The position numbers and the translations under genes were made by a program. Below are positions 1 through 64,000 of a stretch of 64,000 bases of DNA, piece by piece. This DNA comes from Desulforamulus reducens MI-1 (GTDB taxonomy: Bacteria; Bacillota; Desulfotomaculia; Desulfotomaculales; Desulfotomaculaceae), in the NCBI RefSeq assembly GCF_000016165.1, contig NC_009253.1:2987484-3051483 (forward strand), written 5' to 3'. The notes below the pieces were generated by a model. That model ran no database searches. It was given only the letters and a program-made list of their open reading frames with translations, and was not told where the DNA came from. Every line of letters starts with the position of its first letter. Position 1 is the first letter of the stretch.

Positions 1-446
1 TTACCCTTCCAATAGGGAGCAATTTCGTTAATCACGATATCAGCATCTGCCTGGGAAATGTTAAAGGGAGACTCTACACGGCTGGGCAGTTGCTCGATGG
101 CAACATCAAGAAAGTCACCGTCTAATTCAGGGAACAGCATGCCATATCTTCCGGGTTGCCCGCCCCTACCTACCAATAGGTTGTCATCGTCAATGTAGAC
201 AGTCATATTTTTTGCAATGTGTAGCAGGGCCTTGGACCATCTTAATACCAAGGGTTCACCTTCGGTTTCTTTCATGGACTCAGTGAAGTACTTGGCTCTT
301 TCTACATCAATGATGGGGCGTTGGGTATTAAAGCTTTCCAGGATTTTATAGATTCTCTCTCTGCCTTTTTTGAAATCATTTTTGCCTAACATTTCTTCTT
401 GAATTCTTTGTTCATGAGGTGAATACACGGTACAACATGTTGTCAT
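1..446 (-). CDS. Glycyl radical enzyme, N-terminal part (cut by window edge)
   Basis: The 148 visible codons start at an ATG (446) preceded by AAGGAGGA and begin MTTCC. The segment reads like the N-terminus of pyruvate-formate-lyase-type glycyl radical enzymes: a YFTESMKETEG motif, LRWSKALLHIAKN, then a GRGGQPGRYG loop and EIAPYWKG. The catalytic Cys and the C-terminal glycyl radical loop lie outside the window, so the substrate is not directly readable. The TRAP genes just upstream on the same strand suggest a carboxylate or sulfonate substrate; an isethionate sulfite-lyase-like enzyme is my best guess from the N-terminus and the context, but a dehydratase of the same family is possible. Confidence 0.8.
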   Translation of the reverse strand, partial: MTTCCTVYSPHEQRIQEEMLGKNDFKKGRERIYKILESFNTQRPIIDVERAKYFTESMKETEGEPLVLRWSKALLHIAKNMTVYIDDDNLLVGRGGQPGRYGMLFPELDGDFLDVAIEQLPSRVESPFNISQADADIVINEIAPYWKG

Positions 447-544
447 TTTAGGACTCCTCCTTAAGATTTAGATGTTTATCTAAGTCTATACATATATAGG
501 TATAAGCTCTTTCACTTCACTAACTTATATAAAGTTTTTCTTTA

Positions 545-584
545 TATCTTTAGAACTAGAGCAATCCTAGTTCTAAAGATATTT
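545..584. terminator. Strong intercistronic hairpin between TRAP permease and glycyl radical enzyme
   Basis: A stem of about 16 bp (ATCTTTAGAACTAG and its complement) with a short loop. Reading plus it is followed by TTTTTAC; reading minus, the direction of the genes, there is no clean U-run. It is therefore more likely an RNA-stabilising or partial terminator structure for the operon than a full stop. Confidence 0.6.
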
Positions 585-606
585 TTACAGGAGCATAAGA
601 GCATAA

Positions 607-2493
607 TTACTTAATGAGCGTTGTCAGGAACAAGGATATTGAAGGTACATAAGTGACTAGGAGTAATACAACAATCATCGCACCCAGTAATGGCATCGCC
701 GATTTCGCTAAGTCTTCAATTTTAAGTTTGGCAACACCACTTGCAACGAATAGGTTAACACCAACAGGAGGAGTAATAAATCCAAGGGCCAGGTTAACAA
801 CCATGATAACACCGAAGTGAATCGGATCAACTCCTACCTTTGTAACAATAGGCAGCAAGATGGGAGTTAGGATTACAATAGCTGCTAAAGCTTCCATAAA
901 CGTACCCACTATCAGAAGTAAGATATTAATCATTAGTAAGATCATGATCTTATTCTCGGTAATACCAAGGATAAACTCGGCAATTTTGTTGGGAACCTGC
1001 TCGATAGTCATAATGTTACCGAAGATTGTCGCCATAGACATTAGCACAATAACAACTGCTGAAGTGCTGCAAGCTTCCATGAAGCACTCTGTAATATTTT
1101 TAAGATTAATTTCCTTGTAAACAAACACACCTACGATTAATCCATAAAAAGCTGATACAGCTGCTGCCTCGGTGGGCGTCATGAAACCGCCATAGATACC
1201 GCCTAATATAATAACTGGCACCATCAATGCCCACTTGGCATCCCAGAAAGCTTTTACGAAGGTGCCAAAGTTACGCTCGCGTTCTTCGCCTTTCCAGTTG
1301 TTTTTCTTAGAGTAGAAATAACTGATACCCATTAACACAAGACCCGTTAATACGCCTGGGACGATACCACCTATAAACAACTTACCAACAGAGGCCTGGG
1401 CCGATACGCCGTACACTACAAAGGGGTTACTGGGAGGAATCATTACACCGATGGCACCGGCACAGGCAACTAGTGCTGCCGCAAAGTGTTTATCATAGCC
1501 CCTCTCGATCATAGCAGGAATTGTAAGGGCTCCGATGGCTGCAACGGTTGCCGGACCCGAACCACTGATGGCTGCAAAGAACATACAGGTTGCAATGGTT
1601 GCAAGAGCCATACCTCCGTAGAGGGAACCCAGCATTTCATCAGCCAGGGCCAAAAGTCTCTTAGAAAGACCACCTGCTCCCATGAAAACACCGGCTGCAA
1701 TAAAGAATGGAATTGCCATAATTGGAAAACTGTCAATTGATGTAAAAGAAAGTTGGGCAACATAATCTATCGGCAACGTATTTGCCCCTATGATAGTAGC
1801 TAACCCGGATAGCCCCAAAGCAATGGCAATGGGTACGCCAATTACTAAAAATATTGAGAAGTAACCAAACAACCAAACCAAGGCATCTAGCTCAATACCT
1901 AGCAACAGCGGGGAAGCTATAACCCCACAGAAGATAGCACCAATAAGTGAGTCTTTTATACCACATTCTTTTACTTGTCTTACAAGGTCTTGAATTACAC
2001 GTAAACTAATGAGTCCAAAACCTATGGGGAGAATTAAATAGGGAATAAAGTAAGGTATTTGCAAAGCAGGGGTGGTCTGAGGCATATTAAGCAGCATTTC
2101 TAAGTGACCTAAGCCTTTTAAGAACACCACAACGCTCAAGCAAAGGAAACATACATCAACAATAATCCAGCTTACTTTTTGAAAACGTTTCGGCAACCTA
2201 TCATAGATAATATCTACCCGTATATTATTGCGAGTTTTAACAGCAAGGGGAATGGCCAGGTACGATATCCAGATAAAGATATAACGGGCTAACTCTTCAG
2301 TCCAGGTGGCAGCCCCGGAACCTTCATACATGTGCGTAATTATATAGCGATAAGCAGTTTGGTAGGTAATAATTAATATAATCGACAACATCCCGATAAA
2401 AAGGATGGGTTTTTCAAGATTGTCATCCAGCCATCGCAACAAGCTTTTTGGCTTGGCATTTTGTATATCATTCTGAGTAATGTTGTTTGCCAT
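607..2493 (-). CDS. dctQM: TRAP transporter fused small and large permease (DctQ-DctM)
   Basis: A 628-residue integral membrane protein. Residues about 1-180 match the four-helix DctQ subunit (ARYIFIWISYLAIPLAVKTR motif region); from about 200 on is the roughly 425-residue DctM permease with its glycine-rich repeats (GSGPATVAAIG, GVMIPPSNPFVVYG, FITPPVGVNLFVASG). Together with the binding protein 112 bp upstream it forms an ion-driven importer of an organic acid or sulfonate. Fusion of Q and M is a known variant, not a frameshift artefact, since one frame runs through. The order binding protein, permease, glycyl radical enzyme indicates one operon for uptake and cleavage of the same compound. 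Confidence 0.93.
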   Translation of the reverse strand: MANNITQNDIQNAKPKSLLRWLDDNLEKPILFIGMLSIILIITYQTAYRYIITHMYEGSGAATWTEELARYIFIWISYLAIPLAVKTRNNIRVDIIYDRLPKRFQKVSWIIVDVCFLCLSVVVFLKGLGHLEMLLNMPQTTPALQIPYFIPYLILPIGFGLISLRVIQDLVRQVKECGIKDSLIGAIFCGVIASPLLLGIELDALVWLFGYFSIFLVIGVPIAIALGLSGLATIIGANTLPIDYVAQLSFTSIDSFPIMAIPFFIAAGVFMGAGGLSKRLLALADEMLGSLYGGMALATIATCMFFAAISGSGPATVAAIGALTIPAMIERGYDKHFAAALVACAGAIGVMIPPSNPFVVYGVSAQASVGKLFIGGIVPGVLTGLVLMGISYFYSKKNNWKGEERERNFGTFVKAFWDAKWALMVPVIILGGIYGGFMTPTEAAAVSAFYGLIVGVFVYKEINLKNITECFMEACSTSAVVIVLMSMATIFGNIMTIEQVPNKIAEFILGITENKIMILLMINILLLIVGTFMEALAAIVILTPILLPIVTKVGVDPIHFGVIMVVNLALGFITPPVGVNLFVASGVAKLKIEDLAKSAMPLLGAMIVVLLLVTYVPSISLFLTTLIK

Positions 2494-2564
2494 TGGCGTC
2501 GCCTCTCTAATTTTGAGTTTTGTGCTTCGTAAAAATGGCGCATATCTATAAAGTTTTCATTACT

Positions 2565-2587
2565 GGGGAGGGCACAAGACCCTCCCC
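2565..2587 (-). terminator. Intercistronic GC hairpin after dctP
   Basis: GGGGAGGG and CCCTCCCC arms around a 7-nt loop, in the gap between dctP and dctQM. No U-run follows on the minus strand. Such stems often protect the 3' end of the binding-protein message so that it is made in excess over the permease; that role is inferred. Confidence 0.6.
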
Positions 2588-2604
2588 CACCGGGATAAAC
2601 CTAA

Positions 2605-3672
<1,068 letters not shown>

Positions 3673-3753
3673 TTATTAGTTAATAAAACTGTGTACCAAG
3701 GTAGCTTAGGCTTCTAATTATCTTCTAGAAAAGCATAAGTTGTATTTATTTGT

Positions 3754-3766
3754 GCTACTGTGATCA
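3754..3766 (+). promoter_or_regulatory. Repeated motif GCTACTGTGATCA upstream of dctP
   Basis: GCTACTGTGATCA is found here and again at 5019-5031 before the amidohydrolase gene; a degenerate copy (GATACTGTGATTA) is at 3874-3886. Recurrence only in the promoter regions flanking the GntR gene makes it a candidate operator. The rest of the 450-bp gap (3649-4099) is AT-rich and shows no reading frame. Confidence 0.5.
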
Positions 3767-3873
3767 ACATTTCACAAAAAAACATAGTACTAATCTTCTA
3801 AAAAGCACCTTGACAAACCTTGGGATTTTATACTGCCTTGCCCCCCTTTCCAAATTCCTAGTAAACAACTCTT

Positions 3874-3886
3874 GATACTGTGATTA
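3874..3886 (+). promoter_or_regulatory. Degenerate second copy of the GCTACTGTGATCA motif
   Basis: GATACTGTGATTA, 120 bp from the first copy and in the same orientation, within the same dctP upstream region. Two mismatches to the 13-mer. Confidence 0.35.
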
Positions 3887-4099
3887 CTAACACAATTTAC
3901 CCATGTGTCTTATTGTCGACATTATAACGTTGTAACATCATAACGTACGTACCAGTTAATAAGAATATACACAAAGGATTTATCTTTTGCAAGCATTTTT
4001 TAATATTTTTTGTAATGTAAATGACAAAAAAAAACCCAATATCCAAAATTTTTATGGATACAGGGCTATTGGACTAATGATTTTTATCACTATCAAAGA

Positions 4100-4825
4100 T
4101 TAAACTACTCGCACACCTCTGGACATTTTCAAACTAAACACATACTTATCTGCTTGATAAATACTGTGGTAATATTCTATGGGTTTCCCTAGGGGATCGG
4201 TAATTAACCGTTGAGCAACTAATGTACAGGTATTTTCTGAGATTCTTAATAATTTCGCATCATTGGCACTGGGATTCTCTGCAGATATTCTCTGTTCCGC
4301 ATCCTGCAAAACAATTCCCTCTAATTCTAGTTTCTCATACAACGTAATTTGATTTAAGTCATATTTTTTGAGAATAAAGCCAATTTCTAAGGGATAGTAA
4401 TGTCTCTCTATGGCGATGGGCTCATTGTCAGCAAACCGCAGCCGTTTTATGCAATAATATTCTTCTACACCAAGGGTTTCTGCTATCTCCATGCGAGAAC
4501 CGGTTCCCTGATACAGCAAATGTGCTCCGGATTCCATTCCCATTCTTTCAATGGTTTCAGTAAAGCTACTTAGATAACCTAACCATTCATTGACTGAATG
4601 AGAGCGATTAATGAAGGTTCCCTTGCCATGAATTTTCTCCAGTACCCCTTCATGCACCAAGGCGGTTACCGCCTCTCGTACGGTTGTACGGCTAACAGAA
4701 TACTTATCCATTAGTTCCCTTTCACTGGGTATTTTCTCTTCATAGACCTCTTGTCTAATCTCTTTTAATAAAATCTCTTTTAACTGTATATGCAAAGGTA
4801 GTGGGTTATGATTGTCTAACACCAA
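4100..4825 (-). CDS. GntR-family regulator with UTRA effector domain
   Basis: 241 residues: an N-terminal winged helix (PLPLHIQLKEILLKEI, then SERELMDKYSVSRTTVREAV, the typical recognition helix) and a C-terminal UTRA domain from about residue 90 (IKRLRFADNEPIAIERHYY, ending REY/YYHSIYQADKYVF). HutC/FarR-type regulators of this sort bind a small metabolite and repress a local operon. AGGAGGAAGG precedes a TTG/GTG start pair. It lies between the TRAP operon and the divergent gene at 5075, whose upstream regions share a motif, so it probably controls both. Confidence 0.88.
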   Translation of the reverse strand: MVLDNHNPLPLHIQLKEILLKEIRQEVYEEKIPSERELMDKYSVSRTTVREAVTALVHEGVLEKIHGKGTFINRSHSVNEWLGYLSSFTETIERMGMESGAHLLYQGTGSRMEIAETLGVEEYYCIKRLRFADNEPIAIERHYYPLEIGFILKKYDLNQITLYEKLELEGIVLQDAEQRISAENPSANDAKLLRISENTCTLVAQRLITDPLGKPIEYYHSIYQADKYVFSLKMSRGVRVV

Positions 4826-5018
4826 AGGACCTTCCTCCTGCCCAAAAATTTTCTTTCATTTTAACATTTATCAATTTATCTCCTTTTCCAAAAAAATGTT
4901 GATTAATTTTTATGTCAGGTATATGATAAATATCAAAAAGTGGTACGGACATCATAACATCCACACTTGACTTTTGTAAACTACAATTGCCCTTAACAGA
5001 CAAATCTTATACCTTTAT

Positions 5019-5031
5019 GCTACTGTGATCA
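5019..5031 (+). promoter_or_regulatory. Repeated motif GCTACTGTGATCA upstream of amidohydrolase gene
   Basis: Exact copy of the 13-mer at 3754. It overlaps the 10-bp palindrome TGTGATCACA (5024-5033) and lies about 45 bp before the start codon, a fitting place for an operator or activator site. Confidence 0.5.
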
Positions 5032-5074
5032 CATCAACATAATCTCAATACATTACAACTAAAGGAGAATTATT

Positions 5075-5911
5075 ATGAAGATTATCGACTTTCGTTTTAG
5101 ACCCAATACCCCGGATGTAATGGCCATTGGGGAGAGTAAAATGTTTAAGGCATTGTGTGATATGATTGGTTTTTCCAATACAAAGACTCAGGATCTTGCA
5201 GAAATTGTTGAGGAACTGAATGAACATGGTGTATATAAAGCTGTAATTTTGGGAAGGGATGCCGAAACAACTTACCAATGGAAAGGTAGTAACGATGGTG
5301 TGGCCAATATGGTTAATCAATTTCCTGATAAATTTATTGGCTTTGCAGGTCTTGACCCCCATAAGGGAATGGCTGCCATCAAGGAACTTACCCGATCAAT
5401 CAATGAACTAGGATTAAAGGGTGCTTCCATTGATCCCTATTTAGCCCAAATTTATGTAAATGATGCAAAATATTATCCCATTTATGCTAAGTGCTGTGAA
5501 TTAGACATTCCTATCGTCATTACCACTGGTCCTGCCACCCTGGTACCCAATGCAGTCATCGACCATGTTGCTCCCAGATATATTGATTTCGTAGCCAAAG
5601 ATTTCCCCGAACTAAAAATGATTGTAAGTCATGGTGCTTATCCCTGGGTAAGTGAAATGATTACAGTGGCCCAAAGAAATACAAATGTATACTTAGATAT
5701 ATCTGAATACGAAAATTTCCCATTTGCCGAGTATTATATCAAAGCAGCAAATACCATTATTAGTGATAAACTTCTTTTTGCCAGTGCTCACCCTTTCCAG
5801 GACTTTAAAGATTGTATCAAACTCTATAACGAACTGCCATTTTCAAATGAAGAGATTAGAGCTAATGTTATGTACAAAAATGCTGGCCGTATTTTAAAGT
5901 TGGATATGTAA
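5075..5911 (+). CDS. Amidohydrolase-like TIM-barrel protein with altered metal ligands
   Basis: 278 residues, ATG preceded by AAAGGAG. It has the fold signature of the amidohydrolase-2 family: DPHKGMAAIKEL after strand 3, LDIPIVITTGP, LKMIVSHGAYPW and a C-terminal NAGRILKL. The usual N-terminal HxH is replaced by DFRFRP and the last-strand Asp (normally G/SxDxP) reads ASAHPF, so the binuclear or mononuclear metal site looks incomplete. It may be a lyase or hydrolase with a different metal set, or a binding protein. Divergent from the GntR gene and sharing its motif, it probably belongs to the same catabolic route as the TRAP operon. Confidence 0.75.
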   Translation: MKIIDFRFRPNTPDVMAIGESKMFKALCDMIGFSNTKTQDLAEIVEELNEHGVYKAVILGRDAETTYQWKGSNDGVANMVNQFPDKFIGFAGLDPHKGMAAIKELTRSINELGLKGASIDPYLAQIYVNDAKYYPIYAKCCELDIPIVITTGPATLVPNAVIDHVAPRYIDFVAKDFPELKMIVSHGAYPWVSEMITVAQRNTNVYLDISEYENFPFAEYYIKAANTIISDKLLFASAHPFQDFKDCIKLYNELPFSNEEIRANVMYKNAGRILKLDM

Positions 5912-6000
5912 GTTCGCATACCTCTACCATTTACGTAAGAAAATGCTTTAAAACTCTGTACAATCTTTTGATAGTTCAATACTACAAAAGTAACTTTTTA

Positions 6001-6033
6001 AAAACCCAGGTATGCTTTTCTACCTGGGTTTTT
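6001..6033 (+). terminator. Rho-independent terminator after amidohydrolase gene
   Basis: AAAACCCAGGTA and TACCTGGGTTTTT arms around an 8-nt loop, about 90 bp after the stop codon. Confidence 0.88.
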
Positions 6034-6134
6034 AAGCACAGTCAAAATATCTAATAGAAAAATTAACTATAAAATTCCCACACCTGGAATGAAATTAAAA
6101 GATAGATATTTTGTTAAAGACAGGAGATATAATT

Positions 6135-8054
6135 GTGTTTAAAAATAAAACATCACTTAATTTTCAAATTTCTTTTATTTTTATAGCATTACTAATTATC
6201 TCTATAGTAACCATCAGTTATTACACCCTTTACAATCTCAAAAAAGAAATTGAAAAAGTTACCTTGGAAAGCCAACAAACTAAGGCTAAGTCCGTGGTTA
6301 TGAATGTGGAAGATTTTATAAATACCTCTATGACCATTGTTCGGTTCTCGTCTAATCTTCCTGAAGTAAAGGATATGTCAGCTGTAAGCCTAATTAGGGA
6401 AGAGTTTAAGGGTGTTCCGGAAAACGCAGATCTTGAAAAACGGAATATAGCAAAGTCTCTACTTAAAGAGTATCCCGATTTTGCTTATTTTGAATCCTTT
6501 ACTGGTGATAAGGGGATTAACATTATGCTTGAACCCTATAAATACCAAGTGGGACTATCAAGAATGGATTTTGCCTTTAGGGACTGGTTTAAAGGAGCAA
6601 CAGGTTCAATGAATACCTATATTTCTGAGGTTTATCTGTCTGCCTCCATTAATAAACATGTCGTTGCCATTTCAACACCTATAAAGGATGAATACAGTCA
6701 GCTTACTGGGGTTTGGTTAGGTGCCTTAACCCTGGATGTATTAAGTGAAAAAGTTAAAAACCTTACCTTTGGTCGTACTGGGAAAATATACCTTGTTGAT
6801 AAAAATGGTGTTATAGCCGCGCACCCCAATAAGGAATTCACATCTAAAATTACCAAATTAGATAAACATCCCATTGTAAGTAAGTTACTTAATGGACAAT
6901 CCGGAACAGGCTATTACTATGAACCCTTGGAAAAAACAGACGTAATTGCCACCTTTATGCCTGTTGGAAAAACTGGTTGGGGAGTTGTTGTAGAACAAAG
7001 TGTGTCTGAGGCATTTGGGTTTCTTAATGACATTACCCATAATGTAATAATCACTAGTCTGGTCGTTAGTTTGCTGGCAATGCTATTTGTTCTTTGTTAC
7101 ACCCGACGCATTACAAAACCTATCGACAATATTTCAACCTTAGCAGCCCATGTTGCCCAAGGAGATCTAAATGTTGAAGTACAGGTCTGTCACTCTAACT
7201 CTGACTTAGAAAAATTAACAACTTCTTTTAAGCTAATGGTTGAACATCTAAAAAATTTAATTGAGGAAATAACCCTAGAAGGTCAAAGAGTACATGAAAC
7301 AGCCAAACAGTTATCTGTTAGTACTCAGCAGACCTCCATTGTTGCCAGTGAAAATGCTTCTGCTATGTCGCAAATTTCCTCTGCAGTAGAAAATGTTTCC
7401 GACAGCACCATACGAGTATCTGGCCACTCCCAAAAAGTAATAAACTTAGCTCAGGATGGCAAAGTAGCCATAGACAACGTTATTAAACAAATGGATAATA
7501 TAAGTAATTCAACCAATAGGGTATCCTCTGTTGTATCAAATTTGACCGATAACTCATCCAAAATCACACAAATAGTTGATTTAATCAATCAAATTGCTGA
7601 GCAAACAAACCTATTAGCTCTTAATGCAGCTATTGAAGCTGCTCGGGCAGGTGAATATGGCCGGGGTTTTTCTGTAGTTGCAGATGAGGTAAAAAGACTG
7701 TCTGAGCAATCCTCTGCAGCTACTAAGGAGATATACCAGTTGATATCAAATATTCATAGGGACTCCCATACTGCCGTTGCCTCCATCGGAGAAAATGTAG
7801 GTGTCGTTAAGGACGGAATAACAATTACTTCACAGGCTGGAGATTCCTTTGAAAACATCAATCAACTGCTGCAAACCCTTAACAATGAGATTACGAGCGT
7901 GGCAGCTTCCATCGAACAGATTGCCGCAGGAATACAGCATATCGCTGGTTCTACCGAAGAACAAACAGCCTCCTCTGAAGAAATTGCTTCCCTGTCTGAA
8001 TCCCTATTAACGGTGGCAAACCAACTCAATAAAACTGCGGAGAAATTTAAATAA
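6135..8054 (+). CDS. Methyl-accepting chemotaxis protein with dCACHE sensor
   Basis: About 639 residues. I take the GTG at 6135 because AGGAG lies 7 nt before it; a TTG at 6111 lacks a ribosome site. Layout: one membrane helix near residues 10-30, a double CACHE extracellular sensor ([34 protein letters not shown]-type strands), a second helix near 300-320, HAMP, then a C-terminal signalling coiled coil with the hairpin tip [19 protein letters not shown]. It senses an extracellular small molecule and feeds CheA/CheW. The position beside the TRAP cluster suggests the ligand could be the same substrate, but it has its own terminators on both sides. Confidence 0.92.
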
Positions 8055-8108
8055 AGTTCTAAAAAAGACTAGACCTCATGGAATTGTGATCTAGTCTTTT
8101 TTAGAACT
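8055..8108. terminator. Long bidirectional terminator
   Basis: A 19-bp perfect stem (AGTTCTAAAAAAGACTAGA and complement) with a 16-nt loop separates the chemoreceptor from the convergent mocA gene. The A/T tracts inside the stem let it end transcription from either side. Confidence 0.85.
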
Positions 8109-8155
8109 GAATATTCATTTGCCTACAAAATTCCATCATTCTTTTCTACGGTACT

Positions 8156-8749
8156 TTAAAACCCTTGAGATCCTGTGTAAAGGGCCAGAATTCTTCGATA
8201 CTGGTCCGGTGTATCAATATCCAACGAAACAAAGTATGGACAGGGCTTGATGGTTAGAAGCTTGTTTTTCATCTTCTCAATAATCTGCCGGCCACCGGAA
8301 TCGCCCCTAAGTTGCAAAAGTTGCTCCCTAAAATCGCTGGCAAAAAGCACCGGGTGGCCGTTTGCTCCTGCTCTGACAATGGGAGCCCCTGTTTCCAGAA
8401 AAGCATCGCTAATTCGATTCATCATCTCCGGACATACAAAGGGTTGATCGGCCAGTAAAAACAATATTCCCTTGGCTTTGGGAGATACGGCAGAGATACC
8501 GGCGGCCAATGAAGTGCCTTGCCCTTCTTCATAGCGATCGTTATTCACAAAGTTTACAGCATAGCCCTCTAGGGCTTGCTTTATGTCCTCCCGGTAAGCT
8601 CCCGTAACCACAATCACTTCATCCAACCGAGCCCGCAGGGCATGGGTCACCACATGCTCCAGCAGTGTTTTATTGCCTAACTGTAATAGTTGTTTGGGAC
8701 AACCCATTCGACGGGAAAGTCCCGCAGCCAGAATCACTCCTGAAATCAT
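8156..8749 (-). CDS. mocA: Molybdenum cofactor cytidylyltransferase-like NTP transferase
   Basis: 197 residues of the MobA/MocA nucleotidyltransferase fold: VILAAGLSRRMGCPKQLL at the N-terminus is the nucleotide-binding signature, with LLADQPFV (metal-binding DQP) at about 98 and GHPVLF further on. MocA attaches CMP to the molybdopterin of xanthine-dehydrogenase-type enzymes. Its ATG overlaps the end of yqeC by 4 bp, so the two are co-translated. This gene with yqeC and two molybdenum hydroxylase sets nearby supports maturation of those enzymes. Confidence 0.85.
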   Translation of the reverse strand: MISGVILAAGLSRRMGCPKQLLQLGNKTLLEHVVTHALRARLDEVIVVTGAYREDIKQALEGYAVNFVNNDRYEEGQGTSLAAGISAVSPKAKGILFLLADQPFVCPEMMNRISDAFLETGAPIVRAGANGHPVLFASDFREQLLQLRGDSGGRQIIEKMKNKLLTIKPCPYFVSLDIDTPDQYRRILALYTGSQGF

Positions 8750-9501
8750 GGTACCACCTCCAGGACTGGATCGGAAACCAGGGCGGAGGTAAGCAAAACT
8801 TTCTGGGTGGAAGATGACAACAGCTTCCTGGCCACATTCCTTGCATTCTGCTTATCCTCTGGAGTATCTACTTTATTAAAAATAGGAACCCAATTAAGGC
8901 TGGGGACCGATTTTTTTACAACCCTTTCATAGTGACGTAGAACTTTGATCAGGGTAGTTACTGACACCGGCTGCCCTAAGTGTTCACTGGTTATCTGGTT
9001 CACCAAGTGGGGGCGGTGTACCGTTTCTTCGTTTAAAGGATACCCCAAAATATCGACTCCAGCCACAGCTAATACAGTGGTGGTTAAGGTAGGTAACACT
9101 GGCTCATGATCAGCCGGGGCCTTTAGTGATTTTCCCCGGGAACCATCGGCTTCCACCAGAATATAATCAAACAATTGTAAAGAGTAAATTTCATCCAAGG
9201 CTTCCTTGCTCAAACCTCTAATTTTTTCACCAAACACACCTGAACAAACTGCCAGCAGATTGGTTTGAGACCTGTATTGTTTTATTTTAACAAGAAGAGA
9301 CTCTTCATTATCTATCAGAACCTCATTGCAGCAGCTTTTTAGCTGCCAGTCAAACATTTTCGTTGTGGTGGTTACCAGCACCCTGGCACCAGTCCCTGAT
9401 AATTCCTTGGCAAGCTGATACATAATGCTGGTTTTGCCGCCAGCCCCCACCAGACAGATCATTTCCCTCTGCTTTAAATCCAAAGCATTGATGAATTTCA
9501 T
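8746..9501 (-). CDS. yqeC: Selenium-dependent hydroxylase accessory protein YqeC
   Basis: 251 residues with a P-loop CLVGAGGKTSIMYQLA near the start, VLVTTTTKMF, and ILVEADGSRGKSLKAP, the signature of the YqeC family. The family is consistently found beside molybdenum hydroxylases that carry a labile selenium and is thought to act in Se/Mo cofactor insertion; the exact reaction is unknown. ATGA overlap with mocA. The usual third partner, yqeB, is reduced to a fragment immediately upstream. Confidence 0.85.
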   Translation of the reverse strand: MKFINALDLKQREMICLVGAGGKTSIMYQLAKELSGTGARVLVTTTTKMFDWQLKSCCNEVLIDNEESLLVKIKQYRSQTNLLAVCSGVFGEKIRGLSKEALDEIYSLQLFDYILVEADGSRGKSLKAPADHEPVLPTLTTTVLAVAGVDILGYPLNEETVHRPHLVNQITSEHLGQPVSVTTLIKVLRHYERVVKKSVPSLNWVPIFNKVDTPEDKQNARNVARKLLSSSTQKVLLTSALVSDPVLEVVP

Positions 9502-9523
9502 TTATATATTCCTCAACTTCTTG

Positions 9524-9718
9524 TTAGCAGTAGGTACCCCATTGATTCCTATGATAAAGTATGGCCTCCAGAACTGGCTGGCCACCTACATACCCCAGCA
9601 CGAACAAAACGGGTTGTGCAATCTCAGTTATCACCACCTGCATGCCACAGCGAAACAACCTGTGAGCAACACCAGTTGCTAGGTCACCGGCACCCTTTAC
9701 CAATACTAAAAGTTCCAA
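9524..9718 (-). pseudogene. yqeB: yqeB remnant with internal deletion
   Basis: The frame starts LVLVKGAGDLATGVAHRLF, the nucleotide-binding N-terminus of the YqeB (EF2563) family, whose members I recall as about 260 or more residues. After TEIAQP it jumps to GYVGGQPV and then VLEAILYHRNQ, pieces that resemble the C-terminal part of the family. Only 64 codons remain in one uninterrupted frame, so about 200 residues of the middle appear to have been lost in frame. No ribosome site stands out. The product is unlikely to be functional. The stretch 9719-9768 holds nothing else. Confidence 0.6.
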
Positions 9719-9768
9719 TTAGCACCCACCCTTTCGAATACAGCTGTCATGGACAGCACCCCTTGCTA

Positions 9769-10776
9769 CTAATTCCAGGAGTCTCCTATGCCAAAGGTAC
9801 AGTTAGGATAGTGGCACGGAGAACAAGCACGACAGAGTCCACCATGGGCAAGTTTCACAATATCCCGTCGGCTAATTCGGTCTCCCGCCAGCAGGCGCGG
9901 TAATACCAAGTCCAACACTGTTGTTCGGAAATACATTCCACAGGCTGGAATCCCCAGTACAGCCACATCACCCTTGTAAGCCATCAAAAACATGGCTCCA
10001 GGTAAAGCCGGTGCGCCATATTTTATTATTTCCGCCCCAGAATTTCGAATACCTAGGGGGGTTACATCATCTGGATCTACGGACATACCGCCGGATACCA
10101 AGATTATATCTGCCCCTTTTTCTATGGCATGGTTGATTTTTTCCGCAATCACTTGGGCATCATCTGGTGCATAGGCCAATTCGATGACAGTTGCCCCATA
10201 GGAAGCCATCTTTTCTGACAAAACCGGCCCAAAGGTATCTGTAATTCTACCTTTGTATACTTCACTGCCAGTAACAATCAAACCAACTTTTTTCTCTAAA
10301 AAGGGTACCACTTGAAGAATATTCCCTGCTTTGTTTATAATTCTCTCTGCCTGTGCTAAAATCTCTTCTTTAATCACCAGGGGAATCACCTTGGTCCCTG
10401 CCAGCATATCCCCCTCCTTTACCACGCTATGGTTAGGTAGAGTGGATAAAATAACATCCGGCAAGTCATTAATGGCATCCAAAGCATCAAGATTAATCTT
10501 TAATAGGCCCGCACATTCAGCAAATAAATTTACTCTGCTTTCTTTCGGCTGACTGCACCGAACACCGGCACCAGCAGCTGCTCTGGCCAACCGGCTGCCA
10601 GCCTCATCTTCATGAATTTCTCCCCCTTCAAGTTCCAATACATAGACATGCTCCTTACCTAATTTGAGAAATTCTTCAATATCCTGGGTCTGAATGATAT
10701 GTCCTTTTTTAAAGGCAGGGCCTTTGAATTCATCCTTTACTATTTTTGTGATATCATGGGAAAGAATTTTCCCCAC
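9769..10776 (-). CDS. Molybdopterin-binding (MoeA/MogA-like) protein, start codon unclear
   Basis: 335 residues from a GTG. A C-terminal MoCF-biosynthesis domain is clear: VGLIVTGSEVYKGRITDTFGP, then ILVSGGMSVDPDDVTPLGIRNSGA and the GIPACGMYF loop. It ends with a Cys cluster CRACSPCHYPNC. The protein probably handles molybdopterin for the hydroxylases nearby. Reading upstream of the GTG, the frame continues as RIIKIEDAVGKIL, which looks like the true family N-terminus, but only ATT (10797) or ATA codons are available before a stop codon. Either a rare start is used, the shorter GTG form is made, or the original start was lost. A terminator lies just upstream. Confidence 0.78.
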   Translation of the reverse strand: MGKILSHDITKIVKDEFKGPAFKKGHIIQTQDIEEFLKLGKEHVYVLELEGGEIHEDEAGSRLARAAAGAGVRCSQPKESRVNLFAECAGLLKINLDALDAINDLPDVILSTLPNHSVVKEGDMLAGTKVIPLVIKEEILAQAERIINKAGNILQVVPFLEKKVGLIVTGSEVYKGRITDTFGPVLSEKMASYGATVIELAYAPDDAQVIAEKINHAIEKGADIILVSGGMSVDPDDVTPLGIRNSGAEIIKYGAPALPGAMFLMAYKGDVAVLGIPACGMYFRTTVLDLVLPRLLAGDRISRRDIVKLAHGGLCRACSPCHYPNCTFGIGDSWN

Positions 10777-10837
10777 AGCATCTTCTATTTTAATAATTCT
10801 GTAATTTATGGGTACTCACCTCAATTTATTTTATAAA

Positions 10838-10885
10838 AAGGAATAGGGTCGTCTTTATAAAATAAATAGATGACCCTATTGCTAA
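10838..10885 (-). terminator. Terminator of the nucleoside transporter operon
   Basis: AATAGGGTCATCT and its near-complement flank an AT loop; on the minus strand the hairpin is followed by CCTTTTTAT. It separates the transporter operon from the molybdopterin gene. Confidence 0.75.
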
Positions 10886-10933
10886 TTTTATAATAATTAT
10901 ACGTTTTCTTCTAGATAATAGTCAATTAAACAA

Positions 10934-11419
10934 CTATCTCTTAAGTTTTTGAAATTTATCTTGGTAGCTGCCATCAACAATTTCTTTAAAGGCTTCAATA
11001 TAGTAGTGGCCCCGGTAGTAAACTAAATGCACACGCATTTTTTCTCCAGGTAACCTTGCTGCCACCGTAAGGATTGCTTCTCCGGTTTGTTTATCCGGTG
11101 AGAGTTTTACTTCATCCAGATAGAGATAAAGGGGCGTTAGGTATGGGTAACTTCTTTCCTTGGCAAAATTACGAGTAAAATCCTCTCGACTAATTTTTTC
11201 CCTTAATTGGGGGGTTAAGTAAAGGTAAATATCTCTGGGTCTATTATCATTGACGGCATCAATAAATTCCTGCACCCTATGGGTGGCTTGTCGCTCTCCG
11301 GGTAAAAAAGACCCAATGATCCAACCCACCATCAAGATGATAATCATGCATATCATCGTTCCCCGACTTTTGGTTAGCAGACCTTTAACAAAACTGTTCA
11401 AGAAAACCCCTCTTTCCAT
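10934..11419 (-). CDS. Membrane-anchored protein of unknown function, last gene of transporter operon
   Basis: 161 residues: an N-terminal signal-anchor (MICMIIILMVGWIIGSFLPG at about 22-41) and an extracytoplasmic domain (VQEFIDAVNDNRPRDIYLYLTPQLREKI, later RVHLVYYRGHYYIEAF). The alternating pattern resembles NTF2/DUF4878-like folds that follow lipoprotein anchors, but I do not recognise a family firmly. Its start codon abuts the stop of the upstream permease, so it is translated with the nucleoside transporter and may assist or modulate it. Confidence 0.7.
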   Translation of the reverse strand: MERGVFLNSFVKGLLTKSRGTMICMIIILMVGWIIGSFLPGERQATHRVQEFIDAVNDNRPRDIYLYLTPQLREKISREDFTRNFAKERSYPYLTPLYLYLDEVKLSPDKQTGEAILTVAARLPGEKMRVHLVYYRGHYYIEAFKEIVDGSYQDKFQKLKR

Positions 11420-12363
11420 TATCGTTCAGATCTGGAATAAGGAACTGTATATGCTGCAGGGAACTCAGCTTTTTTCGAAACACTTAAGAGAACAAGAATA
11501 GTTAAAATGTAGGGCAAGGCCAGTAAGAATTGGTGTGGCACCGGCATTCCCAATGCCTGCAGCCTAAGTTGCAAGGCGTTGGCACCACCAAAGAGCAGGG
11601 CTGCACCCAGGGCCCGGTAAGGGTTCCAACGGGCAAAGATCACAACGGCAACCGCAATAAATCCACGGCCTGCCACCATTTGATCTAAAAAAGTATTCAT
11701 AAAACCAATGGAGAGAAAGGCTCCACCCAGTCCCGCAAAGGCACCGCCAATCATCACACAAAGATAGCGCACCAACGGTACATTAATTCCCCGAGAATCG
11801 GCCGCCCGTGGATGCTCTCCAACGGCTCGAACGCTCAAACCAAAGGTTGTTTTTTCCATGACAATGTGGGTAACAATTACCAATATAAAAGCTAAATACA
11901 CCAAAATATTATGATTAAAAAACACAGGCCCCCAAAAAGGTAAATCCCCTAAAATTGGAATCTTTAGGGCAGGAAAGGCTTCAATTTGAGGGGGGAGTTT
12001 TTGTACCCCAAAAATACTGCGATATAAATAAGCTGAAAGACCCGTTCCCAATATGGTTAAGGCTGTGCCGGCAATCACTTGGTTTGCCTTGACAGTTACA
12101 CTTAAAAAGGCCATAATCAGGGAAAATAAAACACCAGTCAGGATGGCAATGAGAACCCCTACCCACAGATTGTCGGTAAAGTAGGTTCCCACAAAACCAC
12201 CCAGGGCTCCCATCAGCATTATTCCTTCTAAACCAAGATTCAGTATGCCGGCCCGCTGTGTAAAAATATCTCCCAAGGCAGTAAAAAGAATTGGCACACT
12301 GGTTCTAATGGCCCCCGCCAGTAGACTGATGAGAAAACCCTGGGTTAAAAGTTCTGTTTGCAT
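11419..12363 (-). CDS. nupQ: BMP/Nup-type nucleoside ABC transporter permease 2
   Basis: About 314 residues with 8-9 membrane helices; GILNLGLEGIMLMGALGGF near the start and GRGFIAVAVVIFARWNPYRALGAALLFG are typical of the YufQ/NupQ permeases of guanosine-type importers. I start at the ATG at 12363 because GGAGGGAC lies 8 nt ahead; the frame is open further upstream without a ribosome site. This start leaves a 59-bp overlap with the preceding permease gene. It pairs with the permease at 12305-13402. Confidence 0.9.
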   Translation of the reverse strand: MQTELLTQGFLISLLAGAIRTSVPILFTALGDIFTQRAGILNLGLEGIMLMGALGGFVGTYFTDNLWVGVLIAILTGVLFSLIMAFLSVTVKANQVIAGTALTILGTGLSAYLYRSIFGVQKLPPQIEAFPALKIPILGDLPFWGPVFFNHNILVYLAFILVIVTHIVMEKTTFGLSVRAVGEHPRAADSRGINVPLVRYLCVMIGGAFAGLGGAFLSIGFMNTFLDQMVAGRGFIAVAVVIFARWNPYRALGAALLFGGANALQLRLQALGMPVPHQFLLALPYILTILVLLSVSKKAEFPAAYTVPYSRSER

Positions 12364-13402
12364 GCCTGTCCCTCCATTGGGTGTAAACCACCCTACTAAT
12401 AACAAAGATAATGACTAGCCCTTCGATGACACTGACTAACGAAAAGGGTACTCCCACCATGCGCTGCATGGTGCTGCCGCCTACGATGAGAGCAGCAAAA
12501 AAGAACGATGAGATTCCAATCCCCAGTGGATTAAGATTGCCTAATAACGCCACCACAATGGCTAACATACCGTAACCGGAGTTAATATCATCCAATAAAC
12601 GATAATGGATGCCAAAAACCTCGGTCCAGCCGGCCACCCCGGCCAGACCAGAAGATATGAACATAATCAGAACAATGGTTTTAGATATCTTGATACCGCT
12701 ATATCGGGCCACATGATGCCCCTCCCCCATGAGTTTGATACGAAACCCGATGGTGGAACGCCAAAAGACATAGCCTGCGAAAATAATGAATACAGCAATA
12801 ATAATACCAAAGTGCAACCTGGTGCCACTTAGCAAAATAGGTAGTTTTAAGCTTTCTTGAATTAGTGGGGTTTGGGGAAAGCCATGGCCATTGGGATCTA
12901 TCATGGGACCACGCACCAGCCAGCCTAGTAAATAAACCGCCACGTAGTTCAGCATTAAGGTAGTAATCACTTCGTTGGCATTGAACTTAGCCCTAAATAC
13001 GCCAGCCAAACCACCCCACAGGGCCCCTCCCAGAAATGCTGCCAAAAAAGATAGGGGTAAAAGAATGGGAGCCGGCAGGGCGGAAAAGTTTAGGGCCACC
13101 AGCATCGCGAAGACAGTACCCAGGGTAAACTGCCCATCCCCACCAATGTTCCAAAGTTGACTTTTAAAGGCAATGGATGTACCTAGGGCCATAATCATCA
13201 GCGGTGTTGCCTTAACCAGGGTTTCGGCAATCCTGTTGGTGGAGCCAAAGGCACCCCAAAACAGCGTTTTAAAAGCTTCCAGGGGATCTTGCCCTGTGAA
13301 GAGCAAAAGTAGCGCCCCTACCAGCATCGCCAGTCCAATGGAAATGACAGGGGGTGCAATGCTCACCATGATATTCTTCAGAGAGGTTTTTCTGTTCAAC
13401 AT
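12305..13402 (-). CDS. nupP: BMP/Nup-type nucleoside ABC transporter permease 1
   Basis: 365 residues, about ten helices. LWNIGGDGQFTLGTVFAM and FRAKFNANEVITTLMLNYVAVYLLGWLV are signatures of the NupP/YufP permease. Its start overlaps the end of the ATPase gene by 7 bp, so translation is coupled. Together with the ATPase, second permease and lipoprotein it makes a nucleoside or purine importer. Confidence 0.92.
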   Translation of the reverse strand: MLNRKTSLKNIMVSIAPPVISIGLAMLVGALLLLFTGQDPLEAFKTLFWGAFGSTNRIAETLVKATPLMIMALGTSIAFKSQLWNIGGDGQFTLGTVFAMLVALNFSALPAPILLPLSFLAAFLGGALWGGLAGVFRAKFNANEVITTLMLNYVAVYLLGWLVRGPMIDPNGHGFPQTPLIQESLKLPILLSGTRLHFGIIIAVFIIFAGYVFWRSTIGFRIKLMGEGHHVARYSGIKISKTIVLIMFISSGLAGVAGWTEVFGIHYRLLDDINSGYGMLAIVVALLGNLNPLGIGISSFFFAALIVGGSTMQRMVGVPFSLVSVIEGLVIIFVISRVVYTQWRDRHANRTFNPGFSHQSTGGGH

Positions 13403-14928
13403 GCCGTCTTTTCCCCGCTTTCTACACCGGCCATCAGCATACCAATTTCCTCGATACTAACATTTTTGTTTTTAAGAATTCCTTTAATCCGGCCCTCATA
13501 AATAACAGCTATGCGGTCAGATATTTGGAGAAGTTCTTCCAAGTCTGCGGAAATTAATAGGATACTAACCCCTTTTTCTCTTTGTTCCAAAAGTTTTTCC
13601 CGGACATACATGGAGGCACCAATATCCAGCCCTCTGGTTGGTTGGTTGGCAATAATAACCCGGGGGGACGAACTAATTTCCCTGGCCAGAATAATTTTCT
13701 GTTGATTACCGCCTGAGAGGTCCTTTGCCTTTGCCTCTGGTCCACTGGCCTTAATGCGATACTCATTTAATAATTGTTGGGCATTGGCAGCAATGGCTTT
13801 AAAATTTAACAAGCCCCCGGTGGAAAAACGTGGACTCTGATATTCTTTGATAATTAAGTTGTTAGTTATATCAAAGCCCATTGCTAAACCGGTTTTATGA
13901 CGATCTTCCGGAATATGAGCAATTCCTTCCTTAATATATTCACTGGGATTTTTACCACTCAGGACCTGCCCATCCAATTGAATTTTTCCTGAAGTTAAAG
14001 GTCGTAATCCGGTAAGTACTTCACATAATTCCTTTTGACCATTTCCGTCCACACCAGCCAACCCTAATATTTCTCCGGCTCGGATATTAAAATTAACACA
14101 GTCTAATACCAGTAACTTATTTTCATTCTTTAGGGTAACATTATCAACAACCAGCCTTGTTTCCCCTGTGCAGTCAGGCCTTTCGTCAAAGCTTAACAAC
14201 ACTTCCCGCCCCACCATCATATTGGTTAAATCACTTTTGGTGGTTTGGTTAGTTATTTTTTCTCCTCCAACTTGGCAACCATCCCTTAATACGGTTACTT
14301 CATCGGCAATCTCTAATATTTCTTCTAATTTATGAGTAATAAGAATAATGGATTTTCCGTCGTCACGCATGAGCTTAAGAATTTTAAACAGCTCCGCTGT
14401 TTCCTGGGGTGTTAATACAGCGGTGGGCTCGTCCAGGATTAAAATATCGGCACCCCGATAAAGAACTGATAATATTTCCACCCTCTGTTGTTCCCCAACA
14501 GAGAGCTGTCTAATCTGGGCTTTGGGGTTCACCTTCAGGTTATATTTTTCTGATAGTTTTTTAAGAGAGTCCTCCACAGCCCCTTTGTCTAAAAAAATTC
14601 CCCTTTTAGCCGGTAACCCCAGCATAATGTTTTCCACCACAGTCATGGGTCTTACCAACATAAAATGCTGGTGTACCATGCCTATGCCTAAATTCATGGC
14701 CTGGGTAGGATTGTTTATGACCACCTCTGTGCCATTAATAAAAATTTGGCCTGCCTCTGGTTGATAAAGACCAAATAAAATATTCATGAGAGTTGTTTTA
14801 CCGGCTCCGTTTTCGCCAAGTAGTCCGTGGATAGATCCCTTGGCCAAGCGAAAATTCACCTGGTTATTGGCAATAACTCCCTTAAATCCTTTGGTGATCC
14901 CCTTCATTTCCACCGCGTATGATTGCAA
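13396..14928 (-). CDS. nupO: BMP/Nup-type ABC transporter ATPase (two nucleotide-binding domains)
   Basis: 510 residues with two ABC cassettes: Walker A GENGAGKTTL (about 38), signature LSVGEQQRVEI and Walker B ILILDEPTAVL in the first; a degenerate second with GLAGVDGNGQKEL in place of a canonical P-loop and SGGNQQKIILARE. This duplicated layout with one weak site is normal for YufO/RbsA-type ATPases. It energises uptake of nucleosides by the two permeases that follow. Confidence 0.93.
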   Translation of the reverse strand: MQSYAVEMKGITKGFKGVIANNQVNFRLAKGSIHGLLGENGAGKTTLMNILFGLYQPEAGQIFINGTEVVINNPTQAMNLGIGMVHQHFMLVRPMTVVENIMLGLPAKRGIFLDKGAVEDSLKKLSEKYNLKVNPKAQIRQLSVGEQQRVEILSVLYRGADILILDEPTAVLTPQETAELFKILKLMRDDGKSIILITHKLEEILEIADEVTVLRDGCQVGGEKITNQTTKSDLTNMMVGREVLLSFDERPDCTGETRLVVDNVTLKNENKLLVLDCVNFNIRAGEILGLAGVDGNGQKELCEVLTGLRPLTSGKIQLDGQVLSGKNPSEYIKEGIAHIPEDRHKTGLAMGFDITNNLIIKEYQSPRFSTGGLLNFKAIAANAQQLLNEYRIKASGPEAKAKDLSGGNQQKIILAREISSSPRVIIANQPTRGLDIGASMYVREKLLEQREKGVSILLISADLEELLQISDRIAVIYEGRIKGILKNKNVSIEEIGMLMAGVESGEKTAC

Positions 14929-14943
14929 ACCGACCTTGCCCCC

Positions 14944-14981
14944 TTAGAAAAACTTGCTTCCGCCAAGTTTTTCTAAGCGGA
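14944..14981 (-). terminator. Intercistronic hairpin between binding lipoprotein and ATPase genes
   Basis: CTTAGAAAAACTTG and its complement with a 7-nt loop; no U-run on the minus strand, so it is probably a stabilising or attenuating stem that favours the lipoprotein message. Confidence 0.6.
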
Positions 14982-15011
14982 AGCGTAGTTTACCCTATGC
15001 AAATCGTTACT

Positions 15012-16040
15012 TTATTTTTCAAATTTAGGCATTTCCACTGTGTTATTGGCCAAGCCTTTCTTCACTTCTTCCAGTTTCGCTTTCACCTCTGCAGGAACGG
15101 TGCTATCTAAACCATGGAATGGAGCAACCGTTACACCACCATTGGCAGCGGTTAACCAGTAAAATTTCTTATCTCTGTTGGTAAAATTGTTGTTTAAAAT
15201 ATCGTCAACCATTTCTTTCACCACAGGAGTCCAGTTGTAGGCAATACCGGATAATACATTGTTGGGCGCCAGTACATTTTGATCAGCAACATTGCCCAAT
15301 ACTGTTTTGTTTTTTTCTTTCCCTGCATCCACGACACCCAAGCCAATGCCATCACCGGAGTGCCAAATTACATCGGCACCGGCATCATACATGGAAATGG
15401 CCCCTTCTTTGGCCTTGGCAGCATCCCGCCAGTCTCCGGTGTAAAGTTCCTGAATTTGAATATCGGGATTAACCTGCTTGGCAGCATGTTTAAAGGCTTC
15501 GTGGCCACGGTAGATTTCTGCCACATCAGCGCCGCCCACTACACCAATTTTATTGGTCTTGGTCATGAGGCCGGCCAGGGTTCCCATCAGGTAGCCACCG
15601 TCCTCCAGCTTAACATCATAGACACAGGTATTGGGAAGGGTCTTAAATCCTGTTCCCAGGGCAAATTTGGTTTCGGGATACTCTTGGGCCACTTTGATAA
15701 TGGGCTCCATAAATTGGAAACCATGACCAATGATCAAATCATAGCCCTGGGAAGCAAAGTCCCTCAGGGTTGGTTCAATGTTAGATACTTCGTATACTTG
15801 TTCTGTGTAGGTCACTTCAATTTTACCGGCATATTCCTTTTCTAGAGCCTTTACACCTTCATACATAGCCTGATTCCAAGAGACATCATCGATCTTGCCC
15901 GGCAGAATCAAAGCAACTTTCAGGGGTTTTTTCCCGTCCTCTTTACCCCCTTGGGTTGCTTTTTCTTCTTTGTTGCCACACCCTGCCAGCAACAAACTCA
16001 TCATTAACAGGGCCACCAGCAAAAGTCTTGCTTTCTTCAT
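15012..16040 (-). CDS. nupN: BMP-family nucleoside-binding lipoprotein
   Basis: 342 residues; lipobox LMMSLLLAGCG with the modified Cys near residue 21, then the BMP/PnrA fold: VALILPGKIDDVSWNQAMYEG, YDLIIGHGFQF, KIGVVGGADVAEIYRGHEAF, DVIWHSGDGIGLGV. PnrA-type proteins bind purine nucleosides between two lobes. It is the first transporter gene after the hydroxylase subunit at 16127, so import and purine breakdown or salvage are linked in one transcript that begins at the riboswitch-controlled ade promoter. Confidence 0.92.
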   Translation of the reverse strand: MKKARLLLVALLMMSLLLAGCGNKEEKATQGGKEDGKKPLKVALILPGKIDDVSWNQAMYEGVKALEKEYAGKIEVTYTEQVYEVSNIEPTLRDFASQGYDLIIGHGFQFMEPIIKVAQEYPETKFALGTGFKTLPNTCVYDVKLEDGGYLMGTLAGLMTKTNKIGVVGGADVAEIYRGHEAFKHAAKQVNPDIQIQELYTGDWRDAAKAKEGAISMYDAGADVIWHSGDGIGLGVVDAGKEKNKTVLGNVADQNVLAPNNVLSGIAYNWTPVVKEMVDDILNNNFTNRDKKFYWLTAANGGVTVAPFHGLDSTVPAEVKAKLEEVKKGLANNTVEMPKFEK

Positions 16041-16126
16041 TTGTTATCCTCCTTATCTTGGGTAACTAGTTATTAAGGATTTTATCCTTTGACATCAAAC
16101 CTATGGCTTTCTTCCAGGCCAATTTC

Positions 16127-18217
16127 CTATTGAGCTATTCTTTCACGGGATACCGGCAACTCATTGATGGAAATATCCACAACTTCGTTTATGGCAGCAG
16201 TAATGGCCGGTGCAATGGCTACCGTTCCTACTTCTGCAGCACCCTTTAACCCCATTGGACCAGAATCTTCGTACTCATTAACGGTAGCTGTCTCCATATC
16301 CGCTAGGTCCAGGCTTGTGGGTATCAAGTAGGTGGATAAATTGGTCTGGTTAGGTACGCCATGGGTAAAATCCATTTGCTCCAGCAAGGTATAACCGACA
16401 CCCATGGCCACGCCGCCTTGTATTTGCCCTTCCAAAGCCATGGGGTTTATAATCTGTCCGGCCTCTGTGACCGCAAAAACCTGTAGGAGTTGCACTTCAC
16501 CTGTCAAGGGATTCACTTTTACCTTGGCTGCCTGGGCAATGAAGGTATACATGCAATGGGGTAGGCCAATTCCTAAGTCCGGCTGAGACACTTCCGGGAA
16601 TACGGCCTCTCCGATACCCTTCTGTCCCGTTTCTGCTTGCCTTTGCAAATCCGCCACCGCTGCCAATAGGGCATTGCCAGAGATATAGGTGGTTCGGGAA
16701 GCAGCAGTGGAGCCACTGTCATGGGTAAGTCCCGTATCTCCCATAACAATTTGGATCTTCTCTGGTGAAACACCCAGGGCCTGGGCTGCCAGTTGCACGA
16801 AAGCAGTAGTGCTTCCCTGTCCGATCTCCACCGTACCTATTTTTATTTCATAGAAACCCCCGGGCAGTCGTTCAATTTCGACCTTTGCTGTATCCTTTAT
16901 ACCCTTTCCCATACCGCAGCTAAGAAAGCCTGCGGCCATACCATATCCAATGTTTGGTTCCTCATTGTACAATCTCTCTTGCCATAGGTCTGACTTTTCT
17001 AGGATCTGCAGGGCTTCCCTTAGACCAACGGAATGGTTCATGGGCTGACCCAGACTCCCCTCTGCTCCTTTATACAAGGCATTCTTTATTCGAAGCTGCA
17101 CCGGGTCTAACTGGAGCTGTTTAGCTGCCCTGTTCAACAGTGTTTCTGTGGCAAAGGCCGTTTGTGGGGCACCAAACCCACGCATGGCACTGGCAGGAGG
17201 CTTGTTGGTATAGCATAAATAACCGTCGATTTGTACATTGGGAATCACATAGGGTCCCGCAGCATGTTCCACACCAAGTCCCACAACCGCAGGGCCTAGG
17301 GCTGCATAGGCCCCGGTATCGTAATAAACTTTCCCCTGGTAAGCGGTGATAAGCCCTTCCTTGGTGAACCCTAGCCTTACCTTAACCTTTGCAGCATGTC
17401 TTTTATAAGAGGCCATGAGCGATTCCTCCCGGGTAAACACCAGACGGGCCGGCAGCCCTGTTTTCCAGGTGACCAGGGCCAGGAACAACTGAACGGTATT
17501 ACCATCTTTACCCCCAAAGCCCCCACCAATATTTGGTGTTCTAACTCGTATTTTCTCCTGAGGAATGTCCAAACAACGGGCAATCTCCTGCTGATCGTAA
17601 AAGGGGTTTTGAGTGCCGGCAATAATATTCAAAACACCGTTTTCATCTAGGAAAGAAACACCTGACTCCGGTTCTAAATACAGGTGATCCACCACCGGTA
17701 CAGTAAAGGTATCTTCCAGGGTAAGGTGACTCCCTGCGAAGGCCCTTTCCGTATCCCCTTTGTAGAAGGGAATATGCTGCAATAGATTGCCCTGACCGTG
17801 AATCAAGGGGCTGCCTGCTTGGATAGCTTCTTCAGGCTCCTTGACCACATCCACGGTTTCATAGTCAATATGAACCAGCTGTGCATATTCACTGGCTAAG
17901 GTCGACGTTTTAGCCGCCACCACCGCAATTGGTTCTCCGAAAAACCGTACCCGTTCTTCAGCCAGTACAGGCTGATCCTTGACAATTTGACCAAAGTTAT
18001 TGACCTCGATATCCTTGGCTGTGAAACAATAGGCATCTTGCAGGTTAGTGAATGCACCTATATCAATTTTTGATATTTTGGCATGGGCCTGTGTTGAACG
18101 AACTAGTTTAAGGTGCAGCATCCCAGGAAGATAATAGTCACTGGCATAAAGGGCCTCACCTGTCACTTTACTTTTTGCATCCACACGAGGGATTGAAGTT
18201 CCGACCACACCAGGCAT
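16127..18217 (-). CDS. Xanthine dehydrogenase-type molybdopterin subunit (set 1)
   Basis: 696 residues. I start at the ATG at 18217 (AGGGGG 8 nt upstream); the frame continues further upstream into the end of ade without a ribosome site. Molybdopterin-binding features are GGGFGGKDGN, AMRGFGAPQ, EIGQGSTTAF and, near the C-terminus, GPMGLKGAAEVG with the catalytic-type Glu (K-G-A-A-E). It should combine with the FAD (20472) and 2Fe-2S (21327) subunits encoded upstream, with ade between them. Purine oxidation is inferred from the neighbours; the substrate could be another aromatic heterocycle. Confidence 0.88.
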   Translation of the reverse strand: MPGVVGTSIPRVDAKSKVTGEALYASDYYLPGMLHLKLVRSTQAHAKISKIDIGAFTNLQDAYCFTAKDIEVNNFGQIVKDQPVLAEERVRFFGEPIAVVAAKTSTLASEYAQLVHIDYETVDVVKEPEEAIQAGSPLIHGQGNLLQHIPFYKGDTERAFAGSHLTLEDTFTVPVVDHLYLEPESGVSFLDENGVLNIIAGTQNPFYDQQEIARCLDIPQEKIRVRTPNIGGGFGGKDGNTVQLFLALVTWKTGLPARLVFTREESLMASYKRHAAKVKVRLGFTKEGLITAYQGKVYYDTGAYAALGPAVVGLGVEHAAGPYVIPNVQIDGYLCYTNKPPASAMRGFGAPQTAFATETLLNRAAKQLQLDPVQLRIKNALYKGAEGSLGQPMNHSVGLREALQILEKSDLWQERLYNEEPNIGYGMAAGFLSCGMGKGIKDTAKVEIERLPGGFYEIKIGTVEIGQGSTTAFVQLAAQALGVSPEKIQIVMGDTGLTHDSGSTAASRTTYISGNALLAAVADLQRQAETGQKGIGEAVFPEVSQPDLGIGLPHCMYTFIAQAAKVKVNPLTGEVQLLQVFAVTEAGQIINPMALEGQIQGGVAMGVGYTLLEQMDFTHGVPNQTNLSTYLIPTSLDLADMETATVNEYEDSGPMGLKGAAEVGTVAIAPAITAAINEVVDISINELPVSRERIAQ

Positions 18218-18228
18218 TTTAAAACCCC

Positions 18229-19995
18229 CTATTCTGTTTCCACCACCGTGGGTATTATGCGGTGTTCTAATACATGAATTAAACCGCAATCTGTTAAGCC
18301 AAGCTCTGGCACTGTGGGTAAGGAGATAAAGGAAAGTGTCATGAAGGGAGCGGGTAAGTCACACCCTAGCTGCTCCGCCTTTTTATTTAATTGATCAATT
18401 TGTGACATTACTTGTTCAGCCGGCAAAGAACTCATCAGGCCACCAATGGGTAGGGGCAGTACCCCTATGACTTGGCCATTTTCCACAGCCACCAATCCTC
18501 CCTGATGTCGGGCAATTTCCCTGGCTGCCAGATCCATATCTTGGTCATTGGTTCCCACAATAACAATATTGTGATGGTCATGGGATACAGAGGAAGCCAA
18601 AGCCCCGGCCTTTAGCTTAAAACCTCTGACAAAGCCCACTCCAACGCTGCCATTTTTCCCGTATCGTTCAACTACAGCCAGCTTTAATATGTCTTCATTG
18701 GTATTAACTTGTACTTCTCCACCCGCAACATTTAGCCACTCCTGGCTGGCAAAATTAATAATTTGATCCGGATAAAGATTGATAACATTTACCTTGCACC
18801 TGTTCCCTTGGGACGGCAGGGCAAAGGAAGTCGGTGCTAAATTGGGTGGAAGCTTCACCGTTTCATTTAAGAATGCCGGATACTGACTAATTTCAATTTG
18901 CTGGGTTAATTTGCCACCCTGTGCCACCAGTTTACCGTTCTTAAATACATAAGCCGGTTTTATCTCTACCAAATCATCTAACAGTACAATATCTGCCACT
19001 TTCCCAGGGGTTAAAGCCCCAAGGTAATGGTCCAATCGAAAATGCTTGGCGGTATTAATGGTTGCCATTTGGATGGCCTTAATGGGATTTAACCCAAGGG
19101 CAATGGCCTTCTGAACATTAAAACTGATGTGACCCTCCCGGACGATATCATTTACATGCTTATCATCGGTACAAAAGATTAGATTTTCGGTGGACAGGTT
19201 CTGTTCGATGGCACCTTTCACCAGTGCCTCCACGTTTCTTTCGGTACTACCCTCCCTGACCAAGGCCTTAATTCCTAAACGCAGTCGCTCAAAGAGCTCC
19301 TGAAACACAACCGACTCGTGATCATCCGAAAGGCCAGCTGTGGCATAGACATTCAACTGATCCCAATTCAGCCCAATGGCATGTCCATTGGCCACTTTAC
19401 CGTTAGCCCGGGCACTGACAATTTTTGCCAAGTATTCTTCTTTGATCGATAAAATTTTAGAAGGATCTAATTCTCCTAGACTTGCCGAAATGTTGCTCTG
19501 TAAAAGTTGGTCCACTTCCTTAACCCCCAACACACCACCGGTGGTTTCCAGGCCGGGGGCGGTGGGCACCCGAGAAGGAACCTCTATATAAATTTGATAG
19601 GGCAAATTTTCCGTGTTATTTAGAAGGGCCTCTACTCCTTTCAGCCCTGCGACATTGGCAATTTCCATGGGATCCGCAAAGAGTGTCGTAGTGCCCCAGG
19701 GCACAATGACACTGGCAAGGGCTTCGGGCGACAACAAGGTAGGTTCAATATGTATGTGTGCATCCATAAAACCTGGCACAGCAAAGCGTCCTTTTCCGTC
19801 AAAGACCTCTTTGGCCTCAACCTCCCAGCCAGGATTGACCGCTACGATTTTGCCGTTCTTAATGACCAGAGAACCAGAGAAAATGGTTTCGGTATAAACA
19901 TCCACAATCTGTATATTTTTTATATACAAATCTGCTGGTTCCTGGCCGGCAGCCACTCTCAATTCCTCAGCTAAAGAAGCAACATCACCCAACAT
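18229..19995 (-). CDS. ade: Adenine deaminase
   Basis: 588 residues matching the AdeC family along its length: VPGFMDAHIHIEPTLLSPE carries the metal-binding HxH, VPWGTTTLFADPMEIANV, CTDDKHVNDIVREGH the Asp region, and a C-terminal domain with SSVSHDHHNIVIVG. It converts adenine to hypoxanthine, which can go to xanthine oxidation or to IMP through phosphoribosyl transfer. ATG preceded by GAGGTG. It is the first gene after the tandem riboswitch and terminator (20154-20374) and sits between subunit genes of hydroxylase set 1. Confidence 0.94.
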   Translation of the reverse strand: MLGDVASLAEELRVAAGQEPADLYIKNIQIVDVYTETIFSGSLVIKNGKIVAVNPGWEVEAKEVFDGKGRFAVPGFMDAHIHIEPTLLSPEALASVIVPWGTTTLFADPMEIANVAGLKGVEALLNNTENLPYQIYIEVPSRVPTAPGLETTGGVLGVKEVDQLLQSNISASLGELDPSKILSIKEEYLAKIVSARANGKVANGHAIGLNWDQLNVYATAGLSDDHESVVFQELFERLRLGIKALVREGSTERNVEALVKGAIEQNLSTENLIFCTDDKHVNDIVREGHISFNVQKAIALGLNPIKAIQMATINTAKHFRLDHYLGALTPGKVADIVLLDDLVEIKPAYVFKNGKLVAQGGKLTQQIEISQYPAFLNETVKLPPNLAPTSFALPSQGNRCKVNVINLYPDQIINFASQEWLNVAGGEVQVNTNEDILKLAVVERYGKNGSVGVGFVRGFKLKAGALASSVSHDHHNIVIVGTNDQDMDLAAREIARHQGGLVAVENGQVIGVLPLPIGGLMSSLPAEQVMSQIDQLNKKAEQLGCDLPAPFMTLSFISLPTVPELGLTDCGLIHVLEHRIIPTVVETE

Positions 19996-20153
19996 AAATT
20001 CACCTCATATTTTTGTCTTATTAGGTTAATAACCACATTGTTTAAAAAACTTGGCTTATGCCATACCTTATAGGGCGAGATCCTTTAGGCGACGGCAGAA
20101 CCTTAGTTTGTCCTTATGCACATCAGAAAATTTTATACTTTCTGATATGAGCA

Positions 20154-20218
20154 CATAAAAAAGCCCAGACAGGCAGATTTCATCCTCTAAAGAGTGAAAC
20201 CTGCCGCCTGGGCTTTTA
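20154..20218 (-). terminator. Regulated terminator (expression platform) before ade
   Basis: A long stem (AGCCCAGGCGGCAGGTTTCA against its partner) with an AGAG-containing loop, followed on the minus strand by a U-run. The 5' arm contains the AAAGCCC segment that belongs to the 3' side of the ykkC-type aptamer, so aptamer folding and terminator folding exclude each other. Between this terminator and ade (19996-20153) there is a further hairpin (TCAGAAA...TTTCTGA) with no recognised class. Confidence 0.85.
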
Positions 20219-20305
20219 TCCCTATCGGTGTAGCGCTAAAAACGCCTGTACCGCTCGGACCAAACCAAACCCAAAAGGAAGGGGTTGTGGAACCCTAGGT
20301 ACACT
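20208..20305 (-). ncRNA. ykkC-family riboswitch aptamer (ligand subclass unresolved, PRPP-type favoured)
   Basis: Read on the minus strand the segment has the family's hallmark blocks in order: GTACC-TAGGGTTCC, GGTCCGAGCGGTAC, ACACCGATAGGGATAAAAGCCC. GTACC pairs with GGTAC as expected for the first helix. Members of this superfamily sense guanidine, ppGpp, PRPP or nucleoside diphosphates. The guanine aptamer immediately 5' of it matches the known tandem guanine-PRPP design, which favours PRPP, and the purine genes downstream make guanidine less likely. Binding should free the message from the terminator (ON switch). Confidence 0.8.
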
Positions 20306-20311
20306 TTCCCT

Positions 20312-20374
20312 CCGTAGTCCGGCAATTACGGTTGCCTGGTAGAAACACTTGGGCCAATTCCCAAGCATATACGG
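20312..20374 (-). ncRNA. Guanine-class purine riboswitch aptamer (diverged)
   Basis: On the minus strand: P1 CCGTA/TACGG; P2 CTTGGG/CCCAAG with loop AATTGG; J2/3 containing TTTCTACC; P3 with loop CCGTAA; J3/1 GACTACGG. The loop-loop GG and CC pairing partners are present, and the specificity position is C (as in guanine riboswitches) rather than U. Differences from the consensus are 6-nt instead of 7-nt loops and TATG instead of TAAT in J1/2. It precedes the ykkC aptamer by 6 nt. Confidence 0.82.
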
Positions 20375-20394
20375 AAAACGATTCATTTATGTCC

Positions 20395-20424
20395 ATACTA
20401 GCAAAGACAGTTGACATTTGTCAA
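20395..20424 (-). promoter_or_regulatory. Promoter of the riboswitch-ade transcript
   Basis: TTGACA, an 18-bp spacer and TAGTAT on the minus strand place the start about 15 nt before the purine aptamer. This gives ade its own promoter inside a run of same-strand genes. On the plus strand the same area also reads TTGACA...TATAAT, but no gene would be served. Confidence 0.75.
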
Positions 20425-20471
20425 TGAACAAATTGTATAATCTGACAAATTACAACAATTCGTATTTTAGG

Positions 20472-21323
20472 TTAGCACCTTTTATTAATACTCAAATCTT
20501 GTAATCCCTCATAAAGAAGTGCACCCACCATCTTCCGGCGATACTCCTGGGAAGCCCTTACATCGGAGATCGGACTGGTCTCGGCTCCGGCATCGGACAC
20601 CAAGGTCCAAAGTTCTTCGCCCCAAAGGCTGTAACGGGTTAAGTTTTGGGCAGTTCTTTTTAGCTCCATCACGGTTGGTCCTACTGAACCGCAGGCGATC
20701 CGGACATCTTCTAGGACCTGGTTGACCAATCTGGCCTTGAAGGCAACACTGACAATGGAAATGGCCATTGCCTTCCTTTGTCCTAGTTTTCGATAAAACC
20801 CGATCTGCTCTGGTTCCCAGCAGGGGATTTTAATGGCTGTCAGCAGTTCTCCCGGTTGAAGCACCGTTTTGCCCGGTCCGTTAATAAAATCCACGATGGA
20901 AACTTCCCTTTCGGAGTGGGCTGAGCGGAGAAGCAAGGTGGCATTGGAAACTACCAAGGCCGGCATGGTGTCCCCGGCCGGCGATGCAGTCACCAAATTA
21001 CCTCCTAAGGTACCCCTGTTACGAATCTGCAGGGAACCCACCTGGGAACAGGCAGCTGCTAATAAAGGAGCATATTGGCCAACCATACTGGATTCCACCA
21101 GTTCTTGGTGGGTCATTAGGGGGCCAATGATAAGCTGCCCCTGTTCTTTTCGGATAAATTTTAATTCCTGTAAATTATAAATATTTATTGCCCTGGAGGG
21201 ATTGATCTGGCCATTTTTCCGTTTCACCAGAAAATCAGTTCCCCCTGCCAGAATACTCTGGGAAGAATCCCTGTATAACTCCCCCAAGGCCTCTTCCAAA
21301 TGAACCGGCGTAATGACTTCCAT
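20472..21323 (-). CDS. Xanthine dehydrogenase-type FAD subunit (set 1)
   Basis: 283 residues of the medium-subunit CoxM family: SILAGGTDFLVKRKNG binds the FAD pyrophosphate, QIRNRGTLGGNLVTASPAGDT is the second flavin motif, and FYRKLGQRKAMAISIVSVAF is typical near the C-terminal half. It starts 3 bp after the stop of the 2Fe-2S gene. With that protein and the molybdenum subunit at 16127 it should form an alpha-beta-gamma hydroxylase passing electrons from purine to an acceptor. Confidence 0.92.
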   Translation of the reverse strand: MEVITPVHLEEALGELYRDSSQSILAGGTDFLVKRKNGQINPSRAINIYNLQELKFIRKEQGQLIIGPLMTHQELVESSMVGQYAPLLAAACSQVGSLQIRNRGTLGGNLVTASPAGDTMPALVVSNATLLLRSAHSEREVSIVDFINGPGKTVLQPGELLTAIKIPCWEPEQIGFYRKLGQRKAMAISIVSVAFKARLVNQVLEDVRIACGSVGPTVMELKRTAQNLTRYSLWGEELWTLVSDAGAETSPISDVRASQEYRRKMVGALLYEGLQDLSINKRC

Positions 21324-21326
21324 GTT

Positions 21327-21803
21327 TTAAACACCTCGTTCTTTAACAGATGCCGCTGCCCTTTGAATGGCATCCGCAATTTTAACATAGCCCGTACATC
21401 GGCAGAGATTACCGGCTATACTGTTTTTGATCTCCTGCCTAGTTGGGTTCAGGTTTTTCAAGAGCAGTGCTCTGGCTGACATGATCATGCCCGGTGTACA
21501 AAAACCGCATTGCACCGCTCCAGCTTCCATAAAGGCTGTCTGTAAATGGTCTAATACGCCATGGTTTGCCAGACCTTCAATGGTCTCAACATGAGAACCA
21601 TTTATTTGACTGGTTAGGACTAAGCAGGAGTTTACAGCTTTCCCATCCACAATGACGGTACAGGCACCACACTCACCCTGTCCACAGCCTTCCTTGGTAC
21701 CTGTTAAACCGAGATGTTGCCGTAGGGTTTCCAGCAGTGTGGTATCACTCCCTACCTCAACACGGGTGGGCTTCCCATTTAACTGAAAGGTATAAACCGG
21801 CAT
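21327..21803 (-). CDS. Xanthine dehydrogenase-type 2Fe-2S subunit (set 1)
   Basis: 158 residues; start at the ATG at 21803, with GGAGG 9 nt ahead (a TTG at 21818 sits on the ribosome site itself). Two cluster motifs are complete: GCGQGECGACTVIVDG with a downstream NSC, and CGFCTPGMIM...NLCRCTGY. It relays electrons from molybdopterin to FAD. First gene of the transcript from the promoter at 21938. Confidence 0.93.
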   Translation of the reverse strand: MPVYTFQLNGKPTRVEVGSDTTLLETLRQHLGLTGTKEGCGQGECGACTVIVDGKAVNSCLVLTSQINGSHVETIEGLANHGVLDHLQTAFMEAGAVQCGFCTPGMIMSARALLLKNLNPTRQEIKNSIAGNLCRCTGYVKIADAIQRAAASVKERGV

Positions 21804-21862
21804 TTCCTTGACCTCCAATTTGACTAAATATTATGATATAACAAAACAAATAAAAATCCCGT

Positions 21863-21908
21863 GAAATAAAAAGGCCTTTCGGAACATGCAAAAATATTGG
21901 TCCGAAAG
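21863..21908 (-). terminator. Leader hairpin with U-run upstream of hydroxylase set 1
   Basis: CTTTCGGA and TCCGAAAG arms followed on the minus strand by GGCCTTTTTATTT. It lies about 20 nt after the predicted transcription start and 60 nt before the first codon, so it looks like an attenuator rather than the end of another gene. No aptamer is recognised; the leader is too short for one unless a protein or small RNA acts here. Confidence 0.6.
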
Positions 21909-21937
21909 TCTTGTGGCTTAATTCGACTTTTTTATAA

Positions 21938-21966
21938 ATTATATTTGTACCCTCCAACATTTTCAA
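21938..21966 (-). promoter_or_regulatory. Promoter of hydroxylase set 1
   Basis: TTGAAA, 17 bp and TATAAT on the minus strand. Confidence 0.78.
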
Positions 21967-21991
21967 GCACTTTTCTCACTCTCAAGAGGGC

Positions 21992-22005
21992 TGCCAAAAA
22001 TGGCA
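21992..22005. promoter_or_regulatory. Dyad TGCCA-AAAA-TGGCA between divergent hydroxylase operons
   Basis: A perfect 5-bp dyad 26 bp upstream of the minus promoter, in the 350-bp divergent region. Candidate operator; a possible plus-strand TTGACA lies just downstream at 22018 but has no convincing -10. Confidence 0.35.
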
Positions 22006-22159
22006 AATCAATAACCCTTGACATAGGGTGGTTAAAAAACAACCTGCCAGTGGCCACCAAGAAGGTATAGAAGCCCCTTGTTTTTTCTGGTAGAATAAAC
22101 TATCTTTTTTGTGTTGATGACAAATTTAAAATAAATTTATTCCTAAAGGGGTGGTTCAT

Positions 22160-22960
22160 TTGTTTACTATCGATCACTTGGTACAACCCCAGACGATCGA
22201 GGAAGCATACCAAATATTGCATGAACATGCAAGTAATACCGTCCTTGGGGGCAGTGCCTATTTACGGTTGGGCTCAAAAAAAATCCGTACCGCCATTGAT
22301 TTAGCAAACCTTCAGCTTGATTCTATCAAAGAACAGGATAACCAATTTGTAATTGGCGCAATGGTTACCTTTCGAGATCTTGAAACTCACCCTGCTTTAA
22401 AGACTTACTTTAATGGCATGCTTCCCCAGTCAGTTAGAAACATTATTGGTGTACAATTTAGAAATGTTGTTACAGTAGGCGCCACCGTCTACTCAAAATA
22501 TGGTTTTTCAGACTTACTCACAGCTTTACTGGCCCTGGATACCGAAGTTGAACTGCATCAAGGCGGCAGAATGCCCTTAGCAAACTTCTTGGCAAAACCC
22601 TATCCCAAAGATATCCTGACCCGCATCTTTATTCAAAAAAATAACCGACAGGCAGTTTATCAAGATTTAAGAAATTCCAAAAGCGATTATCCTATTCTTA
22701 ATACAGCGGTTTCCTGTCTGGAAAACCAATGGAGAATTGTTGTAGGTGCCAGACCACTAAAGGCCGCCATCGCTGTGGCAGCCTCCCAAGAACTTTCCGG
22801 CAAGGCTACCCTAAGCCCGGCAGATATTAAAAATGCTGCTCAAAAAGCTGCAGAGGAATTATCCTTCGGCACCAATCTCAGGGGGACAGCGGAATACCGG
22901 CAAGCCATGTGCAGTGTGTTGGTCAATAGAGCCATTACGGAGGTTGAAGCATGCAAATAG
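22160..22960 (+). CDS. Molybdenum hydroxylase FAD subunit (set 2)
   Basis: 266 residues; TTG start at 22160 fits the ribosome site AGGGGTGG, whereas a GTG at 22151 overlaps it. CoxM-type fold with SVRNIIGVQFRNVVTVGATVYSK and a C-terminal LRGTAEYRQAM. The usual AGGTDL FAD loop reads TVLGGSAYLRLG, an atypical variant, so flavin binding may be weak. It overlaps the next gene by 10 bp. The order FAD, 2Fe-2S, molybdenum subunit forms a complete second enzyme, divergent from set 1. Confidence 0.85.
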   Translation: MFTIDHLVQPQTIEEAYQILHEHASNTVLGGSAYLRLGSKKIRTAIDLANLQLDSIKEQDNQFVIGAMVTFRDLETHPALKTYFNGMLPQSVRNIIGVQFRNVVTVGATVYSKYGFSDLLTALLALDTEVELHQGGRMPLANFLAKPYPKDILTRIFIQKNNRQAVYQDLRNSKSDYPILNTAVSCLENQWRIVVGARPLKAAIAVAASQELSGKATLSPADIKNAAQKAAEELSFGTNLRGTAEYRQAMCSVLVNRAITEVEACK

Positions 22961-23400
22961 AAACTATTTTAAATAATCAAAGGGTTACCTTAGAAATAGT
23001 ACCGGATGAAATGTTGGCAGATACCCTGAGAAGATATGGTTTGTTAAGTGTAAGACAGGGCTGTGATACCTCCTGTTGCGGTCTGTGTACGGTATGGATC
23101 GACGGAAAACCCACCCTGTCCTGCTCAACCTTAGCCTATCGGGTCAGTGGCAAACGGGTTACCACCATTGAGGGAGTACAAGGGGAAGCCGAGGAGTTTG
23201 CCCAGATGCTGGTGGCTGAAGGGGCCGAACAATGCGGTTTCTGTAGCCCCGGTTTCATTTTGACTGTGCTGGCCATGAAGCATGAACTCAAAAACCCCAC
23301 TGAAGAACAAATTATTCACTATCTAACGGGTAATCTATGCCGGTGTACCGGCTATATGGGACAGCTAAGGGCCATTAAGAAGTATCTGGGGGTGGAGTAA
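22951..23400 (+). CDS. Molybdenum hydroxylase 2Fe-2S subunit (set 2)
   Basis: 149 residues. The plant-type cluster motif is GCDTSCCGLCTVWIDG, a double-Cys variant of the common CGxGxCGAC, and the second cluster has CGFCSPGF...NLCRCTGY. Its stop codon TAA directly abuts the ATG of the next gene. Function as electron relay between molybdopterin and FAD follows from the family. Confidence 0.92.
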   Translation: MQIETILNNQRVTLEIVPDEMLADTLRRYGLLSVRQGCDTSCCGLCTVWIDGKPTLSCSTLAYRVSGKRVTTIEGVQGEAEEFAQMLVAEGAEQCGFCSPGFILTVLAMKHELKNPTEEQIIHYLTGNLCRCTGYMGQLRAIKKYLGVE

Positions 23401-25674
23401 ATGAGGGTCGTTGGAAAGGGGATTGCAAAGATCGATGGGTTATCCATCGCCACGGGTAAACCTGCTTATACAGAGGATCTGGCCGCCGCCAATGCTCTGG
23501 TAATCAAAATTCTACGCAGTCCACATGCCTTTGCTAAAATTAAAACCATTGATACAGCCGAGGCAAAAAAACTAGCCGGGGTTGTCTGCATACTAACCCA
23601 TAAGGATGTTCCCAAGGTCAGATTTACCCTGGCCGGACAGTCCTATCCCGAGCCTTCCCCCTATGACCGATTGATCCTAGATGAGCTGGTTCGATACGTA
23701 GGGGATGAAGTGGCCATTATCGCCGCTGTCAATGAAAAAATTGCCTTACAGGCCCGGGATTTAATCAAAGTTGAATATGAGGTATTGGAACCGGTCTTGG
23801 ATTTTGAAACAGCAACGGAACATCCCTCCATGGTCCATCCGGAGGATGACCTATTCTGTAACTTTGATACTGGTTTGATCAAGGAAAAAAATATTGCCTC
23901 ATCCCAGAAAGTAGAATATGGCAACGTTGAGGAAGCCTTTGAGCAATGTGCTGTGGTGGTGGAAGAAACCTATTATACCCAGGCCCAGGCCCATGCCATG
24001 ATGGAAACTTACCGGGCCTATAGTTATTTAGATCCGGCGGGAAGACTGGTGGTGGTCAGTTCCACCCAGATCCCTTTTCATGTAAGACGTCAACTGGCCC
24101 GGGCTCTGCAAATCCCTGCCAGCCGAATTCGAGTTATTAAACCCCGTATCGGGGGCGGGTTTGGCGGTAAGCAAACCACCGTAGCAGAAATTTTCCCGGC
24201 CCTGGTTACCTTAAAAACCGGTAAACCAGCCAAAATTATCTATGACAGAAGGGAAACCTTTACTTGCTCCAGCTGCCGACATGCCATGCGCATTAAGGTT
24301 CGCCTAGGGGCTGATGCAGATGGAACCATCCGGGCCATCGATATTGATGCCTTATCCGATACCGGGGCTTATGGAGAACATGCATCTACGGTTGTTTCAC
24401 TGGTGGGCGAAAAGACACTGCCCCTTTATAACAAAACAAAGGCTTTGCGCTTTGTGGCCCATGCGGTATACACTAACAAAATGAATGCCGGGGCATTGCG
24501 GGGCTTTGGGGCCACCCAGGGAACCTTTGCTGTTGAGAGCACTGTCAATAAACTGGCCGAGGCACTTAAGATGGATCCCTCGGAAATTCGGCTGCAAAAC
24601 CTGATCAAAGCAGGGGAAACCTGCCTACCCTACGAGGGCAAACTTTTAGGAAGCTCTAGCCTGCATCGGTGTATCCAACGGGGCAAAGAACTGATTGGCT
24701 GGCAGGAAAAGTACCCTGGGAAGGATCTGGGCAATAAAGTGCGCGCCGTTGGGATGGCAGTAACCATGCAGGGCTCCGGCATTGCCGGTATTGACACGGC
24801 CTCTGCCGAAATTAGACTGCAGGATGATGGCAATTATACACTGCTTATCGGTTCCACCGATTTGGGGACCGGCAGTGATACCATCCTGGCTCAAATGGCT
24901 GCAGAGGTTCTGGAAACCCCATTGGAAAATATTGCTGTTTATGCAGCAGATACCGACGTTTCCCCCTATGACCCGGGGTCCTATGCCTCCAGCACAACCT
25001 ATGTCACTGGTATGGCTGTTGTTAAGGCCGCCGAAGATTTACGTCAGCAAATCTTGCAAAGGGGTGCTAAATTCCTAGAGAGTATCCCCGAAGAAGTGGA
25101 GTTTGACGGAAAAATCATTACAACCTTGGATGGAACAAAAAACATCGGGTTAGAAAAATTAGCCTATCTTTCCGTCTTGGGTGCAGGCAAATGCCAGCTG
25201 GTGGGCCACGGCACCCATGGTAGTAACGTTTCTCCCCCACCCTTTATCGCAGGCTTTGCCGAGGTGGAAGTGGATAAAGAAACCGGCCAGGTTAATTTAG
25301 TCGATTACGTGGCAATGGTGGACTGTGGTACGGTGGTAAACCCCAATTTAGCTAGAATTCAGGTGGAGGGCGGCGTGGTGCAGGGTATTGGTCTAGCCCT
25401 TTATGAGGATGTAAGGTACGATCAAAAAGGGAACCTCTTAACCAATTCCTTTATGCAGTATAAAATTCCCTGCCGCAAAGATATCGGCAATATTACTGTG
25501 GGCTTTGAAGAAAGCTTTGAACCCACCGGTCCCTTTGGGGCAAAATCCATCGGAGAAGTGGTTATTAACACACCGGCCCCGGCCATTGCCCATGCCGTTT
25601 ATAACGCCGTGGGGGTTCGCATCACCAAGCTTCCCATCACACCGGAAAAGGTATACATGGGAATGTACAAATAA
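23401..25674 (+). CDS. Molybdenum hydroxylase molybdopterin subunit (set 2)
   Basis: 757 residues, full length for the family. Motifs: RIGGGFGGKQTT, ALRGFGATQGTFAVES, DLGTGSDTILAQMAAE, and near the C-terminus GPFGAKSIGEVVINTPAPAIAHAV with the catalytic Glu (GAKSIGE). The KSIGE form and the CCGLC partner suggest a substrate range different from set 1, for example nicotinate- or purine-type heterocycles, but the sequence does not decide it. Ends at a strong terminator. Confidence 0.9.
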   Translation: MRVVGKGIAKIDGLSIATGKPAYTEDLAAANALVIKILRSPHAFAKIKTIDTAEAKKLAGVVCILTHKDVPKVRFTLAGQSYPEPSPYDRLILDELVRYVGDEVAIIAAVNEKIALQARDLIKVEYEVLEPVLDFETATEHPSMVHPEDDLFCNFDTGLIKEKNIASSQKVEYGNVEEAFEQCAVVVEETYYTQAQAHAMMETYRAYSYLDPAGRLVVVSSTQIPFHVRRQLARALQIPASRIRVIKPRIGGGFGGKQTTVAEIFPALVTLKTGKPAKIIYDRRETFTCSSCRHAMRIKVRLGADADGTIRAIDIDALSDTGAYGEHASTVVSLVGEKTLPLYNKTKALRFVAHAVYTNKMNAGALRGFGATQGTFAVESTVNKLAEALKMDPSEIRLQNLIKAGETCLPYEGKLLGSSSLHRCIQRGKELIGWQEKYPGKDLGNKVRAVGMAVTMQGSGIAGIDTASAEIRLQDDGNYTLLIGSTDLGTGSDTILAQMAAEVLETPLENIAVYAADTDVSPYDPGSYASSTTYVTGMAVVKAAEDLRQQILQRGAKFLESIPEEVEFDGKIITTLDGTKNIGLEKLAYLSVLGAGKCQLVGHGTHGSNVSPPPFIAGFAEVEVDKETGQVNLVDYVAMVDCGTVVNPNLARIQVEGGVVQGIGLALYEDVRYDQKGNLLTNSFMQYKIPCRKDIGNITVGFEESFEPTGPFGAKSIGEVVINTPAPAIAHAVYNAVGVRITKLPITPEKVYMGMYK

Positions 25675-25678
25675 ACTT

Positions 25679-25721
25679 TCCCAAGGGGCCGACCAATAAG
25701 CAAATAGGTCAGCCCCTTTTT
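25679..25721 (+). terminator. Terminator of hydroxylase set 2
   Basis: AAGGGGCCGACC and GGTCAGCCCCTT arms followed by TTTTT. Confidence 0.88.
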
Positions 25722-25732
25722 CTGATCAAATA

Positions 25733-25762
25733 AAAAATCGTCGACTGAAAACCGACGATGTG
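25733..25762 (-). terminator. Terminator of the 25787 gene
   Basis: ATCGTCG and CGACGAT arms with a 9-nt loop; on the minus strand followed by TTTTTATTTG. Supports real transcription of the small gene at 25787. Confidence 0.75.
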
Positions 25763-25786
25763 AGCACTCTCTTTAATATTTTCGAA

Positions 25787-26206
25787 CTATTTCCAAGGCT
25801 TTAGATAAAACAAGGATTTAATCACTCGAAAACGCAATGCAGTTGAACGCCAGGGTTTCTCACAGAAATGAGGTGCTATACCTCCATGGGCATGAACAGG
25901 GTTGATTTTAATTTTTTTCAAATACTTGACATTTACCCTCTGGTTTAAACCTTGATTAAAATTTGCATTTTGATATCCGTTATTATAACCTGTCTCTTTG
26001 TTAATTAGTTTGGACCCTTTGCTTCTTCGAACTTCCTCTTGCATCTCACGTAACTTTTTGTAATTCGGACATTGAAGATAAGCACCGGAAGTGCAGTATT
26101 TATCCCACCAGTTTTGTGATACATTCATATTAGTGGGGGCAAAACCACCGCTTTTGAATGCAGCACACCTTAATTTTTGTGTTCCCATATAAGAACAATA
26201 TTTCAT
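25787..26206 (-). CDS. Cys-containing protein of unknown function
   Basis: 139 residues. The first 55 look conserved in style: MKYCSYMGTQKLRCAAFKSG, then NWWDKYCTSGAYLQCPNYKKL, with four Cys that could bind a metal or iron-sulfur cluster. The rest is basic and Asn/Gln-rich and may be poorly conserved. AAAGGA is present but about 13 nt before the ATG. A good minus terminator follows. I do not recognise the family. Confidence 0.55.
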   Translation of the reverse strand: MKYCSYMGTQKLRCAAFKSGGFAPTNMNVSQNWWDKYCTSGAYLQCPNYKKLREMQEEVRRSKGSKLINKETGYNNGYQNANFNQGLNQRVNVKYLKKIKINPVHAHGGIAPHFCEKPWRSTALRFRVIKSLFYLKPWK

Positions 26207-26470
26207 TTGTAACCCATCTTTCCTTTGAATTTTAACAATATTTCACGGGCTTAACTAAATATTAATAGATCTATATTTAGAAGTCATTCAATAAGTCCTC
26301 TTTAGCATTTATATCAGACCCTGGCGTTATTGTTAACAGGAAAGGAGATCTATCTTCTTTTAGGACTATAGTACTATTATCCAAAAAGTGTTTATGTAAA
26401 TGCCAAACAAAAAATAAGGGGATAGGTGAGTCCGATAGTTAATCAGCTGGGGAAGAACCATAATACATCG

Positions 26471-26499
26471 TTGACTCAAAGGAAAAACCTGCATAAAAT
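26471..26499 (+). promoter_or_regulatory. Promoter of the tetR-ABC operon
   Basis: TTGACT, 17 bp and TAAAAT, directly before the 34-bp palindrome. Upstream (26207-26470) only a weak hairpin (CTAAATAT...ATATTTAG at 26253) is seen and no gene. Confidence 0.75.
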
Positions 26500-26502
26500 A
26501 AA

Positions 26503-26536
26503 GACTATGTAATGAATGTTTATTCATTACATAGTC
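26503..26536. promoter_or_regulatory. Perfect 15-bp dyad, probable TetR operator at the transcription start
   Basis: GACTATGTAATGAAT, four bases, and the exact complement. The core AATGAAT-N-ATTCATT recurs before the binding-protein gene (29744-29761) at the same place relative to its -10 box, pointing to the TetR protein of this operon as its ligand. The core resembles operators of FadR-like TetR proteins. Confidence 0.75.
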
Positions 26537-26554
26537 CGAGAGGTGTGATTTTGC

Positions 26555-27172
26555 ATGGCGTACCGTCAAACCAATAAAGTAATGGAAAAACTCCAATCCA
26601 AAAAAAAAGAAATCCTAACGGCCGCCCGGGAAGTTTTTGCGGAAAATAGCTATCAGAGAACATCTATCAAAGCAATTGCCCAAAAAGCAAAAATTGCCAC
26701 GGGAACTTTCTACCTATATTTTAGAAATAAAGATGCCCTCATTAATATGATCGTGGAGGAAATGTTTTATGAACTCTTGGAGAGCATTAGAAATGAGCGA
26801 GCCAATTTCTCGGACGGTTTTGATAAACTACAGGCTTCCATGGAAACCTGTATTAAACTTTTCATTAAAGAAAAAAATATGGCAAAAATTCTTCTGGTCC
26901 AAGTGCCTGGAGTTAATAATGCCTTTAATGCGAAGCTTATTGATATTGAAAATGAATTAATTAAGCTTACCAAAGAAGATCTGGACGAATTGAAAAGTCA
27001 GGGCAGAATACCGAATGAGGATACCTTTGTCTCGGCCCTCGCCTTTGTGGGAAGTTTTCGGCAGGTGATTATCAACTGGTTGCGTGAAGGTAAACCAGAA
27101 GACTTAGAGGTGTCTGTTGCAACGCTCATGAAATATAACTTGAGGGGAATGGGAAAACGAGATGTCAGTTGA
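26555..27172 (+). CDS. TetR-family regulator
   Basis: 205 residues: helix-turn-helix at about 20-60 (ILTAAREVFAENSYQRTSIKAIAQKAKIATGTFYLYF-type pattern) and a helical ligand domain with no close functional signature. ATG follows a GAGAGGTG site. It overlaps the ATPase gene by 11 bp. Palindromes at its own promoter and before the 29797 gene indicate autoregulation and control of the split importer. Confidence 0.9.
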   Translation: MAYRQTNKVMEKLQSKKKEILTAAREVFAENSYQRTSIKAIAQKAKIATGTFYLYFRNKDALINMIVEEMFYELLESIRNERANFSDGFDKLQASMETCIKLFIKEKNMAKILLVQVPGVNNAFNAKLIDIENELIKLTKEDLDELKSQGRIPNEDTFVSALAFVGSFRQVIINWLREGKPEDLEVSVATLMKYNLRGMGKRDVS

Positions 27173-27935
27173 TTATCTTTCCATAAAATCATTACATGTG
27201 GATTACCTACAAAAGGGCAAGATGATCACAGCGGTGGACTCTGTTGATCTATCCCTTCCCCAAAGCAAGACGGGCGTTATCATTGGTCCCTCCGGTTGCG
27301 GAAAAAGCACACTCTTTAATGTTCTGGCGGGATTAAATCACCGCTATTCCGGCCATGTGCTTATTAATGGCAAGGTTCCAGAAGGTGGTGGGGAAACAGC
27401 CCTCATCTTACAGGAATATGGGTTGCTTCCTTGGAAGACGGTCTGGGATAATGTGATTTTAGGGTTGCAACTAAGAAAAAAAACAACACAGGAAATTCAA
27501 AGCCAGGCAGCAACAGTATTGGACAAACTGGGTCTTTTATCGTTGGCCAAAAGGTTTCCAGCCCAACTAAGTGGCGGCCAAAGACAGCGTGTTGCCATTG
27601 CCCGTGCTCTGGTCCTGGAACCTAAACTATTGCTGATGGACGAACCCTTTTCTTCCCTGGATGCCCTTACCCGTGAAGAAATTCAGGATTTTCTTCTTCA
27701 AATCTGGCAGGAAACTAAGTTAACTATTTTACTCATAACGCACAATATTGAAGAGGCTGTCTTTTTGGGAAATAAGATCTTTGTGATGTCTCCAGGACCC
27801 GGTTCAATTATACAGGTCGTGGAAAATGAAATGGCCGGGGATTACGAACTGCGGGGTAAGGTCCCCTTTCTGGAAATGTGTAGTAGCCTGAGATCCCTAT
27901 TGCACAGGAGGGAACAACATGCGGCAGACATATAA
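27162..27935 (+). CDS. ABC importer ATPase (nitrate/sulfonate/taurine type)
   Basis: 257 residues: Walker [15 protein letters not shown]-loop [14 protein letters not shown], signature [15 protein letters not shown], Walker [18 protein letters not shown] and the switch His. The Q-loop [10 protein letters not shown] motif is typical of SsuB/TauB/ThiZ-like ATPases. It works with the permease at 27919 (17-bp overlap) and the lipoprotein at 29797. Confidence 0.92.
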
Positions 27936-28677
27936 AAAAGCTGAACAAGCCATGTCCTTTTTATCCTCAGTGGCTATACTCCTGCTGCTATGGTGGTTAC
28001 TATCGCTGACATTAAAAAGCCCAGCGGTGCCACTGCCGCTGGATGCTTTGCACAGCTTTTTAATTAGCCTCCGTGGGGAGCTTCTTTCTCACCTCGGTGT
28101 AAGCCTCTATCGGGTACTCTTGAGCCTGTTGTCAGCCACCCTGCTGGCAGTGCCACTGGGTATCTTCCTAGGCAAGAACCCAGAAGTTGATAGAAAAGCG
28201 GCCCCCCTGCTTTATTTAACCTATCCCATTCCCAAAGTGGTTTTTATGCCTATTTTCTTAATTATATTAGGTATTGGTGATAGTTCTAAAATTCTGTTAA
28301 TTACACTAATCACTTTCTACCAAATTTTAGTTACCACCCGGGATGCCGCAAAAAATATGGCAAAGGAATATATTTTTTCTCTGAAATCCCTAGGTGCCAG
28401 CTCCTGGGACCTGTACCGCCACGTTTATCTACCGGGTTGCCTGCCAGCCATCCTAACCGCCCTGAGGCTAGGTTTGGGTACTGCCATGGCGGTACTCTTT
28501 CTGGCCGAAACCTACGCCACCCAGACAGGCATTGGCTTTTTTATTATGGATTCACTTAGCCGGATGAATTATGAAGAAATGTTTGCCGGTATTATTGCTA
28601 TGGGGTTAATGGGTTTTTTCCTTTACATACTGCTGGATCAAGCAGAAAAGATCTTATGTTCGTGGATTCATATTTAG
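27919..28677 (+). CDS. ABC importer permease (nitrate/sulfonate/taurine type)
   Basis: 252 residues, about six helices, with the ATPase-contact loop SLGASSWDLYRHVYLPGCLPAILTALRLGLG. The SsuC/TauC-type fold carries one substrate channel half. It ends 4 bp before the convergent menA stop, and no terminator is visible there. Confidence 0.9.
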   Translation: MRQTYKKAEQAMSFLSSVAILLLLWWLLSLTLKSPAVPLPLDALHSFLISLRGELLSHLGVSLYRVLLSLLSATLLAVPLGIFLGKNPEVDRKAAPLLYLTYPIPKVVFMPIFLIILGIGDSSKILLITLITFYQILVTTRDAAKNMAKEYIFSLKSLGASSWDLYRHVYLPGCLPAILTALRLGLGTAMAVLFLAETYATQTGIGFFIMDSLSRMNYEEMFAGIIAMGLMGFFLYILLDQAEKILCSWIHI

Positions 28678-28681
28678 TTGG

Positions 28682-29590
28682 CTAAGCCAGTTTTCCAAAA
28701 AGGTAACCGACAGAAAAGAAAATACTAAAAATCAATGAAAAGCGGGCGGTTCCAGCAAGTGTAGCATTAAGGGGCCTCCCCTTTTTTGTCCGTATTTCCC
28801 CTATGAGCGGTAGGACAAAGGGTAGAGACAGCCAGGTGAAGAGAATCCAGGCAGAGACAATGCCCTGTAACCACATAATTAAAGGCACAGCGAAGGACAC
28901 AGCCAATAAGAGAAAGTATTCCACCTGGGTAGCGGTTGGACCCAGCCGTACGGCTATAGTTCTTTTACCTGTTTTTTTATCCTGTGGTAAATCACGGTAA
29001 TTATTGACCACCAGAATAGCTGTAATTAAAAGTCCCACCGGCAGAGACGCCCACCAGGCAGCAGCACTAACATTTCCTGCCTGAACATAATAAGTGCCAC
29101 AGACTGCCACTGGCCCAAAGAAAATAAAGACGAATACTTCACCTAACCCGTGGTAACCCAAGGGAAAAGGCCCGCCAGTATATGCAATGGCCGAGATGAT
29201 GGCAGCAATCCCCAGGGCAAGTATCACCCAACCACCCACCCAGGTGAGATAAAGTCCCAAGGCAAAGGCAAGGGCAAAAACAAGCCCCATGCCCACCATA
29301 ACCTGGCGGGGTGTTAAAAGTCCGGCCTGGGTAACCCGTAGAGGGCCGGTTCTCTCTTTGGTATCCTTCCCTTTCTTAAAATCAAAAACATCGTTGGCTA
29401 AGTTAGAACCAATCTGCAAGAGCAGCGAAACCAATAGGGCTACCAGGGTTGGCAGCAAAGAAAAAGCATGATCGCCAATGGCTATTGCAGCCCCCACCAA
29501 AACAGGCCCCATTGCAGCGGGTAGAGTTTTAGGACGTATGGCCAGCATCCAAATTTTAAAACGGCTTAGATTTTCAGTTTCTTGTGACAT
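28682..29590 (-). CDS. menA: 1,4-dihydroxy-2-naphthoate polyprenyltransferase (UbiA family)
   Basis: 302 residues from the ATG at 29590 (AAGGAG upstream). Eight to nine helices; IGSNLANDVFDFKKGKDTKER contains the first Asp-rich prenyl-diphosphate motif and VNNYRDLPQDKKTGKRT the second. It attaches the isoprenoid tail of menaquinone. Its place in the middle of an ABC importer locus, convergent with the permease and divergent from the binding protein, is unusual and may mean that the importer brings in a quinone precursor or related aromatic acid; this is inference only. Confidence 0.88.
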   Translation of the reverse strand: MSQETENLSRFKIWMLAIRPKTLPAAMGPVLVGAAIAIGDHAFSLLPTLVALLVSLLLQIGSNLANDVFDFKKGKDTKERTGPLRVTQAGLLTPRQVMVGMGLVFALAFALGLYLTWVGGWVILALGIAAIISAIAYTGGPFPLGYHGLGEVFVFIFFGPVAVCGTYYVQAGNVSAAAWWASLPVGLLITAILVVNNYRDLPQDKKTGKRTIAVRLGPTATQVEYFLLLAVSFAVPLIMWLQGIVSAWILFTWLSLPFVLPLIGEIRTKKGRPLNATLAGTARFSLIFSIFFSVGYLFGKLA

Positions 29591-29702
29591 CAATAAGTAA
29601 TCTCCTTAGAAAATGGTTTATAGTACAATGATTCGTTTTTTTATGACTTTTTCCTCCTCCCAACGCAAATGCCTATTTTTGCTTATCCCCTCCCCAGGGC
29701 TA

Positions 29703-29762
29703 TTGACTTTCCCTTAGGTACGTTTTAAGATAAATTTAATAAAATGAACGATTATTCATTTT
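29703..29762 (+). promoter_or_regulatory. Promoter and TetR-type operator of the binding-protein gene
   Basis: TTGACT (29703-29708), 17 bp, TAAGAT (29726-29731), then AATGAACGATTATTCATT (29744-29761), an imperfect copy of the operator core at 26503. The same promoter-operator layout as in front of tetR supports common control. Confidence 0.72.
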
Positions 29763-29796
29763 ATAAGCTGTCAATGTTTAAGGAGGTACCAAAAAA

Positions 29797-30756
29797 GTGG
29801 CCCTTTGGAAAAAAGTAAAAATGCTGTCATTATTATTGGTATTTGTGACGCTATTAGCAGGATGTGGCCAAGAAGAAAAAGCCCCTCAAAAGGGGGAGCA
29901 GCAGCAATTAAAAATTGGTGTTTTGCCCATCGAAGATATTATGCCAATGGTAGTGGCAGAGGAAAACGGTTATTTTGCCCAGGAAAATCTCCAGGTAGAA
30001 CTTATTCGCTTCCAAAGTGCTATGGAGCAGGGCAATGCCATGCAATCCGGCCAGATGAATGGTATGGTTACCGACATGATTGTGGCAACTCTCATGAAGG
30101 ATTCTGGCTTGGACATTAAGATGACATCCATCACCCTGGGTGCAACCCCCCAAGAAGGAAGGTTTGCCATTGTTGCGGCACCAGGGTCGAGCATTAATAC
30201 CCTAGCGGACTTAAAAGGAAAAAGTCTGGGGATTTCTCACAATTCCATTATTGAGTACGTCACCGACGGCTTGCTGAAGGATGCAGGAATGGACCCCTCT
30301 GAAGTAAAGAAAACTTCTGTGCCTAAAATTCCCCTACGCATGGAAATGCTTTTTACCAAGCAAATTGATGCCATTACAGTGCCGGATCCGATGGTAACCT
30401 TTGCTGAGTTTAAAGGGGCTAAGGTGATTGCCCAAGATACAACACGAAACCTTTCCCAGGCTGTGGTGCTTTTTGATCAGAAAACACTGGACGAAAAGAA
30501 AGATGCCGTAGCTGGCTTTTACCGTGCCTATGCCAAAGCAGTAGAGGATTTGAACAACCACCCGGAGCAGTATAAACAATTAATGGTGAAAAACACAAAT
30601 ATCCCCGAACCCATTGCTAAGGACTACAACCTACAGCGATATCCCAAACCTCAGGTTCCTGCAGAAGAAGATGTGAACAATGTTCTCCAGTGGATGAACC
30701 AAAAAGAGTTATTGAAAAACGATTTGAAATATGCAGATCTAGTTAAAAAAATTTAA
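29797..30756 (+). CDS. NMT1/SsuA-type solute-binding lipoprotein
   Basis: 319 residues; GTG start after AAGGAGGT. Lipobox LVFVTLLAGCG near residue 24, then the periplasmic-binding type II fold: IGVLPIEDIMPMVVAEENGYFAQENLQVELI, MNGMVTDMIVATLM, LADLKGKSLGIS. Related proteins bind aromatic or sulfonate anions or thiamine-type pyrimidines. It belongs to the importer encoded at 27162-28677, separated from it only by menA. Confidence 0.88.
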   Translation: MALWKKVKMLSLLLVFVTLLAGCGQEEKAPQKGEQQQLKIGVLPIEDIMPMVVAEENGYFAQENLQVELIRFQSAMEQGNAMQSGQMNGMVTDMIVATLMKDSGLDIKMTSITLGATPQEGRFAIVAAPGSSINTLADLKGKSLGISHNSIIEYVTDGLLKDAGMDPSEVKKTSVPKIPLRMEMLFTKQIDAITVPDPMVTFAEFKGAKVIAQDTTRNLSQAVVLFDQKTLDEKKDAVAGFYRAYAKAVEDLNNHPEQYKQLMVKNTNIPEPIAKDYNLQRYPKPQVPAEEDVNNVLQWMNQKELLKNDLKYADLVKKI

Positions 30757-30767
30757 CGTTACTACAA

Positions 30768-30820
30768 ATAGGCTGATCCTAAAGGTACATAAAGTGCCTT
30801 TGGGATCAGCCTATTTTTAT
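30768..30820 (+). terminator. Terminator of the binding-protein gene
   Basis: AATAGGCTGATCCTAAAGG against CCTTTGGGATCAGCCTATT followed by TTTAT. Confidence 0.9.
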
Positions 30821-31016
30821 CGTATTTCGAGTTAAAAACAAAAACCCACAAACCCCCTAGTCACATTCATGAACAAATTCCCCTATCGAGAGACCATTAA
30901 GAGAGGACGTAATAAAGTTTCATCAGTTCTCTCTGGAAGCTAAAGATAGTTATTATGCTTAAAAAAAGAGATTGGATAATATCCTCATAAAATCCAGTTC
31001 TCAAATTATTCTATGG

Positions 31017-31056
31017 CAAGCAGGGAAAAGTTTTAAAATACCCTGCTTTTTGTTTA
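31017..31056 (+). terminator. Orphan terminator in a gene-poor stretch
   Basis: AAGCAGGG and CCCTGCTT arms followed by TTTG. No plus-strand gene precedes it; the region 30823-31087 shows no credible coding sequence and may be debris from past insertions. Confidence 0.55.
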
Positions 31057-31087
31057 GTGTATAACATTTAGAGAATACGCAACAATA

Positions 31088-31308
31088 TCATTTGCTAGAG
31101 CAGCATTTTATGCCTTTAATTAGTTCTATTTCCTCTATCCTTACATCAATACCGTTTATGTCTGTGGCAATAGCACCAGCACTTTCGTAATTATCTTGTT
31201 CTATAAATTTATCATGTACTTTTTGGTAATCCTCCCTTATTTTTTTAAAGTAGCGGTTGCTTTATCATGCATTGTTATCAATTCTTTCTCGGCGTTTGTC
31301 AAGAAAGT
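31088..31308 (-). pseudogene. Frameshifted small coiled-coil gene
   Basis: One frame reads LTNAEKELITMHDKATATLKK and stops; the next frame continues without a gap as KIREDYQKVHDKF...DNYESAGAIATDI...IELIKGIKCCSSK. The switch falls in a run of seven A residues at about 31240-31246, so either a one-base indel broke the gene or a slippage event joins the halves. The joined protein would be about 70 residues, helical and charged. Family not recognised. Confidence 0.5.
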
Positions 31309-31310
31309 TG

Positions 31311-31445
31311 TCAGGCTTCCACCTGTTCAACAAAGAGACCTTTTGAACGGCAATATTCAGCCATTTCAATCTCGCTTAAAGATGCTGTTTCAACAACTAT
31401 CAGAAATTTATCCTGTGTACTCCATCTTTCCGCTTCAGGCTCACC
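31311..31445 (-). pseudogene. IS3-type transposase OrfA remnant
   Basis: A 44-codon open piece reads GEPEAERWSTQDKFLIVVET then ASLSEIEMAEYCRSKGLFVE, which is the centre of an IS3-family OrfA. It is bounded by stop codons on both sides, with no helix-turn-helix start and no OrfB. No terminal inverted repeats were found. It is a relic just outside the left end of the integrative element. Confidence 0.7.
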
Positions 31446-31601
31446 TTTCTAATACAATAAAAATTGGCAATTTTTCTGCCACCATAGAGGTGGAAAATAA
31501 TTGCCGCACAAAAGTTTGGTCGGACGTTTGGTCTAACACTTAGGGAATATTTGGGCTATTTCGGGCCATCTTTTAATAAAATTTTGCTCCACTCCTGAAA
31601 T

Positions 31602-31650
31602 ACAAAAACCCTGCTAGCCTAGAATTATCAAGGGTTGCAGGGTTTTTTCT
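31602..31650 (-). terminator. Original chromosomal terminator of tRNA-Arg, displaced by the insertion
   Basis: AAAAACCCTGC and GCAGGGTTTTTT arms. It lies immediately beyond attL, where the tRNA gene's 3' flank would have been before integration. Confidence 0.65.
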
Positions 31651-31661
31651 AATGCTTTATT

Positions 31662-31684
31662 TGGTGCGCCTGACAGGAATCGAA
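31662..31684 (+). repeat. attL: 23-bp copy of the tRNA-Arg 3' end
   Basis: The 23 bases starting TGGTGCGCCTGACAGG are identical to 44761-44783, the CCA end, acceptor strand and T-arm part of tRNA-Arg. The match breaks on both sides, which is what a site-specific recombination core looks like. Confidence 0.92.
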
Positions 31685-31734
31685 GAAACTCAGCTTAAGA
31701 CACTTAAACCTTTGCTATTGCTAGTTATTTTTAG

Positions 31735-32838
31735 TTATTTAATATTTTTTTCCGACTGAATTTCCGAATGGCTTAGTGCATCGGTAACATTAATATCTCT
31801 GCGTATAGCATGTGAATAAATGGCAGCGGTTGTTGCGGGGGTACTGTGCCCCAGTAAACTTGACACAGTTGGCAATGAATAACCCGCATCAAGAAGAATT
31901 GAACCGGCCGTATGTCGCAGATCGTGAATCCTTATCATGGGTAACTCTGCTTTTTTTAGAGCTGTTTTAATTGTTCTATCAATGGCCTTATGAGTTATCG
32001 GCCTTCCATTGACATGAAAAACTAGCTCGTCTTCAATCCTAATACTTGTTACTTTCCTTTTAGCTTGTTTTTTTCTGTGCGTCTTTAATAATTCTACGGT
32101 TTCCTTATCAATGGTAACAGTTCGCCGGCTGCTATCATTCTTTGGTTTATCAAGAACCTTGCGTGTTTTGGAATCAGCAGAACGTAGGATTTTCATTGTC
32201 CCTTTATCAAAGTTGAGATCCTTCCACATTAACCCTAGACACTCGCCAAGCCTCATGCCAGTGACAGCTAATATGCGTAATACTAAATAATATTTATATT
32301 CCTTTGCTGCATTTAAAAATTTTATTAGCTCATCCGATGAGAGAACTTTCTTCTCCTTCTTAGGGTTCCTGGGTAATCTCAAGCCTACTGTAGGGTCCTT
32401 TTCAAGCAATTCCCACACTACTGCCTGGCGAAGGGCTGTTCTGAATGTGGTGGTAATTTTGCGCACACTGGTTTCGGAAATGTCCTTTAATTCGTTTAGA
32501 CGTTCCTGGACTAAGAGTACCTTTAACTCGCCTAACTCAATATCTCCTAGCGTTTCCTTTAAACGTTTTAAATGCCAAGAATAAGTTTTAAAAGTACGTT
32601 CTTCAATGCTAGGCTGAATTCTTTTGAGCCAATAGTCTAGGTAATCACTAACTAGCATCTGCGAACCAGGTTGCAAACTTTTTCTCAGTTTAGTTTCAAA
32701 TATCTTGGCGAATTGCTCTGCTTCTCTCTTCTTACCGTGAAAAACTTTACTTTTAGTAACTTTTTTCCCCTGGTTGTCTTTGCCAAGATAAACTGTTATA
32801 TTATAGACACCAGTTTTTAAGAGTTTAATTTGAGCCAA
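31735..32838 (-). CDS. int: Tyrosine integrase of the element
   Basis: 367 residues of the Tn916/ICE-phage type: an N-terminal arm-binding AP2-like domain (VYNITVYLGKDNQGKKVTKSKVF), core-binding SAM-like domain at about 60-150, and the catalytic domain with TGMRLGE (Arg), HDLRHTAGS (His, Arg), LGHS and the nucleophile in AIYSHA. All five catalytic positions are present. The gene ends 50 bp from attL, as expected for the enzyme that acts on this tRNA site. Confidence 0.95.
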   Translation of the reverse strand: MAQIKLLKTGVYNITVYLGKDNQGKKVTKSKVFHGKKREAEQFAKIFETKLRKSLQPGSQMLVSDYLDYWLKRIQPSIEERTFKTYSWHLKRLKETLGDIELGELKVLLVQERLNELKDISETSVRKITTTFRTALRQAVVWELLEKDPTVGLRLPRNPKKEKKVLSSDELIKFLNAAKEYKYYLVLRILAVTGMRLGECLGLMWKDLNFDKGTMKILRSADSKTRKVLDKPKNDSSRRTVTIDKETVELLKTHRKKQAKRKVTSIRIEDELVFHVNGRPITHKAIDRTIKTALKKAELPMIRIHDLRHTAGSILLDAGYSLPTVSSLLGHSTPATTAAIYSHAIRRDINVTDALSHSEIQSEKNIK

Positions 32839-32859
32839 TTAACATGCCTCCCTTTATCA

Positions 32860-32874
32860 GGGTAAGGCGAAGGC
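32860..32874 (+). repeat. 15-bp inverted repeat, left copy
   Basis: GGGTAAGGCGAAGGC; the exact reverse complement lies at 44679-44693 near the right end. A candidate arm-type site for integrase or excisionase. It is just upstream of int, beside a GC-rich hairpin at 32870-32900. Confidence 0.5.
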
Positions 32875-32911
32875 GGGTATAGCTTCGACGGCGGCCCGCC
32901 TTTTTCCTTCC

Positions 32912-33112
32912 TTATCCCGGAATACCCCTAAGTATATTTTGTTTATTTAGGTACTTCTGCACTTCAGCAGCCGTTATCCTAATGCCTCTTTCTCCAAGTT
33001 TAGAAGCCCTAATCTCTCCAGAATAAACCATTTCATAAACTGTGCTTTTACGTTTCCGTAGCATCTTAGCAACTTCTGGAACAGTATAGGTGGTACATTG
33101 AGCATTCATCAT
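32912..33112 (-). CDS. xis: Excisionase-like helix-turn-helix protein
   Basis: 66 residues, AGGAGG before the ATG. TVPEVAKMLRKRKSTVYEMVYSGEIRASKLG is the MerR-like excisionase (HTH_17) domain that binds next to recombination sites. It precedes int on the same strand by 73 bp, so it is the natural directionality factor for that integrase. Confidence 0.85.
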   Translation of the reverse strand: MMNAQCTTYTVPEVAKMLRKRKSTVYEMVYSGEIRASKLGERGIRITAAEVQKYLNKQNILRGIPG

Positions 33113-33177
33113 GTTTTAACCTCCTCGTCGTTTTGGGTAAAAATAAAACCCCTGCAGCATTTGCTAAAGGGGAAATG

Positions 33178-33205
33178 TTGATATCTGATTAAATTTATGT
33201 ATAAT
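33178..33205 (+). promoter_or_regulatory. Promoter of the candidate antitoxin RNA
   Basis: TTGATA, a 16-bp spacer and TATAAT on the plus strand, with no plus-strand reading frame downstream. Confidence 0.72.
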
Positions 33206-33211
33206 AAAAGT

Positions 33212-33314
33212 ATAAGTGGGAATACTTATAACTAACTAAACGGCGCTGTTGCCTCAACTGCCGAGGTTTTCATCTGGAACCCTTAAACTGTTACCAGCAG
33301 TTTAAGGGTTTTTA
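33212..33314 (+). ncRNA. Candidate antitoxin RNA opposite the toxin 3' region
   Basis: Starts at the promoter at 33178 and ends at a perfect 13-bp hairpin (AACCCTTAAACTG and complement) followed by five T, giving about 100 nt. It lies head-on to the toxin gene whose message should read through to a minus-strand hairpin at 33206-33230 (TATAAGT...ACTTATA, then CTTTTATT). The two RNAs would then be complementary over their 3' parts, like RatA and TxpA. Expression is inferred. Confidence 0.65.
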
Positions 33315-33318
33315 ATTA

Positions 33319-33405
33319 CTAACTTCGTTTAGTCAATTGAACAACGAGGGTTAACAGGAGTATTACCGCTATTACGATTTGTATTGCATCACTTATGGTA
33401 ATCAT
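33319..33405 (-). CDS. Small hydrophobic peptide, candidate type I toxin (holin-like)
   Basis: 28 residues: MITISDAIQIVIAVILLLTL then VVQLTKRS, one membrane helix and a basic tail, as in the short holin-like toxins of Firmicute elements. A strong AAAGGGGGTGAGG site precedes the ATG. The 5' leader contains the exact 8-base complement of that site (33446-33453 against 33409-33416) around a small hairpin, so the ribosome site can be hidden, a typical feature of type I toxins. A candidate -10 (TAAGAT) lies at 33483-33488. Confidence 0.7.
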   Translation of the reverse strand: MITISDAIQIVIAVILLLTLVVQLTKRS

Positions 33406-33514
33406 CCCGCCTCACCCCCTTTCTTGGATGTTTCCATCCCCGGCAGGTGAGGCCCGTTTGTTAATTATGTATTCCCGAATTTATCTTACCACACTTTTCT
33501 ACACATTCACTAGG

Positions 33515-33802
33515 CTATTCTTCTCTGTTTATCCTAAATCTTTTCCTTTCTTCCCAAGTGAGATCCATTGGATGCTTGCCAACGTAGTTGCAATAATTAA
33601 ACATGGCTTCCGTATCAAAATAGGGCTTCCAGGTGCGTTTAAACGTCTCTCCGTTTATACTGGCTAGCTTGGCTATTATATAACGCAAGTCAATTTGAAG
33701 CTCGTCTACTTTCTGATCAAGGGAAGCCTGATTATTTTTGATTTCTGCTAGCTGTTGGTTCATAGCTTTTAGTTGTTCTAGTATTCCAGGGCTTTGTTCC
33801 AA
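33515..33802 (-). CDS. Coiled-coil protein of unknown function
   Basis: 95 residues from a TTG at 33802, which has AAAGGAGG about 9 nt upstream; a longer frame to 33835 lacks a site. Heptad-like ILEQLKAMNQQLAEIKNNQASLDQKVDELQIDL at the N-terminus predicts a coiled coil; the C-terminal half is Trp/Tyr-rich (RTWKPYFDTEAMFNYCNYVG). Element accessory gene, no recognised family. Confidence 0.6.
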   Translation of the reverse strand: MEQSPGILEQLKAMNQQLAEIKNNQASLDQKVDELQIDLRYIIAKLASINGETFKRTWKPYFDTEAMFNYCNYVGKHPMDLTWEERKRFRINREE

Positions 33803-33837
33803 AGGGGTTCGCCTCCTTTTTATAAGGCATACCAAAA

Positions 33838-33890
33838 GTATACCTGTATACCAATGTATACATCAGTAAAATCAAGCACTGAAAGTATAC
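33838..33890. promoter_or_regulatory. Four GTATAC palindromes, likely operator cluster
   Basis: GTATAC occurs at 33838, 33846, 33856 and 33885 in the short gap between two element genes. The first three are spaced 8 and 10 bp, about one helical turn, as expected for cooperative repressor binding, probably by one of the Xre proteins of the element. Confidence 0.5.
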
Positions 33891-33893
33891 CTT

Positions 33894-34244
33894 CTAATTA
33901 TACCTAATGCCTATGGCTTTTAGGGCAGCCTGAGTATTTTCATGATCTAAGCTATAGAAAACCTCTTGGACTGTCAAGGGGAATCCCTGGCTATTGAATA
34001 ACGTAGCAGCTAGCTTTACCAATGCACGTTCGCCACTGCTCCATAGTTTTGAGTCTTTTAGTAACTGGTCAAAATCAATGCCCTCATGATCTACATATTT
34101 AAATACATTTTGCTTTTCAGTGGCCGCCAGGGCAAAGCATGCGGAACAGTATTCCTTATCTTTTGTCGCCCAGGTGCCTATTTTAGATAGCAACTTATTG
34201 AAAAGATTTTGATGCTGTTCATTTTTAAATTTCATTTGATACAA
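33894..34244 (-). CDS. Hypothetical protein, possibly DUF6075-like
   Basis: 116 residues: MKFKNEQHQNLFNKLLSKIG, then DKEYCSACFALAATEKQNVFKYVD, WSSGERALVKLAATLFNSQ and YSLDHENTQAALKAIGIRY. The F-x-N-EQHQNLF start and the spacing of the aromatic residues recall DUF6075 proteins of Firmicute mobile elements, known only as hypothetical. Soluble, no signal peptide. Confidence 0.65.
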   Translation of the reverse strand: MYQMKFKNEQHQNLFNKLLSKIGTWATKDKEYCSACFALAATEKQNVFKYVDHEGIDFDQLLKDSKLWSSGERALVKLAATLFNSQGFPLTVQEVFYSLDHENTQAALKAIGIRYN

Positions 34245-34329
34245 CTCCCCACGATAAAATCATCTATGGCCATGGGGCAGATCCGGAACTGGAAATTTTC
34301 CAGCTCCGGGATCTTTCATTTACTCTGTT

Positions 34330-34794
34330 TTACTTCACTTCTTTTAAGCCTAGATATTTTATGAAAAAATCTTTATAGACATATAAACAATTATTGTCTC
34401 TTCTAATAAAAGCTTCGTAACCGTTGTAATTTTCTTCATATTGCTCAATTTTCGCTGTAGTTGATGAAATTAATTCAACTACAGTTACACCTGGAGTCAC
34501 TATAACCGCATTAACTTCATTTCCTTGACCGTCTTTTATTATCGCTTCACCTGTTCCCTTAATAATGTAAGCCCTGTCGCCATGCCAATTCACGGTATAT
34601 CCAAACTCTTCACAAATTTTCCGTAAGGGATAAAATACTGCCTCGTCTTTACAATCACCAGTTTTATCATCAATTACTACTTTTACAGTAAAATCATCTA
34701 CAACATATGTTTTCTTGTCATTCGCAAAAGCATTTCCCATTGTTAATGTCAATGATAATATCACAAAACAGAATATCGAAATAATTTTTTTCAA
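34330..34794 (-). CDS. Secreted protein with copper-amine-oxidase-N-like domain
   Basis: 154 residues; Sec signal peptide (ISIFCFVILSLTLTMGNAFA) and one domain with FYPLRKICEEFGYTVNWHGDRAYI, the pattern of the copper amine oxidase N-terminal or stalk domain that Firmicutes use in surface proteins. A basic pI tail follows. It is 12 bp downstream of the next surface gene, so the three secreted genes form one operon. Confidence 0.7.
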   Translation of the reverse strand: MKKIISIFCFVILSLTLTMGNAFANDKKTYVVDDFTVKVVIDDKTGDCKDEAVFYPLRKICEEFGYTVNWHGDRAYIIKGTGEAIIKDGQGNEVNAVIVTPGVTVVELISSTTAKIEQYEENYNGYEAFIRRDNNCLYVYKDFFIKYLGLKEVK

Positions 34795-34806
34795 ATTTCA
34801 TTCCCC

Positions 34807-36567
34807 CTATAAAGTTATTTGAGCCTCAGGCTCCATTGGTTTCAAAAAGATCATTGTTTTTGAAGTATCTTCCCCATTGTAATTCCGCCAGGTTGCTTTT
34901 GCGTGAAGGTTAATAGGGTAGTCCTGGCCAGGGAAACCAGTGGTAGCTGGAAAGGTGAAGGTGACGGTTTTACTAAATTTTTTGCCCCTTGGAACTGTAA
35001 TCCCGGTTGATTTTTGATAATTAACTGGGACTTTTGTATCGACTACCACATCACCCCAGGTTCCTTCTGATAAATGGTAATCTATGTTCACTGCCTTTCC
35101 ATTTACCTTTAGGCTTATCGTCGCGGTAGGGTCATCATCTTTAGATGGTGGTGGTGGCGGAGGTGGGAAACGTCCTTCTACTTTGACTGTAAAAGTCCAC
35201 TTTTTAAATGGTTGAACCCTCGATGGGGCCATTATTGTTACTTTAAGGTTTCCATCATTATCGATGATTGGGGCCAGCTTCTTGATTGTACATTTTGCTA
35301 TATTGTCTGCGTAAGTTATTTCGTCAGCTGGCTTTTCCCGATCCGGGTTAATATAGAATTCTACTGTAGCATCTGAATCTGGCATTTTAAAGTTAACCGC
35401 TTTATCAGCCATTGAAATAACGTCAAAATTATCTATATCATATACTACCTTCCCGTTGATCTTAGCCACCAGGCGGGTTACTTGCATATCTGCCATTTCG
35501 TTGAATATCCTAGCTCCTACGCTAACAGGTTCACCGGGGTGTGCGCTTTCTGGTTTACTAATGATCTCAACCCGAAGGTTTTGCATAGTTACCAGGGCTT
35601 CATCGCGGTTGTTTGGCCAGTATTTATCTTGATCAGTGTCCACCGGGTTAATGCGGGCTAGGATTTTTGATGGTTTATCCTGAACGGTAAAGGTATATCG
35701 GTAGGTTTTGCTTTCCCCAGGCTGGAAGGTGACATATCCGTTGGCATCCAGTGCATCGGCAGAGTTAATTGGTTCAAATGTAACTGCATACTCCTGCCCT
35801 CCTAGAACGTGGTGTAAACGTAACCAAGCCCTCTCTTGCTGTGGGTAGTCTTTGTTAAGGGTGTAGGTCACTGTTGATGTAACTTTGTCACCAGGTTTAA
35901 CGTTTTTAAACCGTTCTAATTCTAGTTGAACAGAGAAATCCGGCGGTCCTACGGGCGCTAGAGGTATCCCATACCACTCCACCACTACCGGTACTGTCCA
36001 GAGGACAGCCGAGGAGTTGGGTGCCCAGGTTGCGTTGGCGTAGTATCGGGCTAAATCAGGCTCTTTGGCCACACGCACCGCATTGTTAATAGGTCCAAGC
36101 AAAACATTAGCTGTAACTTCCACGTCCCCCTGGTCATTTTTCATGGTAAAAGATGGCGTGATACTTCCGGATATATATCTAAGATACATTGGGTCAAATT
36201 CTTTAAAGTCCATAGGCCTCCAAAGGCTAGTTTTACTACCTTCGGAGGTATTTTTATCAAACATCTCCTCTGTTATCTGGTCCGCTGTTTTTACCTCCAC
36301 CCGTGTGATCTTGCCTTTCGCTTTCACGTTGCAGGGAATTTGCCCAATTAACATAGAACGAGTGTCTCCAGGTTTTACACGGTTAACCTGTCCTGGAAAT
36401 TCTTCAGCCACCCAGTGGCCGGAACCGTCTTGATACATAGCGTAGTAACCGCTGATAATGAGCCGGTGAAACAACTGCTCTTCCGGCTCCGCTAAGGCTG
36501 GGGTAATTGATGTAAAGAAAAAAGCTATCATCATCATGATAGCCCAAATGGGTATTTTCTTTTTCAT
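34807..36567 (-). CDS. Large secreted CARDB/adhesion-like protein
   Basis: 586 residues with a signal peptide (MMIAFFFTSITPALA) and several beta-sandwich stretches: GDTRSMLIGQIPCNVKAKG, LERFKNVKPGDKVTSTVTYTL, LRVEIISKPESAHPGEPVSVGARIFN, which look like CARDB-type repeats. A poly-Pro run (FPPPPPPPSKDD) separates the final domain. No sortase motif or S-layer repeat is visible, so how it is held on the cell is unclear. It probably extends from the surface of the host cell. Confidence 0.72.
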   Translation of the reverse strand: MKKKIPIWAIMMMIAFFFTSITPALAEPEEQLFHRLIISGYYAMYQDGSGHWVAEEFPGQVNRVKPGDTRSMLIGQIPCNVKAKGKITRVEVKTADQITEEMFDKNTSEGSKTSLWRPMDFKEFDPMYLRYISGSITPSFTMKNDQGDVEVTANVLLGPINNAVRVAKEPDLARYYANATWAPNSSAVLWTVPVVVEWYGIPLAPVGPPDFSVQLELERFKNVKPGDKVTSTVTYTLNKDYPQQERAWLRLHHVLGGQEYAVTFEPINSADALDANGYVTFQPGESKTYRYTFTVQDKPSKILARINPVDTDQDKYWPNNRDEALVTMQNLRVEIISKPESAHPGEPVSVGARIFNEMADMQVTRLVAKINGKVVYDIDNFDVISMADKAVNFKMPDSDATVEFYINPDREKPADEITYADNIAKCTIKKLAPIIDNDGNLKVTIMAPSRVQPFKKWTFTVKVEGRFPPPPPPPSKDDDPTATISLKVNGKAVNIDYHLSEGTWGDVVVDTKVPVNYQKSTGITVPRGKKFSKTVTFTFPATTGFPGQDYPINLHAKATWRNYNGEDTSKTMIFLKPMEPEAQITL

Positions 36568-36569
36568 TT

Positions 36570-37575
36570 TTATTTCCCTCCTTCATACAGGGGGTTTTCT
36601 ACTTCAATAAAGTCCCAACCATAGACAACAATGTATTTAACTTTCTTAATATCTGCAGGTTTTAAGTTTCCTAACTCTACCTCCAGTTCATCACTAACAC
36701 TATAAGTACACCAACCTTCCTTAGGAGAGCCGGTCATTCTGCGTCTTACAGTATTATCTTCATCGACCAAAAGAACCTCTAACCCGATAGGTCTGTTAAC
36801 TTCCTGCTTAACTTTAATGTTTTCAGGAGTTACGCTCATGTCTAAGACTTTGTAACTGTCTCCAAGTTTATAAACATTACTGCTTTTCAAATTTGCTAAT
36901 GTAACCTTAACACCATTTCCCCTTAATTTTTCTTCTTTAGCCCAAGGGAAATTGGCTGCTGGTTGACCAACCTTACCAACGTCCACCACTCCTTCTTGAT
37001 CAGGGGTTTCTACTGGGTTTTTCGGGGTTGTGGGTTTCCCGATATATTCTGCAATAGCAGAAACATCCGGCATATCTCCGGTGTAGCATACTACCATGCC
37101 GTTGACAAAACCAACCTGATAGCCCAAGGCTTCAGCGACAAAGCGAGCTGGCAAGTAAGTACGCCCTGCTTTCAGCTCCGGGGCCACGTCAATGACTTTG
37201 CTTGTATCGTTAGTTATAATCTTCTTCTGCCCTACGAACATTTTAGCTACAACTTTTTCCGCATTTAGTGCCACCATATTATTTTCAAAGCCTATCTTTT
37301 CATTCGGAACACCCAAGGCGTTGGCTAAATAACGAACTGGTACAAAAGTTCGATTCTGTGCAATATATGGGGCTGCATCCATCTTGATCCCGGGGGTCTT
37401 TCCATCTATGATTGTGATCTACTACAAAGACTACGCTCTTTGTCAGCTTATTTTGTTCGTAAACATCAATTTGTTCCTTTTGCTCTGCCATTGCACCGGT
37501 GGCCATGGCCATAGTGAACAATCCTATCACAATTGCCAGTAAAATTTTTTTATGCAACACTAGTGTTTTTTTCAT
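36570..37575 (-). pseudogene. Copper-amine-oxidase-N-type surface protein split by a frameshift
   Basis: The first part (from 37575) has the signal peptide ILLAIVIGLFTMAMATGAMA and reads to SVVFVVD; the second frame supplies ITIIDGKTPGIKMDAAPYI, RTFVPVRYLANALGV and a second repeat RTYLPARFVAEALGYQVGF, ending with LKPADIKKVKYIVVYGWDFI. The domain only makes sense if the frame changes near 37405-37425. Each half lacks what the other has: the second half alone has an ATG (37382) but no signal peptide. A point indel or a sequencing error is more likely than programmed shifting. The joined product would be about 335 residues. Confidence 0.72.
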
Positions 37576-37579
37576 AAAA

Positions 37580-37700
37580 ATTTGCCTCCCTTCGGTTTCA
37601 AGTGCCGGTTTCCCGGCTAACCACCCTCCTTATCCCGGTTACTCAAATACTAGCACTCCGGTTCAGTCTATCTGCATAGCCCTGCGGGAGCAGGGTATGG
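37580..37700 (-). ncRNA. Structured leader of the surface-protein operon, class unknown
   Basis: On the minus strand: CCCTGC-TCCC-GCAGGG, then an unpaired stretch, GCCGG-GAAA-CCGGC inside an outer GGTT/AACC helix, and the ribosome site GGGAGG 8 nt before the ATG. The GNRA-capped helix and GC-rich blocks in an AT-rich island suggest a cis-acting RNA. It does not fit c-di-GMP, c-di-AMP or cobalamin consensus as I know them. Confidence 0.45.
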
Positions 37701-37729
37701 AAAACACTTAACTAACTGATTACAATCTG

Positions 37730-38083
37730 CTATAATATATTAGCATCGAAGCACTGAGATAGCTTCGTGAGTAGACACGCTGATTGCTCGTGGTGGGGCT
37801 GGCGTGTCTCTAATTTTTGCTTAGCTATATAAAATATCAAAATTGCCTTTTCTAGTTTATTTTTACTCTCTAGTAACTTTTCAATAAGCGAGAATACATT
37901 ATGATCTAAAACATCATTTGGTAGCCCTGCTATCTTCAAAATTTCATTTGGAGTTAGTTTATCTGATGTTTCCCATATCTCGTAAAGAAATTCCAATAAA
38001 TTCAGGTAAAAATCAACAATATTTAGGATATTCTCCGGGTCTTTACTACTTATAATCTGCTCTGCATACCGATCTATTTTCAC
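37730..38083 (-). CDS. Small helical protein of unknown function
   Basis: 117 residues, GTG start with AAAGGAGG upstream. Acidic and helical in the first 90 residues (ENILNIVDFYLNLLEFLYEIWE, KLTPNEILKIAGLPNDVLDHNVF, LEKAILIFYIAKQKLE). The last 25 codons run through a strong plus-strand terminator hairpin, so the tail may be recent. Follows the 38088 gene by 4 bp. No family recognised. Confidence 0.6.
   Translation of the reverse strand: MKIDRYAEQIISSKDPENILNIVDFYLNLLEFLYEIWETSDKLTPNEILKIAGLPNDVLDHNVFSLIEKLLESKNKLEKAILIFYIAKQKLETRQPHHEQSACLLTKLSQCFDANIL
37739..37828 (+). ncRNA. Candidate antisense small RNA
   Basis: TATAAT at 37734-37739 (with a weak TTAACT 17 bp upstream), then GAAGC...GCTTC and a strong terminator AGACACGC...GCGTGTCT followed by CTAATTTTT. 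No plus-strand gene precedes it. The transcript of about 80 nt would be antisense to the 3' end of the 37730 gene. Confidence 0.5.
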
Positions 38084-38087
38084 TTTT

Positions 38088-38282
38088 TCACCTTCCTCCT
38101 TTCCTTTTTGATTTTCGAAGATTGAAAATTTGCTTAAATTTTATTCCTGTTTTTTCTTCAACGTAATATAGACCTTCCATACCAGCATTTTGGTATATTT
38201 CTTTCAGAATTATCTTTTGTCTTATTTTGCTCAAATCATTGAAACCAAGGAGATAACGATTGATTTGTTTAGTACTTAACAC
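38088..38282 (-). CDS. Small basic protein of unknown function
   Basis: 64 residues from a GTG at 38282 with GGGGGTGG just upstream (the longer frame to 38330 lacks a site). STKQINRYLLGFNDLSKIRQKIILKEIYQNAG is helical and the tail RKSKRKGGR is strongly basic. It may bind nucleic acid. First gene of a pair with 37730. Confidence 0.55.
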   Translation of the reverse strand: MLSTKQINRYLLGFNDLSKIRQKIILKEIYQNAGMEGLYYVEEKTGIKFKQIFNLRKSKRKGGR

Positions 38283-38559
38283 TATTTCCCACCCCCTTTC
38301 TACAACCCAAAATTTGTTTTTAAGTTGCACAAAAAGAATGGAAATTCATCAACCCGCTGGATAACGACCTTGTCCGCTTAGTGTACTGCACTAAGTTTCA
38401 TTCAGCAAACCGTTCTCAACCACCACTTTCGTCGCAGTATGCTGTTTTTCTCAGCTACAGCGGGGCCAGCGAAGCTGGCTTATGCCTTATTCAGTTTTAG
38501 ATATTATTCATGGCATCCCCCCCAGTATGGTATAATATTGAACATGATGCAGTTCTAAG

Positions 38560-38775
38560 CTAACATGTCTTTTTCAAATCCGTTTCAGATATTTCTAAAA
38601 GCTGGGTTATTGGCATTTTAAAGAGTTTTTCAAAGCGATGGATTAACTTCCAAGAGGGATTACGCTCTCCCGATTCAATATACTGATATGCGCGGATTGT
38701 TATATCCAACTTATCCGCAGCTTGTTGTCTCGTAAGGCCCAATTCCTTTCGTTTTGCTTTTAGATTCATTCTCAC
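38560..38775 (-). CDS. Xre-family regulator (Cro-like)
   Basis: 71 residues that are almost entirely one helix-turn-helix: KAKRKELGLTRQQAADKLDI and TIRAYQYIESGERNPSWKLI. Divergent from the larger Xre gene at 38876 with a 100-bp shared promoter region, like a cro/cI switch. Its upstream region holds GTTCCTTGT repeats. Confidence 0.82.
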   Translation of the reverse strand: MRMNLKAKRKELGLTRQQAADKLDITIRAYQYIESGERNPSWKLIHRFEKLFKMPITQLLEISETDLKKTC

Positions 38776-38875
38776 AAAAATTTATCACCTCTTTACAGGG
38801 AATAAAATGTTCCTTGTTGGTTATAATGCAGGGTGCGTTTTGTTCCTTGTCGATGTTTTTTTAAGGAGTTTTGTT

Positions 38876-39226
38876 ATGTCTACGATTGGAGAACGTTTAC
38901 GTCAATTACGAAAAGAAAAAAATATAAATCGTGAAGATGTAGCTAATTTACTAGGGGTAACTGTGCGTTCTGTTACCAATTATGAATCTGGCCAACGAAA
39001 TTTAGATCCAGATCAATTAATTGCTCTGGCTGATTACTATGATGTTTCCATGGATTACCTCACTGGTCGTTCAGATAATCCCAAACCACCACAAACAACA
39101 ACTATTGATGATGAGTGGCCGGAGGTTGCTAATGTACTTCGTCGGAATGGAAAAAAACTTACCACCGAGGATAAAAAAAGGATTGCTACAATCATTAAAG
39201 CAGCCGTTGAAGATATTGATGAGTAA
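38876..39226 (+). CDS. Xre-family repressor (cI-like)
   Basis: 116 residues from the ATG at 38876 (TTAAGGAG upstream); the frame is open further back but has no site. N-terminal domain IGERLRQLRKEKNINREDVANLLGVTVRSVTNYESGQRNLDPDQ, linker, and a short C-terminal acidic helix. No peptidase-type cleavage domain. The repeated GTTCCTTGT in its leader and the dyads at 39246 and 39282 are candidate operators. Confidence 0.85.
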   Translation: MSTIGERLRQLRKEKNINREDVANLLGVTVRSVTNYESGQRNLDPDQLIALADYYDVSMDYLTGRSDNPKPPQTTTIDDEWPEVANVLRRNGKKLTTEDKKRIATIIKAAVEDIDE

Positions 39227-39245
39227 TAGCCTCACTCCTTTCTGT

Positions 39246-39296
39246 TGCGAACATAATATTCGCATTTACCCTATTATATCACGAACATTTTGTTCG
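39246..39296. promoter_or_regulatory. Two operator-like dyads before the second Xre gene
   Basis: TGCGAA-N7-TTCGCA at 39246-39264 and CGAAC-ATTTT-GTTCG at 39282-39296. Both contain a GAA/TTC half-site and lie in the 100 bp between two Xre genes. The second is close to, but one base longer than, the Firmicute LexA box. Confidence 0.5.
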
Positions 39297-39323
39297 GTCA
39301 ATTACTTTTAAGGAGTGTTTTTA

Positions 39324-39698
39324 GTGCCTACACTTGGTCAAAGAATTAAAGAACTACGTGAAAAATTTTCACTTACTCAAAAAGACTTAGCTTTAGTTAT
39401 CGGATTTACTTCTGCAAGATCAATTCAATATATTGAGGCGGATAAACGGGGGTTAGACCATAATGCACTAATTACCCTTGCCGACTACTTTAATGTTTCT
39501 CTGGACTATCTCTTGGGCCGTTCAGATGACCCTACACCATCACAAACACAATCTACTGAAAGTGCTAAAAAACTATACGATGTAATTGCCAGGGCAAAAG
39601 ACCTTCCCGAACAGAATATCGAGGAATTAACAGACACCCTAGATGCTTTAATAGGAGTACATTTAAAAAAGTTAAAAAGTAAGGGTAAGAAGCAATAA
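39324..39698 (+). CDS. Xre-family regulator
   Basis: 124 residues from a GTG at 39324 with AAGGAG 9 nt upstream. PTLGQRIKELREKFSLTQKDLALVIGFTSARSIQYIEADKRGLDHNAL is the DNA-binding domain; it shares the YFNVSLDYLLGRSDDP end of domain with the 38876 protein (YYDVSMDYLTGRSDNP), so the two are paralogues. The C-terminal half is a charged helix. Confidence 0.83.
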   Translation: MPTLGQRIKELREKFSLTQKDLALVIGFTSARSIQYIEADKRGLDHNALITLADYFNVSLDYLLGRSDDPTPSQTQSTESAKKLYDVIARAKDLPEQNIEELTDTLDALIGVHLKKLKSKGKKQ

Positions 39699-39702
39699 TG
39701 TC

Positions 39703-39730
39703 AGGCCAGCTCAATGCTGGCTTTTTTATT
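39703..39730 (+). terminator. Terminator of the Xre gene pair
   Basis: GCCAGC-TCAAT-GCTGGC followed by TTTTTTATT. Confidence 0.9.
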
Positions 39731-39782
39731 TCTATCTTCGCCAAAGAGTTTGGTTATACTAATTTACAGGCAATGTTTCCTT

Positions 39783-39890
39783 GCTTCATAATTGAAGCAT
39801 ATAATATTTTTTCTGTAAAATCAACAAAATTTTTCTAATTCTAATAGAGGATTTAACTAATCTTTTTTGGAATACACTTCATATTTGAAG
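39783..39890. promoter_or_regulatory. Paired TTCAT-N-TGAA dyads before the 39917 gene
   Basis: GCTTCATAATTGAAGC at 39783-39798 (perfect palindrome) and CTTCATATTTGAAG at 39877-39890. Two near-identical dyads in one leader are likely binding sites for the Xre protein they precede. Confidence 0.6.
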
Positions 39891-39916
39891 CATTTAAAAG
39901 GAAGGTTGAAAAATAA

Positions 39917-40663
39917 ATGTTTTCAGTCGGAATGGCTATTGCCTTACACAGAAAAAAATTAGATATTACTGCTGCTAACGCTGCCAAAAAGTTAGGAATT
40001 TCTCGTGGATTTCTTTCAATTCTTGAGTTAGGTTTAAGACTCCCCCCCAACAATATAGAATTTATTAAAGCCGTTGCCGATCTTGTACACGTTTCGGAAT
40101 CTGAGGTCTTATCCTCCGTTTTATGTGAACATTTTTTCGCTTCTACTAAGAATCTTTCATGGTTTCCTGTTTTAATTTCTAAAGCTATTGCCCAAGGTTT
40201 TAGAAGGTATTATCTCTTCGATGATTACAATAACGTCAATGAAGATGATGACTTTAATTCCATAAGACACTGCATTCTGAAGCCTGCTGATCAATTTCGG
40301 TCCTCTATGATTTCACACATCATAGAAAAATTTTTAATTCCTGTGGGTGGCGATTTTATAAAAGATGAATATTTTATCGACATAGATGGTAAAAAAATGC
40401 AAGTACTAGGATACTTCACCAATGTCAAACCACATTTATATAAGAGCGATAATTTATTCCCACTTCGTGAATCAATAGTTTTTATGGATTCATTTGGAAT
40501 ACATGAAAGAGGGTTTAGATTTTCATTTCACACGCCGTTTACAAAACCTGCTGGAGGGAAGTCTTTTAGGGAAGTTTCAGTCAGTATATCCCCTTTTGAT
40601 AAAAACCCCATACATTTTCTAGAGTTACCCCTAATGACTTCAACAACCAAATTTAAAGATTAG
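39917..40663 (+). CDS. Xre-type DNA-binding protein with novel C-terminal domain
   Basis: 248 residues: an N-terminal helix-turn-helix (MAIALHRKKLDITAANAAKKLGISRGFLSILELGLRLPP) joined to an about 170-residue domain I do not recognise (KAIAQGFRRYYLFDDYNNVNEDDDF, FLIPVGGDFIKDEYFIDIDGKK, FGIHERGFRFSFHTPFTKPAGGKS). The second part looks globular and might sense a ligand or process the regulator. AAGGAAGG precedes the ATG. Convergent with the small excisionase-like gene (11-bp overlap). Confidence 0.72.
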   Translation: MFSVGMAIALHRKKLDITAANAAKKLGISRGFLSILELGLRLPPNNIEFIKAVADLVHVSESEVLSSVLCEHFFASTKNLSWFPVLISKAIAQGFRRYYLFDDYNNVNEDDDFNSIRHCILKPADQFRSSMISHIIEKFLIPVGGDFIKDEYFIDIDGKKMQVLGYFTNVKPHLYKSDNLFPLRESIVFMDSFGIHERGFRFSFHTPFTKPAGGKSFREVSVSISPFDKNPIHFLELPLMTSTTKFKD

Positions 40664-40850
40664 CTTGATTTAAAAAATTGTTAAAATCCTCCTTTTTTAT
40701 TTTATAAAGACCGCCAATTCTATAATGCTTTAAAATACCGGCCTTCATCCAGTTATATATTGTTGGCCTTGAAACACCCAATAGTCTAGACACTTCTGTA
40801 GGGGTTATAAAATCTATTTTATTAAATTCTTTTAAATCTGTTTTTTGCAT
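40653..40850 (-). CDS. Second excisionase-like helix-turn-helix protein
   Basis: 65 residues: ITPTEVSRLLGVSRPTIYNWMKAGILKHYRIGGLYKIKKEDFNNFL is a MerR/HTH_17 domain of the Xis or DNA-packaging type. It lies next to the second recombinase on the same strand, so each recombinase of the island has its own small partner. Confidence 0.8.
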   Translation of the reverse strand: MQKTDLKEFNKIDFITPTEVSRLLGVSRPTIYNWMKAGILKHYRIGGLYKIKKEDFNNFLNQANL

Positions 40851-40942
40851 ATTAAAAACACTTCCTCCCTAAAATTTAAAGCCACTCTCACAGCGGGTTT
40901 TATCACCAAACCCACTTTCTTATCAACCCTCAACAATTTGTC

Positions 40943-41905
40943 TTACCGGATAGCTTTGGTATCTAGGATATATATTAAAGAAACCTCAGCCCGGTTATGT
41001 CCCAGGGTTTCTGCAACCTTCTGTAAAGCAGCTTCCCTGGTAAAACCATTCTGTAATTTCTCAGCATATAACTCCCTGGCAAAAGCATGGCGCAAACCAT
41101 GAAAGGTTAATGCTCCTTTCTCACCTGGGGCCAAATTATGACCAGTGGCCAATCGCTCCTGTGATTGAACCTCCTTCCGATTTAGATAAATAAAATCCTC
41201 TACACCCTTCTTAAATTCGTGTATTCTACGGCCAACTGGACAAAATACATACTCACCCCTAGGCACCTTCATTATCGACCGTCCTAGCGTGTCTTGGGCC
41301 GTCTGGGATAAAGTTATATTCCTTGGCCGACCCCCTTTTGTATTAGTTAGTTTAAGAATTCCCGTCCGCAGTGCATCTTCTACCTCATGTCGCCTTAAAC
41401 TGGCAGCTTCATCAAGGCGCATCCCCGTAGCCCTAGATGCTTCAATTATCTGAGCAACCTTTTCTTCACCGACCGCCCTGGCAAGGTTAACCATTGCCTT
41501 TACTTCCTGATCCGTCCAGGCCCGGTCTGCTCTTCCATCTGGAGTTGAACCCAAACCGTACAGTTTGTTTGCCTTAGTTCCATCCATTAACTCATATCGG
41601 GTCTGGGGAATCTGCCGGTGTAAATACCGAATACCAGACAACTCATTCTTGACATATTTATCAGCTTTACCAAGGTTTTTTAAGTGTTTTGCATAGGCGT
41701 CAAGATGTTTGTCCTGGATATTCTGGAGTTTCTTTAGACCAAATTCAGGGCCAATAAATTTTATGAACCGCTCACCCACTTCAGCATACCGCCACCTGGT
41801 TTGAATACTGCCCTGGTTTGCACCTCTCATGATCTTTCCAAACTGTACCCCAAGATTATCAATTACACCAACTCCCGTCGATGTCCATTTATATTTCATT
41901 GCCAT
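40943..41905 (-). CDS. Second tyrosine recombinase
   Basis: 320 residues from the ATG at 41905 (TGGAGGTGG upstream). SAM-like domain at about 20-110 and catalytic residues in ATGMRLDEAASLRRHEVEDA (Arg), HGLRHAFARELY (His, Arg), LGHN and the Tyr in VSLIYILD. It differs from the left-end integrase and is closer to plasmid or integron-neighbour recombinases with short N-termini. It may resolve dimers or move an inner segment, as no second pair of core repeats was seen around it. Confidence 0.88.
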   Translation of the reverse strand: MAMKYKWTSTGVGVIDNLGVQFGKIMRGANQGSIQTRWRYAEVGERFIKFIGPEFGLKKLQNIQDKHLDAYAKHLKNLGKADKYVKNELSGIRYLHRQIPQTRYELMDGTKANKLYGLGSTPDGRADRAWTDQEVKAMVNLARAVGEEKVAQIIEASRATGMRLDEAASLRRHEVEDALRTGILKLTNTKGGRPRNITLSQTAQDTLGRSIMKVPRGEYVFCPVGRRIHEFKKGVEDFIYLNRKEVQSQERLATGHNLAPGEKGALTFHGLRHAFARELYAEKLQNGFTREAALQKVAETLGHNRAEVSLIYILDTKAIR

Positions 41906-42031
41906 TGTTACCACCTCCAGAAAATATAAAAAGACAATAAGAATCAAAACCTTTAGGCTCTGTCTCTGCAGCATCTCTTTTTATAGAAACGCTACAATCC
42001 AGATAATCTAAGGTTTGCCTATTGCCTTCAA

Positions 42032-42113
42032 CTACCGTCTCTGCCGCAAGTTCCGCCTTTTAAAAAATTGCTCCCCGCAATTTTTAAAAAAGCTCCACCG
42101 GCAGAGACGGTAG
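42032..42113. repeat. 82-bp nested cruciform
   Basis: Outer arms CTACCGTCTCTGCCG and its exact complement (15 bp), inner arms TTAAAAAATTGC and GCAATTTTTAA with loop TCCCC. The nested palindrome sits at the border of the non-coding region (41975-42873) and could be a replication, resolution or termination site. Confidence 0.75.
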
Positions 42114-42209
42114 ACACGCTACCGCGCTATCTATATAAATTTCAAAGAACTTTCGTTAAACACCAAATTACCACTTGCTTCATCCAAAGTGCAGCTCCCG
42201 CTGCCGTGG

Positions 42210-42329
42210 CTAGGTACATGCTCCTGGCGGAGTTGCCTCGCTACCGCTCGGCGTACCGTTGTACCGATAAGGCCCGATACTGCCCAAGTTTACTAAAATC
42301 CGCCCCGCTTCCAATTCGCTATTTTTCAT
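42210..42329 (-). CDS. Possible small ORF coupled to the one upstream
   Basis: 39 codons (MKNSELEAGRILVNLGSIGP then YRYNGTPSGSEATPPGACT). Its ATG overlaps the stop of the 42326-42523 frame as ATGA, which would allow coupled translation. There is no independent ribosome site beyond GGAAG, and the C-terminus lies over hairpins, so it may be chance. Confidence 0.25.
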   Translation of the reverse strand: MKNSELEAGRILVNLGSIGPYRYNGTPSGSEATPPGACT

Positions 42330-42523
42330 AGCTTCCGGCTGTCAGCGACAACCTCCAAAGCGTCTTTCACTTCCAATGCGGCCCAAAAGCCTCCCGTGCA
42401 GGTACTAAACTCAACCTGACCATCCAGCGAATAAAAACGGTCAACCAAAGTTACACTACGCTGATGCCATACAGCCTGACATCCAGGCAAGCGCCCACTC
42501 GCAACACTATAGCGGTTGCACAC
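42326..42523 (-). CDS. Possible small ORF in the structured region
   Basis: 65 codons with a readable middle (HQRSVTLVDRFYSLDGQVEF, GGFWAALEVKDALEVVADS). No ribosome site was found and the frame starts inside the hairpin-rich stretch. Could be the eroded end of an older gene. Confidence 0.25.
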   Translation of the reverse strand: MCNRYSVASGRLPGCQAVWHQRSVTLVDRFYSLDGQVEFSTCTGGFWAALEVKDALEVVADSRKL

Positions 42524-42533
42524 GCAAGGTTAT

Positions 42534-42760
42534 GCACGCTCGACGCTGTGACGCTAACCCATTTGCTCTTTACGTCTACTGAGCCCAGTAGTCTGTTACG
42601 CTCTTCGCTTGTAACAGTAATTTAACAGTATGCCTCGCCAGGTTCATACCGGCAGAACTCGCTCGACGCTTGAGTCTGCTTGTACAAGATTACACTCGCT
42701 CTTCGCTTGAGATTTTTCTTGTACACCTCTACCATCAGTGATTCCGCTCGTCGCTGGAAT
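42534..42760. repeat. Array of small hairpins with conserved loop GCTC-NN-CGCT
   Basis: Five hairpins share the loop but not the stem: CAC/GTG (42535-42550, GCTCGACGCT), CTGTTAC/GTAACAG (42593-42617, GCTCTTCGCTT), ACTC/GAGT (about 42657-42675, GCTCGACGCTT), CTC/GAG inside an outer TGTACAAG/CTTGTACA (42681-42725, GCTCTTCGCTT) and ATTCC/GGAAT (42741-42760, GCTCGTCGCT). Others without the motif (CTACTG-AGCC-CAGTAG at 42576, GTATG/CATAC at 42628) lie between. The changing but still paired stems argue that structure is kept. Confidence 0.7.
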
Positions 42761-42873
42761 ATGATCCGGTGCTTCCAACCGTGTCTACTCTTGGGCATAG
42801 AGTCAGCAGGTAGAGTTTAATTTTTAAATAAATAAGTTGTATGGAGGCATTATACATTTCATTCACAAAAAAT

Positions 42874-43236
42874 TCAATTACTTTTCTGCTTATTTTTTAA
42901 CCGGTTTACCACTGCAGCTAAGGTAGCACATCTTTTATCCTTCTCTTTGAGTTGACTAACGAGCTGATTTAATTGTTGTTGGTACTGGCTCTCCTGTTGG
43001 ATTATATTCTGTTTATGGTCATAATCCCTTTTTCTGATCATTTCATTCAGCTCATTTAGCTTTTGTCTGTAACCGTTAACCATGCGGTAATATTCTTTGC
43101 CTGTCATCTCAACAATGATAGTTCCAGTCCGTCCCTTAGAATCTTTAAGATTTGCTACTGCCTCCTCCCAATTGTCATAGGTACCCCCACTTAAAAACCC
43201 CAAACCAGTAACTTTAAACTTAATAATTCTCACCAC
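42874..43236 (-). CDS. Small coiled-coil protein next to rep
   Basis: 120 residues, GTG start with AAGGTGG. N-terminal beta-rich part (IIKFKVTGLGFLSGGTYDNWEEAVANLKDSKGRTGTIIVEMTG) and a long C-terminal coiled coil (YRQKLNELNEMIRKRDYDHKQ...QQLNQLVSQLKEKDK). It starts 6 bp after the stop of the initiator-like gene, so it is probably a replication or partition accessory. Family not recognised. Confidence 0.65.
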   Translation of the reverse strand: MVRIIKFKVTGLGFLSGGTYDNWEEAVANLKDSKGRTGTIIVEMTGKEYYRMVNGYRQKLNELNEMIRKRDYDHKQNIIQQESQYQQQLNQLVSQLKEKDKRCATLAAVVNRLKNKQKSN

Positions 43237-43241
43237 CTTAG

Positions 43242-44549
43242 TTAGCTGTACATAGTCCGCATTAAGGCTTGTTTCCTTTGGTTTGCTTGGTTGGCTCTGT
43301 CATTACTCATTAAGGGATGTTTGGATCTAACTCTTTTATTGGGCTGCCATCCTTCTTCCAACGCCTTTGTTAGTACGGCTTCAAACTTGATATCTTTGTT
43401 TTCTGCGTATTGAATAACCGCCAATACGGTGTTTAAGAAATGTTCCAGACCACCTTTGTGCCAGTGCTTTAATGCTAATTTTTTAATAAATTTTTGGTTA
43501 ACCTCGACACCAAAGTTCATGGCAATATATTTATAAATATCTTCAAGTTCTGAATCCAAAGGAATTTCTTTCTGCTCTGATTGAACAGCAGCTTTCTGTT
43601 TTTGCTCCTGGTGTTTCCTTTGGGGTAGGTTTCGCCAAAGGGATTGGGAGTACAATTCTTCTGGTAAATCAAAAACTGGAGCATCCTCCAGTTCTTCGTT
43701 AGTAATTTCTTCTTTGTCTAAATCAACAACAACATTTTCTTGTTCAGAAGTTTTCACTAACCTCTCACTTTCCGAATCCGTTGTTGTTATTTTTATATTG
43801 GGTTTATGTTTAATATTAGGTATATGTTTGTGTGCACCTGGTGCAGTACCCCCTAGTGAACTGGGTTCAGTACACCATACTGCATCAGGTTCACTACCCC
43901 CTACTGCACCTACTGCAGTACCCCCTATTCCTTCAGATGCAGTATCCTGTTTATTAATTTGTTGCTGCTTGCGAATAGGTTTATTAATAACTGTTTCGCT
44001 CAACCACTCGGAATCGATGGTTATACCTAAGAATTTGAGTAAATGTGCAGAGTTTTTGGTAAGCAGAACCGTGTCAAAATCTTTAACCTCTTTCTTACAT
44101 TCAAGTGACTTCACTACTGCATTTTTAATAAATGCGATATGCTTTGGATCAGGGTTGCTTATATTGAACGGGTCTTCCGGTCTAAAAAGAACTTTGATAC
44201 CGGTATCCTGTACACCTTGATTATCCATTTTTACTGTACTAAACCGCAGCATCAAACCATCCTGTTCAAACATGTCAAAAGCTTCATAGACAGCTCTTGT
44301 ACTACAAGCAGCCATTTCAGCAATGGTTTTAACCGAAGGGAATATTTTCTCAGGGCCAAAACTTGATACAGCAACGTAAATCATCCGTTGGGTAGTCCTA
44401 TATCTTTTTGGGTCTTGCAGATAAATAGAACGTGGGTAAAGTCCGTTATTAACCCAATACTTTTTCAGAGTATCCTTCACAACAGTTTGAATTTTATCGT
44501 TGATTTGATTTTGCAGTTCTTTGTCCCAGGCAACGAAGAAATCAGACAT
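43242..44549 (-). CDS. Replication-initiator-like winged-helix protein
   Basis: 435 residues. The first 120 (YLQDPKRYRTTQRMIYVAVS, FPSVKTIAEMAACSTRAVYEAFDMFEQDGLM) are a winged-helix domain like those of plasmid initiators and phage replisome organisers. A low-complexity region of octapeptide-like repeats (residues about 205-245) follows, then an acidic linker and a C-terminal helical domain (FGVEVNQKFIKKLALKHWHKGG...GWQPNKRVR) similar in style to DnaD-type ends. The repeats correspond to DNA iterons inside the gene. AGGAGG-like GGGAGGT precedes the ATG. Confidence 0.68.
   Translation of the reverse strand: MSDFFVAWDKELQNQINDKIQTVVKDTLKKYWVNNGLYPRSIYLQDPKRYRTTQRMIYVAVSSFGPEKIFPSVKTIAEMAACSTRAVYEAFDMFEQDGLMLRFSTVKMDNQGVQDTGIKVLFRPEDPFNISNPDPKHIAFIKNAVVKSLECKKEVKDFDTVLLTKNSAHLLKFLGITIDSEWLSETVINKPIRKQQQINKQDTASEGIGGTAVGAVGGSEPDAVWCTEPSSLGGTAPGAHKHIPNIKHKPNIKITTTDSESERLVKTSEQENVVVDLDKEEITNEELEDAPVFDLPEELYSQSLWRNLPQRKHQEQKQKAAVQSEQKEIPLDSELEDIYKYIAMNFGVEVNQKFIKKLALKHWHKGGLEHFLNTVLAVIQYAENKDIKFEAVLTKALEEGWQPNKRVRSKHPLMSNDRANQANQRKQALMRTMYS
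43796..43831. repeat. AT-rich 18-bp direct repeat beside the iterons
   Basis: TATTGGGTTTATGTTTAA and TATTAGGTATATGTTTGT are adjacent near-repeats. AT-rich repeats flanking iterons are typical of the DNA-unwinding part of plasmid origins. Confidence 0.5.
43842..43951. repeat. Five 24-bp iterons inside the initiator-like gene
   Basis: Copies of T(G/T)CA(G/C)TAC(C/A)CC(C/A)TA begin at 43842, 43866, 43890, 43914 and 43938, exactly 24 bp apart (the last is shorter). The phase keeps the reading frame, so the protein carries octapeptide repeats. Spacing of 20-24 bp is the norm for initiator binding sites; a replication origin within the rep gene is known in other Firmicute plasmids. Confidence 0.72.
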
Positions 44550-44627
44550 AAATAAAACCTCCCGTTAATGTCAGATTTAAAAGAAATCCCACCAGCACAA
44601 CCTGGTGGGTTCGTAAATCATTCTAAA

Positions 44628-44639
44628 TTTTTTCCGACT
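44628..44639 (+). repeat. 12-bp direct repeat near the right end
   Basis: TTTTTTCCGACT, also at 31746-31757 near the left end in the same orientation. Possible arm-type integrase site. Confidence 0.35.
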
Positions 44640-44678
44640 CACGGGAGATTTTCGGAATTTTAAGGGTAAATTCTGAAT

Positions 44679-44693
44679 GCCTTCGCCTTACCC
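44679..44693 (-). repeat. 15-bp inverted repeat, right copy
   Basis: GCCTTCGCCTTACCC, exact reverse complement of 32860-32874. It is 68 bp from attR. Confidence 0.5.
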
Positions 44694-44698
44694 ATAAA

Positions 44699-44748
44699 AA
44701 ACTAAAAACCCGCAAGCCCTTGTGTTTTAAGGCTTTGCGAGTTTCTTG
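44699..44748 (-). terminator. Element-borne terminator for tRNA-Arg
   Basis: On the minus strand: AAACTCGCAAAGCC...GGGCTTGCGGGTTTTTAGTTTTT. It begins 13 bp after the tRNA 3' end, replacing the chromosomal terminator now stranded at 31602. Confidence 0.75.
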
Positions 44749-44760
44749 ATGTGTCAGATA

Positions 44761-44835
<75 letters not shown>

Positions 44836-44993
44836 ATAATTTCTCGTGCTTATTTATTATAACAATATTTTAAAATTTTTCAAGTGCTAGATTCATTAAT
44901 AAACACCAACAACTGTTAAAGGATAGCATACTCCTTGAAATGGGTCAATAGATTTGAAAATTTTAAATAGCTTACCGCAGGGAGCTCCAAAAA

Positions 44994-45938
44994 CTATAAC
45001 CCTGCTTGTTTTATTACATCTCGTAAAATCTGTGCAGAATTTTTTAAAGCCACTTCCTCTTCCCTCTCTAGGGTAATGGGCAGCACCTGTTCCCGACCAG
45101 CACCGTTAACAATTGTAGGTAAACTTAAACAACAATCCTGAATACCATAAAGATCATTTACTATCCCAGAAACGGTTAGGATCGAATTTTCATCCCGTAA
45201 TACAGTTTCGCAGATTCTTTTTATGGTAAAGGCTATGGCATAATAGGTGGCTCCCTTAAGTTGAATAATCTCATAGGCTGCATTACGAACCCGTTTAACA
45301 ACTTTTTCCCTACTGATGGGTGGTATACCTCTTAACTGAAAAAACTCTTTCAGAGGAATACCTGACACATCCGCCGTACTCCAAATAGCCACTTCTGAAT
45401 CACCGTGTTCCCCAAGGATATAGGCGTGAACGTTACGGGGATCCACATTACAGTATTCCGCCAATTCTGCGCGAAATCTTGAGGTATCCAACACCGTCCC
45501 CGAACCAAAGACCTGATTAGAAGGCAGACCAGATATTTTTAAAGCTACATGGGTTAAAACATCCACTGGGTTGGCCACGATTAAATAAATGGCATAGGGG
45601 CAGTATTTTAAAAGCTGAGGCAAGCTTTCTTTTAAAATATTTACGTTCTTATACACCAAATCCAACCGTGTTTCTCCAGGTTTTTGATTGGCTCCAGCTG
45701 TAAAAACAATGATATCTGAATCCTTACAATCCTCAAAGGAACCAGCATAAACATCAAGGGGTTTGACAAAGGCTGCAGCATCCCCTAAATCCATGGCTTC
45801 CCCCTCTGCCTTGGCTTTATTGATATCGATCAAAACCAAGTCACTGGCAAGGCCACTGGCCATTATGGCAAAGGCTGCGGATGCCCCCACAAGGCCAGTA
45901 CCCACAATTGATATTTTAGCCCCTTTTCTTAATTTCAC
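44994..45938 (-). CDS. ldh: L-lactate dehydrogenase
   Basis: 314 residues: NAD-binding [27 protein letters not shown], active-site loop [15 protein letters not shown] (Gln at the specificity position marks lactate rather than malate), [11 protein letters not shown], and the catalytic His in [12 protein letters not shown]. It reduces pyruvate to L-lactate. Single-gene unit between the tRNA and the c-di-AMP riboswitch. Confidence 0.93.
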
Positions 45939-46037
45939 CCTATATCACCCCTGTTAAAAATTCTTTATTATACGTATAAAATTAGTATCTCCAGTAATTT
46001 AATTCCTATGTTCAAAGTAATTTCCAAATATTGTGGA

Positions 46038-46066
46038 TAGACGTAAACCTGGAAAACATGTACAAT
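46038..46066 (+). promoter_or_regulatory. Promoter of the cell-wall hydrolase transcript
   Basis: TAGACG, 17 bp and TACAAT, about 20 nt before the riboswitch. Confidence 0.55.
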
Positions 46067-46087
46067 ATTTCATAACTTATTAAAACA

Positions 46088-46228
46088 GGCCGAATCTCCG
46101 GAAATTCCGGAGTACGGGGGACAAAAATTAATGGGGTGAATCCGTAACTTTTTCGGAGGTGCAAAAAAGTACGGTAGGGTGCCCTCAACCCGAACCCGTC
46201 AGCTAACCTCGAAGGCCAGAGGAGGGTA
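46088..46228 (+). ncRNA. c-di-AMP riboswitch (ydaO/yuaA class)
   Basis: Hallmark blocks in order: TACGGGGGAC, ATGGGGTGAATCC, GTAGGGTGCC, AACCCGAACCCGTCAGCT and AACCTCGAAGGC. The class binds two c-di-AMP molecules and switches off cell-wall and potassium genes. The 3' end runs into the ribosome site GGAGGG of the LysM hydrolase, a usual target, so expression should fall when c-di-AMP is high. Confidence 0.93.
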
Positions 46229-46238
46229 AAAAGTACAT

Positions 46239-47072
46239 ATGAAACTCTCTGTCCGCTTTAAACGGGCTTTTGCTGTTATGTGTCTTTTCTCTATGTTATT
46301 TCCATCAACTGCATTAGCCTACCAGTATACGGTGGTATTGGGTGATTCCCTTTATAGCATTAGTCAAAAAACAGGGATTAGTATTGCCAAAATTAAGACT
46401 ACTAACGGCCTTACAGGGGATCTACTTCATCCCGGCCATGTTCTTACTATACCGGATACCAAAGATGCAAAAACGATCCCTAACTCCCAAGCTAATTCTA
46501 CCGGAACAAGTTATACAGTAAAATCCGGTGATACCCTTTATGTAATTTCAAAGAAATTTGGTATCAGTTTAAATGTTTTAATGAAAGCCAATGAACTAAG
46601 TAGTTCTATGATTTATCCTGGACAAAGGCTAACCATTCCTGCAGCCAATATAAGGAGTACTGCACCAATGGTTGCTCAAGTCAGCCGTAGTGCTGAACGC
46701 CCGATAATTTCCTATACCGACCAAGACCTAGACCTGCTGGCCCGTCTGGTAACTGCTGAGGCGGGGGGCGAGCCCCTGGAGGCCCAGGTAGGGGTAGCAG
46801 CAGTGGTCCTTAACAGGGTACAGAGTTCTAAGTTCCCAAATAGTATTTATGATGTAATCTATGCTCCCAACCAGTTTTCCCCTGTGCGAAACGGGTGGAT
46901 TAATAAACCTGCCACAACAACTGCCATTAAAGCTGCTGAAACCGCATTACAAGGCAGTGATCCTACAAACGGTGCCCTATATTTCTTTGACAATACAGCT
47001 AGTAATTCTTTCCTGCGGTCCTTGCCAGTTACAGCAAACCATGGGAGAATGATTTACGCCATGGCTAAATAG
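46239..47072 (+). CDS. LysM cell-wall hydrolase (SleB-type)
   Basis: 277 residues: signal peptide (AFAVMCLFSMLFPSTALA), LysM repeats at about 27-72 (YTVVLGDSLYSISQKTGISIAKIKTTNGL) and 92-135 (YTVKSGDTLYVISKKFGISLNVLMKANEL), then the hydrolase_2 domain from about 160 (LLARLVTAEAGGEPLEAQVGVAAVVLNRV, with the catalytic Glu in TAEAGGE; ending FLRSLPVTANHGRMIYA). It cuts peptidoglycan, as in spore germination or wall turnover. Confidence 0.92.
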   Translation: MKLSVRFKRAFAVMCLFSMLFPSTALAYQYTVVLGDSLYSISQKTGISIAKIKTTNGLTGDLLHPGHVLTIPDTKDAKTIPNSQANSTGTSYTVKSGDTLYVISKKFGISLNVLMKANELSSSMIYPGQRLTIPAANIRSTAPMVAQVSRSAERPIISYTDQDLDLLARLVTAEAGGEPLEAQVGVAAVVLNRVQSSKFPNSIYDVIYAPNQFSPVRNGWINKPATTTAIKAAETALQGSDPTNGALYFFDNTASNSFLRSLPVTANHGRMIYAMAK

Positions 47073-47087
47073 TCATTGAGTACACAA

Positions 47088-47124
47088 AACACGTACTGGG
47101 TATACCAGTGCGTGTTATTTCTTT
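47088..47124 (+). terminator. Terminator of the cell-wall hydrolase
   Basis: AACACGTACTGG and ACCAGTGCGTGTT arms followed by ATTTCTTT; it overlaps the end of the convergent gene. Confidence 0.75.
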
Positions 47125-47849
47125 GTTAAATGTATATTCTTGTATACTTCCTCATCTTCCAAAGTTAACACCAGTGTAATCTGTACTGGCAGGTGGTCTG
47201 AGGCCAGTGTTGTATATGTACTGGCTGATAGTATTTTCCATTCAGGAGATACGAAAATATAATCAATTTGCTCCTGGGGTTTGTGAGAAGGGAAGGTTTT
47301 TATTGACCCCTGGATACCAACAGCATCCTTTAAAATAGTCGTTAGTAAGCGGTGTTCCTTGGATGTTGGCCCATCATTGAAATCGCCCACCAAGATACAG
47401 GGATAACAACACTTCTTTATAATATTAAGAATCTCCTTTACCTGAGCCGCTCTCTCCTCCTGATTTAAACCAAGGTGTGTGCAAAAAAAGGAGACCTTAC
47501 TGTGCTTTAATTGAAGTACCGCTTCTAGTAACCCTCTTTGCTCTCCTTTACTGGGCAGCATATACTGCCTGTACAGGAGCACCGGCCAGTAAGAAAGTAT
47601 GGCATTTCCGTACTGGGCTACCCCCCAGTCCAAATTGGGGCCATAGACCCAGTGCATATTTAGCAGTTGCCCCAGTGTTTTTGCCTGATGAATAAAATGA
47701 CTGCGGGGCATGTGTTTATCTACTTCTTGCAAACCAATAAGCTGAGCTTTTGTATGGGCAAGGGATGCAGCAATCCGCTGTATATGAATGGTTCCATCCA
47801 TTCCCTGGGCATGCCGGATATTATAACTAACCACTTTTATCTGGGACAA
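47115..47849 (-). CDS. Endonuclease/exonuclease/phosphatase-family protein
   Basis: 244 residues of the DNase I-like metal-dependent fold: VVSYNIRHAQGMDG, LIGLQEVDKHMPRS (metal-binding Glu), FFCTHLGLNQEERAAQ (His), LVGDFNDGPTS (Asp, Asn) and LASDHLPVQITL (Asp, His). All catalytic motifs are present. Substrate could be nucleic acid, inositol phosphate or sphingomyelin-like lipid. No signal peptide. Confidence 0.9.
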   Translation of the reverse strand: MSQIKVVSYNIRHAQGMDGTIHIQRIAASLAHTKAQLIGLQEVDKHMPRSHFIHQAKTLGQLLNMHWVYGPNLDWGVAQYGNAILSYWPVLLYRQYMLPSKGEQRGLLEAVLQLKHSKVSFFCTHLGLNQEERAAQVKEILNIIKKCCYPCILVGDFNDGPTSKEHRLLTTILKDAVGIQGSIKTFPSHKPQEQIDYIFVSPEWKILSASTYTTLASDHLPVQITLVLTLEDEEVYKNIHLTKK

Positions 47850-47865
47850 ACCTTTTCACCTCCCA

Positions 47866-48375
47866 TTAACTGAGGAAATGGCCGTTCGTAATGTCTTTTC
47901 GATTTAAATTTATTAGTTCACATAGAAAAGTCATTAATCCTCGTACATTTAAATCCGGAGGTATATTGGCTGCTTTATTGGCCAGCTGTTTAAGTCCCTT
48001 GTCTAACCCCTTGACCAAAAAACCTTCCTGGGCTGCCACTGGACTGATCAAATTCGTATCCACGTCAATTAATCCCCGGTCAGGCAGCAGTAGTAAGTTT
48101 TTATAATGGGTAAACTGCGCTAGCTGCTTCCAGGATTTTGTGGGAAAGCCAACAACCGTCATGTTGCCATCATCCCAGCATATATCCATTGTAATTAGGC
48201 ATTTTTCTAAGGCCTTGTTTATGACCAGATTCCACTCTAACCGATATCCTACTTCCTCTCCCATTGCACGGCGCTCAGCATAACCTGCCATTTCCTCTTT
48301 AATGGCAGGTACTACTAGAAAAACAGTGTACGCCAATGTACCTATAATTTCAGGATAAATAATTGCTCCACCCAT
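47866..48375 (-). CDS. Hypothetical protein
   Basis: 169 residues; GGGGGAG 5 nt before the ATG. A short hydrophobic N-terminal stretch (IIYPEIIGTLAYTVFLVVPAI), then mixed alpha-beta with VGFPTKSWKQLAQFTHYKNLLLLPDRGLIDV. I do not recognise a family. Same direction as 47115 with a 16-bp gap, so likely co-transcribed. Confidence 0.65.
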   Translation of the reverse strand: MGGAIIYPEIIGTLAYTVFLVVPAIKEEMAGYAERRAMGEEVGYRLEWNLVINKALEKCLITMDICWDDGNMTVVGFPTKSWKQLAQFTHYKNLLLLPDRGLIDVDTNLISPVAAQEGFLVKGLDKGLKQLANKAANIPPDLNVRGLMTFLCELINLNRKDITNGHFLS

Positions 48376-48450
48376 AGCGCTCCCCCATAATAACGGGCTT
48401 AACTCTTAATAGTATGGTTACGATATGCTATGCGTGCAAACTCCTACATG

Positions 48451-48795
48451 CTACTTTTGTTGGTTATTCCCTCGACTTTGACGGTTAAAGGATTGAGCCC
48501 AGATATTGTAATCATTTAATTGCTCCATAATTTTTACAGTTATTTCTTTCTCTGTGGACAGAAGGCGAGCTGCAAAGCCCAGTCCGGATACAAAGCCAGC
48601 CGTCATACCCCTCTGGAATTCTGGCCCATGATGATGTTGTTCCTCCGTTGCTTCGCTATGGGCGGCACTGTTTTTCAATTCTGTTAACTTTCGTTGAAGC
48701 ACAACCAACAAATAATCTTCTCTTTCCTTGGCAGACATCTTTAGTAGTTCGTTTTGTGTTACGATGATCCTCATCCCCTTTGATCCCACTGTCAT
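48451..48795 (-). CDS. Hypothetical small protein
   Basis: Up to 114 residues. A TATAAT box lies a few bases before the first ATG (48795), so the ATG at 48774 (MRIIVTQNELLKMSAKERED) after AAAGGGG may be the real start. Helical, with a His-rich patch EEQHHHGPEFQRG and an amphipathic end. No family recognised; conserved-looking single gene. Confidence 0.55.
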   Translation of the reverse strand: MTVGSKGMRIIVTQNELLKMSAKEREDYLLVVLQRKLTELKNSAAHSEATEEQHHHGPEFQRGMTAGFVSGLGFAARLLSTEKEITVKIMEQLNDYNIWAQSFNRQSRGNNQQK

Positions 48796-48883
48796 TATTT
48801 ACCATTATAACAGACCTCTCAACATTTTACACCTCTTCCCTGTGGTGAGGAGTAGTTCTATAATACCATCAGGAGGTGGTATT

Positions 48884-49216
48884 ATGAACCAGGGTTGGTG
48901 TAGGGTGGAAGAAATTATTGATCTTACAGGGGATTCTGCAAAGAGTTGCTTTTCTCAAGCAATGCATGGTGATATTCGAATTAAGGGAAAGTTCATGCGT
49001 GATAACACAGGAAAACTTCGTCCAGTTCTGGTAAAAACCAGTTACCACCCCTCCATTGAAGATGAGCCCTTATTCCAGATGCCAAAGGTACAAGAACCAA
49101 TGGTAATACCAACTGCCCTGTCTGCTCCTTTAACATTGCCCTCTAAGCCAGTCCAAAAAAATAATGGGCTTACCTTTCTGGTAAACCTTATCCGAAAATG
49201 GCTATTCCTTCGGTAA
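48884..49216 (+). CDS. Hypothetical small protein
   Basis: 110 residues, ATG at 48884 with AGGAGGTGG 5 nt upstream. MNQGWCRVEEIIDLTGDSAKSCFSQAMHGDIRIKGKF reads like a small DNA- or protein-binding domain, followed by a Pro-rich linker and a basic amphipathic C-terminus (FLVNLIRKWLFLR). Family not recognised. Confidence 0.6.
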   Translation: MNQGWCRVEEIIDLTGDSAKSCFSQAMHGDIRIKGKFMRDNTGKLRPVLVKTSYHPSIEDEPLFQMPKVQEPMVIPTALSAPLTLPSKPVQKNNGLTFLVNLIRKWLFLR

Positions 49217-49256
49217 TTTCTTTCTTGCAGAAGGGATGTCTTTTTCCCAATATGAC

Positions 49257-49283
49257 AAAAAAAAGTTTGGGATAATCCCAAAC
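49257..49283 (-). terminator. Terminator of the 49402 small gene
   Basis: GTTTGGGAT-TA-TCCCAAAC followed by eight T on the minus strand. Confidence 0.85.
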
Positions 49284-49401
49284 CTAGCGGTTATGCATTT
49301 TTCATTTTTCGGAGGGCATCACTGTTTTGTCATATGCCCTATCTCCTTAATTATTTGTGAATATAATAACTATTTATACAAAAGATTGCAATACAAAAGT
49401 T

Positions 49402-49539
49402 TTATACCCCTTTAACCTGCCTTAAAGCAGCGTACATTTTATAGCAACATCCCATTTTTATTTTCTTTTGGCCTTCGTCGATCCTAGTCAGTTCAACCTT
49501 ACCGTTCACGATTTTAATTTTTCCAATTATCTTTGCCAT
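49402..49539 (-). CDS. 45-residue conserved-looking small protein
   Basis: MAKIIGKIKIVNGKVELTRI then DEGQKKIKMGCCYKMYAALR and QVKGV. GGGGGTGG lies 7 nt before the ATG and a strong terminator follows at 49257. Basic, with a Cys-Cys pair. Function unknown; the start and stop signals make it a credible gene despite its size. Confidence 0.6.
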   Translation of the reverse strand: MAKIIGKIKIVNGKVELTRIDEGQKKIKMGCCYKMYAALRQVKGV

Positions 49540-49744
49540 ACTGCCACCCCCATTGAGTTTTGCTTGGGAAAATTATAACAATCCCCACCCCTGGGTGCAA
49601 TGCTTTCAATTCTAAGTTCCAATTGCAAAATACTTCTGTTAATTCGGAATCGGAATTATTTGAATTATGATTTTTTTTATTTTTTTGTACTACTTTATCC
49701 TCTTTTCTAATAAACATTAACAAATTGGACAAGGGGGTCCCATC

Positions 49745-50053
49745 ATGAAAATTGATAAAGAAATTCTATTTTGCATGATTAAAGGTTTCTCCTGGCATAA
49801 ACTTAAGGACACTGTCTTGGTTAAAAAGGTCGATCATAATTCTCTGGCGGCACAAATTGAGCAGGCTAAAAGAGCCTGGTTTATTGCCCAAAATCAAATG
49901 GAATGGGCTGATCGCGACATGCTTGAAGCGGCCATTCTTCACACCACGGCCTGTGAAAGGAGATATATGGCCCTTTTGCAAAAGGCAAGAAATAATCACT
50001 ACATAACCTGGCAAGAAAAAGAATTAGCCCCGGTGGTAATAAGCAATTCTTAA
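49745..50053 (+). CDS. DUF2508 (YaaL-like) protein
   Basis: 102 residues; a GGGGG site precedes the ATG. AQIEQAKRAWFIAQNQMEWADRDMLEAAILHTTACERRYMALLQKAR fits the DUF2508 pattern of a helical hairpin with a conserved Trp and E-x-R-Y-x-x-LL end. In other Firmicutes the gene lies near recR or sporulation genes; function unknown. Convergent with gltD. Confidence 0.7.
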   Translation: MKIDKEILFCMIKGFSWHKLKDTVLVKKVDHNSLAAQIEQAKRAWFIAQNQMEWADRDMLEAAILHTTACERRYMALLQKARNNHYITWQEKELAPVVISNS

Positions 50054-50082
50054 CTACTACCACCGAGGCCTTCTCTTTATAC

Positions 50083-51555
50083 TTAATTATCTCCCATTAA
50101 ATAACGATCACATGCACGGGCGGCACCGCGTCCTTCATTGATTGCCCAGATAACAAGACTCTGACCCCGACGCATATCCCCTGCAGCAAATACACCCTTA
50201 ACATTAGTGGTAAACATGCCATATTCAGCCTTAGCATTGCTGCGTTCATCTCTATCCACGCCCAATTGATCTAGTATGCTATCGTCGGGCCCAACAAAAC
50301 CCATGGCCAAGAGTACCAATTGAGCAGGCCAGATCTTCTGAGAACCGGCAATTTCCTTCGGAACCAGACGCCCCTCTTCATTTACCCATTCAACTTGAAC
50401 TGTATGAACTTCCTTTACCTGGCCCTGAGCATCACCAACAATTTTCTTGGTTAGCACACAGTATCGTCGTGGGTCCTCACCATATAGGGCCGCGGCTTCT
50501 TGTTGGCCATAATCCACTTTGAGAACTCTCGGATACTCCGGCCAGGGGTTATTGGTTGTACGCTCCTTAGGTAGTTGTGGCATCAGTTCCAGTTGGACAA
50601 CACTTTTACAACCATGACGTAGGGCCGTTGCCACACAATCTGTACCAGTATCACCGCCACCTATGACAAGGACATCTTTTCCCTGGGCGGAAATAAAATT
50701 ACCATCTTTATGCTGGGAATCCAGTAGGCTCTTGGTATTGATACTAAGGAATTCCACTGCAAAGTGAACACCCTGCAAGTTTCTACCTTCTACGGGCAAA
50801 TCCCGTGGTTTTGTGGCCCCCCCACAAAGAACCACTGCATCAAAATTTTTCAGCAGTTCATCCGTAGGGTAGTCCTTCCCTACCTCGGTTTTGGTGATAA
50901 ACTTAATACCCTCTGCAGCCAGGAGTTCCACACGTCTTTGGACAGCCTTTTTATCCAGTTTCATATTGGGTATACCATACATTAGTAATCCCCCAATACG
51001 GTCGGCGCGTTCAAAAACCGTCACCCAATGGCCAGACTTATTCAATTCCGCTGCACAGGCCAAACCGGCTGGTCCTGATCCAATCACAGCAACCCTTTTA
51101 CCGGTACGGGTAGCAGGGGGTTGTGGCAAGACCCATCCTTCTGCAAAGGCCCTGTCAATAATGGCACACTCAATGCTTTTAACCGTAACTGGTGAGCCAA
51201 TAAGTCCTGCGGTACAAGCTCCCTCACACAGGGCAGGGCAAACCCTGCCGGTGAATTCGGGAAAGTTATTCGTTTTAATTAGGCGAAGGTAAGCTTCCTT
51301 CCACAGACCCCGATATACCAAATCATTCCATTCCGGTGGTACATTATGATTTGGGCACCCGGAAGCCATCCCTTTGATCATCAATCCACTATGGCAAAAG
51401 GGTGTGCCGCATGCCATACAGCGTGCTGCTTGTTTTTTAAGACCCTCTTCTGGTAGCTTTTGATAAAACTCCTGCCAATCGTTTATTCGCTCCCGGGGGT
51501 CACGATTTGCAGCCATCTCCCTACCATATTCCATAAATCCAGTAGGTTTACCCAT
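50083..51555 (-). CDS. gltD: Glutamate synthase small subunit
   Basis: 490 residues: N-terminal 4Fe-4S region ([13 protein letters not shown]...[11 protein letters not shown]...[13 protein letters not shown]), FAD site [22 protein letters not shown] and NADPH site [21 protein letters not shown]. It passes electrons from NADPH to GltB. 50 bp downstream of gltB and in the same operon; last gene before the convergent DUF2508 gene. Confidence 0.96.
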
Positions 51556-51605
51556 TCCGTAATCCTCCCAACAAGTATTGCCCGGTTCATTGCTATACTC
51601 CAGAC

Positions 51606-54600
51606 TTAGCTTTTTTTGTTTTGTTCAAATGCCTGATAAACAGCCTCTTCACCACTTAGTCCATTCTGGTAAGCCAATTCCAGTGCATTCATCATTTGTT
51701 TAAAATCCTTTGGAATAACACGTACGAACTTAGGCAACATGTTCTCCCAGTTGTCCAGTACTCGCCGGGCAACAGCACTCTTGGTATATTGGAAATGATT
51801 TTCTATTAATTCTTTAACCTCTTCAATGTCAGCAACACTCTCTAAATATTCCAGAGCCACCATTTCCTTGTTGCAGCGCTGGTTAAAGGTTCCTTCCTCA
51901 TCCAGAACATAGGCGATACCACCAGACATACCAGCGGCAAAGTTTCTACCCGTTGAACCAAGAACCACCAATCGGCCACCAGTCATATACTCACAGCCGT
52001 GGTCGCCAACGCCTTCCACAACGGCACGAATTCCACTGTTTCTGACACAAAATCTTTCACCGGCCACACCACGGATATAGGCTTCTCCAGATGTTGCACC
52101 ATAGAAAGCAACATTACCGATAATAATATTTTTCTCTGGCACAAAGGTAGAATTATGTGGAGGATAGACAATGACTTTGCCACCGGAAAGTCCTTTACCG
52201 ACATAGTCGTTGGCATCTCCCTCTAGGGTAAGGGTAATACCCTTGGGCACAAAGGCCCCGAAACTCTGACCTGCAGAACCCATAAATTTTAACCGAATGG
52301 TATTCTCAGCCAATCCTGCAGCACCGTAACGCCGGCTGACTTCACTTCCCAGAATGGTACCCACTACCCTGTTTATATTGCGAATGGGTAAAGTTGCTTC
52401 CACTGGTTTGCCTTCTTCCAAAGCAGGTTTGCATATTTCTAAAAGCTGCTGCATATCCAAGGACTTCTCTAATCTGTGATCCTGTGTAGTGATACAATAT
52501 CTTACCGCGGTTTCAGTCCCCTTCGGTTGATAAAGTAGGGTTGACAGATCCAAACCTTTTCTCTTCCAGTGATCAACCGCTTCATCCACCTCTAAAACAT
52601 CTGTTCTGCCAATCATCTCGTTAATGGTACGGAAGCCTAAACCAGCCATAATTTCCCTAATTTCCCGGGCGATAAACTGCATAAAATTCATGACATATTC
52701 AGGTTTCCCTTGAAAATTCTTGCGCAGTTCAGGGTTCTGGGTAGCAATACCCACAGGACAAGTATCAAGATTGCAAACCCGCATCATGACACAACCCATG
52801 GCAACCAGAGGTGCAGTGGCAAAACCATACTCTTCTGCACCCAGCAATGCAGCAATAACCACATCCCGCCCAGTCATCAGCTTACCATCGGTTTCCACAA
52901 CAATTCTATCCCGAAGATTATTAAGCATCAGGGTTTGGTGGGTTTCTGCCACTCCTAATTCCCAGGGTAATCCTGCATCCCTCATACTGGTCCTCGGTGA
53001 GGCACCGGTGCCCCCGTCATATCCACTAATCAATACCACATCGGCTCTTCCCTTTGCTACACCCGCAGCAATGGTACCAACTCCCACCTCAGAAACTAAC
53101 TTCACATTGATTCTGGCCCTGGGGTTGGCATTTTTGAGATCATGAATCAACTCTGCCAGATCCTCAATGGAATAAATATCATGGTGTGGAGGCGGTGAAA
53201 TCAGTCCTACCCCTGCTGTGGTACCCCTTACTTCTGCAACCCAGGGATATACTTTACCGCCGGGTAACTGACCGCCTTCACCAGGTTTTGCTCCCTGGGC
53301 CATTTTAATTTGTATCTCGTCAGCATTTACTAAATAGTGGCTGGTCACACCGAAGCGACCGGATGCCACCTGCTTAATGGCACTGCGTCTGGAATCCCCA
53401 TTGGCATCTGGAATAAAACGGGCTGGATCTTCCCCGCCTTCACCTGTGTTGCTTTTACCACCAAGGCGGTTCATAGCAATGGCCAAACATTCATGGGCCT
53501 CTTTACTGATGGATCCAAAGGACATAGCACCAGTCTTAAAACGGCGGCAGATGGATTCTACCGATTCTACCTCATCGAGGGGGACATGCTCTCTCTGATT
53601 CTTAAATTTAAACTGTCCCCGGAGGGTACAACTCTTTTTCGTTTCTTCATCCAGCAATTGCGAGTATTGCTTAAAGACGGCATAGTCGCTGTTGCGGCAG
53701 GCCTGTTGGAGATAGTAAATACTTTGCGGATTAAACAGGTGCTCTTCGCCATCAGCCCGCCACTGGAAAACGGAGCCGGAATCAAGGGGTATTTCTGGAC
53801 TCTGCTGTTCTGGATATGCCCGTTGGTGACGCATTGCCACTTCCCTGGCAATGGCTTCTAAATCAATCCCGCCAATTCTGGAGGGTGTCCAGGTAAAGTA
53901 CTGATCGATAACCGATTGGTGAATGCCAATGGCCTCAAAAATTTGTGCACCACTGTAACTTTGAATGGTTGAAATACCCATTTTGGACATAACCTTAACA
54001 ATACCCTTGGTGGCTGCTTTGATGTAATTCTTAATGGCATCCTTGGGGCCAATTTCAGTAAGGTATCCTCTGTTTACCATATCTTTGAGGGTTTCAATGG
54101 CTAGGTAAGGGTTAATAGCACTGGCACCATACCCCAGTAACACTGCAAAATGATGAACTTCCCTGGGTTCTCCGGTTTCCAGCAAAAGGCTTACTCTGGT
54201 ACGTGTACCTTTCCGAATTAAATGGTGATGCAAACCAGACACCGCCAGAAGGGCTGGTATGGCCGCATGCTCTTTATCTATTTGGCGATCTGACAAAATC
54301 AGTATATTGGTACCCTTGGCAATGGCAGAGTCGGCTGCTTCAAAAAGGGTGGTCAGCGCCTCTTTAAGTCCCGTGCTTCCCTTCGCAACCCTATAGAGGA
54401 TCGGGAGAGTAGTGGCTTTAAATCCTTCTACCTGGATATGACGAAGCTTTTCCAGTTCTTCATTACTCAAAATAGGGGTTTTGATTCGAATCCTACGGCA
54501 ACTGTCTGGCTCAGGTTTAATTAGGTTCTTTTCTGAGCCAAGGGTGGTACCAATGGCTGTAACGATTTCCTCCCGGATAGCATCAATGGGCGGATTGGTT

Positions 54601-56183
54601 ACCTGGGCAAACAACTGCTTGAAATAACTATATAAAAGCTGGGGTTTTTCTGACAACACAGCCAATGAAGCATCATTACCCATGGCTCCCACCGGATCAA
54701 GACCCTTTTCAGCCATCGGCTGTAGGGTTTTAACTAGGTCTTCATGGGTATAACCAAAGGCCTGCTGCCGTTGAATAATAGGTCCAAAATCTTGCTTCGT
54801 GTCCTTACCAATCTCCGGCAGATCTTCCATATTAACCATGTATTGATCAATCCACTGACCATAGGGATGCTGGCTAGCGATCTGCTGTTTTAACTCTTCA
54901 TCGCTAATAATTCTGCCCTCTTCGGTGTCCACCAGCAACATTCTCCCGGGTTGTAAACGCTCTTTATAGGCTACATTTTCAGGATCAATATCTAAAACGC
55001 CCACTTCTGATGCCAATATAATCATGTCATCCTTAGTCACATAGTACCGGGAGGGCCGCAAACCATTGCGATCCAGAGAAGCTCCAATCACTTTGCCATC
55101 GGTAAAGGCTATGGCCGCAGGGCCATCCCAGGGCTCCATCAGACAGCTGTGGTATTCATAAAATGCTTTTTTCTCTTCACTCATACTTTCATGGAAGGAC
55201 CAAGGTTCTGGTATCATCATCATCGCAGTATGAGGCAAGGATCGACCGGAAAGGTGAAGAAACTCCATACAGTTATCAAAGATAGCTGAATCACTACCCT
55301 CCTGATCAATAACCGGTAAAATCTTTTCCATATCCTCCCCAAACAACTCTGACTGGCATATGGCTTGGCGGGCATGCAACCAGTTCACATTTCCCCGGAG
55401 GGTATTTATTTCACCGTTGTGGATGAGGTAGCGATAGGGGTGAGCCCGTTCCCAACTGGGAAAAGTATTGGTGCTAAACCGCGAATGCACCAATGCCAGG
55501 GCAATTTCAATAGTCGGATCCTTTAAGTCTAAATAAAACTGATCCAACTGTTCGGGAGTGAGCATTCCTTTATAAACAATGGTTCTGGAGGACAAACTGG
55601 CAAAGTAAGCGCTTTCGCCTTCTGTCAGTCCGCATTGGTTGATGCTCTTTTCTGCACGTTTTCTAATAACATAAAGCTTTCGCTCGAAACTCAGGTTATC
55701 CTTAATCTCTGGATTAGCTCCAATAAAAACCTGAAGTATATACGGTTGTGCAGATTTTGCTGATTCGCCAATCATCGTATTATCTACCGGTACTTCCCGC
55801 CAACCTAACAGACTTTGGCCCTCTTCTCGAATAATTTGTTCCAGTTTCTGCTGGCAATTCTTTAGGGCAGAGGGTTCATTAGTCAGGAAAAGCATCCCAA
55901 CACCATATTGGCCCGCAGGTGGTAGATGAATCCCCAGTTTATCACATTCTTTTCCGAAAAAACCATGGGGTATCTGCATTAAAATCCCGGCACCATCCCC
56001 AGTATTTGTTTCGGCTCCCTGTCCTCCCCGGTGGTCAAGGTTTATCAGAATGGTTAAAGCCTTATGCAAAATATCATTTGTCTTTTTACCTTTAATATTT
56101 GCCACAAATCCAATACCACAGGCATCATGTTCAAAATTTGGGTCGTAGAGGCCTTGTTTTGGGGGAATTGCAATTGTACTCAC
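51606..56183 (-). CDS. gltB: Glutamate synthase large subunit
   Basis: 1525 residues. A 21-residue propeptide precedes Cys22 ([10 protein letters not shown]), the nucleophile of the Ntn glutaminase domain. The central domain, the FMN-binding synthase domain (about 850-1230, [52 protein letters not shown]) with the 3Fe-4S cysteines CNLDTCPVG, and the GXGXG beta-helix (about 1270-1480) are all present. Makes two glutamates from glutamine and 2-oxoglutarate. Confidence 0.97.
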
Positions 56184-56234
56184 GGGTAAGACACCACCTT
56201 ATAAAATGCTCAAGATAATTATTTGAATATTCTT

Positions 56235-56315
56235 TTAATTAAAAAAGGGCATAAAATGCCCGGGTTAAGGCAAACCCCTTTTGGAACGTAAGCTTCACCC
56301 GGGCAAAGGTTTTAC
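56235..56315 (-). promoter_or_regulatory. gltB: gltB leader with two mutually exclusive hairpins
   Basis: GCCCGGGT pairs with ACCCGGGC, but the latter's GGGC also pairs with GCCC in GGGCAT-TTT-ATGCCC, which is followed by TTTTTTAA. One fold allows and the other ends transcription of gltB. No hexaloop pair or known aptamer was recognised here. The hairpin can also serve as the end of glnA1. Confidence 0.65.
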
Positions 56316-56334
56316 CATTTAGAATTAGCTGGGT

Positions 56335-57669
56335 TTAGAATTTTGTTAAGTATTCCTCGAGTTCCCAAGGACTTACTTGCATTCTATAGCGATCCCATTC
56401 AATATTTTTTGCTTCCATGTATCGCTCGAAAATATGGGGTCCCAAAGCTTCTTTAATTACTTCATCAGCAGCTAAGGCCTTAATTGCTTCAGAGAGATTT
56501 TCCGGCAGGTTTGCAATGCTCATTTCCTGACGTTCAGCCAGTGTCATCTCATAAATATTGCGATCACAGGGCGAAGGTGGAACCATACCCTTTTTAATAC
56601 CATCTAAGCCAGCCCTTAGGCAAACAGCCAGCGCCAAATACGGGTTGCAGGACGGGTCTGGACTACGTAGTTCAATACGGGTCGACATGCCCCTCTTAGC
56701 AGGGATCCTAATCAATGGGCTACGGTTTTGGGCAGACCAAGCAACATAGACTGGCGCTTCATAACCTGAAACCAGTCGTTTGTAAGAGTTCACAGTGGGA
56801 TTAATGATGGCAGTAATAGCATTAATATGGTTCATTAACCCAGCAATATAGTTCATACTAATTTGACTCATGCCATTGGGGGTTGTGGTATCATAAAAAG
56901 CATTTTTACCATCCTTGGTTATTAAGGACTGGTTTAAGTGCATCCCGGAGCCAGCCATGCCAAAGACAGGCTTCGGCATAAAGGTGGCATGGAGTCCATG
57001 TCTCTGAGCAACTGTACGTACAGCCAGCTTAAAGGTTACAATTTTATCGGCTACATCCAGAGCATCAGAATATTTAAAGTCTATTTCATGCTGACCTGGT
57101 GCCACTTCATGGTGGGAAGCTTCTATCTCGAATCCCATCTGTTCCAAGGTTAATACCATGTCACGGCGGGCATCCTCACCCAGGTCAATGGGTGTCATAT
57201 CAAAATAACCAGCCCTGTCGTGGGTTTTGGTGGTAGGACGCCCCTCACTGTCCACGTGGAACAGAAAAAACTCTGCTTCTGGTCCTACATTCATGCTATA
57301 ACCCATTTCCTCAGCTTCGGCAATGGCCCTACGCAGAGCATAACGCGGGTCACCAATAAAAGGTGTGCCATCCGGATTATAGATGTCGCAAATGAGACGA
57401 GCCACTGCACCGTCACGGGGTTTCCAGGGATAAACCACAAAGGTACTGGGATCCGGACGAAGATACATATCTGATTCTTCAATCCGCACGAATCCTTCAA
57501 TAGAAGAACCGTCAAACATCATTTCGCCTTCCAGTGCCTTATCCAGTTGTTCAACAGTGATGGCTACGTTTTTTAATACTCCAAAGATGTCGGTGAACTG
57601 CAAGCGAATAAATTTTACATTTAATTCTTTGCATAATTGCCTAACATCGTCGTTAGTCAGCTTAGCCAC
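56335..57669 (-). CDS. glnA: Glutamine synthetase type I (first copy)
   Basis: 444 residues from the GTG at 57669; a longer frame to 57702 has no ribosome site. Full set of GSI motifs: [82 protein letters not shown] and CNPYLALAV. No adenylylation Tyr region, as in Firmicute GSI-alpha. Preceded by an ANTAR-type leader. Confidence 0.95.
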
Positions 57670-57725
57670 AATACAATAACACACCTTTCTCCATAACGTC
57701 ACATGGGATTAGTATAGCATAAAAA

Positions 57726-57805
57726 TAATAAAAGCCCACATACAGGTAAAACAAAATTTCACCCGCTGTAGGCTTCATTGCCATTCGTTAGCACATCATC
57801 GTGCT
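57726..57805 (-). ncRNA. ANTAR-type antiterminator leader of glnA1
   Basis: On the minus strand: hairpin AGCAC-GATGAT-GTGCT, then GGC-AATGAA-GCC, and a terminator whose 5' arm starts in that GCC (GCCTACAGCGGGT against ACCTGTATGTGGGC, then TTTTATTATTTTT). The second loop has the A1 and G4 bases that ANTAR proteins require; the first has G at position 1. Confidence 0.75.
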
Positions 57806-57887
57806 TTTCAATTAACATTATTATAATGAATCAGATTTAAATAGTCTACCCCTAAATTCGATGAATTATGTATACCTCAGTAAACAA

Positions 57888-57929
57888 TTGAACGGCAAAG
57901 CACTCCCAACTGGGATAGCTTTGCCGTCC
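57888..57929 (-). terminator. Hairpin after glnA2
   Basis: ACGGCAAAGC and GCTTTGCCGT arms; weak U-run. Probably ends or processes the glnA2 message before the glnA1 leader. Confidence 0.55.
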
Positions 57930-57959
57930 GGTTCTAATTATTTAGTTCATGTATTGGTT

Positions 57960-59294
57960 TTAGTAGAGTGTAAGGTATTTTTTAATCTCCCATTCATGTA
58001 CGGTGGTTCTGAATTCGTCCCATTCTTCGATTTTTCCTTCAATAAATTTCTCCAAGATATGATCCCCTAAAACAGAAGAGATCACTGGGTTCGCCTGGAG
58101 TTCCAACACTGCTTCTTGTAAGCTGCCGGGAAGGCTCAGAATACCATCCACTGCCCTTTCATCTGCAGTCATATGATAAATGTTCTTTTCCGTGGGCACC
58201 GGTGGTTTAATTTTGTTCTTTATACCATCTAAACCAGCCTTGAGGGCCGCAGCAATGGCTAAGTAGGGGTTGCAGGCTGGATCAGGGTTCCGTAGTTCAA
58301 CACGGGTTGACATTCCTCTTTTGGCCGGAATCCGGATTAAAGAACTGCGGTTACGCAAAGACCAAGCTACATAGCAGGGCGCTTCATAACCGGGCACCAG
58401 TCGCTTGTAAGAGTTTACGTTCGAATTTGTTAGGGCCGCAAAAGAACGGGCGTGCTTAATTAACCCCCCGATGTAATACTTGGCAATTTCACTTAACTGA
58501 TCCGGGGTGTTGGGATCGTAAAAGGCATTCTCTCCATCTAAAGTAAACAGAGATTGGTTCATATGCATGCCGGAACCATTGATCCCGAAGATAGGCTTTG
58601 GCATAAAGGTAGCATGTAAACCGTGCCGCTGGGCCATGGTCCGTACGACAAATTTAAAGGTCATAATTTTATCGGCTACATCCAATGCATCGGAATACTT
58701 AAAGTCAATTTCATGCTGGCCCGGAGCAACTTCGTGGTGAGAAGCTTCAATTTCAAAACCCATCTCTTCTAGGGTCAGAACCATAAAGCGTCGAGCATTT
58801 TCCCCCATATCGATGGGAGTCATATCAAAATAGCCGGCTTGGTCGTGGGTTTCAGTGGTGGGTCTTCCCTCTTTGTCAACATGAAAAAGGAAAAACTCAC
58901 ATTCTGGTCCTACATTCATGGTATAGCCCATTTCCTTTGCTTCGGCCAAAACCTTTTTGAGTGCATATCTGGGATCTCCCTCAAAGGGCGTTCCATCTGG
59001 ATTGTAAACATCACATATCAGACGGGCCACGGCGCCCTCCCTGGGTCTCCAGGGGAATACCACAAAGGTACTGGGGTCCGGACGTAAGTACATATCTGAT
59101 TCTTCGATACGACAAAAGCCATGGATAGAAGAACCATCGAACATTAACTCACCGTCTAAAGCTTTCTCCAGTTGTTCTACAGTAATGGCTAAATTTTTTA
59201 AGACACCAAAAATATCCGTAAACTGCAACCGAATGAATTTTACCCCCATCTCCCGAGCCTGTTCTAACACTGCCTTTTTAACTGCCATGTCCAT
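57960..59294 (-). CDS. glnA: Glutamine synthetase type I (second copy)
   Basis: 444 residues, ATG after AAAGGTGG. It carries the same catalytic motifs as the neighbour ([79 protein letters not shown]) and is nearly the same length, so the pair arose by tandem duplication. Its own ANTAR leader allows separate control. Confidence 0.94.
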
Positions 59295-59324
59295 ATTAAT
59301 CCACCTTTCATTGGTTATTTCATC

Positions 59325-59400
59325 AATAAAAAAACACCTTTCATAAGAGAGTCTATCCTCTTACAAAAGGCATCATTGCCTGACTAGAACATCGTTGTTC
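59325..59400 (-). ncRNA. ANTAR-type antiterminator leader of glnA2
   Basis: Minus strand: GAAC-AACGAT-GTTC, then AGGC-AATGAT-GCCT; both hexaloops have A at position 1 and G at position 4. The GCCT arm runs into a terminator (CCTTTTGTAAGAG against CTCTTATGAAAGG, then TGTTTTTTT). A textbook two-hairpin target. Confidence 0.88.
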
Positions 59401-59419
59401 AGAGTATGTTGTTTTGAGC

Positions 59420-60004
59420 TTACTCTAGATTTATAGTATGGGCCAAAATAATCGCTTCGGCCACTGCTCGCATGGAAATCCTTTTGTTCATACTTTGCCG
59501 CTGAATCTTTTTAAAGGCCTCTTCTTCAGTTAAGCCCATTGCCTTCATCAATATACCCTTGGCCTTCTCCACCAGCTTACGTGATTCTAAGGTTTCTCTT
59601 AAATCTTTTATCTTTTTTTCCAGTTTAATAATCTCTTGATAGTTGCCCAGAGCCAGTTCCACCGCTGGTAATAAGTCTCTGTCATCTAAAGGTTTTTGAA
59701 TCACATGAAAGACTCTTATTTCCCTAGCCTTCTCAACTAGATTTGGTTGCAGAAAATCCGTTGTTATAATAACCGGTCCAATTTTATCTTCATACATAAT
59801 CCGGGCTACTTCCAACCCACTGAAACCTGGCAGGTTATCATGGGTAATCACTAAATCTGGTTGACGGGTCCGGGCCAGTTTTAATGCACTTGGTCCATCC
59901 GAGGCCTCTCCCACAACCAAGTAACCCATCTTATTTAACATGGTTTTTAGTTGTTTAGTCCAGATTGGATCTACATCAACTACAATGATTCTAACATTGC
60001 CCAC
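59420..60004 (-). CDS. ANTAR-domain response regulator (antiterminator)
   Basis: 194 residues from a GTG at 60004, after GGAGGG; a longer frame to 60100 runs through the leader hairpins and is rejected. Receiver domain VRIIVVDVDPIWTKQLKTMLNKMGYLVVGEAS, phosphoacceptor region DLVITHDNLPG (the expected Asp is present), then a coiled coil and the ANTAR domain RKLVEKAKGILMKAMGLTEEEAFKKIQRQSMNKRISM. It should bind paired hairpins in glnA1, glnA2 and its own leader and prevent termination when nitrogen is limiting. Confidence 0.9.
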   Translation of the reverse strand: MGNVRIIVVDVDPIWTKQLKTMLNKMGYLVVGEASDGPSALKLARTRQPDLVITHDNLPGFSGLEVARIMYEDKIGPVIITTDFLQPNLVEKAREIRVFHVIQKPLDDRDLLPAVELALGNYQEIIKLEKKIKDLRETLESRKLVEKAKGILMKAMGLTEEEAFKKIQRQSMNKRISMRAVAEAIILAHTINLE

Positions 60005-60021
60005 CGGAATCCCTCCGAATG

Positions 60022-60089
60022 CAAAAAACCCAGACAGGATAATCTCCTGCCTGGGCATCGTTGCCATAATCGGATACATCATTGTATCC
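60022..60089 (-). ncRNA. ANTAR-type leader of the ANTAR gene (autoregulation)
   Basis: Minus strand: GGATAC-AATGAT-GTATCC, then GGC-AACGAT-GCC, both with A1 and G4; the terminator CCCAGGCAGGA...TCCTGTCTGGG plus TTTTTT overlaps the second hairpin's GCC. The regulator therefore probably boosts its own message. Confidence 0.88.
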
Positions 60090-60166
60090 TTAGTGTTCAA
60101 CTACTTTTATTATAGAGAATTTTTATTATCCAGTCAACTATTTTTTGAATTCAGCCGATGTAAGAA

Positions 60167-61750
60167 CTAGCTAAGAATTTTCTCCACTTCGTCGGCGTCA
60201 GCATTCATGATGTACTTGATACCACTGATTTGAGCAGCCTCCGGGGTTAAAGCTACCAGATCTTCCCGAGTAATATAGTCCAAACCAAATTTACGGGCAC
60301 CACACATGAACTGACGCAAACCCTGGGATAAACGTTCAAAGTAAGAGTAAACACCGATAGCTCCCACTGGCAGTGCATCAAAGCGATCACCCAGTTTTTC
60401 CTTTAATACAGCAGCGTTAATGAAAATCTGCTCCAGGTTTTCACCGTATTTCTTATATTCATTAGGTACTTTACCAGTTTTAAGCATCTCGCCAATGTTT
60501 TTGCCTACCATGGCAGCGGTCAGAGGAGACCGTGCCATAGCAATGGCCTTAACATAGGGAGCACTCATGGCAAAGCCTTTAAACATATGGTCTTCCAAGG
60601 TTAAACCGCCGGCAATGGCAATAGGAGGTACATATTCACCCTTGGCAGCCAGTTTATCACAGTATTTGGTTAGCAGTGACTGAATGTAAACGGTGGGCAG
60701 ACCCCATTCGTTCATCATCCGCCAGGGGCTCATGCCAGTACCACCACCAGCACCATCAACGGTTAACAGGTCAAGTTTAGCCAGTGATGCAAATTTTACA
60801 GCCCGGGCCAAATCTGCAGGACGATAAGCACCGGTCTTCAGGGAGATGTACTTGGCTCCAGCAGCCCGTAATTCTTCAACTCTCTTTAAGAAGCCTTCTT
60901 CGCTAACCATACCAATACGGGAGTGACGTTCGAATTCCTTAAAGGCACCAGCTTTATAAGCTTCTTGTATTTTTGGATCTTCCGGGTTGGGAAGAACAAT
61001 GTAGCCACGGCCCTTTAACTGCAGAGCACGTTCCAGGGTATTCAGCTTTACTTCGCCACCGATATCTTTGGCACCCTGACCCCATTTAATTTCTACGAAA
61101 TCTACGCCCAATTTTTCAATGGCGTATTCCTGAACACCCAGGTTGGTATCTTCTACGTTGGCCTGTACAGCGATAAAACCAGCACCTTGGGACCATTCTT
61201 GGAAATCCTTGACTCTCCTGGCTAAGTTGGGAGAGTGAACTACACGACCATTTTTGATCTCTACATTGGGGTCCATTGCACAAACGTTCTCACCGATGGC
61301 AATACCTGCACCAGAAATGGCACAACCAGCAGCCAGGTGATCCCAGTTATCAGAAGCAATATTGGTGGAACCCATAGCAGCAACCACGATGGGGGTCGTC
61401 AGTTTCAAATCTTTATTGGAACCCAGGAATGATTCTAAATTAACGGCCGGGAAAATAGCCTTATCAGGATCTGCCTCAATACCTTTAGCCCCTACGGCAG
61501 TACCCATAATGTTAAAGTGGGAATAATCAACGGGATAATCCTTTTGTGATGCAGAAGTTGTTTTGCCAAAGGGCTGCGGATAAAGGGTTTCCTTACCACG
61601 AACGGCGGATTTGCCAATCTCGCAGAAACCAGGGCAACCATCCAAACAGGTGGTGCACATGCCGCTAAAGGGGCAGTAGCTATCGGGAGTACGCAGTTTG
61701 GTAAGGGTAGCAGTGCTGGCATTGATGCCTTTACTATAGGTCATTAACAT
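60167..61750 (-). CDS. Stand-alone FMN glutamate synthase-like protein
   Basis: 527 residues. A short N-terminal Cys cluster (CPFSGMCTTCLDGCPGFCEIG) precedes the FMN-binding synthase barrel (VQANVEDTNLGVQEYA, VEIKWGQGAKDIGGEVKL, LLTVDGAGGGTGMSPWRM, AIAGGLTLEDHMFKG). There is no glutaminase domain. Proteins of this type are common in anaerobes and archaea; they may make glutamate with ferredoxin or act on another substrate. Sits between the ANTAR gene and glnA3 with 79-bp and 66-bp gaps, so part of the nitrogen cluster. Confidence 0.88.
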   Translation of the reverse strand: MLMTYSKGINASTATLTKLRTPDSYCPFSGMCTTCLDGCPGFCEIGKSAVRGKETLYPQPFGKTTSASQKDYPVDYSHFNIMGTAVGAKGIEADPDKAIFPAVNLESFLGSNKDLKLTTPIVVAAMGSTNIASDNWDHLAAGCAISGAGIAIGENVCAMDPNVEIKNGRVVHSPNLARRVKDFQEWSQGAGFIAVQANVEDTNLGVQEYAIEKLGVDFVEIKWGQGAKDIGGEVKLNTLERALQLKGRGYIVLPNPEDPKIQEAYKAGAFKEFERHSRIGMVSEEGFLKRVEELRAAGAKYISLKTGAYRPADLARAVKFASLAKLDLLTVDGAGGGTGMSPWRMMNEWGLPTVYIQSLLTKYCDKLAAKGEYVPPIAIAGGLTLEDHMFKGFAMSAPYVKAIAMARSPLTAAMVGKNIGEMLKTGKVPNEYKKYGENLEQIFINAAVLKEKLGDRFDALPVGAIGVYSYFERLSQGLRQFMCGARKFGLDYITREDLVALTPEAAQISGIKYIMNADADEVEKILS

Positions 61751-61828
61751 TACCTCCTAAGAATATTATCTAGTCATTTAATTTAAACCTACTTCTCCGC
61801 CGAGCTTGGCAAAGTAAATAGGGTTCTT

Positions 61829-63127
61829 TTAATAATTAGTTAGATATTTCTCAATCTCCCAGGGATGAACATGGTTATGGAATTCTTCCCATTCCTGCTT
61901 TTTAAAATCCATATAGCGTTTAAAAATGACTTCACCCAGGATTCCTTTGACAAACGCATCCTGCATCAAAGCATCCAAGGCTTCACCTAGGTTTCTTGGT
62001 ACGCGGTGATCAAAGGTATCTTCATCCAGTGATGTGGGTAGGGGTAAATTCTGTTCAATCCCTGCTAGGCCAGCTTGCATAACAAGGCACAGGGCTAAAT
62101 ATGGATTACAGGTGGCATCGGGGCTTCTCCAAACAATCCTGGTATCGTTACCCCGCTGTCCTGGCACACGAATCATGGAGTTACGATTGCCCTCAGACCA
62201 GCCTTTTAACACACGGTCCAAATTGGAATTCCCAAGTCTCTTGTAGGAATTTACCAAAGGGTTTGCCACTGCAGTAATGGCCGGGGCATGGTTGGTTATT
62301 CCTGCAATAAAACTGCCTGCCCAGGAACTGAGACCATAGGAACCAGCATCCTCCCACAAGGCATTGGTTCCGTCCCGCCATAGGCAAAGATTCAGTGCCA
62401 TACCAGAGCCATTGTATTTGGGTAGAGGCTTTGGCATAAAAGATGCGTGCAAACCATGACGTTGGGCAATGGTCCTTACTACAAATTTGAAGGTGGCAAT
62501 TTTATCAGCCATGCCCAAAGGATCCTCTTCCCTCAGTACAATTTCATGTTGACCGGGGGCACTCTCATGGTGGCTGGACACAATTTGGAAACCCATTGCT
62601 TCCAATGTAAGCACCATATCCCGGCGAGCATTTTCACCCAAATCCACGGGAGTTAAATCACAAAGGCCTGCATTGTCGTGGGGACAAGAAATTGGGTGGC
62701 CCTGCTGATTGGTTTGAAAAAGAAAAAATTCAATTTCTGCACCCACTGAAAGTTCGAGGTTGTTTTTCTCCAACCTTGCCAGGGAATCTCTCAATTTGCT
62801 ACGCACACATCCAGGATATGGTTTGCCTGTTGCATCCACAACATCACAGATTAATCGGGCCACTGCCCCTTCCCGGGGACGCCAAGGAAAAACTTCAAAG
62901 GTTGTGGGGTCTGGTTTTAGAAAAACATCCCTTTGATGGGCTCCGTATTTTCCTTCTAATACAGCACTGTCTAAGCTAATCCTGGACTGCAAGGCCCTTT
63001 CCAGTTCTTCTACGGTAACTGCAACGTTCTTAAAAGAACCTTGAATGTCTGTGAACTGAAGTCGTACAAATTTAACATGACATTCCTGTGCTTTTTCCAT
63101 AACCTCTTGGGCATTTAACAGCTGCAT
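61829..63127 (-). CDS. Divergent glutamine synthetase-like enzyme (third copy)
   Basis: 432 residues from the ATG at 63127 (AAGGAGG upstream; the frame runs on to 63160 without a site). The metal and ATP motifs are kept (VGAEIEFFLF, GQHEIVLREEDPLGMADKI, NGSGMALNLCLW, CNPYLALCL), but where glnA1 and glnA2 have MFDGSSI this protein reads SLDSAVLEGKYGAHQRDVFL, without the Asp that holds ammonium. It may ligate glutamate to an amine, or be a regulatory paralogue. Confidence 0.8.
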   Translation of the reverse strand: MQLLNAQEVMEKAQECHVKFVRLQFTDIQGSFKNVAVTVEELERALQSRISLDSAVLEGKYGAHQRDVFLKPDPTTFEVFPWRPREGAVARLICDVVDATGKPYPGCVRSKLRDSLARLEKNNLELSVGAEIEFFLFQTNQQGHPISCPHDNAGLCDLTPVDLGENARRDMVLTLEAMGFQIVSSHHESAPGQHEIVLREEDPLGMADKIATFKFVVRTIAQRHGLHASFMPKPLPKYNGSGMALNLCLWRDGTNALWEDAGSYGLSSWAGSFIAGITNHAPAITAVANPLVNSYKRLGNSNLDRVLKGWSEGNRNSMIRVPGQRGNDTRIVWRSPDATCNPYLALCLVMQAGLAGIEQNLPLPTSLDEDTFDHRVPRNLGEALDALMQDAFVKGILGEVIFKRYMDFKKQEWEEFHNHVHPWEIEKYLTNY

Positions 63128-63160
63128 GTTGTCCTCCTTGGTGGTTATCTTGCAAAACAA

Positions 63161-63213
63161 AAACGCCCCAACTAGACCCTATTATAAAGGTCCAGTTGGG
63201 ACGCCTTTGCCCC
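63161..63213 (-). ncRNA. Terminator leader of glnA3, partial ANTAR motif
   Basis: GGCGTCCCAACTGGACC against its partner plus TTTTTG is a strong terminator 35 nt before the ATG. Its 5' arm overlaps GGGGC-AAAGGC-GTCCC, a hexaloop with A1 and G4. I could not find a clear first hairpin, so the motif is only half convincing. Confidence 0.55.
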
Positions 63214-63313
63214 TTGACTCATTTACCTATTGAATAATATAACTGGTTGAGTTCCATAAGTCAACAAAGGAGCTTTTGATATATTGTATACATAAAAAGT
63301 TCAAAGTACACCT

Positions 63314-63889
63314 CTACCTGTTAAGGGACGAAATTACCAATTGCGCCACCTTTGCCAGTGAACAACAACGGTCCATACTTACCTTTTGCATATACCGATG
63401 GGCTGTCTGTTCATTAAATCCTTTTTTCTCGATTAATAGACGTTTGGCTTGCTCGACTAAACGTTTTTCCTCAAGCTTTTTCTTTAATTTTTTGTTTTCC
63501 TCTTCCATTCTTACCATTCTTTTAAAAGTAGCCAGGGCCATTTCCAAAGTGACAATTAAATTGATATCATCCACGGGTTTAATTATAAAACCAAGTACAG
63601 AGGATACCTTTGCCTCTTCAAGTAACTCTCGGTGGCTAAAGGAAGTTACTAAAACCACTGCTGCCAAGTGATGTTCTTCAATGATTCTGGCAATTTCCAG
63701 ACCTTTACTACCCGGAAGTTCTCCTTCCATAAGTATAATATCCGGTTGGTTTTGAAAGGCTGCTTGCAACGTACTCCTGCCGTCCTCGGTCTCTGCAACA
63801 ACCAGGTAATCATTCTGCTGGAGTATATCTTTAAGCTTTTTTCGAAAATCCGGGTCGGGATCTGCCAGCAGTACACGCCTGCTAAACAT
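63314..63889 (-). CDS. Second ANTAR-domain response regulator
   Basis: 191 residues; TTGGAGTG before the ATG. Receiver domain RRVLLADPDPDFRKKLKDILQQND, phospho-site region PDIILMEGELPGSKG (the expected Asp position reads Glu, M-E-G), coiled coil with EEENKKLKKKLEEKRLVEQ and ANTAR domain AKRLLIEKKGFNEQTAHRYMQKVSMDRCCSLAKVAQ. The acidic replacement may lock it in an active-like state. Leads the run of nitrogen genes below it. Confidence 0.88.
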   Translation of the reverse strand: MFSRRVLLADPDPDFRKKLKDILQQNDYLVVAETEDGRSTLQAAFQNQPDIILMEGELPGSKGLEIARIIEEHHLAAVVLVTSFSHRELLEEAKVSSVLGFIIKPVDDINLIVTLEMALATFKRMVRMEEENKKLKKKLEEKRLVEQAKRLLIEKKGFNEQTAHRYMQKVSMDRCCSLAKVAQLVISSLNR

Positions 63890-64000
63890 GTTCTACACTC
63901 CAATTTACACTAACGTTAAAATAAATTTTAACCCTAAACCCTAACAATGTCTATCTTTCTCACAATTTTGATTTACCTTTGCATGATAATCCATAAATTA

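Follow-up and report, generated by a model that had tools for sequence, protein, structure and literature searches.

The leader upstream of the adenine deaminase gene ade, in the 64,000-nt stretch of Desulforamulus reducens MI-1 DNA that we analyzed (the window), very probably forms a tandem guanine-PRPP riboswitch of a known RNA class that acts as an IMPLY gate, and controls transcription of an operon for adenine deamination, a molybdenum (Mo) hydroxylase and nucleoside import. This reading is drawn from the sequence, which holds two aptamers 5 nt apart, each with all of its ligand-contact residues, together with a promoter and a terminator in competition with the P3 and P0 helices of the second aptamer (Table 1). 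The RNA class is known, and its target set is under-described.

Table 1. Features of the riboswitch leader and its gene neighborhood (window coordinates).
Feature	Position	Strand	Details
Promoter	20395..20424	-	-35 TTGACA 20419-20424; 18-nt spacer; extended -10 TGCTAGTAT, TAGTAT 20395-20400
Guanine aptamer, P1 to P1	20309..20377	-	contacts U22=20369, U47=20345, U51=20341, C74=20317
PRPP aptamer (ykkC subtype 2b; assignment almost certain)	20194..20310	-	P0 = 20305-20308 with 20196-20199; C75=20230; G96=20208; position 49 = C, 20253
Intrinsic terminator	20157..20217	-	-37.9 kcal/mol, z -7.9; 0/200 shuffles equally stable
ade, adenine deaminase, first operon gene	18229..19995	-	TIGR01178 515.5 bits, cut-off 472.5
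Mo-cofactor large subunit, xanthine-dehydrogenase-family hydroxylase	16127..18289	-	PF02738, PF20256, PF01315
BMP/PnrA-like substrate-binding lipoprotein	15012..16040	-	PF02608
ABC transporter ATPase	13396..14928	-	PF00005
ABC permease	12305..13402	-	PF02653
ABC permease	11419..12405	-	PF02653
FAD subunit of Mo hydroxylase, upstream of switch	20472..21323	-	PF00941, PF03450
2Fe-2S subunit of Mo hydroxylase, upstream of switch	21327..21818	-	PF01799, PF00111

Read along the minus strand, the leader comprises the promoter, the purine aptamer, the ykkC aptamer and one terminator, followed by the ade start codon at 19995. A preliminary description of this DNA had proposed one promoter and a single terminator that shares its 5′ arm with the second aptamer; both elements were found. 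A TTGAC-16/18-TAnnnT promoter match occupies the equivalent position in 27 of 28 tandems from the window's taxonomic class. The 5′ arm of the terminator, AAAAGCCCAGGCGGCAGGUUUCA, holds the 3′ strands of P3 and P0 together with G96 and G104/G105; therefore, the PRPP-bound fold and the terminator would be mutually exclusive. Relatives carry equivalent terminator hairpins with base changes on both arms. No separate terminator was found between the two aptamers, and the sole earlier match to a terminator-like consensus was a 5-bp hairpin inside the PRPP aptamer.

The two aptamers are arranged as in characterized tandems. The guanine aptamer lies directly 5′ of the PRPP aptamer, the P1 stems are separated by 5 nt (alignment positions 84-88 in the row of the window; 5-7 nt in published guanine-PRPP tandems), and one shared terminator overlaps the PRPP aptamer. 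The guanine P1 and P0 are adjacent, with position 83 as the last P1 base and position 84 as the first P0 base, and an additional U14-G84 pair would overlap P0. We aligned 45 tandems from named genomes and the window's own genome on a structure drawn from published folds. Standard pairs filled 91.3% of 2060 pair cells, compared with 78.2% after shuffling, and two-sided changes occurred in 31 of 47 pairs (shuffled mean 23; none of 500 shuffles reached that count). When the pairing partners were slid, 28-50% of pairs were standard. The P1 of the purine aptamer scored low (70.8% standard pairs), to which misaligned gaps close to its base probably contributed. The earlier proposal of a guanine aptamer in tandem with a ykkC-family aptamer thus agrees with the model matches (RF00167, 74.3 bits; our PRPP-aptamer model R1, 101.1 bits) and the 5-nt spacing. 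It had located both aptamers correctly and drawn them slightly short: the purine P1 spans 20377-20309, and the ykkC aptamer reaches 20196 owing to P0.

Decaying copies of such elements do exist, with remnants before an ade paralog in two genomes (G051 and G058), and the gate in the window could in principle be a decayed or silent duplicate as well. However, its promoter, terminator and two aptamer cores show no damage, and compared with sister copies the terminator has changed on both arms with pairing kept, which makes decay scarcely credible. Two decaying PRPP aptamers, at L239:2353-2464 (-) and L241:2388-2477 (-), scored 58.8 and 22.3 bits and have broken CUAGGG and GGUCC motifs. Each is followed by an ade paralog and, further downstream, by the azgA-pur tandem, and no purine aptamer was detected before either of them.

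The first aptamer matched the Rfam purine model RF00167 at 20394-20295 (-) with 74.3 bits (gathering cut-off 37; E 2.5e-11, whole window searched). U22, U51 and C74, described as the guanine contacts in a 2022 paper on riboswitch variants, are present in the window, and together with U47 they are kept in 45/45 aligned tandems; covariation was seen in P2 and P3. The preliminary description had suggested that the ligand may differ, as loops L2 and L3 are 6 nt each and J1/2 reads UAUAU rather than UAUAA. A shift to xanthine, hypoxanthine or 2′-deoxyguanosine would also suit an operon whose targets include ade and a Mo hydroxylase. However, loop sizes (6-9 nt) and J1/2 vary among the 45 tandems that share this core, U24 of J1/2 occurs in 11 of them, and a copy heading an azgA-pur operon (L003) has J1/2 and loops like those of the window. 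Moreover, J2/3 of the window (GUUUCUACC) lacks the insertion by which the same paper marks xanthine-II riboswitches. We therefore rejected the loops and J1/2 as signs of an altered ligand, and a purine other than guanine is very unlikely.

For the second aptamer, the ykkC-family assignment made earlier was upheld, and G96 together with the pyrimidine at position 49 allowed a narrower one. From its residues, the ligand is almost certainly PRPP and not ppGpp or guanidine. The sole Rfam family match was to RF00442 at 20309-20203 (-), with 59.0 bits and an E value of 4.8e-10 in a 501-nt stretch, below the gathering score of 63; the covariance search put forward in the preliminary description was thus carried out with one aptamer above its cut-off and the other below. 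RF00442 is curated as guanidine-I and cannot separate ykkC subtypes 2a and 2b. The name of this family is what speaks for a guanidine-I riboswitch. In addition to the subthreshold score, the C at position 49 (A in guanidine-I), the conserved P0 strands, which guanidine-I lacks, and the purine gene context all argue against guanidine, and we consider that reading virtually negligible. Model R1, built here, gave 101.1 bits at 20310-20194 (-); the window itself was among the 42 rows used to train it and the training on tandem sequences favors the scores of similar RNAs, and the tally of G96 below rests on residues.

The window has all residues that mark the PRPP subclass, G96 foremost. Pairing of G96 with C75 is the rule for the PRPP subtype, and the G96A change was measured to switch the ligand to ppGpp (PMC6031431). 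In the window, G96 stands opposite C75, and C75, C77 and G96 are invariant in the 45 tandems. The spacer reads GCCC-A-G-G-C-G-G, compared with GCCC-G95-G96-G97-A-G-G in T. mathranii (from published primers). The P0 helix was paired in 95.5% of cells over the 45 tandems, mostly as conserved pairs, with two-sided changes in 1 of 4 pairs. We ran R1, with its 42 PRPP aptamers, over 113 genomes of the window's class and examined the best 90 elements (at least 76 bits) with their flanks, calling genes by BLAST against cluster representatives whose families were checked and reading position 96 by counting the spacer between CCC and GG. G occupied position 96 in 65/65 elements linked to purine genes. 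All 22 elements before ilvE, ilvD or ilvB had A (18) or a missing residue (4), and 3 of the 90 had no callable gene context. An alignment-column reading of G at this position in 5 ilv elements was overturned, as the spacer count gave A or a missing residue. The consensus structures of subtypes 2a and 2b barely differ, and a 2a aptamer would make the leader a guanine-ppGpp gate. However, such an aptamer would not have G at position 96, and one element before ilvE shows the ppGpp signature without a purine aptamer, which leaves ppGpp a highly improbable ligand in the window. We assigned PRPP because G96 tracks purine operons (65/65) and not ilv operons (0/22). That ilvE-linked element, L035:3481-3935 (-) of Desulfofundulus australicus, consists of a T-box and, behind it, a ykkC element whose position 96 is A.

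The operon behind the switch was predicted earlier to encode ade, a Mo hydroxylase and nucleoside import, and family matches (TIGR01178, PF02738, PF02608) agree with this. Xanthine dehydrogenase models matched the hydroxylase below their cut-offs, giving it a family-level assignment, and the ORF of its large subunit probably starts too far upstream. Specific NCBIfam models likewise matched the BMP transporter only below cut-off; nucleoside import is probable, with the substrate read at family level. Four species of the genus (G000, G051, G052 and G058) have the ade operon behind the tandem. In G000, G051 and G058 the switch is directly preceded by the genes for the Fe-S and FAD subunits, and in G052, a 72%-complete genome, other genes are found there. 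In a tree built from the leaders of 28 tandems, the ade copies from three species grouped weakly (support 0.32). We found nothing resembling a terminator on the minus strand from the FAD gene to the promoter. Therefore, transcripts may read through from the upstream genes, and the switch would also filter them. A second, divergent Mo-hydroxylase operon with FAD, Fe-S and Mo subunits, read from ORF translations only, lies beside the first at 22151-25674 (+).

Overall, we propose a mechanism that follows the characterized relatives. PRPP binding would lock P0 and P3 and block the terminator, turning the operon on. Guanine binding would stabilize its own P1 beside the 5′ strand of P0, weaken the PRPP aptamer and favor the terminator, turning the operon off, and PRPP would override guanine. 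The preliminary description had the operon open at high PRPP and low guanine. This was not borne out, as the logic measured for the guanine-PRPP tandem is IMPLY, off only at high guanine and low PRPP. Surplus PRPP would then keep the operon on in every case, and only abundant guanine together with scarce PRPP would shut it. Nucleoside import, adenine deamination and possibly hypoxanthine oxidation would run when PRPP can convert bases to nucleotides: adenine would be deaminated to hypoxanthine, which may be oxidized onward to xanthine, and phosphoribosyltransferases would join the resulting bases to PRPP. Tentatively, the gate may mainly control purine scavenging rather than de novo synthesis, sitting in this genus inside a xanthine-dehydrogenase-type operon and gating the Mo subunit but not the upstream Fe-S and FAD subunits; we hold this reading somewhat less probable than its opposite.

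Three tandems were found in the window's own genome, a single contig of 3,608,104 bases. In addition to the one in the window, one heads azgA-purE-purB-purC-purS-purL (L161) and one heads BMP-ABC ATPase-permease-permease-xpt (L140). Since the same switch precedes these operons, we infer that a single gate governs base uptake, salvage and de novo synthesis alike in this genome. The genome also has one singlet purine aptamer, before another NCS2 permease. The operon in the window (ade, Mo hydroxylase, BMP-ABC) departs from the association with de novo purine genes. However, gene context describes the RNA class and does not define it, and the sister copy L161 heads azgA-purEBC.

Sherlock et al. 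(2018; PMC5912903) described 127 guanine-PRPP tandems, including those of B. megaterium codA and T. mathranii. The window shares their order of aptamers, 5-nt P1 spacing, terminator overlapping the PRPP aptamer and all contact residues. In contrast to the targets named in the papers we consulted, which are codA and the de novo genes leading to IMP, its targets are ade, the Mo hydroxylase and BMP-ABC import, and its switch lies between Mo-hydroxylase subunit genes. Singlet PRPP riboswitches (subtype 2b; H. modesticaldum purB) have the same G96 and use P3 and P0 as antiterminator, but carry no guanine aptamer in front and precede purE, purB or azgA operons in the window's class. Singlet guanine riboswitches (RF00167) share the aptamer core and targets in purine uptake and salvage, but have their own expression platform. 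The ppGpp riboswitches (subtype 2a) share the scaffold with P0, but lack G96 and precede ilv operons in that class. A 2022 review repeats IMP production as the target of the tandem. The 2022 variants paper reports guanine-I riboswitches before XPRTase genes in Paenibacillus, and the words "tandem" and "PRPP" occur there only where ligand variants are listed and in the title of a reference. No account of salvage targets was found in the open literature, with subscription papers and supplements outside our reach. The earlier suggestion that a salvage target sets this locus apart from published accounts therefore stands.

The window's case is not unique. A DNA pattern for the tandem, written from the copies of its own genome, returned 97 stretches from 84,980 named species genomes, with relatives such as Desulforamulus putei and D. 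aeronauticus among those scanned. We excluded L035, a T-box with a ppGpp-type element before ilv, and L046, a singlet before ABC genes, leaving 95 matches, 84 with a callable first gene. That gene was xpt in 32 tandems, pbuX in 12 (one behind a short uncalled ORF), a BMP gene in 5 and ade in 1. An azgA-type NCS2 permease came first without pur genes in 7 and headed pur genes in 7, and de novo pur genes came first in 20. Thus, 57/84 tandems precede genes for salvage or uptake and show no pur gene within the stretch covered; this share is biased, as Paenibacillus and its relatives dominate the xpt group and the pattern derives from own copies; the stretches often end early, and clusters were checked by few representatives. 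Salvage and import genes hence stand behind guanine-PRPP tandems in many Bacillota. A plasmid search gave one partial match, in an unannotated record.

In the literature, the two-input gate is explained as keeping adenine-nucleotide synthesis going in starvation. If the gate also heads operons for base uptake, phosphoribosyltransferases and deaminases, here more often than pur operons, a simpler reading would be that it adjusts all routes to purine nucleotides that consume PRPP to the PRPP supply. A known two-input RNA switch before genes for purine import and recycling, in this and many other bacteria, would have a wider range of control than was thought.

Several further observations concern neighboring elements. 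In 6/6 genus genomes with the BMP-type tandem (L140, at G000:C1:2376751-2383212, L139, L143, L147, L149 and L156), an antisense gene for a cold-shock protein separates the terminator of that tandem from bmp; no such gene was found at four BMP tandems from a different family. This gene and the riboswitch point toward each other, and in G000 the gene ends right beside the terminator of the riboswitch. At L238 (2387-2488 and 3017-3099, both minus strand), a singlet purine aptamer (96 bits) precedes an NCS2 permease, with a c-di-GMP-I aptamer approximately 500 bases upstream on the same strand. The window itself holds a c-di-AMP riboswitch at 46078-46231 (+), matched by RF00379 with 88.7 bits.
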